Positions 1-33,089 of a stretch of 33,089 nt of DNA are shown piece by piece. The notes under the pieces are model-generated. The model searched no databases. It was not told the origin of the DNA and was given only the letters and a program-made list of their open reading frames with translations. The position numbers were made by a program, and so were the translations under genes. How positions within the stretch are numbered: the first letter of the stretch is position 1; each line of letters opens with the position of its first letter. Source of the stretch: Lachnospiraceae bacterium (GTDB lineage Bacteria; Bacillota; Clostridia; Lachnospirales; Lachnospiraceae); the NCBI GenBank assembly GCA_015057055.1, contig SVFE01000027.1:1-33089 (forward strand), in the 5' to 3' direction.

Positions 1-126
1 ATCAATAGAAATAAAGATAAATATGTTTTTTTAAACCGGATGAAAAATGCTGGTTTATTTGTTATACTCTTTTTTAGAAGAAAAGGTTTTGAAAAAAGTA
101 CTTGCTTTTTATTAGCAGGTTTGTAG
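1..126 (+). CDS. Possible 3' end of an unidentified gene (partial)
   Basis: Reading frame 1 is open from the first base of the window and ends at a TAG at 124-126, giving 41 residues rich in Phe, Leu, Lys and Arg. I recognise no family in it. The main support is positional: the stop is followed directly by the first copy of the repeat that also follows the stop codons of the next genes, so this could be the tail of one more cassette-borne gene. The region is so AT-rich that 41 open codons are weak evidence by themselves, and it may be non-coding. Confidence 0.25.
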   Translation: MNRNKDKYVFLNRMKNAGLFVILFFRRKGFEKSTCFLLAGL

Positions 127-160
127 AACAGTTAGAAAAACTTGAATTTGTGGAGTTGAT
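124..160 (+). repeat. Inter-gene repeat copy 1 (right half)
   Basis: This stretch contains AGAACAG, then an AACTT-GAATTTG core and GTGGAG, matching the right half of the better preserved copies at 623-673 and 1151-1198. GGAG at 152-155 sits 11 bases before the ATG at 167 and probably acts as its ribosome binding site. The left arm (CAAATTC-AGTTT in the other copies) is not clear here, so this copy is partial or diverged. Confidence 0.55.
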
Positions 161-166
161 AAAGCA

Positions 167-625
167 ATGGAAATAATAGCATATGAAATGAAGTATGTTA
201 ATGATAGTGTTGAAAAAAGTGATATTGTTTGCATTCCTTTTGAAGTGGTGTTCTTTCAAGAATATATGAGAATATACAATGAATGTTTTTACGAAATGAG
301 AAAAGCACTTGATATTCACCCATATAATTTTTTGAATGAGTACAAACAAATTGTTGAAAAGGTTAAGGATATCTATTTACTTATAAATCAAGGAGAAATC
401 ATTGGTTCAATTGCATGTTATGGTAATGAGATAGATGATTTAATAGTAAACAAGAAATTTCAACATAAAGGATATGGCAAACAGCTTTTATTATGGGGAA
501 TGCAACATATTAGAGAAAAAAGTAATGAACCGATTACCTTACACGTTGCAAAATGGAATAACAATGCTCTTATGTTATACAAGAAATTAGGATTTGAAAT
601 TGCGACTGTTGAAAGGGTTCGCTAA
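167..625 (+). CDS. GNAT-family N-acetyltransferase
   Basis: This 152-residue protein has the Gcn5-related acetyltransferase fold over about residues 65-150. A beta-strand GEIIGSIACYG is followed by the acetyl-CoA pyrophosphate-binding loop QHKGYGKQLL (the Q/R-x-x-G-x-G pattern). A late NNNALMLYKKLGFEI segment is the classic C-terminal GNAT signature. The first 60 residues are specific to this protein and probably shape the substrate site; the substrate cannot be predicted. The ATG at 167 follows GGAG at 152-155, which lies inside the upstream repeat. The gene is a single unit between two repeat copies, with AT-rich codon use like its three neighbours and unlike the genes after 2.5 kb, which suggests acquired DNA. 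Confidence 0.85.
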   Translation: MEIIAYEMKYVNDSVEKSDIVCIPFEVVFFQEYMRIYNECFYEMRKALDIHPYNFLNEYKQIVEKVKDIYLLINQGEIIGSIACYGNEIDDLIVNKKFQHKGYGKQLLLWGMQHIREKSNEPITLHVAKWNNNALMLYKKLGFEIATVERVR

Positions 626-673
626 ATCCCAATTTATAGGGAACAGAAACTTTGAATTTTGGAGTGATGTGAT
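623..673 (+). repeat. Inter-gene repeat copy 2 (full length)
   Basis: The repeat begins within the stop codon of the acetyltransferase gene. Bases 633-659 are identical over 27 bases to 1164-1190 in copy 3. The left arm AAATCCCAATTT and right arm AAACTTTGAATTT can pair imperfectly around a loop containing ATAGGGAACAG. The 3' end supplies GGAG (661-664), the likely ribosome binding site for the next ATG at 674. Confidence 0.8.
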
Positions 674-1138
674 ATGAGAAGAAGAGACAGAGAAATTACT
701 AATAAAATTGTAATAGAAGAGTTTATTGCAAAGGAACAAATATTAAGAATTGCATTTTATGACGAAGGTGATATTTATATTGTTCCTGTGAATTATGGCT
801 ATTTATATGATGAGCAATATACCTTTTATTTTCATGGAGCAAAAGCGGGACGGAAATATGAGCTTGCAAAGAAAAAGCCAACTGTGGGCTTTGAAATAGA
901 TGGGAATTATATGTTGTTAGAGAGTGAAGCAGCATGTGATTTTTCGGCTACTTTTCAAAGTGTAATTGGAACGGGCAATCTTTCTTTGGTAGAAGATAAT
1001 ACAGAAAAGATAATAGGTCTTAATACAATTATGAAGCAAACAACTTCTAAATCAGAGTGGAATTATAGTGATGAAATGTTGGATGCTGTTGCAGTTTTTA
1101 AGTTGGTTGTTGATAAACTATCGTGCAAAGCAAAATAA
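674..1138 (+). CDS. Pyridoxamine 5'-phosphate oxidase-like / NimA-type flavoprotein
   Basis: The 154-residue product has the split beta-barrel of the pyridoxamine-phosphate-oxidase superfamily and looks like its short NimA-related branch. The opening MRRRDREI, the strand IYIVPVNYGYLYD, the FHGAKAGRKYEL segment and the later VGFEIDG strand are typical of that branch, whose members bind FMN; some reduce nitroimidazoles. Activity cannot be assigned from sequence, and many such proteins are simply annotated as family members. The ATG at 674 has GGAG 9 bases upstream, inside the repeat. The gene lies between repeat copies 2 and 3, so it forms a self-contained unit. Confidence 0.85.
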   Translation: MRRRDREITNKIVIEEFIAKEQILRIAFYDEGDIYIVPVNYGYLYDEQYTFYFHGAKAGRKYELAKKKPTVGFEIDGNYMLLESEAACDFSATFQSVIGTGNLSLVEDNTEKIIGLNTIMKQTTSKSEWNYSDEMLDAVAVFKLVVDKLSCKAK

Positions 1139-1150
1139 CTGTAAAAGCAT

Positions 1151-1198
1151 GCGCAAATTCCAGTTTATAGGGAACAGAAACTTTGAATTTGTTGAAGT
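1151..1198 (+). repeat. Inter-gene repeat copy 3 (best palindrome)
   Basis: This is the clearest copy. CAAATTC (1154-1160) pairs with GAATTTG (1185-1191), and inside that AGTTT (1162-1166) pairs with AAACT (1178-1182). One unpaired C lies on the left and TT on the right, leaving a loop ATAGGGAACAG. The asymmetric unpaired bases would make the two DNA strands distinguishable when folded. Bases 1164-1190 are identical to 633-659 in copy 2. An AAGCATGC stretch sits just upstream, and a similar one occurs inside copy 4. Confidence 0.85.
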
Positions 1199-1213
1199 GT
1201 TACGCTAAGTAAC
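1199..1213 (+). repeat. Small perfect hairpin GTTAC-GCTAA-GTAAC
   Basis: Five bases pair perfectly around a five-base loop immediately after repeat copy 3. The remaining 80 bases up to the next gene (1214-1293) hold no recognisable gene. They may be leader or promoter sequence for the regulator, or the remnant of a lost unit. No convincing -35/-10 pair was found there. Confidence 0.4.
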
Positions 1214-1293
1214 AGTAATGTCATAGAGCGTATATGGATTGGACGACTTTTGCCTGCTACGATTATGGAAAATAAATCGAAAGAGGAGCAGAT

Positions 1294-1941
1294 ATGACTT
1301 TAGGAGATAAACTCAAATTATTAAGAACTAAAAAGGGAATGACTCAAGAAGCATTGGCAGAAAAGCTAAATGTTTCTCGTTCGGCAATTGCAAAATGGGA
1401 ATCTAATAATGGCATTCCTGAAATAACTAACTTAAAACAAATTTCTCAGGTTTTGAATGTAAGTTTAGATGAATTGCTAGATAATAAAATATGTATCGGC
1501 GAATCAGAACACAAAGAGGAAAACATTCTATCAGAATATAGGGGATACTATTGTGATATAGACCTTGTTGGATGGAATGATGGGGTGTATAGTGTTCTTG
1601 TTTTGGGAGAAGATAGCGATTTCTTGTTTTACCAGAAAACAGATAAGAATAAAAAAACTTATGGATTGCTAGGCAAAAAATATATTACATCTGTAGAGAG
1701 TCATTCTAAAAGTGATATTCTAAAGGCTCAGAGTAATATAAACAGGGATTACTTCTGTAACAAGCACGTATTTATCGAGATTGCCCATAAAAAAGGCTTT
1801 TTTACTGGATTTTTTGATTTTCGGAATGATGATTATCTTAATGTTGTTGTAAGTGCTTTCGAAAATTCAAAGATATTGTTAAATTTGGGCAGAGAAATTG
1901 ATATTGATAACGTTACTAAAATAGAGGAGTTGGAGTTCTAA
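1294..1941 (+). CDS. XRE-family helix-turn-helix transcriptional regulator
   Basis: The 215-residue protein starts with a Cro/C1-type helix-turn-helix domain (about residues 5-60). GMTQEALAEKLNVSRSAIAK forms the two DNA-contact helices, and the following WESNNGIPEITNLKQISQVL is the usual continuation. Residues 75-215 form a separate alpha/beta domain I do not recognise, probably a ligand-sensing or regulatory part. AGAGGAG at 1282-1288 lies 5 bases before the ATG at 1294. It is flanked by repeat copies 3 and 4. It could regulate itself or the small membrane protein gene after it, but no operator could be identified. Base composition is AT-rich like the neighbouring units. Confidence 0.85.
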   Translation: MTLGDKLKLLRTKKGMTQEALAEKLNVSRSAIAKWESNNGIPEITNLKQISQVLNVSLDELLDNKICIGESEHKEENILSEYRGYYCDIDLVGWNDGVYSVLVLGEDSDFLFYQKTDKNKKTYGLLGKKYITSVESHSKSDILKAQSNINRDYFCNKHVFIEIAHKKGFFTGFFDFRNDDYLNVVVSAFENSKILLNLGREIDIDNVTKIEELEF

Positions 1942-1945
1942 AAGA

Positions 1946-2003
1946 CAAATTTCAGTTTAGTGAAGAGTTGAAAGCATGCAAGAATCTGAAGTTGGTGGAG
2001 GAA
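1946..2003 (+). repeat. Inter-gene repeat copy 4 (long-loop variant)
   Basis: The left arm CAAATTTCAGTTTA (1946-1959) matches the left arm of copy 3 almost exactly. The middle differs and contains AAAGCATGC. The right part AGAATCTGAAGTTGG, followed by TGGAGG, aligns with AGAAACTTTGAATTTG plus the GAAG/GGAG of the other copies when one or two gaps are allowed. GGAGG at 1997-2001 is the ribosome binding site of the ATG at 2011. Confidence 0.6.
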
Positions 2004-2010
2004 ATAAAAC

Positions 2011-2418
2011 ATGAAAAATATATGGAACAAAGGTTTAAAAGATTCGTTATTAATATATTGTGGTTTATATACAATCGCGACAATAGTAAATAGTATTTCT
2101 TATCTTTCAAAAGGGATATATGAAGACCCTGCAGGAAATTGGCATGAATTAGACCGTGCAATCATTACACTGATTGTGATTTTAGCATACGCTCTAATTA
2201 GATATGTGCATATAAAGAATTTTGCAATTAAATTAGTTGTGGTATATGTACCAACAATGTTATTGGCCTTTTTGTATGTATGGTTTAGGGGATTAACTGC
2301 TGAATTAGCATCTTCGGCATATAAAGATATTTTTGTAAATTATACTGTTGGATTTTTAATTGTATCTATTATAGTATTTATTATAAATAAGATAATACAA
2401 AAGAGAAAAACAAAGTAA
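2011..2418 (+). CDS. Small four-helix membrane protein (DUF6608-like)
   Basis: The 135-residue product has four hydrophobic segments, at about residues 11-32, 48-65, 72-92 and 108-127, and a Lys/Arg-rich C-terminus (KIIQKRKTK), so it is an integral membrane protein with a cytoplasmic tail. Sequence style, including the HELDRAIITLIVI segment and a short FVNYTVGFLI stretch before the last helix, resembles the uncharacterised DUF6608 family as I remember it; this was not checked. No function is known. Its start is set by GGAGG at 1997-2001. It is the last unit of the repeat-bordered array and lies next to an XRE regulator gene, which may control it. Confidence 0.7.
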   Translation: MKNIWNKGLKDSLLIYCGLYTIATIVNSISYLSKGIYEDPAGNWHELDRAIITLIVILAYALIRYVHIKNFAIKLVVVYVPTMLLAFLYVWFRGLTAELASSAYKDIFVNYTVGFLIVSIIVFIINKIIQKRKTK

Positions 2419-2458
2419 AATTCAGTTGGTAGGTGTACCGCCATGCCGACAGATTTGC
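2417..2458 (+). repeat. Inter-gene repeat copy 5 (terminal, left arm only)
   Basis: AAATTCAGTT directly after the stop codon matches the left arm of copies 3 and 4. After this the sequence differs, with GTTGG and CCGAC able to pair around GGTGTACC, and it ends in AGATTTG, close to the GAATTTG right arm. It has no following gene on this strand and no GGAG, and may mark the end of the array. Confidence 0.45.
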
Positions 2459-2466
2459 AAATAATA

Positions 2467-2506
2467 ATACCTCTCACTTTTGAGTAAAGTGAGAGGTATT
2501 TTTCTT
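2467..2506 (+). terminator. Bidirectional rho-independent terminator
   Basis: A perfect 14-base stem (2467-2480 with 2486-2499) around TGAGT is followed by TTTTTCTT on the plus strand. On the minus strand the stem is followed by an AT-rich TATTATTATTT tract. It lies between the converging ends of the small membrane protein gene and the minus-strand lipoprotein gene and can serve both. Confidence 0.9.
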
Positions 2507-2532
2507 AAAATCCTAACTAATGATTTACATTA

Positions 2533-3693
2533 TTAGTGAGCTACTTCCGCACCGGTGCTGTCAAGGAAGATGGAATCAAGGTGTCCGCTTCCGCCGTCCT
2601 GGAGAACACAAATCATGGTTCTTCCGGTACTCATTTCGATTTCGTTGCCATTGTCATCATAGTATCTGGTTGCACTGTAGTCTGTGGTTTTTTCCCAGGT
2701 AATATGGATTGCATGTCCGTTTGTGATGTACCAACCGTCTCTGGTGTCGTCATGACACTGATAGATACGATAGTCGTGGTCGTCACGGGATTCCCCGTAG
2801 GTGTGCTGTAAAATGATATTTGAGAAGGACAACTGTTCGCCGGTTGCGGCATCCATATGGGGTTCGCCGTAGATGTAACGGTAGTACAGGTTGGTCTCTT
2901 CATCATAAACAAAGGTAGAGTCGGTTACCGGATAGCAGATGGACAAGTCAACGGTGTGAACTTCCAATGCATCACTGTAATCCGCAGCCAAATCGGTCTG
3001 TCCGCCGTTGGGAGCAAAATTGAAATGCTGTTCATCCCAGATTTCGGTTCTGTGCCACAAGGTATAATTGTTTGCCTCGCAATATTCGTTTACAATGTCT
3101 GCACTGTAATACTCATTATGAGGAGCGCTTCGGTCGGATTCACGGAAACCGCGTCCGCTGATGTTGTGAGTTGTTTCCTGGGCAATCAAATCGTTTATGT
3201 AGAACGGACCACCGTCGTGTAACAAGATGGCATCCCACTCAAAACTCCAGTAGATGAAGTAGTCACGGGCACTTCGAACATTACCGATCTTGTCCAAATC
3301 CTGCCAGTCTTCGATGATGCACATCGTTCTGGTGATGCTGCCTTCTACCAGACACTCATATACGACACCGGCATTGCTGATGTTGTACTGGGGCTGGGCT
3401 ACACGGTCCATGGGAACCATGATGGCTACCGGACGGTGAAGATATACATCTTCGGTTACCGGGAGATTGGTAAGGGAACTTCTGACATATCCCGCGGGAA
3501 GCTCGTCATCGGAGACCTGTTCAATCGGCTCTGAAGGTGTAGGTTCTGTTGTTGTTAATCCGATATCGGACATTTCCACGACTTCGGTAGGTGCTGAATT
3601 CTGAGAAGTTGTGTTTTCGTCGGAATCACCACAACCGAAAAGCATCATGGAAGCAGTTAAGGTTGCAAGTAATAAGCAACTGATTTTTTTCAT
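2533..3693 (-). CDS. DUF3048-domain lipoprotein (YerB-like)
   Basis: The 386-residue product starts with a lipoprotein signal: KK at residues 2-3, a hydrophobic stretch, and a lipobox LFGC with Cys21 as the predicted lipidated residue. A Ser/Thr/Glu-rich linker follows. The DUF3048 domain covers about residues 75-230, with RPVAIMVPMDRVAQPQ, GVVYECLVEGSITR and IGNVRSARDYF as its hallmark segments. A second DUF3048-type domain reaches the C-terminus. The protein should be anchored outside the membrane; the Bacillus relative YerB is of unknown function. Translation starts at 3693, not at an upstream in-frame codon near 3726, because GGAGGGA (3701-3707) is placed exactly for it. The gene is monocistronic and converges on region 1. 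Confidence 0.9.
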   Translation of the reverse strand: MKKISCLLLATLTASMMLFGCGDSDENTTSQNSAPTEVVEMSDIGLTTTEPTPSEPIEQVSDDELPAGYVRSSLTNLPVTEDVYLHRPVAIMVPMDRVAQPQYNISNAGVVYECLVEGSITRTMCIIEDWQDLDKIGNVRSARDYFIYWSFEWDAILLHDGGPFYINDLIAQETTHNISGRGFRESDRSAPHNEYYSADIVNEYCEANNYTLWHRTEIWDEQHFNFAPNGGQTDLAADYSDALEVHTVDLSICYPVTDSTFVYDEETNLYYRYIYGEPHMDAATGEQLSFSNIILQHTYGESRDDHDYRIYQCHDDTRDGWYITNGHAIHITWEKTTDYSATRYYDDNGNEIEMSTGRTMICVLQDGGSGHLDSIFLDSTGAEVAH

Positions 3694-3732
3694 TATAGAA
3701 TCCCTCCATATATTTAGTATAACCAAGAACTA

Positions 3733-3761
3733 ATTATACCACATATTTGGTTTAAGTACAT
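3733..3761 (-). promoter_or_regulatory. Extended -10 promoter for the DUF3048 gene
   Basis: On the minus strand TATAAT (3733-3738) is preceded by TGG, giving the extended -10 TGGTATAAT. The -35 position (ATGTAC, 3756-3761, 17-base spacer) is weak, as is usual for extended -10 promoters. It lies about 40 bases upstream of the start codon. Confidence 0.65.
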
Positions 3762-3769
3762 CATTTTTG

Positions 3770-3798
3770 TTGCATAATTTTTTCTGTGGTTGTATCAT
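3770..3798 (+). promoter_or_regulatory. Candidate sigma-A promoter for rfbD
   Basis: TTGCAT (3770-3775) and TATCAT (3793-3798) are separated by 17 bases and point toward rfbD, about 100 bases upstream of its start. It is divergent from the promoter of the lipoprotein gene. Confidence 0.5.
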
Positions 3799-3900
3799 TA
3801 AGATAATGCAGATGGGGCGCTTTTTATTGCAAGTGGTGCGGAAACGGCAAAATACGCAAAAAGCCGGATCCGGGCGACCCGGTAACGGAGGTATCAGGAA

Positions 3901-4758
3901 ATGAAAAAACTTATTGTAACGGGATGCAACGGGCAGCTCGGAAAGGCAATTAATCAGGTATATGAGGGAAGCGACGAGTTTGTATGTGTGAATACGGATG
4001 TGGCGGAATTGGATATTACGAATCTGGAAGCAGTGGAAGCATTTGTGGAGAAAGAACAACCGTATGCAATCATTAACTGCGCAGCCCATACCAATGTCAA
4101 TGCCTGTGAAACCCAGGAGGATCTGGCGTATCGCATTAATGCCATCGGTCCTAGAAATCTCAGTATTGCGGCTACTAAAGTGGGAGCAAAGATTGTGCAT
4201 GTATCTACGGATTATGTATTTGCAGGAGATGCAAAATCACCTTATAAGGAATTTGATGCGGTGGGCCCTCAAGGAATGTACGGTGCAACAAAGCTGGCCG
4301 GAGAAAATTTTGTGAAGCAGTTTGCGGATAAATTTTTCATTGTTCGTACGGCATGGTTGTACGGCGACGGCAACAATTTTGTCAAAACCATGTTGAAATT
4401 AGCCAAAACCAATGATACGGTGAAGGTGGTAGGAGACCAAGTGGGAAGTCCTACTTCCGCACTGGAATTGGCAAGAGCCATCAAAGCATTGATACCGACG
4501 GATAATTACGGTCTGTTTCACGGAACCTGTGAAGGGGTTTGCAGTTGGGCGGATTTTGCAGAAGAAATTTTCCGTCAGGCAGGACTGCCTACAAAGGTTA
4601 TGCATATCACTACGGAGGAGTATCCGACCCCGGCCAAAAGACCGGCCTATTCCGTATTGGAAAATTATATGTTTAAACTGACAACGGATGTAAGGTTCGC
4701 AGAGTGGAAGGACGCGCTGACGGAATATATGGAATCCGGAATTTGCTATAAGGAATAA
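3901..4758 (+). CDS. rfbD: dTDP-4-dehydrorhamnose reductase
   Basis: The 285-residue enzyme performs the last step of dTDP-L-rhamnose synthesis, the NAD(P)H-dependent reduction of dTDP-4-dehydro-L-rhamnose. It is a short-chain dehydrogenase of extended type. The nucleotide-binding loop is GCNGQLG at residues 8-14, INCAAHTNVNACE lies at 58-70, STDYVFAGD at 102-110, and the catalytic Tyr127-x-x-x-Lys131 is in MYGATKLAGE. VRTAWLYG and the C-terminal RPAYSVLEN segment are also typical, and the length fits the family. GGAGG at 3887-3891 sets the start. The other three rhamnose genes (rfbA, B, C) are not in the window. It is flanked by its own promoter and terminator, so it is probably expressed alone. 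Confidence 0.93.
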   Translation: MKKLIVTGCNGQLGKAINQVYEGSDEFVCVNTDVAELDITNLEAVEAFVEKEQPYAIINCAAHTNVNACETQEDLAYRINAIGPRNLSIAATKVGAKIVHVSTDYVFAGDAKSPYKEFDAVGPQGMYGATKLAGENFVKQFADKFFIVRTAWLYGDGNNFVKTMLKLAKTNDTVKVVGDQVGSPTSALELARAIKALIPTDNYGLFHGTCEGVCSWADFAEEIFRQAGLPTKVMHITTEEYPTPAKRPAYSVLENYMFKLTTDVRFAEWKDALTEYMESGICYKE

Positions 4759-4770
4759 AACACGTAAAAC

Positions 4771-4803
4771 AAAGGAGAGGCAATCAACCTCTCCTTTTTC
4801 ATT
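4771..4803 (+). terminator. Bidirectional rho-independent terminator
   Basis: AAAGGAGAGG (4771-4780) pairs perfectly with CCTCTCCTTT (4788-4797) around CAATCAA, followed by a T-rich tract. On the minus strand the stem is followed by TTTGTTTTA. It sits between the convergent rfbD and DUF212 genes. Confidence 0.85.
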
Positions 4804-4866
4804 TTTCTTTATTTAATTTAATTTAATTCCTTACTCTATGCGCTATTTCTATTGTTGCGGGAAGGA

Positions 4867-5331
4867 CTAGATAATAATGTAGTTACAAATCAATATGGCA
4901 AGGCCGATTCCGATGAACATTCCCACCAGAACCTGTAGGGGTGTATGACCGACAAATTCTTTCAAACGGTCTTCCGCGGTCATTTCCTTTCCCATGCTGT
5001 CAAACCATTCCATCATTTCGTTAAGAACTCTTGCCTGTCTTCCGGCTTCGCGTCGAACGCCCAAAGCATCGTACATTACCACAATGGCAAAGATAACGGC
5101 AATGGCAAATTCCACACTTCCGGTTCCGTAATTGATGCATACACCGGTTGCTAATCCGCAAACGGTTGCGGAATGGGAACTGGGCATCCCTCCGGTACCA
5201 ACCAAGCGCTCTGCCACAAATTTTTTCGTGACGATAAGGTGTAAGATTGTCTTTAATACCTGGGCAACTGTCCATCCGGCTACCGCAGACATGAGTATTT
5301 CGTTGTGTATCAGCAGTTCAAATTGATTCAT
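4867..5331 (-). CDS. DUF212 / YuiD-like divergent PAP2-family membrane protein
   Basis: The 154-residue product matches the DUF212 family, a divergent relative of PAP2 acid phosphatases. The conserved GTGGMPSSHSAT lies at about residues 43-54, GVRREAGRQARVLNE in the middle, and VGHTPLQVLVGMFIGI near the end. It has an N-terminal hydrophobic segment, a central one and a C-terminal one, so it is membrane-embedded. A phosphatase role on a lipid phosphate is possible by homology but unproven. The ATG at 5331 is preferred over an in-frame TTG at 5343, because GGAGGG lies between them at the right distance. It is transcribed away from the fucose gene and is probably not part of the polysaccharide pathway. 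Confidence 0.88.
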   Translation of the reverse strand: MNQFELLIHNEILMSAVAGWTVAQVLKTILHLIVTKKFVAERLVGTGGMPSSHSATVCGLATGVCINYGTGSVEFAIAVIFAIVVMYDALGVRREAGRQARVLNEMMEWFDSMGKEMTAEDRLKEFVGHTPLQVLVGMFIGIGLAILICNYIII

Positions 5332-5351
5332 GTCTCCCTCCAATACCTAAT

Positions 5352-5380
5352 ATTATATGTGGACAAGCGAAAAAAGGCAA
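5352..5380 (-). promoter_or_regulatory. Sigma-A promoter for the DUF212 gene
   Basis: On the minus strand TTGCCT (5375-5380) and TATAAT (5352-5357) are spaced by exactly 17 bases, about 20 bases upstream of the start codon. Confidence 0.7.
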
Positions 5381-5392
5381 GCAAAACTATTC

Positions 5393-5420
5393 TTGTGTTA
5401 TACAAAATTTGTGGTAACAT
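5393..5420 (+). promoter_or_regulatory. Candidate promoter for the GDP-fucose synthase gene
   Basis: TTGTGT (5393-5398) and TAACAT (5415-5420) are 16 bases apart, with TGG before the -10 hexamer as in other promoters of this window. The leader to the start at 5484 is about 60 bases and includes a small GGG-ATAAAA-CCC hairpin near 5429-5440. Confidence 0.45.
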
Positions 5421-5483
5421 AGAGAGAGGGATAAAACCCCGAAAAAGAGTAATACTATAATCAGTCAGATTTCGGAGGGAAAT

Positions 5484-6425
5484 ATGCAGAAGACAGATAA
5501 AATTTATGTTGCAGGACACAGAGGCTTGGTGGGAAGTGCAATCGTTCGTTCCTTAGAGCGTCAGGGATATACCAATGTTATCGGAAGAACCCATAAAGAA
5601 TTGGATTTGCTCAACCAGGCTGCCGTGCAGGAGTTTTTTGAAAAAGAGAGACCGGATGTGGTAGTGCTGGCAGCGGCAAAAGTCGGCGGTATCAATGCGA
5701 ACAATACGGCTCCCGCGGACTTTGCATACGAAAATATGCAGATTCAGTGTAACGTGATTAAATGCTGTCATGATTATAAAGTGAAAAAACTGTTGTTCCT
5801 TGGAAGTACTTGTATCTATCCGAAAATGGCCCCGCAGCCGATTCCGGAAGATGCGCTTCTTACCGGCCCGTTGGAAGTGACCAATGAAGCCTATGCAATT
5901 GCCAAAATTGCCGGCCTTGAGATGTGCAAATTCTTCAAACGTCAGTATGGCGATAACTTTATCAGCTGTATGCCCACCAATCTCTATGGCCCGAGAGATA
6001 ACTATGATTTGCAGGGTTCTCATGTTATGCCTGCAATGATTCGTAAATTCCATGAAGCAAAGGTTAACGGAACACCGTCCGTAGAACTTTGGGGTACGGG
6101 AACGCCGCTCCGGGAGTTTTTGTATGTGGACGACATGGCAGACGCTTGCGTGTTCCTTTTGGAGAATTACGATGGGGAACAGCATGTAAATATCGGTACC
6201 GGTAAAGAAGTAACGATTAAAGAATTGGCAGAAACGGTAAAACGGGTTGTAGGCTTTGAGGGAGAAATTGTATGGAATTCTGATATGCCGGACGGTACCC
6301 CCAGAAAACTTACCGATGTAACCAAACTTCATTCTTTGGGCTTTATGCACAAAGTGGAATTGGAAGAAGGCGTTGCCTTGGCCTATGAGTGGTTTAAAGA
6401 GAATGTGGACGATGCCAGAATGTAA
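5484..6425 (+). CDS. fcl: GDP-L-fucose synthase
   Basis: The 313-residue enzyme converts GDP-4-keto-6-deoxy-D-mannose to GDP-L-fucose by epimerisation at C3 and C5 and NADPH-dependent reduction. Visible motifs are the nucleotide-binding [10 protein letters not shown] (residues 11-20), AAAKVGGI (63-70), the catalytic Ser in [17 protein letters not shown] (Ser108), Tyr137-x-x-x-Lys141 in AYAIAKIAG, and [18 protein letters not shown] at 5475-5480 fixes the start. Its partner GDP-mannose 4,6-dehydratase (gmd) is not in the window. A terminator follows, so it is probably a single-gene unit. It suggests fucose, or a fucose-derived sugar, in a surface polymer. Confidence 0.93.
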
Positions 6426-6477
6426 TTTAAAGCAGTCGCGGTATGGGGGATGGCCTTGCCGTAAATAAGAAAGTACG

Positions 6478-6522
6478 ATAAGAGGTTTGTGATTGGTATA
6501 TCATAACCTCTTATTTATTTTG
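6478..6522 (+). terminator. Rho-independent terminator after fcl
   Basis: ATAAGAGGTT (6478-6487) pairs with AACCTCTTAT (6505-6514). The 17-base loop can extend the stem partly through TGAT/ATCA. A TTATTTTG tract follows. Confidence 0.75.
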
Positions 6523-6565
6523 TGGCGAAAATATGATACAATTTTCTTCGTGGAGGAAGTTACCC

Positions 6566-7537
6566 ATGGTTTATTTAATGCCGCTTTTTTTGATTTCAAT
6601 TGCATATATAGCGGGTAGCCTGTTTCAGAAAATGCTTCGCATGGAGGGGAGTATTTCCGAAACGGTATTAAACGGTACCTGTGTCCTGTTTCTTTTATGG
6701 GAACTATTGATGCTTCCGGCGATTAAGTTGCTGGCGCCTTTTTCCGTGGTGTGCAAAATCTACGGTGGTATTCTTTTGGCGGTGGTCATTTTTTCCCTTC
6801 TTTTTTGTCGGCGTGAGATGAAAGAACGTTTACGGATAAAAAACGTATTACGGAAAGAGCCGGTTGTTATTATTGCTGTTTTGCTTGCGGCTCAATTCCT
6901 GTATTTTGTGTTTGTCATACCGGAACGGGATATGGATTTTACATTGGAGACGATTTATACCACATTGAAATCGGATTTGATATATGAAAATCATCCCGGA
7001 ATGGGAACTACCTTTGAGCACGGTATTACGTTTCGCGGGAAAGTGGTATCGTTGCCTGTTTTTTACGCTTTTTTAGCTCGTTTTGTACCGGACGCGGCAG
7101 CGGTTCTTTTGTATCGGTGTATTCCTTTTTGGGTTCTCCTTTTGTCTTATTTTGTGTACTATTTATGGGCAGAAATCCTCTTTGGGAAGATGGAAAAACG
7201 GACGGAAAAAATCGGCTTGTTTTTGGGTGGAATCGGGATGCTGAATTTATTCGGCTCCTTCATCGGCAGCGGCTGGTTTTTCCAGCAGATGAATCGCGGA
7301 TATCGGGGAGAAACCATTATCTTCGCGGTACTGGTACCTTACGTGGTATTTTTGATGTATGAGATTTTTGTTGAAAATAATTATCGGCAAATTCTCTGGC
7401 TCTTGGCAGTTTTGCTTACGGCCTTCTGTGTGACGGATATTCAACGTGGATTCGTCCCGCTGGTGATTGTTGCGGTGGTATGCGCCATTCTCAGACTGGC
7501 ATTTTGTATCGGGAGGTGGATTCGATGCAGAAAATAA
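6566..7537 (+). CDS. Multi-pass membrane protein, DUF6077-like N-terminal part
   Basis: The 323-residue product has about eight to nine hydrophobic segments. An exposed loop after the third or fourth, PERDMDFTLETIYTTLKS, has acidic residues placed as in GT-C-type membrane glycosyltransferases. Together with the TFRGKVVSLPVFYAFLARF region it resembles the uncharacterised DUF6077 proteins found in clostridial polysaccharide loci; this is from memory and unverified. The start at 6566 is chosen over 6533 because GGAGG (6552-6556) lies 9 bases ahead of it. The ORF ends after a membrane segment in the Arg-rich RWIRCRK and overlaps the next ORF by 13 bases. The two may form one functional unit, either two coupled subunits or one gene split by a frameshift. 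Confidence 0.65.
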   Translation: MVYLMPLFLISIAYIAGSLFQKMLRMEGSISETVLNGTCVLFLLWELLMLPAIKLLAPFSVVCKIYGGILLAVVIFSLLFCRREMKERLRIKNVLRKEPVVIIAVLLAAQFLYFVFVIPERDMDFTLETIYTTLKSDLIYENHPGMGTTFEHGITFRGKVVSLPVFYAFLARFVPDAAAVLLYRCIPFWVLLLSYFVYYLWAEILFGKMEKRTEKIGLFLGGIGMLNLFGSFIGSGWFFQQMNRGYRGETIIFAVLVPYVVFLMYEIFVENNYRQILWLLAVLLTAFCVTDIQRGFVPLVIVAVVCAILRLAFCIGRWIRCRK

Positions 7538-8355
7538 TCGGCCTCATGCAGGATACCCTGGAAGTTGCCGGCGGAAATGCCGGATATACGGCACTTTTCT
7601 TGGCGGGCATTGTAGCGCTTTGGCACGGCAAGTTTCAAAATAAAACCGGATGCGGTTATCTTTTTTGGTACGCCATCGTTTTACTTCTTCTGACAATCAG
7701 TCCTCTGCGGGTTTTTATGATTCAAAACTATTTTCCGGACATGCTCTGGAATGAGTGCTTTTTATGGATTCTTCCGGTGGCGCCGGTAATTATGTTTCTT
7801 GGTGTGGCATCGTATGAAAAGGTAAAAATAGTCCGGGAAAAAGTCCTTTTGGTTATCGGAATGATTGCGCTTCTTCTTTTGGCCGGGGCAGGTTCTTACG
7901 GCGGAAAAGGAATTTCTTTGGCAGAGAACAGTGCTTATATTCCGACACAGGAGTATGAAATATTGTCCCGGTTGGAATATTACATGGATGCCCAGGAGAA
8001 GGAGACGGTATATCTGTGGGCGGATGCAACGGTCATGGAATACGCAGCGATTATGCCGGAACGAATTCTGATGCCCTACGGAAAGGATTTGTGGCTTGGA
8101 ATTATCGATACGCAAATGCATCAAATATACAATGAATGGCATTATACCTTATATGAGCAAATGCAAAATGCCGCTTATTATGAAACGGAAATTGTAAATT
8201 CTGCGTTGGCGATGGGTTGCGATGTATTGATTCTCGCGAAAGAAAGTTATACGGCGGCCGGTGCAGAGATGCCGGTGCAGCTGGGAGAGGCTTATTATTT
8301 GTACGGAGAATCGGCGGATTATGTGATGTATGTTTGCGGAGAAAAACTTCAATAG
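7525..8355 (+). CDS. Membrane protein with soluble C-terminal domain, partner of the preceding ORF
   Basis: The 276-residue product has four hydrophobic helices in the first 130 residues, then a soluble domain. The latter includes TVYLWADATVMEYAAIMPERI and VNSALAMGCDVLILAKESY, a Rossmann-like ending of the kind seen at the C-terminus of GT-C-type polysaccharide proteins. The ATG at 7525 follows GGGAGG (7511-7516) and lies inside the end of the preceding ORF, so translation should be coupled. It looks like the C-terminal half of the same DUF6077-like protein. An upstream in-frame ATG at 7480 exists, but its 15 extra residues are hydrophilic and unlike a membrane helix. Confidence 0.6.
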   Translation: MQKIIGLMQDTLEVAGGNAGYTALFLAGIVALWHGKFQNKTGCGYLFWYAIVLLLLTISPLRVFMIQNYFPDMLWNECFLWILPVAPVIMFLGVASYEKVKIVREKVLLVIGMIALLLLAGAGSYGGKGISLAENSAYIPTQEYEILSRLEYYMDAQEKETVYLWADATVMEYAAIMPERILMPYGKDLWLGIIDTQMHQIYNEWHYTLYEQMQNAAYYETEIVNSALAMGCDVLILAKESYTAAGAEMPVQLGEAYYLYGESADYVMYVCGEKLQ

Positions 8356-8373
8356 AAATTGCAGAGGAAACAG

Positions 8374-9120
8374 ATGGAAGATTTGATAAGCATTGTTGTG
8401 CCGGTGTATAACGCGGAGAAGTATATCCGGCAAACGGTAGATTGTGTTTTGAGACAAAGCTATAAAAACTGGGAGCTTATCTTGGTGGATGACGGTTCTT
8501 CGGATGGAAGCGTTGCGCTTATGAAAAGCATTCCGGACGAAAGAATCCGTGTGCTGGAATACGGAGAAGGCGGCTGCGCGGCTCTTGCACGGAATATGGG
8601 CGTGGAAGCAGCCCGGGGGAGATATCTGGCTTTTTTGGATGCGGATGATTTGTGGCTGGATGAAAAACTGGAAAAGACGCTACAGCATATGAAAGAAAAC
8701 GATGCGGCCTTTGTTTTTACAGCTTATGAATTCGGAGACCGGGATGCCGTGGGTACCGGGAAGGTGGTTGTCGTTCCGGCGCAACTAAGTTATAAACAGG
8801 CCCTTTCCAGGACCGTAATTTTTACTTCGACGGTTATGCTTGATTTGGAGAAACTGGGGAAGGAACAGGCGATGATGCCGGTGGTAAAGAGCGAAGATAC
8901 CGCCACTTGGTGGAGAATATTAAAAACCGGCGTGACGGCCTACGGATTAAATGAAAATCTGGTGATTTACAGAAGAGGCGGGAAAAGCCTGTCTTCAAAT
9001 AAACTGGAAGCGGTTCGCCGGATTTGGAAACTGTATGAAATGCAAGAAGATTTGAACTTTTTTGAGCGGTGCATATGCTTTGTGGGATGGGCGTTCCGCG
9101 CGGTTGCCAGAAGATTGTAA
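8374..9120 (+). CDS. Family 2 glycosyltransferase
   Basis: The 248-residue protein is a GT-A-fold family 2 glycosyltransferase. It opens with LISIVVPVYNAEKYI, has the nucleotide-binding LVDDGSSDGS at about residues 34-43, and the metal-binding D-x-D in FLDADDLW near residue 90. The later SEDTATWWRILKTG carries the probable catalytic acidic residues. It would transfer a sugar from a nucleotide donor to a lipid-linked acceptor at the inner face of the membrane; the sugar is unknown. The ATG at 8374, after GAGGAAA, is preferred over a TTG at 8359. It is cotranscribed with the membrane protein pair upstream. Confidence 0.9.
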   Translation: MEDLISIVVPVYNAEKYIRQTVDCVLRQSYKNWELILVDDGSSDGSVALMKSIPDERIRVLEYGEGGCAALARNMGVEAARGRYLAFLDADDLWLDEKLEKTLQHMKENDAAFVFTAYEFGDRDAVGTGKVVVVPAQLSYKQALSRTVIFTSTVMLDLEKLGKEQAMMPVVKSEDTATWWRILKTGVTAYGLNENLVIYRRGGKSLSSNKLEAVRRIWKLYEMQEDLNFFERCICFVGWAFRAVARRL

Positions 9121-9132
9121 AAATGGTATAAT
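9104..9132 (+). promoter_or_regulatory. Strong sigma-A promoter before the initiating transferase
   Basis: TTGCCA (9104-9109) and TATAAT (9127-9132) are 17 bases apart, and the -10 is extended by TGG (TGGTATAAT). The -35 lies inside the end of the preceding coding region. This is one of the two best promoter matches in the window and starts the long assembly operon. Confidence 0.8.
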
Positions 9133-9181
9133 TTACTGATATATGTATAAAAATACCGGTAAAAAACGGAGAAGGATGAGT

Positions 9182-10549
9182 ATGAAAAAACTGGAGACAT
9201 CGCGAAGAATTTTGCTGATGATACTTTCGTTCCTCAGCATGGTGATTCAGGTGGCATTTTACGCGTGCTGCTGGTTTTGGTTTTATAAAGAAATGGTTGC
9301 CATGAAGTTTTGGATTAAGGGTGACCTTTTGATGATTGCCATTTATATGGTTCTTTTGTTTTTCTTTTCCCGCATGTACGGCGGGATGCGTATCGGTTAC
9401 CTAAAGGCCTGGGAAGTCTTCTTTTCGCAGGTTTTTTCTACGTTGTGCGTCAATGTGATTTCCTACGGAATCATTTCCCTGATGTCTGCAAAACTGGTAA
9501 ATCCGAAATATATGCTTTTGATGATGGCGGCGGATTTGGTGTGGATTGCAATTTGGACAGCCATGAGTCAGGGACTCTACGGAATGTTGTTTCCGCCAAG
9601 AGATATGCTTTTGGTTTCCGGCGAACGTTCCACGGAGGATATTTTGCGTAAATTTGAGAGCCGACCGGACAAATACAATATTTGTAAAACAATGAATGTT
9701 TCCGAAGGATATGAAGCGATTTGCGAAGAAGTGATGAAGCGGTATGACGCCTTGGTGCTTTGGGATATTCCTTTGGATCAGCGGAACCGTTTACTGAAGT
9801 TTTGTTATGAAAAATCCATTCGTGTATATATTATGCCGAAAATTCCCGATGTATTAATCCGAGGCACAACGGAAATGCATATTTTTGATACACCGATGTA
9901 TTTAATCCGGGAATATCGTCTCACGGTGGAGCAGCGTTTTGTGAAGCGTCTGATTGATGTGATTTGTTCATTGATTCTGTTGGTAATCGCATCGCCGTTT
10001 ATGCTTCTTACTGCGGTATTTATCAAACTGTATGACGGCGGCCCGGTATTGTACAAGCAAATTCGCTGTACTTTGGGCGGCAGGGAATTCAAAATATTGA
10101 AATTCCGCAGCATGAAGGTAGATGCAGAAAAAGACGGAGTTGCAAGACTGGCAACGAAGGATGATGACCGGATTACGCCGATTGGTAAATTTATCCGGGC
10201 GGTAAGAATTGATGAATTGCCCCAGCTTTTTAATATTTTGGCCGGTGATATGTCGTTTATCGGACCGCGCCCGGAACGTCCGGAAATCATTGCACAGTAC
10301 GTTGAAAAGATGCCGGAATTCGTATATCGTATGCAGGTGAAAGCAGGGCTTGCCGGATATGCTCAGGTATACGGAAAATACAATACAACACCCTACGACA
10401 AATTGAAGTTGGATTTGGCATATATTGAAAATTATTCAATTTGGCTGGATTTAAAATTGATGCTACTTACCTTGAAGATACTGTTTAAGCCGGAAAGTAC
10501 GGAAGGCGTGGACAGCGCACAGACGACGGCAGAAAAAGGGGATAAGTAA
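9182..10549 (+). CDS. Undecaprenyl-phosphate sugar-1-phosphate transferase (WbaP-type initiating enzyme)
   Basis: The 455-residue protein starts polysaccharide repeat-unit synthesis by moving a sugar-1-phosphate from a nucleotide sugar to undecaprenyl phosphate. The N-terminal third has four to five membrane helices. A Rossmann-like middle domain contains PRDMLLVSGERS. The catalytic bacterial sugar transferase domain runs from about residue 254: RLIDVICSLILLVI re-entrant helix, GGPVLYKQIR, ILKFRSMKVDAEK, the catalytic Asp-Glu in RIDELPQLFNIL and GPRPERPE. Donor specificity (galactose, glucose or another hexose phosphate) cannot be told. The ATG at 9182 is chosen because GGAGAAGG precedes it at a normal distance; ATG 9176 is too close. 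It heads the operon behind the promoter at 9104-9132. Confidence 0.92.
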   Translation: MKKLETSRRILLMILSFLSMVIQVAFYACCWFWFYKEMVAMKFWIKGDLLMIAIYMVLLFFFSRMYGGMRIGYLKAWEVFFSQVFSTLCVNVISYGIISLMSAKLVNPKYMLLMMAADLVWIAIWTAMSQGLYGMLFPPRDMLLVSGERSTEDILRKFESRPDKYNICKTMNVSEGYEAICEEVMKRYDALVLWDIPLDQRNRLLKFCYEKSIRVYIMPKIPDVLIRGTTEMHIFDTPMYLIREYRLTVEQRFVKRLIDVICSLILLVIASPFMLLTAVFIKLYDGGPVLYKQIRCTLGGREFKILKFRSMKVDAEKDGVARLATKDDDRITPIGKFIRAVRIDELPQLFNILAGDMSFIGPRPERPEIIAQYVEKMPEFVYRMQVKAGLAGYAQVYGKYNTTPYDKLKLDLAYIENYSIWLDLKLMLLTLKILFKPESTEGVDSAQTTAEKGDK

Positions 10550-10587
10550 TCGGAGACTACGGAAGCGGGAAAGCAGGTGATGAAAAA

Positions 10588-11610
10588 GTGAGAGGAACCT
10601 CCGGAGAATATTTTGACTGGAAAAAATTTATGATATTAAATCGCCGTAACTTGGGGCTGGTGGTGACTTTGGCGCTGGCAGGCGGCATTTTGCTCAGCGT
10701 ACTTTTTTATCTGAAGGAGAGCGTATGGGGGGCTACAGAAACATATCGAAGCGCATATTTGTACCACATTACGTTTGACCGTGAACAGGTAGATAACATT
10801 CACGATTACTATAATGATTATACCTGGAATGATGTTTTGGATTCTGACAAAATCGCAGGTGTGGCAGCAGGGATGCTGGGCGATTTCACAAAAGAAGAAA
10901 TCGGGAAAGCGACTACGATACCTACGATGTCTGATATTCGGTTTATCTGGGTATACGCGGAGGACGAGACTCCGGAGAATGCAACCCGGATACAGGAAGC
11001 TGTTGCAGAGGCGCTTGCGCAGTTTGGCGACGAGACGGAAGGGTTTGCCGGAATTGAGATTTGGGATAAACGTGAAGTGAAAGCAGTGGAGGAGCCGTTT
11101 TTCTGGGGCCGGACCGTAACCGCAGGATTCGTTCTTTGTCTGCTTCTTGGTGTTTTTGTAATTTTTTATAAAAATGCAATGGACGATTCCGTATATACGG
11201 AGGAAGACGTGGCATGTTGTTTGGGAACCGAGGCGGCAGGAACGGTTTTTGCTGCAAAAGATAAAGACGTCGTTTCGGAGTCCTTGACCGGGAATCTGGC
11301 GGTCCTTCTGCAGGGAAAAGAAAAGGTTTGTGTGCTGCCTGCATATGAAGATGCGGAGTTTACCGTCGATTTACAAATCTGGAAAAAGATTTTACCGGGA
11401 AAAGAGGTGTTTACGGCAAGTACTCCAAAAGAAGCAGGCACCGATGTCGGTTTGGTATGGTTGGTACCTTATGGCCGTAAGGATGGCAGACGCCTTATGC
11501 AGGAATGGAAGAATTTGCAGATTCGCAGTCGGAAAGCCGATGCGGTTGTAATCGTCGATGCGGACAAGAATTTTTATCGGTTGTATTACGGGAAAGGAAA
11601 GAAAAAATGA
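10588..11610 (+). CDS. Wzz-like polysaccharide copolymerase with degenerate C-terminal domain
   Basis: The 340-residue product has the topology of chain-length determinants. There is a short cytoplasmic start, a helix at about 22-42, an extracellular domain (YRSAYLYHITFD to about 165) and a second helix at 174-194. The cytoplasmic tail of about 145 residues has the place and general shape of a BY-kinase domain (VCVLPAYEDAE, ADAVVIVDADKN) but shows no Walker A P-loop and no tyrosine cluster at the end. It would therefore not be an active kinase. The start is GTG at 10588, behind AGGTGAT; an overlapping ATG at 10580 is closed by a stop after two codons. It follows the initiating transferase, as expected for a chain-length regulator. 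Confidence 0.7.
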   Translation: MRGTSGEYFDWKKFMILNRRNLGLVVTLALAGGILLSVLFYLKESVWGATETYRSAYLYHITFDREQVDNIHDYYNDYTWNDVLDSDKIAGVAAGMLGDFTKEEIGKATTIPTMSDIRFIWVYAEDETPENATRIQEAVAEALAQFGDETEGFAGIEIWDKREVKAVEEPFFWGRTVTAGFVLCLLLGVFVIFYKNAMDDSVYTEEDVACCLGTEAAGTVFAAKDKDVVSESLTGNLAVLLQGKEKVCVLPAYEDAEFTVDLQIWKKILPGKEVFTASTPKEAGTDVGLVWLVPYGRKDGRRLMQEWKNLQIRSRKADAVVIVDADKNFYRLYYGKGKKK

Positions 11611-12386
11611 CATTAGAAGTTTTGGTTTCTTCCGTGAACCGGGAATGCGATGAATTGATTGAGTCGATGCATTTGGCATCCGATGCGGTGATTATTAACC
11701 AGGGGCGACAGCATGAATATACAGAGCGTACCAAGGAGAATTACCGGATAAAGTATTACGGCTTTTGCGAAAAAGGTGTGGGACTGAGCCGGAATAATGC
11801 CCTTCTTCGGGCTACCGGTGACATTGTGTTGTTCTCGGATGAAGATATTGTGTATGACGAAGGTTACCGGGAAAAGGTGTTAAAGGCCTTCGCTGAAAAT
11901 CCCGGAGCGGATATGCTTCTTTTTAATTTTAGGGTGCCGAAAGAACGGCAGACCTACCATATTGACAAGAAGACAAAGATTCACGCACTGAACTGCGGAA
12001 GGTATCCGACCTACAGTTTTGCACTGCGAAGAGAACGTTTGCATAAGTGCGGTGTTACGTATTCTCTGTTGTTTGGCGGAGGTGCAAAGTACAGTGCCGG
12101 GGAGGACAGCCTTTTTATTAAAGACTGTTTGCGGGCAGGCATGAAGATTTATGCTCTGCCGGTGGAACTTGGCTGTGAATTAGAGAGGGAATCCTCCTGG
12201 TTTCGCGGATATACGGAGAAATTTTTCTTTGACCGCGGCGTTTTATATCACTTTTTATACGGAAGATGGGCGTATTTGTTTGGAGCCCGTTTTGTGCTGG
12301 CAAAGAAGTCATTTATGTGTAAAGACGTAAGTGCGGCTAAGGCGTGGAAATTATTAAAGCAGGGAATTAAGGAAGGGAAAAGGTAG
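11607..12386 (+). CDS. Family 2-like glycosyltransferase
   Basis: The 259-residue protein lacks the usual long N-terminal VVPVYN strand but has MTLEVLVSSVNREC as its first strand. GVGLSRNNALLRATGDIVLF is followed by the metal-binding SDEDIVYDEGY (about residues 79-89). GAKYSAGEDSLFIKDCLRAG holds the probable catalytic acidic residue. This pattern matches short bacterial GT2 enzymes that act on lipid-linked oligosaccharides. The start ATG at 11607 overlaps the stop of the preceding gene by four bases (ATGA), so translation is coupled. Sugar donor and acceptor are unknown. Confidence 0.8.
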   Translation: MTLEVLVSSVNRECDELIESMHLASDAVIINQGRQHEYTERTKENYRIKYYGFCEKGVGLSRNNALLRATGDIVLFSDEDIVYDEGYREKVLKAFAENPGADMLLFNFRVPKERQTYHIDKKTKIHALNCGRYPTYSFALRRERLHKCGVTYSLLFGGGAKYSAGEDSLFIKDCLRAGMKIYALPVELGCELERESSWFRGYTEKFFFDRGVLYHFLYGRWAYLFGARFVLAKKSFMCKDVSAAKAWKLLKQGIKEGKR

Positions 12387-12397
12387 AAGGATTCCAA

Positions 12398-13528
12398 ATG
12401 ATTCTTTATATTACCGTTGCAGTGTCTGCGATTTTGATTGCTTCGAAAATCGAAAGCGGACATAAAAACCACATTATCATACAAGGCGGAGTATCGCGGG
12501 ATAAGCAAGGGGTGAGTAACCGGATTTGTTTTGCAGGGTTATTTACGCTCCTTTTTGTGGTTTCAGCCCTTCGTATTCAGACGGGAAATGATTACCAGAC
12601 ATACATTGACCGGTTTCATGATATCGTTTGCGGAAATTACGTGGTAACGGAACCCGGATTCAATCTGATTGTTACCGCCATTTATCTTTTCTTTCAAAAA
12701 GAAGTATATCTGGTTGTTTTTGCGGTATTTGCATTTTTGACCATTGGGGTTTTCCTGAAAGCGTTATATGAGCAAAGCCCGGATTTTCAAATGTCGTTTT
12801 TTTTGTTTATGGCGCTGGGGATATATTTCCAAACCTTTAATACGGTGCGCTACTACTTTGCATTGGCGTTGGTTCTGTATTCAATGCGGTATGTCCTGCG
12901 GAAGGAATATGTTAAATTTATATTGATGATTATGCTTGCGATGTTGTTCCACAAATCCGCACTGGTCGTCATTCCGCTGTTTCTCCTGGCACGGATGAAC
13001 TGGAAAAAAGGGGCGCTTATATTCTTCGGGATTTTTGCCTTGACGGGGCTTTTTTTGGAAGATTTTTACATGCAGGTTATTTTGTATCTGTATCCGTCTT
13101 ACATTCATGAAGAAGAATATTTGCTGGCCGGGAGCTTTAGCATTGTAAACATAATCCGTTGCATAGCCGTTTTGGTGTTAGCACTGTATTGTTACAAGGA
13201 TGCCATACGGGATTCGGAGGAAAACCGGTTTTACTTTTACCTCAATTTAGGCGCCCTTGCCTTATATACCTGCTTTACCTTCATCCCTTTTGTATCGCGT
13301 ATCGGTTATTACCTGAATATCAGTCATTTGTTCTTTATCCCGGCATTGCTTCGGGCGGTTCCGAAGAGAAAAAAGATGTGGAAGATTTTGGTTGTTGCGG
13401 CAGGAATTTTGTATTTTGCAGCATTTTTGTATAAGGCTACCGACGTGACGGTGAAGATTTTGCCTTATTCTACATGGATTTTTGAGGAAGTGGAATTCGT
13501 TCCTTTATTTGAATCCATCCAGTACTGA
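12398..13528 (+). CDS. EpsG-family polysaccharide polymerase (Wzy-like)
   Basis: The 376-residue protein has about ten membrane helices spread over its length. The region SALRIQTGNDYQTYIDRFHD followed by TEPGFNLIV is characteristic of EpsG/Wzy-like polymerases, which join lipid-linked repeat units on the outer face of the membrane. The segment RYYFALALVLYSMRYVLRKE and the FHKSALVVIPLFLL helix with its conserved His are also typical. AGAAGGA 8-14 bases upstream supports the ATG at 12398. It is the only polymerase candidate in the window. No Wzx flippase was found beside it. Confidence 0.85.
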   Translation: MILYITVAVSAILIASKIESGHKNHIIIQGGVSRDKQGVSNRICFAGLFTLLFVVSALRIQTGNDYQTYIDRFHDIVCGNYVVTEPGFNLIVTAIYLFFQKEVYLVVFAVFAFLTIGVFLKALYEQSPDFQMSFFLFMALGIYFQTFNTVRYYFALALVLYSMRYVLRKEYVKFILMIMLAMLFHKSALVVIPLFLLARMNWKKGALIFFGIFALTGLFLEDFYMQVILYLYPSYIHEEEYLLAGSFSIVNIIRCIAVLVLALYCYKDAIRDSEENRFYFYLNLGALALYTCFTFIPFVSRIGYYLNISHLFFIPALLRAVPKRKKMWKILVVAAGILYFAAFLYKATDVTVKILPYSTWIFEEVEFVPLFESIQY

Positions 13529-13545
13529 GAAAGAAAAGGTGTCAT

Positions 13546-14340
13546 ATGAAAGTTTCGGTTGTTGTGGTTTGCCTTAATGCCGGAGAAGAGCTTTCGGCCA
13601 CAGTGCAAAGCGTTTTAATGCAAAATTACGAAGATTTTGAAATCATAATCAAAGACGGCGGCTCCCGGGATGGCAGTTTGGAAAAACTGCCGGAAGATGA
13701 ACGGATAAAAGTATACAGGGAAGAGGATAAGTCTATTTATGATGCCATGAATCAGGCAATCCGGTACACTACCGGTGATTATCTGCTGTTTTTGAATTGC
13801 GGTGATTATCTGGCGGATGCAAAGGTCCTTGGCAGGATTGTGAAGGTGATTTGTAAGACCGGAGCCGACATTGTTTACGGCGATTTGCGGCGTCGCGGCC
13901 AGAATGCGGTAATTGTATCGCCGGAGGCCATTACGGATTTTGTGTGTTACCGTAATATTCCCTGTCATCAGGTTTGCTTTTATCATAAAAGACTGTTTGC
14001 GGAAAGAGGATATGATTTGGCTTATCCGGTTCGAGCTGATTATGAACATTTTCTGTGGTGCAAATATGAGAAAAAAGCATCCTTTGCCCATGGGGATTTC
14101 GTGGTAGCGGAATACGAAGGCGAAGGGTATTCGGAAACAAAGGAAAATTTGAAAAAAGCGACCGGCGAGCATCGCCGGATTACCGGAAAATATTTGGGAA
14201 AGAAATGCATTTTGTATAGAGGAATCATGATTGTTACACTGCAGCCGATTCGAAAGAAAATGGCAGAGAGTCGGTTATTTTCCGGATTATATCAGGGATT
14301 AAAGAAGAAGATTTACGGAGCGGGAAAGAAGAAAGGATAA
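13546..14340 (+). CDS. Family 2 glycosyltransferase (WcaE-like)
   Basis: The 264-residue protein has a short GT2 domain: KVSVVVVCLNAGEELSATV, the donor-binding IIIKDGGSRDGSLEKL, EEDKSIYDAMNQAIRYTTGD, and FLNCGDYLAD at the D-x-D position (here Cys-Gly-Asp). The KDGGS/DAMN combination is typical of the sub-branch that includes colanic-acid type WcaE enzymes. The C-terminal 60 residues are strongly basic (KKKIYGAGKKKG), suggesting attachment to the inner membrane surface. AAAGG before the ATG at 13546 is the ribosome binding site. Sugar specificity is unknown. Confidence 0.87.
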   Translation: MKVSVVVVCLNAGEELSATVQSVLMQNYEDFEIIIKDGGSRDGSLEKLPEDERIKVYREEDKSIYDAMNQAIRYTTGDYLLFLNCGDYLADAKVLGRIVKVICKTGADIVYGDLRRRGQNAVIVSPEAITDFVCYRNIPCHQVCFYHKRLFAERGYDLAYPVRADYEHFLWCKYEKKASFAHGDFVVAEYEGEGYSETKENLKKATGEHRRITGKYLGKKCILYRGIMIVTLQPIRKKMAESRLFSGLYQGLKKKIYGAGKKKG

Positions 14341-14344
14341 CGCG

Positions 14345-15625
14345 ATGAAGGTATTGTGGTTATGTAATTTGATGCCGTCCATTGTGGCGAAGGCATTGAA
14401 AAAAACGGCAACCAACAAAGAGGGCTGGATATTGGGAATGGCGAATCAGGTTATGAAAAACAATGATTTGCAGCTGGCGTTGGCGTTCCCTGTGCAGGAA
14501 GAGGCGGTTCACGGTGAAGTGGACGGCATACAGTACTACGGTTTTCCGGAAGACAGTAATCATCCGGAGCAATACGATGCGACGTTGGAGTCAGCGCTGG
14601 GTTTTATTTGTGAAGAATTTCATCCGGATGTAATTCATTGCTTCGGAACGGAATACCCCCATACTCTTGCGATGCTTCGGATTAAAGAGTGGAAGAGTAA
14701 GGTGCTGGTGCATATTCAGGGCGTAATTGAATTGTATGCCAAGGAGTATTGCACGGGGCTTCCTGAGGATGTGGTGGAAGCGGCGACTTTCCGGGATGTG
14801 TTAAAGAAAGACAGCATCTGGCAACAGAAAGAAAAGTTTATCGCCAGGGGAGAACATGAACGGGATGTATTCCGGTTGGCAGAGCAGGTGTGCGGCCGAA
14901 CGGATTTTGATAAAAATTACGTGGCACAGGTAAATCCTTCCTGTATGTACTATCCGCTAAACGAAACCTTGCGTCCGGAATTTTACGGTCATCGCTGGGA
15001 TTCGGAGAAATGCCGGAAACACAGTATTTTTGTGGCGCAGGGAAATTATCCGATTAAAGGACTTCACTTTATGTTGGAGGCATTGGCAACGATTCGGGAT
15101 GCATATCCGGACGTACACTTGTATGTTGCGGGAGATTGTATTACCGCGTATGGGACACTGAAAGAAAAAATTAAACTTTCGGCATACGGAAAATATTTGC
15201 GAAATCTGGTTCAAAAACACGGTTTGGAAGAAAATGTGACTTTTTTGGGGTCTTTAGGTGTGGGAGAAATTTTGAAGCAGTATTTGAATTCCCATGTTTA
15301 CGTGATTCCCTCTGTATTGGAGAATTCTCCGAATTCCTTAGGCGAAGCAATGCTTTTGGGAATGCCTTGCGTTGCATCCCGCGTTGGCGGAATTCCTTCT
15401 CTTGCAACGGAAGATAAGGAAGTGTTGATGTACGACTTGGAAGATACCAAAGCGTTGGCGGAACATGTACTCCGGTTATTTGAAGATGAAAAATACGCAG
15501 GTGAATTGGGAGCCGCAGCTGCGGCAAGGGCTAATCTGACCCATGATGCGCAGGCAAATTATAAGATGTTATGTTGGATTTATGAGACAATTGCGAAGCA
15601 GACAGAAAGGCATGTGAATAAATGA
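14345..15625 (+). CDS. Family 4 glycosyltransferase
   Basis: The 426-residue protein has the two Rossmann domains of GT-B enzymes. The N-terminal domain carries WLCNLMPSIVAKAL and HPDVIHCFGTEYPHTLAML. The C-terminal GT4 domain contains SIFVAQGNYPIKGLHFMLEA, VTFLGSLGVGEI, and the nucleotide-sugar signature SVLENSPNSLGEAMLLGMP with the E-x7-E glutamates, ending in ASRVGGIPSL. It is a retaining transferase of unknown sugar acting at the inner face of the membrane. AAAGGA 7-12 bases before the ATG at 14345 sets the start. It overlaps the next gene by four bases, so the two are coupled. Confidence 0.9.
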   Translation: MKVLWLCNLMPSIVAKALKKTATNKEGWILGMANQVMKNNDLQLALAFPVQEEAVHGEVDGIQYYGFPEDSNHPEQYDATLESALGFICEEFHPDVIHCFGTEYPHTLAMLRIKEWKSKVLVHIQGVIELYAKEYCTGLPEDVVEAATFRDVLKKDSIWQQKEKFIARGEHERDVFRLAEQVCGRTDFDKNYVAQVNPSCMYYPLNETLRPEFYGHRWDSEKCRKHSIFVAQGNYPIKGLHFMLEALATIRDAYPDVHLYVAGDCITAYGTLKEKIKLSAYGKYLRNLVQKHGLEENVTFLGSLGVGEILKQYLNSHVYVIPSVLENSPNSLGEAMLLGMPCVASRVGGIPSLATEDKEVLMYDLEDTKALAEHVLRLFEDEKYAGELGAAAAARANLTHDAQANYKMLCWIYETIAKQTERHVNK

Positions 15626-16794
15626 GAGTAACATTTATTACCAATTATCTGACGCACCATCAGCTTCCGTTTGCCCAGGAAATGTACCGGCTGCTGGGAG
15701 AAGATTTTGCTTTTGTGGCAACGGATTCCATGGAAGAGGAACGCATTCGCATGGGGTGGGCTTTGGACGGAAAAAAATATCCCTTTTTTGTAGAACACGA
15801 TGAAGATTATGGCAGAAGCGAACGGCTGATTATGGACTGTGATGTTCTGATTTGCGGCGGTGCCCACGAGTCTTATATTCATAAGCGTCTGGAGGCCGGG
15901 AGACTTACGTTTCGGTATTTTGAACGCCTCTACAAAAAAGGACGCATCCGTGCATTTACGCCCAGAGGGTATTTTCGCAAATGGCGTGAGCATACAAAGT
16001 ACCGTAGCAAACCGGTATATCTGTTGTGTGCGGGAGCTTATGTGCCGGCGGATTTTTCTTTGTTTTTTGCATATCCGGACAAGATGCTCAAATGGGGGTA
16101 TTTTCCGGAAATGAAAACCTATCCGGCGGAAGAATTGCTGAAAGAGAAAGAAGGAATTCCGGAATTGTTATGGACCGGAAGGATGCTTGGCTGGAAGAGA
16201 GGAATGGATGCGGTCAGCATGGCATCCCGTTTGAAAAAGGACGGGCAGAAATTTCATTTGACCATGATTGGTGAAGGGGAATGTCTTGCCGGGATTTTGG
16301 AAAAAATAAAGCAGGAAAATTTGGAAAAGGAAGTTACCGTTTTACCGTTCCAAAAACCGGAAACGGTGAGAGCGTATATGGAAAGAGCAGCCATTTATCT
16401 GCTGACCAGCGATTATGAAGAAGGCTGGGGAGCAGTGGTAAACGAAGCGATGAACAGCGGCTGCGCAGTGGTTGCCGGAGCGGCGGCCGGATGTGTCCCG
16501 TATCTTATAAAACATAAGAAGAACGGTATGATATATCGAAGCGGGGATGTAGAAGAATTGACTGCCCTGGTAACCGAATTGCTAAAGGATAATACGCTCC
16601 GTGAGACCTTAGGAAGAACTGCTTACGATACGATTGTAAAGGAATGGAATGCACAGCATGCCGCGAAATGCTTTGTGGAATTTTGCGAAAATTTGGAAAA
16701 GAACAATGTGACATTTCGGACGTCGGGACCGATGTCAAAGGCACCTTACATTTCACCGAAGAACGGATACGTTTATACACGGAAAAGTACCTGA
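15622..16794 (+). CDS. Family 4 glycosyltransferase, tandem paralogue 1
   Basis: The 390-residue GT-B transferase begins MRVTFITNYLTHHQLPFAQE. It contains LLWTGRMLGWKRGMDAVSM in the hinge/donor domain and SDYEEGWGAVVNEAMNSGCA with the donor-binding E-x7-E. It is clearly paralogous to the next gene along the whole length: both have HHQLPF, MEEER followed by QMGWA or RMGWA, RYRNKPVYLL or KYRSKPVYLL, and both end in a GPMSKAP tail. The start ATG overlaps the stop of the preceding gene (ATGA). The two copies may add related sugars in succession, or one may be a backup. Sugars are unknown. Confidence 0.9.
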   Translation: MRVTFITNYLTHHQLPFAQEMYRLLGEDFAFVATDSMEEERIRMGWALDGKKYPFFVEHDEDYGRSERLIMDCDVLICGGAHESYIHKRLEAGRLTFRYFERLYKKGRIRAFTPRGYFRKWREHTKYRSKPVYLLCAGAYVPADFSLFFAYPDKMLKWGYFPEMKTYPAEELLKEKEGIPELLWTGRMLGWKRGMDAVSMASRLKKDGQKFHLTMIGEGECLAGILEKIKQENLEKEVTVLPFQKPETVRAYMERAAIYLLTSDYEEGWGAVVNEAMNSGCAVVAGAAAGCVPYLIKHKKNGMIYRSGDVEELTALVTELLKDNTLRETLGRTAYDTIVKEWNAQHAAKCFVEFCENLEKNNVTFRTSGPMSKAPYISPKNGYVYTRKST

Positions 16795-16822
16795 GTTTGA
16801 AATTAGAAGAAGGATGAACAGT

Positions 16823-18007
16823 ATGCGAATTGTCTTTGTTTCGAATTACATTAATCATCATCAACTCCCTTTTTGTAAAGCAATGCTGGAACAACACACC
16901 GGAGAGTTTGTTTTTATTCAGACGGAGCCCATGGAAGAGGAACGTGTACAGATGGGATGGGCCGTGAATGTGAAAGAGTATCCCTTTGTCCGTTGCTATT
17001 ACGAGGAGGAAGAGGTCTGCCAGAATTTAATTGATGAAAGCGAAATCGTTATTTTTGGCGGCGTGGAGGATGAAAGATATATAGCGCGTCGTTTAAAAGA
17101 AGGAAAGATTTTGATTCGATACAGTGAGCGGATATACAAGGAAGGGCAGTGGAAATTCATTTCACCCAAAGGGTTGGTTAAGAAGTTTCATGATCATGTC
17201 CGCTATCGAAATAAACCGGTGTATCTGCTTTGTTCCGGGGCGTATGTGGCATCGGACTTTTCATTGATTCATGCCTATCCCGGTAAGATGTATTCCTGGG
17301 GCTATTTTCCGGAGTTTGTAGAGTACCGTCTGGATGAATTGGCGGAACGAAAAAAAGCAGGCGGTGTAAATAAACTATTGTGGGCCGGAAGAATGATTGA
17401 CTGGAAACATCCGGAATATGCGGTTATGCTGGCGGAAGAATTACACCAAAAAGGATATGAGTTCCGATTGACCATGGCCGGAAGCGGCGTCATGGAGGCG
17501 GAATTGAAAGAGCGGGTAAAGAGCAGCGGCATTGAGGAGTACGTAGATTTTGCAGGCTACAAAAAGCCGGAAGAAATACGGGAACTAATGCTGGATGCGG
17601 ACATTTTCCTATTTACCAGTGATTATAAAGAAGGTTGGGGCGCTGTTTTGAACGAAGCGATGAACAGCGGATGCGCCGTAGTAGCCGGAAGCGGTATCGG
17701 CGCGGTTCCTTATCTTTTGCAACACGGACGAAACGGTATGGTATACAGAAATGGTGAGCCGGAGGAAATGATTCGGCTTACGGAAGAGTTAATGGCGGAA
17801 CCGAGCCGCTGCGTGACAATGGGACTCGGGGCATATGAAACGATCCGAAGCAAATGGAATGCGGAAAATGCGGCCAAAAATCTGCTTCGTTTTATCCGGT
17901 CGGTTGTGGCGGAAAATCCGGAAGGTGCAGCGGACGGCCCCATGTCAAAGGCTCCGATTATTTGGCCGTCGAAAGGTTACGAATACACGAGAAAGGGCGG
18001 AATGTAA
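16823..18007 (+). CDS. Family 4 glycosyltransferase, tandem paralogue 2
   Basis: The 394-residue protein is the second copy of the pair. It has MRIVFVSNYINHHQLPFCKA at the start, LLWAGRMIDWKHPEYAVML, and SDYKEGWGAVLNEAMNSGCA with the E-x7-E pair, and it ends GPMSKAPIIWPSKGYEYTRK. The ATG at 16823 is preferred over one at 16814, because AGAAGG abuts the latter with no spacing and the chosen start aligns with the paralogue. Divergence between the copies is spread over the whole length, which points to an old duplication and possible change of acceptor or donor. Confidence 0.9.
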   Translation: MRIVFVSNYINHHQLPFCKAMLEQHTGEFVFIQTEPMEEERVQMGWAVNVKEYPFVRCYYEEEEVCQNLIDESEIVIFGGVEDERYIARRLKEGKILIRYSERIYKEGQWKFISPKGLVKKFHDHVRYRNKPVYLLCSGAYVASDFSLIHAYPGKMYSWGYFPEFVEYRLDELAERKKAGGVNKLLWAGRMIDWKHPEYAVMLAEELHQKGYEFRLTMAGSGVMEAELKERVKSSGIEEYVDFAGYKKPEEIRELMLDADIFLFTSDYKEGWGAVLNEAMNSGCAVVAGSGIGAVPYLLQHGRNGMVYRNGEPEEMIRLTEELMAEPSRCVTMGLGAYETIRSKWNAENAAKNLLRFIRSVVAENPEGAADGPMSKAPIIWPSKGYEYTRKGGM

Positions 18008-18010
18008 AGG

Positions 18011-18961
18011 ATGAACGCAATCGTAAATGCATTTGCATTTTCAAAGGAGCATGGAAATTCTTTTCAATTGGTGGAGAAGACAGACGATGAAAAACTAAAT
18101 CTTTATATGAAGAATATTGTAGTATCGCTTACTTCCGCAAAATTAAAGAATCCGGCGGATGAAGTGATGCTTATCACCAATATTACTGTTCCGCAGCCAT
18201 ACGCCTCTTTATTGGACGAAGCAGGAATCAGCGTCCGGAAGGTGCCGTTTGATTGCTATCTTGTTCCGAAACGTTTTTCTTGGTCGCTGGCATTTTACAA
18301 ATTGTGTGTGCTGCGGTATTTGGCCGAGCAGACAGAGTATGAAAAGATTTTATTGTTGGATACGGATACCATTACCATGCATTCCTTTGAGCATTTATGG
18401 AAGGAAGCGGAACATGGATTGATGCTTTATAACATAAATCATGCCTACAATCACCCCTACCGGGGACAAATAGTGGCATGCCGTGATAAATTCTTCCCGG
18501 AATGCAAAGACAATGTGGTGCATTACGGTGGCGAGTTTTTATGTGCGACCCGGGAAGTGCTCAGCGCTTGGATGGAAGAGTGTAATCATGTTTTTTCTAC
18601 GGTAATGGCGGATGAAAATGCAGTCCCCGAAAATATCGGAGACGAGGAAATCTCTGCGTTGGCAGCTGTGTTCTATCGAAAGAAGGCCCCGATTTACGAA
18701 GCCGGTGCCTATATATACCGTTATTGGACCTTTAAAAAATTTTATCTGATATCCACGAATACGGTAAGCAACCCGGTTTGTATCTGGCATTTGCCGGGGG
18801 AGAAGGATTCCGGCATTCTCAGGATGTACGGATATTATGTGAAAAATAAATCCTACCCGGCACCGGAAAAAGCAATCCGCTATTTCGGAATTGCAAAAGC
18901 AAAAAGACCGCTTTCGTGGCATTCGCTTTGGCATGAAGTGAAAAAGAGATGCAGAAAGTAA
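18011..18961 (+). CDS. GT8-like glycosyltransferase
   Basis: The 316-residue protein has a GT-A-like fold with ILLLDTDTITMHSFEHLW at about residues 113-130. Here Asp117-Thr-Asp119 is the D-x-D metal/donor site, as in glycogenin/LgtC-type family 8 enzymes. The preceding FSWSLAFYKLCVLRYLAE helix and the later VVHYGGEFLCATREVLSAWM fit that fold. The assignment to GT8 rather than another GT-A family is tentative. Translation may be coupled to the preceding gene, since only three bases separate them; GGCGG at 17996-18000 is the possible ribosome binding site. The C-terminus is basic, fitting peripheral membrane binding. Confidence 0.65.
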   Translation: MNAIVNAFAFSKEHGNSFQLVEKTDDEKLNLYMKNIVVSLTSAKLKNPADEVMLITNITVPQPYASLLDEAGISVRKVPFDCYLVPKRFSWSLAFYKLCVLRYLAEQTEYEKILLLDTDTITMHSFEHLWKEAEHGLMLYNINHAYNHPYRGQIVACRDKFFPECKDNVVHYGGEFLCATREVLSAWMEECNHVFSTVMADENAVPENIGDEEISALAAVFYRKKAPIYEAGAYIYRYWTFKKFYLISTNTVSNPVCIWHLPGEKDSGILRMYGYYVKNKSYPAPEKAIRYFGIAKAKRPLSWHSLWHEVKKRCRK

Positions 18962-18991
18962 TTTCGTAATACAAAAGGAGAATACGAAAAA

Positions 18992-20398
18992 ATGCTGTTT
19001 CCCAGTAACGTTTTTTTGTTTTGCTTTTTGCCGGTAATTCTGGTTCTTTATTACATTGTCGGCAGCGCAGAACAAAGCGGGAAAAAAAGAATATGGAAGA
19101 ACATGGTTTTGTTTGTGGGGAGTATCATTTTTTATGCATACGGCGAAAAATGGTACTGCCTGCTTCTTTTGATTTCTATTTTGTGGAATTGGGGCATGGG
19201 CCTTTGTATTGAGCGAACCTGTCATCAGCCTAAAAAACAAAAAATTTATCTGGTCTTGATGCTTGCAGTGAATCTGGGAATATTGTTTGCTTATAAGTAT
19301 TTGGATTTTGTGATTGCAAATCTCAACCGGTTTATGAAAACACAAATCCAGCCGGCCGGCCTTGCGCTTCCGATCGGAATTTCTTTTTTTACATTTCAAG
19401 CAATTTCCTATTGCGTGGATGTGTACCGGAAGAAAGCGGATGCACAAAAAAATCCCCTTTATGTAGGATTGTATATTGGGCTGTTTCCGCAGCTGATTGC
19501 GGGTCCGATTGTGCGTTACGAATCGATAGCATTACAAATCGAGAAGAGAAAAGAAACCTTGGACGGATTTACGGAAGGGGTGGAACGTTTTTTGGTAGGT
19601 ATTTGCAAAAAAGTTCTTTTGGCCGATATCATGGCAATTTTTGCAGACCGGATTTTTAATCAGGTGACCGCAGGAGAATCCATTGCGGTATCTATGGCAT
19701 GGCTAGGAGCAATCGCCTACACGTTGCAGATTTATTATGATTTTTCGGCGTATTCCGATATGGCAATCGGACTGGGCAAGATGTTTGGATTTTCTTTTGA
19801 AGAAAACTTTAATTACCCGTATATTTCTGCCTCCGTAACAGAATTTTGGCGACGTTGGCACATTTCCCTCAGTACCTGGTTTAGGGATTACGTGTATATC
19901 CCTTTGGGCGGAAATCGGGGCGGAAAATGGAAAACCTACCGGAATTTGTTTGTGGTATGGCTTCTTACCGGAATATGGCACGGTGCCGGATGGAATTACG
20001 TTTTGTGGGGACTGTGGTATTTTGTCTTTTTGATAATAGAGAAGCAAATGCCGGAAAAAAGGACAGGTATTTTAAAAGTGGCGGGACATGTCTACACTTT
20101 GTTTGTGGTTGTTATCGGGTGGACTTTGTTTCGGGCGCCTTCCTTGCAAATTGCGGCGACATACTTAAAAACCATGTTTGGAATCGGGGCCGAGACCGTT
20201 TTTTCCATGACAACATTGTTTTATCTGAAAGACAACTGGATGTTTTTCCTTTGTGCAATTTTGTTTTCCGTGCCCATTGCAGAAAAAATAAGAAAATACA
20301 AAGGGATCTATCAGGGACTTTTGGCATTATTGTTTTTGATCAGTCTGATTTATATTATCAAGGGAAGTTACAGCCCGTTTATTTATTTTAGTTTTTAA
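18992..20398 (+). CDS. MBOAT-family O-acyltransferase (AlgI/DltB type)
   Basis: The 468-residue multi-pass protein belongs to the membrane-bound O-acyltransferases. Signature segments are PIGISFFTFQAISYCVDVYR (about 127-146), IAGPIVRY, YDFSAYSDMAIGLGKMFG, and FWRRWHISLSTWFRDYVYIP with the conserved His290. GIWHGAGWNYVLWG holds the catalytic His330. It would carry an acyl group, usually acetyl, across the membrane for transfer to a surface polymer. The next gene encodes a DHHW/AlgX-like protein, the usual extracytoplasmic partner, so the pair likely O-acetylates the polysaccharide made by this locus. GGAG lies about 12 bases before the ATG. Confidence 0.92.
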   Translation: MLFPSNVFLFCFLPVILVLYYIVGSAEQSGKKRIWKNMVLFVGSIIFYAYGEKWYCLLLLISILWNWGMGLCIERTCHQPKKQKIYLVLMLAVNLGILFAYKYLDFVIANLNRFMKTQIQPAGLALPIGISFFTFQAISYCVDVYRKKADAQKNPLYVGLYIGLFPQLIAGPIVRYESIALQIEKRKETLDGFTEGVERFLVGICKKVLLADIMAIFADRIFNQVTAGESIAVSMAWLGAIAYTLQIYYDFSAYSDMAIGLGKMFGFSFEENFNYPYISASVTEFWRRWHISLSTWFRDYVYIPLGGNRGGKWKTYRNLFVVWLLTGIWHGAGWNYVLWGLWYFVFLIIEKQMPEKRTGILKVAGHVYTLFVVVIGWTLFRAPSLQIAATYLKTMFGIGAETVFSMTTLFYLKDNWMFFLCAILFSVPIAEKIRKYKGIYQGLLALLFLISLIYIIKGSYSPFIYFSF

Positions 20399-20425
20399 CA
20401 ATAAACTTTGTTTTGGAGAATGCTT

Positions 20426-21553
20426 GTGAAAGAAACGTGGAAAAATAAAGGAATTACAATTTTTTTTCTGTTTGTAATTGCGGTTTTTACGCTGGTAAAT
20501 TTGTATGAGTTTTTGACAAAAGCCGAAGAAAACGGACGGTTAAAAGGATTGGGTGAACTCGGAAGCATAAATGAAGCTGCCATTACGGTGTGGGGAGGCC
20601 TGCAGCGTTTTATGGGCAAGGAATTGGCATTCGGTTCTACGGTTTATGAAGATGTAACGCGGCTAAATAATGGCTATTTTATTATGGCAGATCACAGCCC
20701 GGATTACGATGCGGCGGTGCGGGGAGCACTGGGGGCGCAGGCCTTGGCGGATGAAATCGGTGCAGAATTTTTATACGTGCAGGTGCCCGGAAAACAGCGG
20801 GGGGAAGACTTGCCGGAAGGGGTGGTTTGCTATTCCGAAAGTAAACAGGAAGCGGTAACGGAGGCTCTTTTGGCAGAGGGAGTGACGGTTTTGGATATGG
20901 GCGAGGTTTTGCGCCAAAGCGGCGAAGAATGGTTTTCGTATTTTTACCATACCGACCATCATTGGAATAATGATGCTGCATTTTTGGCATATCAAAATAT
21001 CTGTGCCTATATGAGCGAGAACGGAAGTGAGATTGCCGAAGATTTGACGGATGGGCAGCAGTATCAAAGAGTTTTGTATGAAGATGTTTTTTTGGGAACC
21101 CACGGACGTATGGCAGGACCATGGTACACGGGACTGGATGATTATGAACTGTGGCTGCCGGAATTTCCTACAAGTTTTTCCTTGGAGGTAGCCTCACAAG
21201 GGATTCATTTGGAGGGGGATTTTGAAGAATGCTTTGTGCATTATGAAAATTTAGCATGCTATAGTTATGACTATTATGCCTATTACGCTTATTTGAAGGA
21301 AGATTATGATTGCTTTGAAATTGTCAATCATTTGCGGCCGGAAGGACCGAGCGCAGTAATTGTCAGGGATTCTTCGGCGGTGCCGGTATCGGTATTTCTA
21401 GCGACCCAGTGCAGTGAATTGGATATTTTGGATTTGCGCTACATGGAAGAAAATAATGCAATGGATTACATTCGTGAGAAGAATCCGGATTATATCATTT
21501 ATCTTTTTGGTACGGGGTATTTGGGAGCTGAAAACGCGATTGTAATGCAATAG
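20426..21553 (+). CDS. DHHW-family (AlgJ/AlgX-like) SGNH acyl-transfer protein
   Basis: The 375-residue protein has one N-terminal membrane anchor (about residues 9-28) and an extracytoplasmic SGNH-hydrolase-like domain. Motifs are FYHTDHHWNNDA with Asp-His-His-Trp at about 177-180 and, near the end, VIVRDSSAVPVSVFL with the probable catalytic Ser316, followed by LDLRYM. Such proteins take the acyl group exported by an MBOAT partner and place it on a sugar hydroxyl, as AlgJ/AlgX do with AlgI. The start is uncertain: GTG at 20426 has TTGGAG at the correct 7-base spacing, whereas ATG at 20420 is too close to it. This is the last gene before the pse operon promoter. Confidence 0.82.
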   Translation: MKETWKNKGITIFFLFVIAVFTLVNLYEFLTKAEENGRLKGLGELGSINEAAITVWGGLQRFMGKELAFGSTVYEDVTRLNNGYFIMADHSPDYDAAVRGALGAQALADEIGAEFLYVQVPGKQRGEDLPEGVVCYSESKQEAVTEALLAEGVTVLDMGEVLRQSGEEWFSYFYHTDHHWNNDAAFLAYQNICAYMSENGSEIAEDLTDGQQYQRVLYEDVFLGTHGRMAGPWYTGLDDYELWLPEFPTSFSLEVASQGIHLEGDFEECFVHYENLACYSYDYYAYYAYLKEDYDCFEIVNHLRPEGPSAVIVRDSSAVPVSVFLATQCSELDILDLRYMEENNAMDYIREKNPDYIIYLFGTGYLGAENAIVMQ

Positions 21554-21561
21554 GTGCGCGG

Positions 21562-21590
21562 TTGCGCGAAAAACAGGTATGTGGTATAAT
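21562..21590 (+). promoter_or_regulatory. Strong sigma-A promoter of the pse operon
   Basis: TTGCGC (21562-21567) and TATAAT (21585-21590) are 17 bases apart with an extended -10 (GTGGTATAAT). The -35 lies within a GCGC-GGTT-GCGC dyad (about 21557-21568) that could be an operator or incidental. The leader to the start at 21665 is about 68 bases. Confidence 0.8.
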
Positions 21591-21664
21591 TTCCTTTGGT
21601 TTTATCAAAGTTTTTAAGGAAAATTACGGAAATAGATGAGTAGGGAAAAGAAAGGATGGCAATT

Positions 21665-22660
21665 ATGTTAAACGACAAAACAATTCTTATCACCGGAGGT
21701 ACCGGTTCTTTTGGGAAATGCTTTACAAAGTATGTGTTGACCCATTATCAGCCGAAGAAGATTATTATTTACTCCCGAGATGAATTCAAACAGTTTATTA
21801 TGCAGAATGAATTTAAGGAATATGCGGACAAATTACGCTTTTTCATCGGGGATGTCAGAGATGCCGATCGTCTTCGCAGAGCCTTCAAAGGTGTGGATTA
21901 CGTGATTCATGCCGCAGCGCTCAAGCAGGTGCCTGCCTGCGAATACAATCCGAATGAAGCAATCAAAACCAACATACACGGTGCAATGAACATTATTGAA
22001 GCGGCTTTGGATTGCGACGTGAAAAAGGTGGTGGCGCTGTCTACGGATAAAGCGGTTAATCCCGTGAATTTATACGGAGGAACCAAACTGGTATCCGACA
22101 AATTGTTTATTGCAGCCAATGCGTATGCCGGTGCGGGAGACTTGAATTTCTCCATCGTTCGTTACGGTAATGTTGCAGGAAGCCGCGGTTCGGTGATTCC
22201 GTTTTTCCAAAACATTATTAACAGCGGCAAAAAAGAATTGCCCATTACGGATTATCGTATGACCCGTTTTTGGATTTCCCTGACACAAGGGGTAGAATTG
22301 GTAATTAAAGCATTGGAGGAAGCAAAAGGCGGAGAGACCTTTATCAGTAAAATTCCTTCCTTCAAAATTACGGATCTGGCACAGGCTATGCTTCCCGGAT
22401 GCGAAATGCCGGAAGTGGGAATCCGCGAAGGTGAAAAATTACATGAAATCATGGTTACCGTAGAGGATTCCATGACTACTTATGAATATGATAAGCATTT
22501 CATTGTGTATCCCCAGATGGTATGGAGTGAAAAAAGAATGCCGGTGCCTACCGGTAAAAAGGTTCCGGAAGGTTTTTCGTACAGTTCCGGAAATAATACG
22601 GAGTGGCTCAGTGTAGAAGAGATTCAGGAGTTGTTAAAAACACTGGATTTGGAAAAATAA
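21665..22660 (+). CDS. pseB: UDP-N-acetylglucosamine 4,6-dehydratase (inverting), pseudaminic acid step 1
   Basis: The 331-residue extended short-chain dehydrogenase converts UDP-GlcNAc to UDP-2-acetamido-2,6-dideoxy-beta-L-arabino-hexos-4-ulose. It shows TILITGGTGSFGKCF, YSRDEFKQ, FIGDVRDADRL, HAAALKQVPACEYNP, LSTDKAVNPVNLYGGTKL with the Tyr-x-x-x-Lys pair, and RYGNVAGSRGSVIPFF. These are the marks of the short soluble PseB/FlaA1 type rather than the long membrane-bound CapD type. ATG at 21665 is chosen over 21656, which is abutted by AAAGG with no spacing. It is first in the operon with pseI, pseG, pseC and pseF. Capsule CapE-like enzymes are close relatives, but the neighbours decide for PseB. 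Confidence 0.9.
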   Translation: MLNDKTILITGGTGSFGKCFTKYVLTHYQPKKIIIYSRDEFKQFIMQNEFKEYADKLRFFIGDVRDADRLRRAFKGVDYVIHAAALKQVPACEYNPNEAIKTNIHGAMNIIEAALDCDVKKVVALSTDKAVNPVNLYGGTKLVSDKLFIAANAYAGAGDLNFSIVRYGNVAGSRGSVIPFFQNIINSGKKELPITDYRMTRFWISLTQGVELVIKALEEAKGGETFISKIPSFKITDLAQAMLPGCEMPEVGIREGEKLHEIMVTVEDSMTTYEYDKHFIVYPQMVWSEKRMPVPTGKKVPEGFSYSSGNNTEWLSVEEIQELLKTLDLEK

Positions 22661-22704
22661 GAAGAAATAAAGTTTGGAAAATTCGCGGTTGAAATGGAGT
22701 TGGC

Positions 22705-23760
22705 ATGACACAAACAAAGCAATTGCAAATTAAAAACAGAAGCATCGGAGATGGCAATCCGGCATATCTGATTGCGGAAATGTCGGCAAATCATGCCGGT
22801 GATATGGGACGTGCGCTTGAGATTATCCATGCAGCAAAGGAAAGCGGCGCAGACTGCATTAAGATTCAAACTTATACACCGGATACCATTACCCTGAATT
22901 GTAATAATGAGTTTTTTACATTAAGCGGCGGAACCTGGAAAGGTGAAAATCTTTATGAATTATATGGGAAAGCCTACACTCCGTGGGAGTGGCAGGGCCG
23001 GTTGAAGGAAGAGGCCGATAAAATCGGAATTGATTTCTTTTCGACTCCGTTTGATAAAACGGCAGTGGATTTTTTGGAAGAACTAAAGGTGGACTTTTAT
23101 AAGATTGCTTCTTTTGAAGTTGTGGATATTCCGCTTTTAAAAGCGGTTGCAGCGACGCAAAAACCGATTGTCATGTCGGTGGGCATGGCCACAACGGAAG
23201 AAATTGAAGAAGCGATGAAAGCGATCTATTCTCAGGGAAACACGCAGCTTGCGATATTGAAGTGCTCCAGCGTATATCCGGCAATTCCGGATACGATGAA
23301 TTTAAAAACCTTGCAGGATATGAAAGAACGTTTCGGCGTACCGGTTGGTCTGTCGGATCATTCTATGGGAAATATTGCGGCGGTTACGGCGGTTGCCTTA
23401 GGCGCCAATATTATAGAAAAGCATTTTTGCCTCAGTCGGGATATTGAAAACCCGGATGTTTCTTTTTCCATGGAACCGGAAGAATTTGCCGAGATGGTGA
23501 AAAATATCCGTCTGGCGGAAAAGGCAATGGGAAAAGTCAGTTATGAGTTGTCTGCTGCGGAAAAAGAAAGCCGAAATACGAGAAAATCTATTTTTGTGTC
23601 GGCAGACATCAAAAAAGGAGAGGTTCTTACCCCGGAAAATATTCGTGTGGTTCGGCCGGCATACGGGATGGAACCGAAATATTATGAAATGGTACTTGGC
23701 AAAAAAGTGAAAGAGGATTTGAAATTTGGTACGCCTCTTTCCTTTGATGTTATTGAATAA
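22705..23760 (+). CDS. pseI: Pseudaminic acid synthase (NeuB family)
   Basis: The 351-residue enzyme condenses phosphoenolpyruvate with 2,4-diacetamido-2,4,6-trideoxy-L-altrose to make pseudaminic acid. The NeuB TIM-barrel shows AYLIAEMSANHAGDMGRALE, GADCIKIQTYTPDT, FFSTPFDKTAVDFLEEL, KIASFEVVDIPLL, SVGMATTEEIEEA and LKCSSVYPAIPDTMNL, with VGLSDHSMGNIAAV. The last 60 residues are the SAF/antifreeze-like domain (RKSIFVSADIKKGEVLTPEN). The length fits the family. Legionaminic or sialic acid synthases are similar, but the pathway genes around it (pseB, pseG) point to pseudaminate. GGAG lies about 8 bases before the ATG. Confidence 0.92.
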   Translation: MTQTKQLQIKNRSIGDGNPAYLIAEMSANHAGDMGRALEIIHAAKESGADCIKIQTYTPDTITLNCNNEFFTLSGGTWKGENLYELYGKAYTPWEWQGRLKEEADKIGIDFFSTPFDKTAVDFLEELKVDFYKIASFEVVDIPLLKAVAATQKPIVMSVGMATTEEIEEAMKAIYSQGNTQLAILKCSSVYPAIPDTMNLKTLQDMKERFGVPVGLSDHSMGNIAAVTAVALGANIIEKHFCLSRDIENPDVSFSMEPEEFAEMVKNIRLAEKAMGKVSYELSAAEKESRNTRKSIFVSADIKKGEVLTPENIRVVRPAYGMEPKYYEMVLGKKVKEDLKFGTPLSFDVIE

Positions 23761-23772
23761 CCGGAGAACAGT

Positions 23773-24798
23773 ATGAAGCTATATATCAGGACAGAGGCCA
23801 ATAAAATCACAGCAACAGGGCATATGATGCGCTGTCTTGCCATTGCAGATGCGGCAAGAGAACTGGGCGTAGAGACTCTTTTTATTGTAGCGGAAGAGGC
23901 TTCTGCATCGTTACCGAAACAAAAGGGCTATGAAACCCTTTGTCTTGGACGTACCTGGAATGATTTTGACGGCGAAATTCCGATTATGGAGGCGCTGATA
24001 CAACAATATAATATCCAAATGCTGCTGGTTGACCATTACTATGTGTCGAAAGACTATATGGCGGCAATAGGAAAGAAAACGAAGACCGCGTACATCGATG
24101 ACCTGCATGATGGAGTTTGGCCCTGCAGCGTTATAATAAATTATGCGGTCTATTCTGATTTATTTGATTATGAAAAAGAGTATCCCGTGGCAAAGCGGTT
24201 GTTGGGATGCAACTATGCACCGCTTCGGGCAGAATATTCAGAGGCATATTCGAAAACTGTCCGGGAAAAAGTAGAGAATGTTTTGGTGGTGACCGGCGGG
24301 ACAGATGAATTTCATTTTATGAAGCAATTTTATGAAATGATTGCCGAAGCAGAAGAATGGAAGGAAATTTCCTTTTTGCTGGTATGCGGTGCTTACAACG
24401 GAGATTATGCAGAACTGGCTCAAAAGAAATCAACCTGGAACAACGTTAAAGTGTGTGATGCATTGCCCGGGTTGAAACCGGCTATGGAAAAAGCGGATTT
24501 AATTGTAACCGCAGGAGGAACGACGCTCTATGAAGTGGCGGCGATGCGGCTCCCCGGAATCTGTTTCTGTATTGCAGATAACCAGATTCGCAATGTAGAA
24601 GGTTTTGTATCCGGCGGATATTTGATTCACGGCGGAGATGTGCGTAGTGATTTTTCCATGGAAGAGCTACGAAAAAAACTTGCATATTGTGTGGATAATT
24701 TTAATGTAAGAGAAGAAATGGCAAAACGCCTGGGAAGTCTTGTGGACGGAAATGGTGCAAGGCGTATTGTGAATGCTTTATTGGAGGAGATTAAATGA
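23773..24798 (+). CDS. pseG: UDP-2,4-diacetamido-2,4,6-trideoxy-beta-L-altropyranose hydrolase
   Basis: The 341-residue GT-B-fold hydrolase removes UDP from the diacetamido-altrose intermediate to give the free sugar used by PseI. The N-terminal IRTEANKITATGHMMRCLAI contains the conserved His17 region (R-x-E/D then G-H-x-M-R-C). TAYIDDLHDG, VVTGGTDEF and VTAGGTTLYEVAAMRLPGIC complete the PseG pattern. PseG is not used in legionaminic or sialic acid synthesis, so its presence is the best marker for a pseudaminic pathway. GGAG 8 bases before the ATG supports the start. The gene overlaps pseC by four bases. Confidence 0.9.
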   Translation: MKLYIRTEANKITATGHMMRCLAIADAARELGVETLFIVAEEASASLPKQKGYETLCLGRTWNDFDGEIPIMEALIQQYNIQMLLVDHYYVSKDYMAAIGKKTKTAYIDDLHDGVWPCSVIINYAVYSDLFDYEKEYPVAKRLLGCNYAPLRAEYSEAYSKTVREKVENVLVVTGGTDEFHFMKQFYEMIAEAEEWKEISFLLVCGAYNGDYAELAQKKSTWNNVKVCDALPGLKPAMEKADLIVTAGGTTLYEVAAMRLPGICFCIADNQIRNVEGFVSGGYLIHGGDVRSDFSMEELRKKLAYCVDNFNVREEMAKRLGSLVDGNGARRIVNALLEEIK

Positions 24799-25988
24799 AT
24801 AAGCCAGCATTGTACGGGGGAACCCCGGTAAGAGAGAAAAAACTGTTTTACGGACACCAATATCTGGATGAGAAGGATATTGCTGCCGTTGTGGATGTTT
24901 TAAAAAGTGATTATTTAACTTGCGGACCGAAGATTGCAGAGGCAGAAGAAAAATTGAAAGCGATTACCGGCGCAAAGCATGCCTGTGTGGTAAACAGCGG
25001 AACTGCAGCGCTTCACATTGCATGTCAGGCATTGGGGATTGGTGCCAATGATGAGGTGATTACCACACCGATTACATTTGCCGCATCTGCCAATTGTGTT
25101 TTGTATGTCGGTGCAACACCGGTATTTGCCGATATCGACGAAAAGACTTACAATATTTCGCCGGAGAGTATCGAAGAAAGAATAACCGAAAAGACCAAAG
25201 CGGTTATTGCGGTGGACTTTACCGGCCAGGCAGTGGATTTAAAGCGTATCAGGGAAATATGTGACCGTCATCACCTGTATCTTATAGAGGATGCGGCGCA
25301 CTCCATCGGAACGTTATACGATGGCGTGCCGGTGGGAAATATAGCAGATATTACAACGTTTTCGTTTCATCCGGTAAAAACCGTTACCGCCGGAGAAGGC
25401 GGAGCGGTGATGACCAATGACCCGGAACTGGCTAAAAAAATCAGTTTGTATCGTGCCCACGGAATTACCAGAGAAGAGGACTTGTTAGAGAGGGAGTCGG
25501 AGGGCGGCTGGTATTATGAGCAGGTTGCCTTGGGAATGAATTATCGTATGACCGATATTCAGGCCGGGTTGCTTGTCAGCCAGCTGGATAAGCTTTCGCA
25601 ATTTAAACAGAGACGCAGCGAAATAGTAAAGAAATACAATGCGGCATTTTCCGGTCTGGAAGGAGTTGTGGTCCAGGAAGAAATTCCGCAATCCGATACA
25701 TGCAGACATTTGTATATTCTTCGGCTGGACACAGAAAAATTATCCTGTGACCGGAAAGAGTTTTTTGATGCAATGAATGCAGAAAATGTGTGTTGTAATG
25801 TACATTATATCCCGGTGTATTTCCATCCTTACTATGAGAAACTGGGATATAAACGGGGAATTTGTCCGAAGGCGGAGGCTCTGTATGCAAGTATGATGAG
25901 TCTTCCGTTATATTATTCCATGACGGACCGGGATGCGGACGATGTGATAGACAGTGTGAAAAAATTAGTGGCTTATTTTCGAAAATAA
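24795..25988 (+). CDS. pseC: UDP-4-amino-4,6-dideoxy-N-acetyl-beta-L-altrosamine transaminase
   Basis: The 397-residue PLP enzyme of the DegT/DnrJ/EryC1 aminotransferase family adds the 4-amino group to the PseB product. It shows LTCGPKIAEAEEKL, VVNSGTAALHIACQAL, ITFAASANCVLYVGATPVF, LIEDAAHSIGTLYDG and TTFSFHPVKTVTAGEGG with the PLP-binding Lys195. AHGITREEDL and EQVALGMNYRMTDIQAGL follow, as in PseC homologues. The ATG overlaps the end of pseG (ATGA), with GGAGGAG at 24782-24788, so translation is coupled. It acts on the UDP-sugar in the cytoplasm before the PseH-type acetylation. Confidence 0.9.
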   Translation: MNKPALYGGTPVREKKLFYGHQYLDEKDIAAVVDVLKSDYLTCGPKIAEAEEKLKAITGAKHACVVNSGTAALHIACQALGIGANDEVITTPITFAASANCVLYVGATPVFADIDEKTYNISPESIEERITEKTKAVIAVDFTGQAVDLKRIREICDRHHLYLIEDAAHSIGTLYDGVPVGNIADITTFSFHPVKTVTAGEGGAVMTNDPELAKKISLYRAHGITREEDLLERESEGGWYYEQVALGMNYRMTDIQAGLLVSQLDKLSQFKQRRSEIVKKYNAAFSGLEGVVVQEEIPQSDTCRHLYILRLDTEKLSCDRKEFFDAMNAENVCCNVHYIPVYFHPYYEKLGYKRGICPKAEALYASMMSLPLYYSMTDRDADDVIDSVKKLVAYFRK

Positions 25989-26009
25989 GACAAGGAAATG
26001 GAGCATGGC

Positions 26010-27041
26010 GTGCAGTTATCTGTAATTGTGCCTGTTTATAACATGGCAGCAGAGGGAAAACTAAATCATTGTATGGATTCTCTTTTGGCGCAGACGGTGA
26101 AAGAGTATGAAATTATCGCTGTGGACGATGCTTCTACGGATCATTCACTTGCCGTTCTTCGGGAGTATGAAGCCCGGTTTCCGGACAAGGTCAAAGTGGT
26201 GGCCAGCCCGGAGAATCAACGTCAGGGCGGAGCCAAAAACCGCGGGTTGGAAGCAGCTACCGGAAAGTGGATTGGCTTTATCGACTCCGATGATTGGATT
26301 ACTCCGGATTATTATGAAAAACTAATCAAAAAAGCAGAGGAAACGGGAGCGGATTTTTGCGGTTGTGATTATTCTCTGGTTTCGGAATATACCATGATTC
26401 CCGGAAAAGTGATTGTCAACAATACGGCGGAGCAAACCGGAGTCCTGGATAAAGAAAAACATGGCAGACATCTCCTGAAATCCGGGAGTATGGTGGTAAA
26501 AATTTATTTGCACCAGCGAATAAAAGAGCACCATTTGCGTTTCCCGGAAAAGATTTTCTATGAGGATAATTGTGCAGCACCTTTGTGGTCGCTTTATTTC
26601 ACTCATTTCGAGAGAGTGGAGGAGCCGATGTATTACTATTTGACATTGCCGGAATCCACGACCCATCATGTCACATGGGCCAAGTGTGAAGATCGTATGG
26701 AAGCGGCCAGGCTTTTTTTGGAAGAAAGCAAAAAGCGCGGATTTTATGAAGAATATCGTGAAGAAATCGAGTATCGATTTACGGAACTTTACTATGCAAC
26801 AACCTTGTTTTCCTATATGTACAGCGGGAAAAACAGAAAGATGAAGTATACCGAAATTTTGAAAAAAAACATTTTGCAATATGTTCCGGATTTTCGTAAC
26901 AATCCCTATTACGAAAAATGTATGCCGGAGGAAGACAAGAAACTGATTGCCTTGCAAATGAAGTCCAATGCTCTATTTTTTGGGTATTATGTGTTGTTGT
27001 TCGGATATCGGAATTTGCGGAAACGGAAAGGTAGAAAATGA
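26010..27041 (+). CDS. Family 2 glycosyltransferase inside the pse operon
   Basis: The 343-residue GT2 protein starts QLSVIVPVYNMA and has IIAVDDASTDHSL, GGAKNRGLEAATGKWIGFID with the D-x-D in DSDDWITPDYY. A C-terminal part rich in aromatic residues (LYYATTLFSYMYSG) follows. It sits between pseC and pseF and overlaps pseF by four bases. The placement suggests it uses, or acts next to, the pseudaminic acid residue, but family 2 enzymes with CMP-nonulosonate donors are unusual, so this is only a possibility. A GTG start at 26010 has GGAG at a 6-base spacing; the ATG at 25998 has AAGG only two bases away and seems poorer. Confidence 0.82.
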   Translation: MQLSVIVPVYNMAAEGKLNHCMDSLLAQTVKEYEIIAVDDASTDHSLAVLREYEARFPDKVKVVASPENQRQGGAKNRGLEAATGKWIGFIDSDDWITPDYYEKLIKKAEETGADFCGCDYSLVSEYTMIPGKVIVNNTAEQTGVLDKEKHGRHLLKSGSMVVKIYLHQRIKEHHLRFPEKIFYEDNCAAPLWSLYFTHFERVEEPMYYYLTLPESTTHHVTWAKCEDRMEAARLFLEESKKRGFYEEYREEIEYRFTELYYATTLFSYMYSGKNRKMKYTEILKKNILQYVPDFRNNPYYEKCMPEEDKKLIALQMKSNALFFGYYVLLFGYRNLRKRKGRK

Positions 27042-27733
27042 TGAATGCATTGGCAATTATAACGGCCAGAGGCGGAAGTAAGCGGATTCCGCGAAAAAAT
27101 GTGAAGCTATTTTTAGGAAAACCGATTATTGAGTATTCCATCGAAGCGGCATTGCAAAGCGGGATATTTGCCGAAGTGATGGTATCTACGGATGATAAGG
27201 AAATTGCTGAGATTGCAAAAAAAGCAGGTGCTGAGGTTCCTTTTTTCAGAAGTCCTGAAACGTCCAATGATTTTGCCACCACCGCGGATGTGATTTTGGA
27301 GGTTCTTCAAATGTATCGGGAACGGGGACAGGAATTTGATGCGGTTTGCTGCATTTATCCCACCGCCCCCTTTGTGACTGGAGATGCAATAAAAACGGCA
27401 ATGGAAACATTGGAAAGAGAGAAGGCCGATACAGTGCTGCCCGTAGTGCGCTTTTCTTTTCCGCCGCAGCGATGTGTTATGGTAAAGGATGGATATTTGA
27501 CGGCAAAGTGGCCGGAATATATGCCGATGCGTTCCCAGGATTTAGAACCACTTTACCATGATTGCGGTCAGTTTTATTGTTTAAATACAGCGCAGTTTTT
27601 ACAACAAAAAACCATTGTTATGGAAAAATGCGTTCCCTATTATCAAAATGAGATGAATGTACAGGATATAGATACCCAGGAAGATTGGGAAATGGCGGAA
27701 TTGAAATACCGCAGAATGCACCCGGGGAAATAG
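27038..27733 (+). CDS. pseF: Pseudaminic acid cytidylyltransferase
   Basis: The 231-residue enzyme activates pseudaminic acid with CTP to CMP-pseudaminate, the donor for glycosylation. It belongs to the CMP-NeuAc synthetase family: ITARGGSKRIPRKNVKLFLG is the CTP-binding loop, followed by KPIIEYSIEAAL, VSTDDKEIAEIAKKAGAEV, CCIYPTAPFVTGDAI, and near the end VQDIDTQEDWEMAELKY. The length (about 230) is right for PseF. The start overlaps the stop of the preceding transferase gene; two adjacent ATGs (27038 and 27041) are both possible. With pseB, C, G, I and the pseH-like domain in the next gene it completes the pathway. Confidence 0.9.
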   Translation: MMNALAIITARGGSKRIPRKNVKLFLGKPIIEYSIEAALQSGIFAEVMVSTDDKEIAEIAKKAGAEVPFFRSPETSNDFATTADVILEVLQMYRERGQEFDAVCCIYPTAPFVTGDAIKTAMETLEREKADTVLPVVRFSFPPQRCVMVKDGYLTAKWPEYMPMRSQDLEPLYHDCGQFYCLNTAQFLQQKTIVMEKCVPYYQNEMNVQDIDTQEDWEMAELKYRRMHPGK

Positions 27734-27740
27734 GTAGTTT

Positions 27741-29771
27741 ATGAAATTATACTTGAGAAAAGCAGAGGCAACCGATAAGAAAATTGTTTTCCGATTGGCG
27801 AATGATAAAGAGACCAGACGGAATTCTTTTTGCGTGGATGAAATTCCCTGGGAGGATCATACGGTTTGGTATGATAAATTAATGGAATCTGAGGAGGCAA
27901 TGCTATGGCTTTGCATGGATTTCATGAAGGTGGTTGGTCAGGTAAGAGTGCAAAAATTGGCATCAGATGTGGGTGAAATCAGTTATAGCATTGACGCAGA
28001 TGCCAGAGGGCTTGGCTACGGAAAGCAGATGCTTCTTCTGCTGGAGGACGAAATCCGAAGCGAACAGAAAAAACTCGGGAATGATAATGCATACTGGTTG
28101 GTGGCAAAGGTAAAAGAGGAAAACGTGGCCTCCTGTCATATTTTTGAAACTCTGGGTTACGAAAAAATTTCCGCCGGTGAAAACAAGGCGGATGGTGTTG
28201 CCGAGTATCGGAAAGAAATTCTGAAAACGAAGGAATCCCTGGAGGGAGTAACGACTTCCGGAAAAAATAAAAACGGTGAAGAACGTCATATAGAATTGGA
28301 TATTCTCCGTGTACTTTCCATGGGAATGGTTGTAATGCTCCATTATCTCAGCAAAGGAAATCTTTTGCAGGATTTGTCGCAGGATACGTCCTTTAGTAAC
28401 TTGGCTTTTTGGCTTGCGGAATCGGCTTGTCTTGTCTGTGTGAATGTATATGTATTGCTCAGCGGATATTTTATGGTTGAGAAGAAGTTCCGTTTGGGAA
28501 AAGCCGTGGGAATCTGGTGCCAGGTGCTTTTTTACAGTGTTGTCGTATTTTTGGTTTGCGCATTTACCGGTGTTGTTGAATGGAAGAACTATTTGGACTT
28601 TTATCAGCTGCAGTTCTTTGCATTTCCCGCGGTGAACGGCCATTATTGGTTTGCAACCGCATATTTGCTGATGTACGTTTTTTCACCGGTGTTGACATCG
28701 GCTGTCCGGAATATGAAAAAAGAAAACCTGCGGAATGTCATTCTTATTCTTTTGATTTGTTTTTCGTTGATTAAATCAGTTTTGCCGGTGGAATTGCCGG
28801 TGGATGATTTCGGAAACAGTTTCGTTTGGTTTCTTATATTGTATTTGGTGGCCGCATACATTCGGTTATACGGATTGCCATTTCTTTCTGAAAAAAGGCA
28901 AAGTATCCTATGTTATGGTCTTTCCGTAGCGGGTATTTTTCTGGCCTTCCTTGCTTATGCGGTATTTCATAAGCAAACCGGTGCCTATGAATATGCAATG
29001 ACTATACCGGCTGCCTACAATTTTGTTTTTGTTCTAACCGGTGCAGTGGGGCTGTTTTGTTTCTTTTGTCAGAGTCATTTTCCGCGGAATCGGTTTACAT
29101 TGTATTTAGCACGAATTGCGCCTTATATGTTTGGTGTGTATTTGCTTCACGAACATCTTTTGCTCCGCTACGAATGGCCTGAGTGGCTGGGGGTTTCAAA
29201 AGAATACGGCGGTCTTCGGATTTTGCATATGCTTCTTTGTGTAATTCTCATTATGGGAATCGGCGTGCTTGTGGATTTCCTTCGTAGCCTTTTGTTTATG
29301 GCGATTGAGAAGCTGATGATTGTTTGTTTGAAATTGTACTATTCCAAGCGGGAAGTGTTTGATTATTTGATTTTTGGCGCATGTACCACTGTCTTTAACT
29401 GGATTGCGTACATCGCTTGTGCCTATTTGTTTTTAGTGCCCCTGTGGGATGCCAAAACCACGGAGAATGTCATGGTGGCAAGCGTCATTGCGTGGATCTT
29501 ATCGGTGATTTTTGCTTATGTGACAAACCGAATGTTTGTATTTCACAGTACGGTGACGGAGAAAAAGGCGGTATTAAAAGAGTTTTTCTCTTTTGTCAGC
29601 GCGAGAATCTTTTCTTTTCTGATGGAACTTCTGCTTATGTATGTCATGGTTGACCGACTGCAAATCAATGATTTGATTTCAAAATTTGTGATTGGTTTTG
29701 TGGTAATTGCGCTAAATTATATTTTCAGTAAATTATGGATTTTCAAAGAAAAGAAAAAGGAAATTGCTTAA
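27741..29771 (+). CDS. PseH-like GNAT / acyltransferase-3 / GtrA triple-domain fusion
   Basis: The 676-residue protein joins three domains in one uninterrupted frame. Residues 1-160 are a GNAT acetyltransferase (LYLRKAEATDKK, RGLGYGKQMLLLL acetyl-CoA loop at 89-101, CHIFETLGYE), of the PseH type that N-acetylates the 4-amino group of the PseC product. A charged linker (161-182) leads to an acyltransferase-3 domain (about 183-525) starting ELDILRVLSMGMVVMLHY with the key His201, a ten-helix acetyl exporter/O-acetyltransferase. Residues 540-670 are a GtrA-like four-helix domain (FDYLIFGACTTVFNWIAYIA, AYVTNRMFVF). No separate pseH exists in the window, so the N-terminal domain probably fills that role. 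It is 8 bases after pseF. Confidence 0.85.
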   Translation: MKLYLRKAEATDKKIVFRLANDKETRRNSFCVDEIPWEDHTVWYDKLMESEEAMLWLCMDFMKVVGQVRVQKLASDVGEISYSIDADARGLGYGKQMLLLLEDEIRSEQKKLGNDNAYWLVAKVKEENVASCHIFETLGYEKISAGENKADGVAEYRKEILKTKESLEGVTTSGKNKNGEERHIELDILRVLSMGMVVMLHYLSKGNLLQDLSQDTSFSNLAFWLAESACLVCVNVYVLLSGYFMVEKKFRLGKAVGIWCQVLFYSVVVFLVCAFTGVVEWKNYLDFYQLQFFAFPAVNGHYWFATAYLLMYVFSPVLTSAVRNMKKENLRNVILILLICFSLIKSVLPVELPVDDFGNSFVWFLILYLVAAYIRLYGLPFLSEKRQSILCYGLSVAGIFLAFLAYAVFHKQTGAYEYAMTIPAAYNFVFVLTGAVGLFCFFCQSHFPRNRFTLYLARIAPYMFGVYLLHEHLLLRYEWPEWLGVSKEYGGLRILHMLLCVILIMGIGVLVDFLRSLLFMAIEKLMIVCLKLYYSKREVFDYLIFGACTTVFNWIAYIACAYLFLVPLWDAKTTENVMVASVIAWILSVIFAYVTNRMFVFHSTVTEKKAVLKEFFSFVSARIFSFLMELLLMYVMVDRLQINDLISKFVIGFVVIALNYIFSKLWIFKEKKKEIA

Positions 29772-29792
29772 ATCACAAAAAGGGATGCCGGT

Positions 29793-30611
29793 ATGAAGGA
29801 TAAAAAGAACAGAATCATACAGATTGCAGCGGGAATTTGCTTATTAATAATTCTTCCGGCTGTGTTGCTTTGGAAGAACGCTCCAAGAAACGCGTATGAT
29901 ATTATTTTTCTGGGCGATAGCATTTTTGGGAACGTGCAGGATGCAACCTCTGTTCCGGCTTTGGTGGGAGCATCGCTGGAGATGTCCTCTTTTAATGGTG
30001 GTTTGGGCGGAACAACGGCGAGTTGCCTTCCGGAAAATGCAAGGGAAGATGTGATTGCCAATTCGGCATCGCTGTTCTATCTGGCAAGAGCATTTTCGGA
30101 AAATAATTTTTCTGTAATTTTGTCTGCGCAACCGGTCCACGACGAAGGAAATGTCTGGTACTTTGAAGATACCGTAGAGGCTATGCGGTATGTGGATGGC
30201 AGCAAAGCAAGGTATATTATTATCGAACACGGACTGAATGATTATTTTTATGGCAGAGAAATCGGGACCATAGAGGATACTACCCCGGTGACTTTTCTTG
30301 GGGCACTGCGTCGCAGTATTGAAATGCTTCGCGATGCGTTCCCGGAAGCAGAGATTGTTTTGGTTACTCCGGTGTATTATGAAAATGAAGAGCGGATTGC
30401 GACGACGGGAGCTTCCATTGCGGAATATGTTTGGGCGGAGGTTTCTTTGGCAGAAGATATGAATGTTTTGTGCTATAATGCTTATGAAGAAAACTTTATT
30501 ACAGCGGAGAATGTTGATGCTTTGACGGAAGACGGAGTGCATTTGACAGAAGAGGGACGCTGTGTGTTGGCAAACGGAATTGTGGAATTTTTGACGGAGG
30601 ATAAAAGATGA
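29793..30611 (+). CDS. Membrane-anchored SGNH/GDSL hydrolase
   Basis: The 272-residue protein has a basic N-terminus and one membrane helix (about 8-27), then an extracytoplasmic SGNH esterase domain. Block I is IIFLGDSIFG with nucleophile Ser43, block II NGGLGGTT (68-75), block III EHGLND with Asn149, and block V DGVHLTEEG with Asp247 and His250, so all catalytic residues are present. It could remove or transfer O-acetyl groups on the polymer. Its position directly after the acyltransferase-3 protein is notable, because in OafA-type enzymes these two domains are fused. AAGGGA before the ATG fits; it overlaps the next gene by four bases. Confidence 0.87.
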   Translation: MKDKKNRIIQIAAGICLLIILPAVLLWKNAPRNAYDIIFLGDSIFGNVQDATSVPALVGASLEMSSFNGGLGGTTASCLPENAREDVIANSASLFYLARAFSENNFSVILSAQPVHDEGNVWYFEDTVEAMRYVDGSKARYIIIEHGLNDYFYGREIGTIEDTTPVTFLGALRRSIEMLRDAFPEAEIVLVTPVYYENEERIATTGASIAEYVWAEVSLAEDMNVLCYNAYEENFITAENVDALTEDGVHLTEEGRCVLANGIVEFLTEDKR

Positions 30612-31051
30612 AAAAACTATTTGCACAGTTAATGAAATTTGGCGTGGTGGGAGCGACTTGCTTTGTGATTGATTTTGCCATTACAGTAGGCCTTAAAGCT
30701 CTTGGTGTCCATTATCTCATTGCAGCTTTTTGGGGATTTGTAATTTCGGTGACGGTGAATTATCTTCTCAGTTTTCGATTTGTTTTCGAGCGGAAAGAGG
30801 ATCTGAGCAGAAGAAAAGAATTTATCATTTTCGTTGCCCTCAGTATTGCTGGTCTTGGAATTAACGAAGTGCTGATGTATGTGTGTGTGGATCTCGTGTA
30901 TGTAAAAAATGCGTTTTTACAGTCGCTTCTAACCGAGAATCTGGCGGTGGCTGCAGCAAAAATTGTGGCAACGGCAGTGGTTATGGTATACAATTTTGTG
31001 ACAAGAAAGATTTTTCTGGAAAAGAAGGAGAGCAAAATTGAAGAAGGATAG
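30608..31051 (+). CDS. GtrA-family membrane protein
   Basis: The 147-residue protein has four membrane helices and the GtrA signature: LMKFGVVGATCFVIDFAITV at the start, and NYLLSFRFVFERKEDLS between helices two and three. GtrA-like proteins are thought to flip undecaprenyl-phosphate-linked sugars to the outside for GT-C or other outer-face glycosyltransferases. It overlaps the stop of the SGNH gene (ATGA) and the start of the next membrane protein, so the three are translationally coupled. It is a second GtrA unit beside the one fused to the acyltransferase; the two are only distantly similar. Confidence 0.88.
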   Translation: MKKLFAQLMKFGVVGATCFVIDFAITVGLKALGVHYLIAAFWGFVISVTVNYLLSFRFVFERKEDLSRRKEFIIFVALSIAGLGINEVLMYVCVDLVYVKNAFLQSLLTENLAVAAAKIVATAVVMVYNFVTRKIFLEKKESKIEEG

Positions 31052-32798
31052 ATGGATTTGGGGTATTTTGAATTTCCTGTTTCCGCTTTGTCTGCTTTCC
31101 TTTGCGTTGATTGGTGTAAATCAGGGAGCAGATCTTACGGATACTACGTATAGTATGGGAAATTATATGTATTTTGATTCCATGGATGGCAGTTGGAAGT
31201 ATGCCACCTTTCTGGCAAATTTACTGGGCTCCCGGCTAATTCTTATCACCGGCGGTTCTTTTCTGTGGATGAATGTGATTTCAAAACTTCTGGTAGGGCT
31301 GATTGCCGTTATTTGCTATTTTTGTATGAAGCAATATGTTTCGCCCTATCTTGTCTTTGCGGGAGAAATTATCGCATTGGGACTCTGCTGGTGCCCCACT
31401 GTTATTTTTTATAATTATTTATCCTATTTATTTTTTGCTGTAGCGGCCTTGTTATTGATAAAGGCTTGCCGGGAAGAGAACTCGTCTTTCCTTTTTCTTG
31501 CAGGCTGTTTTTTAGGAATCAACGTCATGGTTCGTATTCCGAATGTATTGCAGGTCCTTATGATTCTTGTGGTATGGTATCATGTCGTAAAAAGTGACAA
31601 AGGACCGAAATTAAAACTTTTTTTTCAAAAGACCGGGGTTTGTATCGCCGGATTTGCAGCCGGGTTTTTGATTACGGTCGTGATTATGATTTTGTCCGGT
31701 GGCGGTGGCGGCTTTTCCGCTATGGTGGAATGGCTTATGTCCATGCTGATTTCAGGAAGTGATTCCGGTGGATATTCGGCCGGCGCAATGCTGGGCAATA
31801 TTATGGAAGATTATGCTTTGAACCTAAAATGGACGTTTATTATAGTTGCGGGAATGGCCCTTGGCTGTTTTCTCTTTCGGAAATGGAACGAAAAATATCT
31901 TTGGGTGGCCAAAGCAGGATATATTTGTTGGCTTGCCGTTATGGTTGTATATTTTTACCGCAATTGGGTATTTCGGCTGGATTACGGTAATTATTCCGCT
32001 ATTTTTAATCTCAGCGTTATTTTTATTATGTTGGGAAGTGTCCTTGCGGTATGGCAGTTGACGGTTAACCGTAAAGAAGAACGTGAATCGGAATTGGCGA
32101 TATTATTGCTTGTGATTTTTGCGATTTCTCCCCTTGGAAGCAACAACCATTTGTATTCCAGCATTAATAACTTTTTTGTTGCTGCGCCTATTGTAATCCA
32201 TTTGATGAAAAAGATGGCGGACAAATACCGGGAGAAAAGAGAAGGGTTCCCGATTCGTTGGATGATGAGGACCTTTGTTCTGCTTTTGGGCGCGCAGAGT
32301 TTTTTCTTTCATTTGGAATATGTATTTCGCGGTCCTGCGGTATCGGAATACAGGAACTATTGTCTGCAGGAAGCCAACGTTATGAACGGCATGCGGACCA
32401 ATGAAGCACACGGAAAAGCCATGGAAGAATTATGCTCTTTTATGAAAGAGAGTAAATCGGATAGGATTGTTTTGTACGGTGAAATTCCTGGGGTAAGTTA
32501 TTTGTTGGGACAGGAATGCGCTGTTTCAACCTCATGGCCGGATTTGGCGAGTTTTTCCCTGGAAGATTGGGAAGATGATTTACGTAGTGTCGGGGACTGG
32601 AATGAGGTAAGTATTATTGTTTCCCCGGATATTATCATGTGGTTTGGAGCAGAGGAAATAACAGAAGAAGAATTGCCCTCGTTTATGGCGGAAGATTCCG
32701 GAATGGAAAAGGTGCAGGCCCTATATGAGGTAATACAGGGAGAAGGATTTACGGTAGTATTTGAAAATGAAGAATTTGTAGTATATCAGACGGAGTAG
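31038..32798 (+). CDS. Large multi-pass membrane protein, GT-C-like glycosyltransferase candidate
   Basis: The 586-residue product has about ten to eleven membrane helices in the first 430 residues. An N-terminal exposed loop GADLTDTTYSMGNYMYF has acidic residues placed as in GT-C membrane glycosyltransferases. A soluble C-terminal domain of about 150 residues (RIVLYGEIPGVSYLLG) follows. Family identity is not certain. The start is TTG at 31038, 14 bases inside the GtrA gene and with GGAG (31027-31030) at a good spacing; no closer ATG makes sense. Coupling to GtrA suggests that GtrA supplies the lipid-linked sugar and this protein transfers it outside the membrane. That role is inference. Confidence 0.65.
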   Translation: MKKDRWIWGILNFLFPLCLLSFALIGVNQGADLTDTTYSMGNYMYFDSMDGSWKYATFLANLLGSRLILITGGSFLWMNVISKLLVGLIAVICYFCMKQYVSPYLVFAGEIIALGLCWCPTVIFYNYLSYLFFAVAALLLIKACREENSSFLFLAGCFLGINVMVRIPNVLQVLMILVVWYHVVKSDKGPKLKLFFQKTGVCIAGFAAGFLITVVIMILSGGGGGFSAMVEWLMSMLISGSDSGGYSAGAMLGNIMEDYALNLKWTFIIVAGMALGCFLFRKWNEKYLWVAKAGYICWLAVMVVYFYRNWVFRLDYGNYSAIFNLSVIFIMLGSVLAVWQLTVNRKEERESELAILLLVIFAISPLGSNNHLYSSINNFFVAAPIVIHLMKKMADKYREKREGFPIRWMMRTFVLLLGAQSFFFHLEYVFRGPAVSEYRNYCLQEANVMNGMRTNEAHGKAMEELCSFMKESKSDRIVLYGEIPGVSYLLGQECAVSTSWPDLASFSLEDWEDDLRSVGDWNEVSIIVSPDIIMWFGAEEITEEELPSFMAEDSGMEKVQALYEVIQGEGFTVVFENEEFVVYQTE

Positions 32799-32807
32799 GA
32801 GTAAGTG

Positions 32808-33089
32808 ATGATTTGTTTTAATGTGCCGCCCCATACGGGGAAAGAAATGCAGTATATGATGGAGTGCGTAGAAGCACAGAAAATATGCGGTGACGGAAAA
32901 TACACCAAAAAATGCAATGCATGGTTTGAAGAAAAAACCGGAACACCGAAATGCCTTCTCACAACATCCTGCACCCATGCTTTGGAAATGGCAGCACTTC
33001 TTTGTGATATTCAAGAAGGGGATGAGGTCATTATGCCCTCCTATACCTTTGTTTCCACGGCAAATGCATTTGCCCTCAGAGGGGCCAAA
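32808..33089 (+). CDS. wecE: dTDP-4-amino-4,6-dideoxygalactose transaminase, N-terminal part
   Basis: Only the first 94 residues are inside the window. They resemble WecE/RffA closely: ICFNVPPHTGKEMQYMME, KICGDGKYTKKCNAWFEE, CLLTTSCTHALEMAALL and EVIMPSYTFVSTANAFALRG. The enzyme transfers an amino group from glutamate to dTDP-4-keto-6-deoxyglucose, yielding dTDP-4-amino-4,6-dideoxygalactose. The PLP-binding Lys lies beyond the window. AGGAG at 32797-32801 and a 6-base spacer support the ATG at 32808. The gene is cut by the window end, not shown to be truncated. Its presence suggests an amino-dideoxy sugar in the polymer. Confidence 0.88.
   Translation, partial: MICFNVPPHTGKEMQYMMECVEAQKICGDGKYTKKCNAWFEEKTGTPKCLLTTSCTHALEMAALLCDIQEGDEVIMPSYTFVSTANAFALRGAK

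Follow-up and report, generated by a model that had tools for sequence, protein, structure and literature searches.

The locus described here raises the question of why one open reading frame should join an acetyltransferase domain of the GNAT type to two further domains that belong to the membrane, an acyltransferase-3 (AT3) domain and a GtrA-type domain, directly behind a set of pse genes, and what, if anything, such a link would achieve. The window, i.e. the whole stretch of 33,089 nucleotides that was analysed, is a contig of a Lachnospiraceae genome available as a draft of 104 contigs.

Domain structure and recurrence of the three-domain protein

The initial annotation had read from the letters a single frame with a GNAT, an AT3 and a GtrA domain, in this order, and Pfam bears out the frame, its coordinates (Table 1) and the order, with all three matches above the gathering scores. 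The GNAT is matched by PF13302 at residues 3-140 (E 9e-11), the AT3 domain by PF01757 at residues 185-510 (E 8e-27, 94.5 bits against a gathering score of 31) and the GtrA domain by PF04138 at residues 542-668 (E 1e-19, 71.1 bits against 26.1). The latter two are secure as domains.

Table 1. The three-domain protein, its parts and the genes around it. Cut-offs given for pse models are the NCBIfam equivalog cut-offs; domain boundaries drawn from membrane helices and the labels GT-C-like, GtrB-like and PIG-L-type were assigned by eye or from recall.
Feature	Position	Strand	Evidence
pseB	21656..22660	+	TIGR03589, 539.8 bits (cut-off 407.75)
pseI	22705..23760	+	TIGR03586, 474.0 bits (cut-off 340.25)
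pseG	23773..24798	+	TIGR03590, 174.1 bits (cut-off 153.55)
pseC	24795..25988	+	TIGR03588, 474.6 bits (cut-off 423.5)
GT2 glycosyltransferase within the pse block	25998..27041	+	PF00535
pseF	27038..27733	+	TIGR03584, 290.5 bits (cut-off 205.7)
Three-domain protein, putative PseH-type GNAT - AT3 - GtrA	27741..29771	+	676 aa, single open frame, ATG start
N-terminal GNAT, putatively PseH-type (aa 1-160)	27741..28220	+	PF13302, A2 profile, domain model (pLDDT 92.8), tree
Linker (aa 161-183)	28221..28289	+	pLDDT below 50 at 165-179
Acyltransferase-3 domain (aa 184-520)	28290..29300	+	PF01757; about 10 membrane helices, model read by eye
GtrA-type domain (aa 537-676)	29349..29768	+	PF04138; 4 helices in model
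GDSL/SGNH-type esterase	29793..30611	+	PF13472; N-terminal hydrophobic stretch by eye
Second, separate GtrA protein	30608..31051	+	PF04138
MP31038, large membrane protein, GT-C-like by eye	31038..32798	+	often adjoins the AT3 gene (neighbourhoods)

The AlphaFold2 model of the whole protein, built from a 20-row alignment (mean pLDDT 85.0), consists of the GNAT, a linker of low confidence and a helical membrane part, in which a continuous helix (490-535) runs from the AT3 domain to the four GtrA helices (537-564, 574-600, 608-639 and 644-675). The first AT3 helix contains R190-x10-H201, which corresponds to what we take to be the AT3 motif, R-x10-H in the first helix; both residues are invariant in the 12-row and the 20-row alignments. 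If the GNAT is placed in the cytosol, the membrane loops of the model carry 12 Lys and Arg residues inside and 4 outside, a count that fits a cytosolic position of the GNAT. In alignment A2, which has 21 rows with that of the window, N21, R26, F30, H40, W43, G66, R69, Y82, R89, N128 and S131 of this domain are among the residues that do not vary. Against the PDB, the AT3-GtrA part gave with phmmer nothing but weak matches, to cholinesterases, and the best 50 matches listed in a full-length Foldseek search were all GNATs.

An AT3-GtrA protein encoded in one frame was found in 34 of the 35 genomes of the genus, that of the window included, and the remaining genome, without a match to this frame, is 72% complete (G009). 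In front of it, 20 of the 34 carry an intact GNAT (173-212 bits to profile A2), 2 an interrupted one (by an undetermined base in G008 and by an insert in G028), 7 a degenerate one (72-89 bits) and 5 none. The records that carry the fusion, among the matches listed, are mostly titled Lachnospiraceae and include many MAGs from ruminants. The survey proposed in the initial annotation thus finds the intact three-domain frame in 20 of 35 genomes of the genus; outside it, genomes were drawn evenly from the family (397), the class (391) and the phylum (398), and none of the matches listed there reaches from the GNAT into AT3 or from AT3 over most of GtrA, at E limits of 1e-30 (family) and 1e-20 (class and phylum) that less similar fusions would escape. 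A few AT3 or GtrA matches outside the genus sit in longer frames with other partners, e.g. AT3 with MP31038 in G304.

Both parts of the protein are under purifying selection. Among intact fusions, 12 chosen pairs give a dN/dS (Nei-Gojobori) of 0.025-0.255 for the GNAT, and 11 of them, those computable for the membrane part, give 0.069-0.173 there, some dS values being high. The protein is a real, conserved architecture. It is apparently also an undescribed one: no description of a GNAT-AT3-GtrA architecture was found in the literature, as judged by titles and the first lines of abstracts with most subscription papers beyond reach, in agreement with the earlier remark that no enzyme with this domain order was known.

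A probable border between two sugar modules

The fusion gene starts 7 bases after the end of pseF, i.e. at the end of the pse block, and what follows it looks like a different module. MP31038 has no Pfam match at E 0.01, and the cluster also encodes a GT2 protein with a C-terminal part that is hydrophobic by eye. Contig C29 of the same genome, which is taken to be the continuation of the window contig on account of its synteny with G005, carries a truncated DegT-type aminotransferase gene followed by genes for a protein of about 570 aa, a second GNAT and a GT2 protein. The aminotransferase at that place in the sister genome G014, the copy that was scored, reaches 653 bits against a cut-off of 375 with the dTDP-4-amino-4,6-dideoxygalactose transaminase model and 652 bits against 434.85 with the WecE model, and the cassette downstream of the fusion is probably one for dTDP-Fuc4NAc. 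As with MP31038, the GT-C reading of the larger protein of this cassette is by eye: Pfam has no match for the 598-aa protein of L050, and a sub-threshold one, to DUF6056, for its 572-aa counterpart in the window genome.

The surroundings of AT3 in other genera are informative in this respect. Orthologues outside the genus are about 350-400 aa long, and in 36 such loci an MP31038-type protein is encoded nearby in 29, WecE in 26, a WecD-like GNAT in 22, pse genes in 21 and a GtrA protein in 11. These loci come from 27 of the 46 family genomes listed outside the genus, from two genomes of the order (G120, G125) and from 7 of at least 79 loci, among which no AT3 is a copy of another (G113, locus L079, was left out of the count); neighbours were labelled by BLAST matches to proteins of the window or the loci, with count thresholds set by us. 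Whether pse genes are present or not, AT3 is found with the second sugar module, made up of WecE, the WecD-like GNAT and large membrane proteins; it lies between the pse genes and MP31038-WecE in many genera, and it is fused to a large membrane protein in loci L135 and L179. GtrA, present in just 11 of the 36 loci, is only weakly tied to the Fuc4NAc cassette. As the downstream cassette is accompanied by AT3 and, more rarely, by GtrA, the protein joins two neighbouring modules. The earlier proposal that its parts act at three stages of one pathway is not supported in that wording, as AT3 goes with the second sugar module and GtrA does so less regularly.

It is useful to compare the membrane domains with known systems. 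The AT3 domain resembles the O-acyltransferases of the AT3-SGNH and AT3-only types (OafA, OafB, OatA, Oac; PF01757) in its roughly 10 helices, in the R-x10-H motif and in the SGNH-type gene downstream, and differs from them in its partners, a GNAT on the N-terminal side and a GtrA domain on the C-terminal one. The SGNH-type protein encoded next to the fusion is a possible acetyl-transfer partner of AT3. AT3-SGNH is given as the commonest domain fusion of AT3 in the available parts of two papers (PMC9558356, PMC7448272), and the former, a review, names SGNH and alanine racemase fusions, its main text containing neither GNAT nor GtrA. As for the GtrA domain, three-component extracytoplasmic glycosylation consists of GtrA, GtrB and GT-C according to the accessible text of PMC11127046. 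The window shares with this system a GtrA domain of four helices, a GT2 protein with a hydrophobic C-terminus and GT-C-like proteins (the latter two by eye); it departs from it in that GtrA is joined to an acyltransferase, that a second, separate GtrA protein is encoded, and that the sugar is a predicted one. It is plausible that AT3 and GtrA belong to a second module, one for extracytoplasmic decoration, and they probably acetylate and flip surface sugars.

Taken together, we consider it fairly likely that three neighbouring genes, at the border of two sugar modules, have fused to give the protein, with domain roles as follows. The GNAT would act as PseH. AT3 would pass acetyl groups from cytosolic acetyl-CoA through the membrane and O-acetylate a glycan outside, perhaps together with the adjoining SGNH protein. 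GtrA would help to move a sugar linked to undecaprenyl phosphate to the outside for a GT-C-type transferase, and the sugar carried would most likely be Fuc4NAc from the downstream WecE and WecD-like enzymes. The analysis establishes the continuous frame, its domains, their conservation and purifying selection, the operon context and the phylogeny; what the domains catalyse, on which substrates, and whether being linked brings an advantage, we infer.

None of this requires that the link itself matters. The fusion might be a by-product of adjacency at the module border, with domains that work independently and a link without function; such an origin is compatible with the reading just given, and we put its chance only slightly below even. 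It would agree with the position of AT3 between pse genes and the MP31038-WecE genes in many genera, with the fact that other neighbours fuse too (the GNAT with PseG, PseC, PseI or a formyltransferase-like domain, AT3 with MP31038) and with the retention of AT3-GtrA without a GNAT in 5 of 34 genomes. Against it, the three-domain order has been held through most of the genus, there is purifying selection on the GNAT and on the membrane part, and shortened GNAT remnants of six species (see below) still show dN/dS of 0.118-0.138 in the computable pairs, 3 of 5. Coupling is not obligatory, because 12 of the 34 genomes that have the fusion protein lack the GNAT or have a degenerate one; it is possible, but the data can be explained without it. 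A functional fusion to AT3 and GtrA would mean that nonulosonate synthesis is held at the membrane beside glycan export and O-acetylation. In the strongest form of this idea, which we regard as rather unlikely, the protein would be a membrane assembly point that brings PseH and the soluble Pse enzymes next to the O-acetyltransferase and the lipid-sugar carrier, and the remnant in six species would still serve the membrane part. Such an assembly point would coordinate sugar synthesis in the cytosol, acetyl supply and decoration outside, and if the remnant does serve the membrane part, the link itself has a function.

Identity of the N-terminal acetyltransferase

The initial annotation called the N-terminal domain PseH-like. 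We think that it is very probably PseH, as suggested by operon context, by fusions of related GNATs to PseC, PseG and PseI and by a tree, and not by HMM score. With the PseH model TIGR03585 the fused GNAT of the window reaches 32.0 bits (36 in the scan that also scored the second GNAT of the genome), far under the cut-off of 93.1. Its relatives in pse operons behave in the same way, with all 14 that were scanned under the cut-off (28.6-52.7 bits), and none of the 35 genomes of the genus has a match to TIGR03585 above it; PseI is above its cut-off in 33 of them. The fused GNAT would offer the missing PseH in those Lachnospiraceae where the GNATs of pse operons stay below the cut-off of the curated model. 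In work on Clostridium pseudaminic acid published in 2026, PseH was identified by its N-acetyltransferase domain, and the main text contains neither 'fused' nor 'fusion' (PMC13317340).

Operon context is the first line of evidence. A scan of the family with the GNAT profile was positive in 27 of 397 evenly drawn genomes, 24 of them outside the genus, and, with neighbours labelled by BLAST as for the AT3 loci, pse genes lie within about 9.5 kb of the GNAT relative in 20 of these 24, as opposed to WecE in 4 and an AT3 of the kind described here in 5. The relatives without pse genes nearby are those of G064, G298, G224 and G236, the last on a contig of 3.4 kb where an AT3 gene directly follows the GNAT gene.

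The second line is provided by fusions. GNATs of this kind are joined to PseG in G304, G441 and G295 (L135, L248, L250; PseG scores of 157.6, 183.3 and 154.9 against a cut-off of 153.55), to PseC in G235 (L246; 511.5 against 423.5), to PseI in G958, from another class of the phylum (L262; 471.1 against 340.25), and to a formyltransferase-like domain in G113, G488 and G1143 (L079, L150, L261). In the pathway, PseH acts on what PseC produces, UDP-4-amino-4,6-dideoxy-beta-L-AltNAc, and its own product goes to PseG. Fusions of the GNAT to PseC and PseG point to PseH because the partners supply its substrate and take its product. All these Bacillota fusions share the same kind of N-terminal GNAT with the window protein, but join it to soluble enzymes that make or modify nonulosonates, whereas in the window the partners are membrane domains.

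Thirdly, in a tree of 76 GNATs, whose bootstrap is not fully settled, 30 WecD-like sequences are set apart from the 46 others with a support of 100/100, and 17 fused GNATs form one clade (97/81) among the GNATs of pse operons. The tree includes 17 of the 20 intact fusions, leaving out the near-copies L043, L048 and L052 and the interrupted and degenerate ones; L261 and L262 also lie outside it.

Comparison with characterised proteins gives a mixed picture. The PDB chains named PseH (4ri1, 4xpk/4xpl) are, as we take it, those of Helicobacter pylori and Campylobacter jejuni. The PDB sequence 4xpk ranks 6th of 155 matches to the GNAT profile (E 1.9e-9). By fold, the solved structure nearest to the GNAT model is MJ1062 of Methanocaldococcus, an archaeal protein that is uncharacterised, and polyamine acetyltransferases follow closely; the best 50 PDB fold matches listed are acetyltransferases or MJ1062, and the PseH entry is not among them. 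Like the PseH of H. pylori and C. jejuni (TIGR03585), the window domain has a GNAT fold and is encoded beside PseB, PseC, PseG, PseI and PseF. Its R26 and H40-x-x-W43 can be set against Arg30, His49 and Phe52 of PseH as given in the available text of PMC4363471, a match by motif and spacing only. Tyr138 is described there as the proposed general acid of H. pylori PseH (PMC4363471, same part); matched by spacing only, seven residues after the Asn, this place would be that of Phe135 in the window protein, and 40 of the 42 rows with a readable motif (of 46) have a Phe there. The window protein is unlike PseH in its TIGR03585 score (32.0 against 93.1), in the Phe that spacing would put at the place of Tyr138 and in its fusion to membrane domains.

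The second GNAT of the genome deserves attention here. Conceivably the fused GNAT acetylates the second sugar, dTDP-Fuc4N, and this other one is the real PseH; the latter does score higher with the PseH model (76 bits against 36), and AT3 genes are often found with the WecE cassette. We nevertheless consider this improbable. The family of the second GNAT adjoins WecE in several loci (L123, L124, L127, L134, L138) that showed no pse gene, and forms a clade of its own (100/100) in which the fused GNAT does not group, whereas for the clade of the fused GNAT 20 of 24 genomes have pse genes nearby and 4 have WecE, and members are fused to PseC, PseG and PseI. We rejected the second GNAT as the true PseH on the grounds of its WecE-type context and its separate clade, so that it does not represent the additional pseH that the initial annotation had named, together with a grouping of the domain among unrelated GNATs, as a refutation; by the same token it is assigned, tentatively, to dTDP-Fuc4NAc synthesis. 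With the fused GNAT again taken as the probable PseH, one may ask whether it is inherited together with PseC across the genus. A GNAT of this clade (intact, interrupted or standalone) occurs in 16 of 19 genomes with PseC above the cut-off and in 10 of 16 without, so strict phylogenetic coupling was rejected and the association is not clear. PseC is present in G013, G033 and G009, where no GNAT of the clade was found above the WecD-like score range. Conversely, in G002, G007 and G028 the locus that was retrieved around a GNAT-bearing fusion contains neither PseI nor PseG nor PseC, though that of G007 contains PseB and that of G028 PseB and PseF.

Loss, remnants and possible replacement of the fused GNAT

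In six species the fused GNAT is shortened and lacks the catalytic second half, and dN/dS for these remnants is 0.118-0.138 in the 3 of 5 pairs that were computable. The conservation of such remnants, together with the use of acetyl-CoA by both domain families, might suggest that the GNAT is a regulator or an acetyl-CoA-binding helper of AT3 and not a sugar acetyltransferase. This has little to recommend it in our view, as many positions are invariant in the intact GNATs and as most relatives outside the genus belong to pse operons, with AT3 near only 5 of 24. Finally, the idea that an assembly or sequencing artefact joined neighbouring genes, which the draft state of the window genome could invite and which the initial annotation had listed against itself, was rejected with near certainty: the same continuous frame recurs in numerous assemblies made separately. 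NC2008, XPB1003 and NK4A179, whose records are not titled MAG and which are presumably cultured strains, have the intact fusion on contigs of 120-500 kb.

Of the 12 genomes in which the fused GNAT is missing or degenerate, 4 (G003, G026, G034 and G016) encode a separate GNAT that belongs to the same clade and scores strongly, against 0 of 22 with an intact or interrupted fused GNAT (Fisher p 0.011, ignoring kinship, and 3 of the 4 standalone genes are close kin). These standalone GNATs fall outside the fusion clade in the tree, and no pse gene was seen near them in their 18-kb loci; plain splitting of the GNAT from the fusion was rejected on these grounds, and replacement is therefore likelier than splitting.

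Joining of PseH-type acetyltransferases to other enzymes

PseH-type GNAT domains, i.e. the N-terminal acetyltransferase domain of the GNAT–AT3–GtrA fusion and its relatives, are found joined to enzymes of pseudaminic acid synthesis, namely to PseG in three genomes and to PseC and PseI in one genome each, and the Pse part of each of these proteins scores above the curated equivalog cut-off. Another group of loci combines a PseH-type GNAT with a formyltransferase-like domain, and in four of the five, the exception being L261, it adjoins a gene judged by eye to encode a PIG-L-type deacetylase. The formyltransferase-like domain and the adjacent deacetylase gene suggest that N-formylated pseudaminic acid is produced in such loci via deacetylation and formylation.

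Fusions and related features
Feature	Locus	Position
GNAT–PseG	L135	6246-7820
GNAT–PseG	L248	7980-9545
GNAT–PseG	L250	3965-5479
GNAT–PseC	L246	9063-10691
GNAT–PseI	L262	7672-9198
GNAT–formyltransferase-like, fused	L079	9086-10914
GNAT–formyltransferase-like, fused	L150	10418-12292
GNAT–formyltransferase-like, fused	L261	8727-9824
GNAT with formyltransferase-like, fused or beside	L241	7538-9459
GNAT with formyltransferase-like, fused or beside	L262	6295-9198
PseF plus second domain, one ORF	L089	6592-8487
PseF plus second domain, one ORF	L153	from 14894
AT3–large membrane protein	L135	7795-10638
AT3–large membrane protein	L179	1906-4803
GNAT–AT3–GtrA, insert in GNAT	L064	9411-11543
MBOAT-type, then AlgX/SGNH-like	window	18992-21553

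PseF is extended by a second domain in two ORFs (631-642 aa); in L089 this domain resembles, by eye, a PLP-dependent amino acid decarboxylase, and an ATP-grasp-like protein adjoins. The acyltransferase-3 domain (AT3) is fused elsewhere to a large membrane protein of the type encoded at 31038-32798 of the window.

Variation within the genus

PseI exceeds its cut-off in 33 of the 35 genomes of the genus but PseC in only 19, a difference that may reflect a role for other aminotransferases or for nonulosonates of another kind. Six species (L065-L070) carry AT3-GtrA behind a shortened GNAT that lacks the catalytic second half, with a dN/dS of 0.12-0.14 for this GNAT (3 of 5 pairs computable). The L064 GNAT contains an insert of about 50 residues in which the peptide HSERSEQS is repeated; a repeat element may have inserted here and be translated in frame. 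Upstream of the fusion, 11 loci (L044, L046-L050, L053, L057, L061-L063) encode an ATP-grasp-like protein together with a member of a protein family of 209-284 aa; the one member scanned had no Pfam match.

A second O-acetylation candidate

The MBOAT-type protein upstream of the pse genes in the window is DltB-like (146.6 bits, cut-off 375), and together with the AlgX/SGNH-like protein that follows it could possibly form a second O-acetylation system within one locus.
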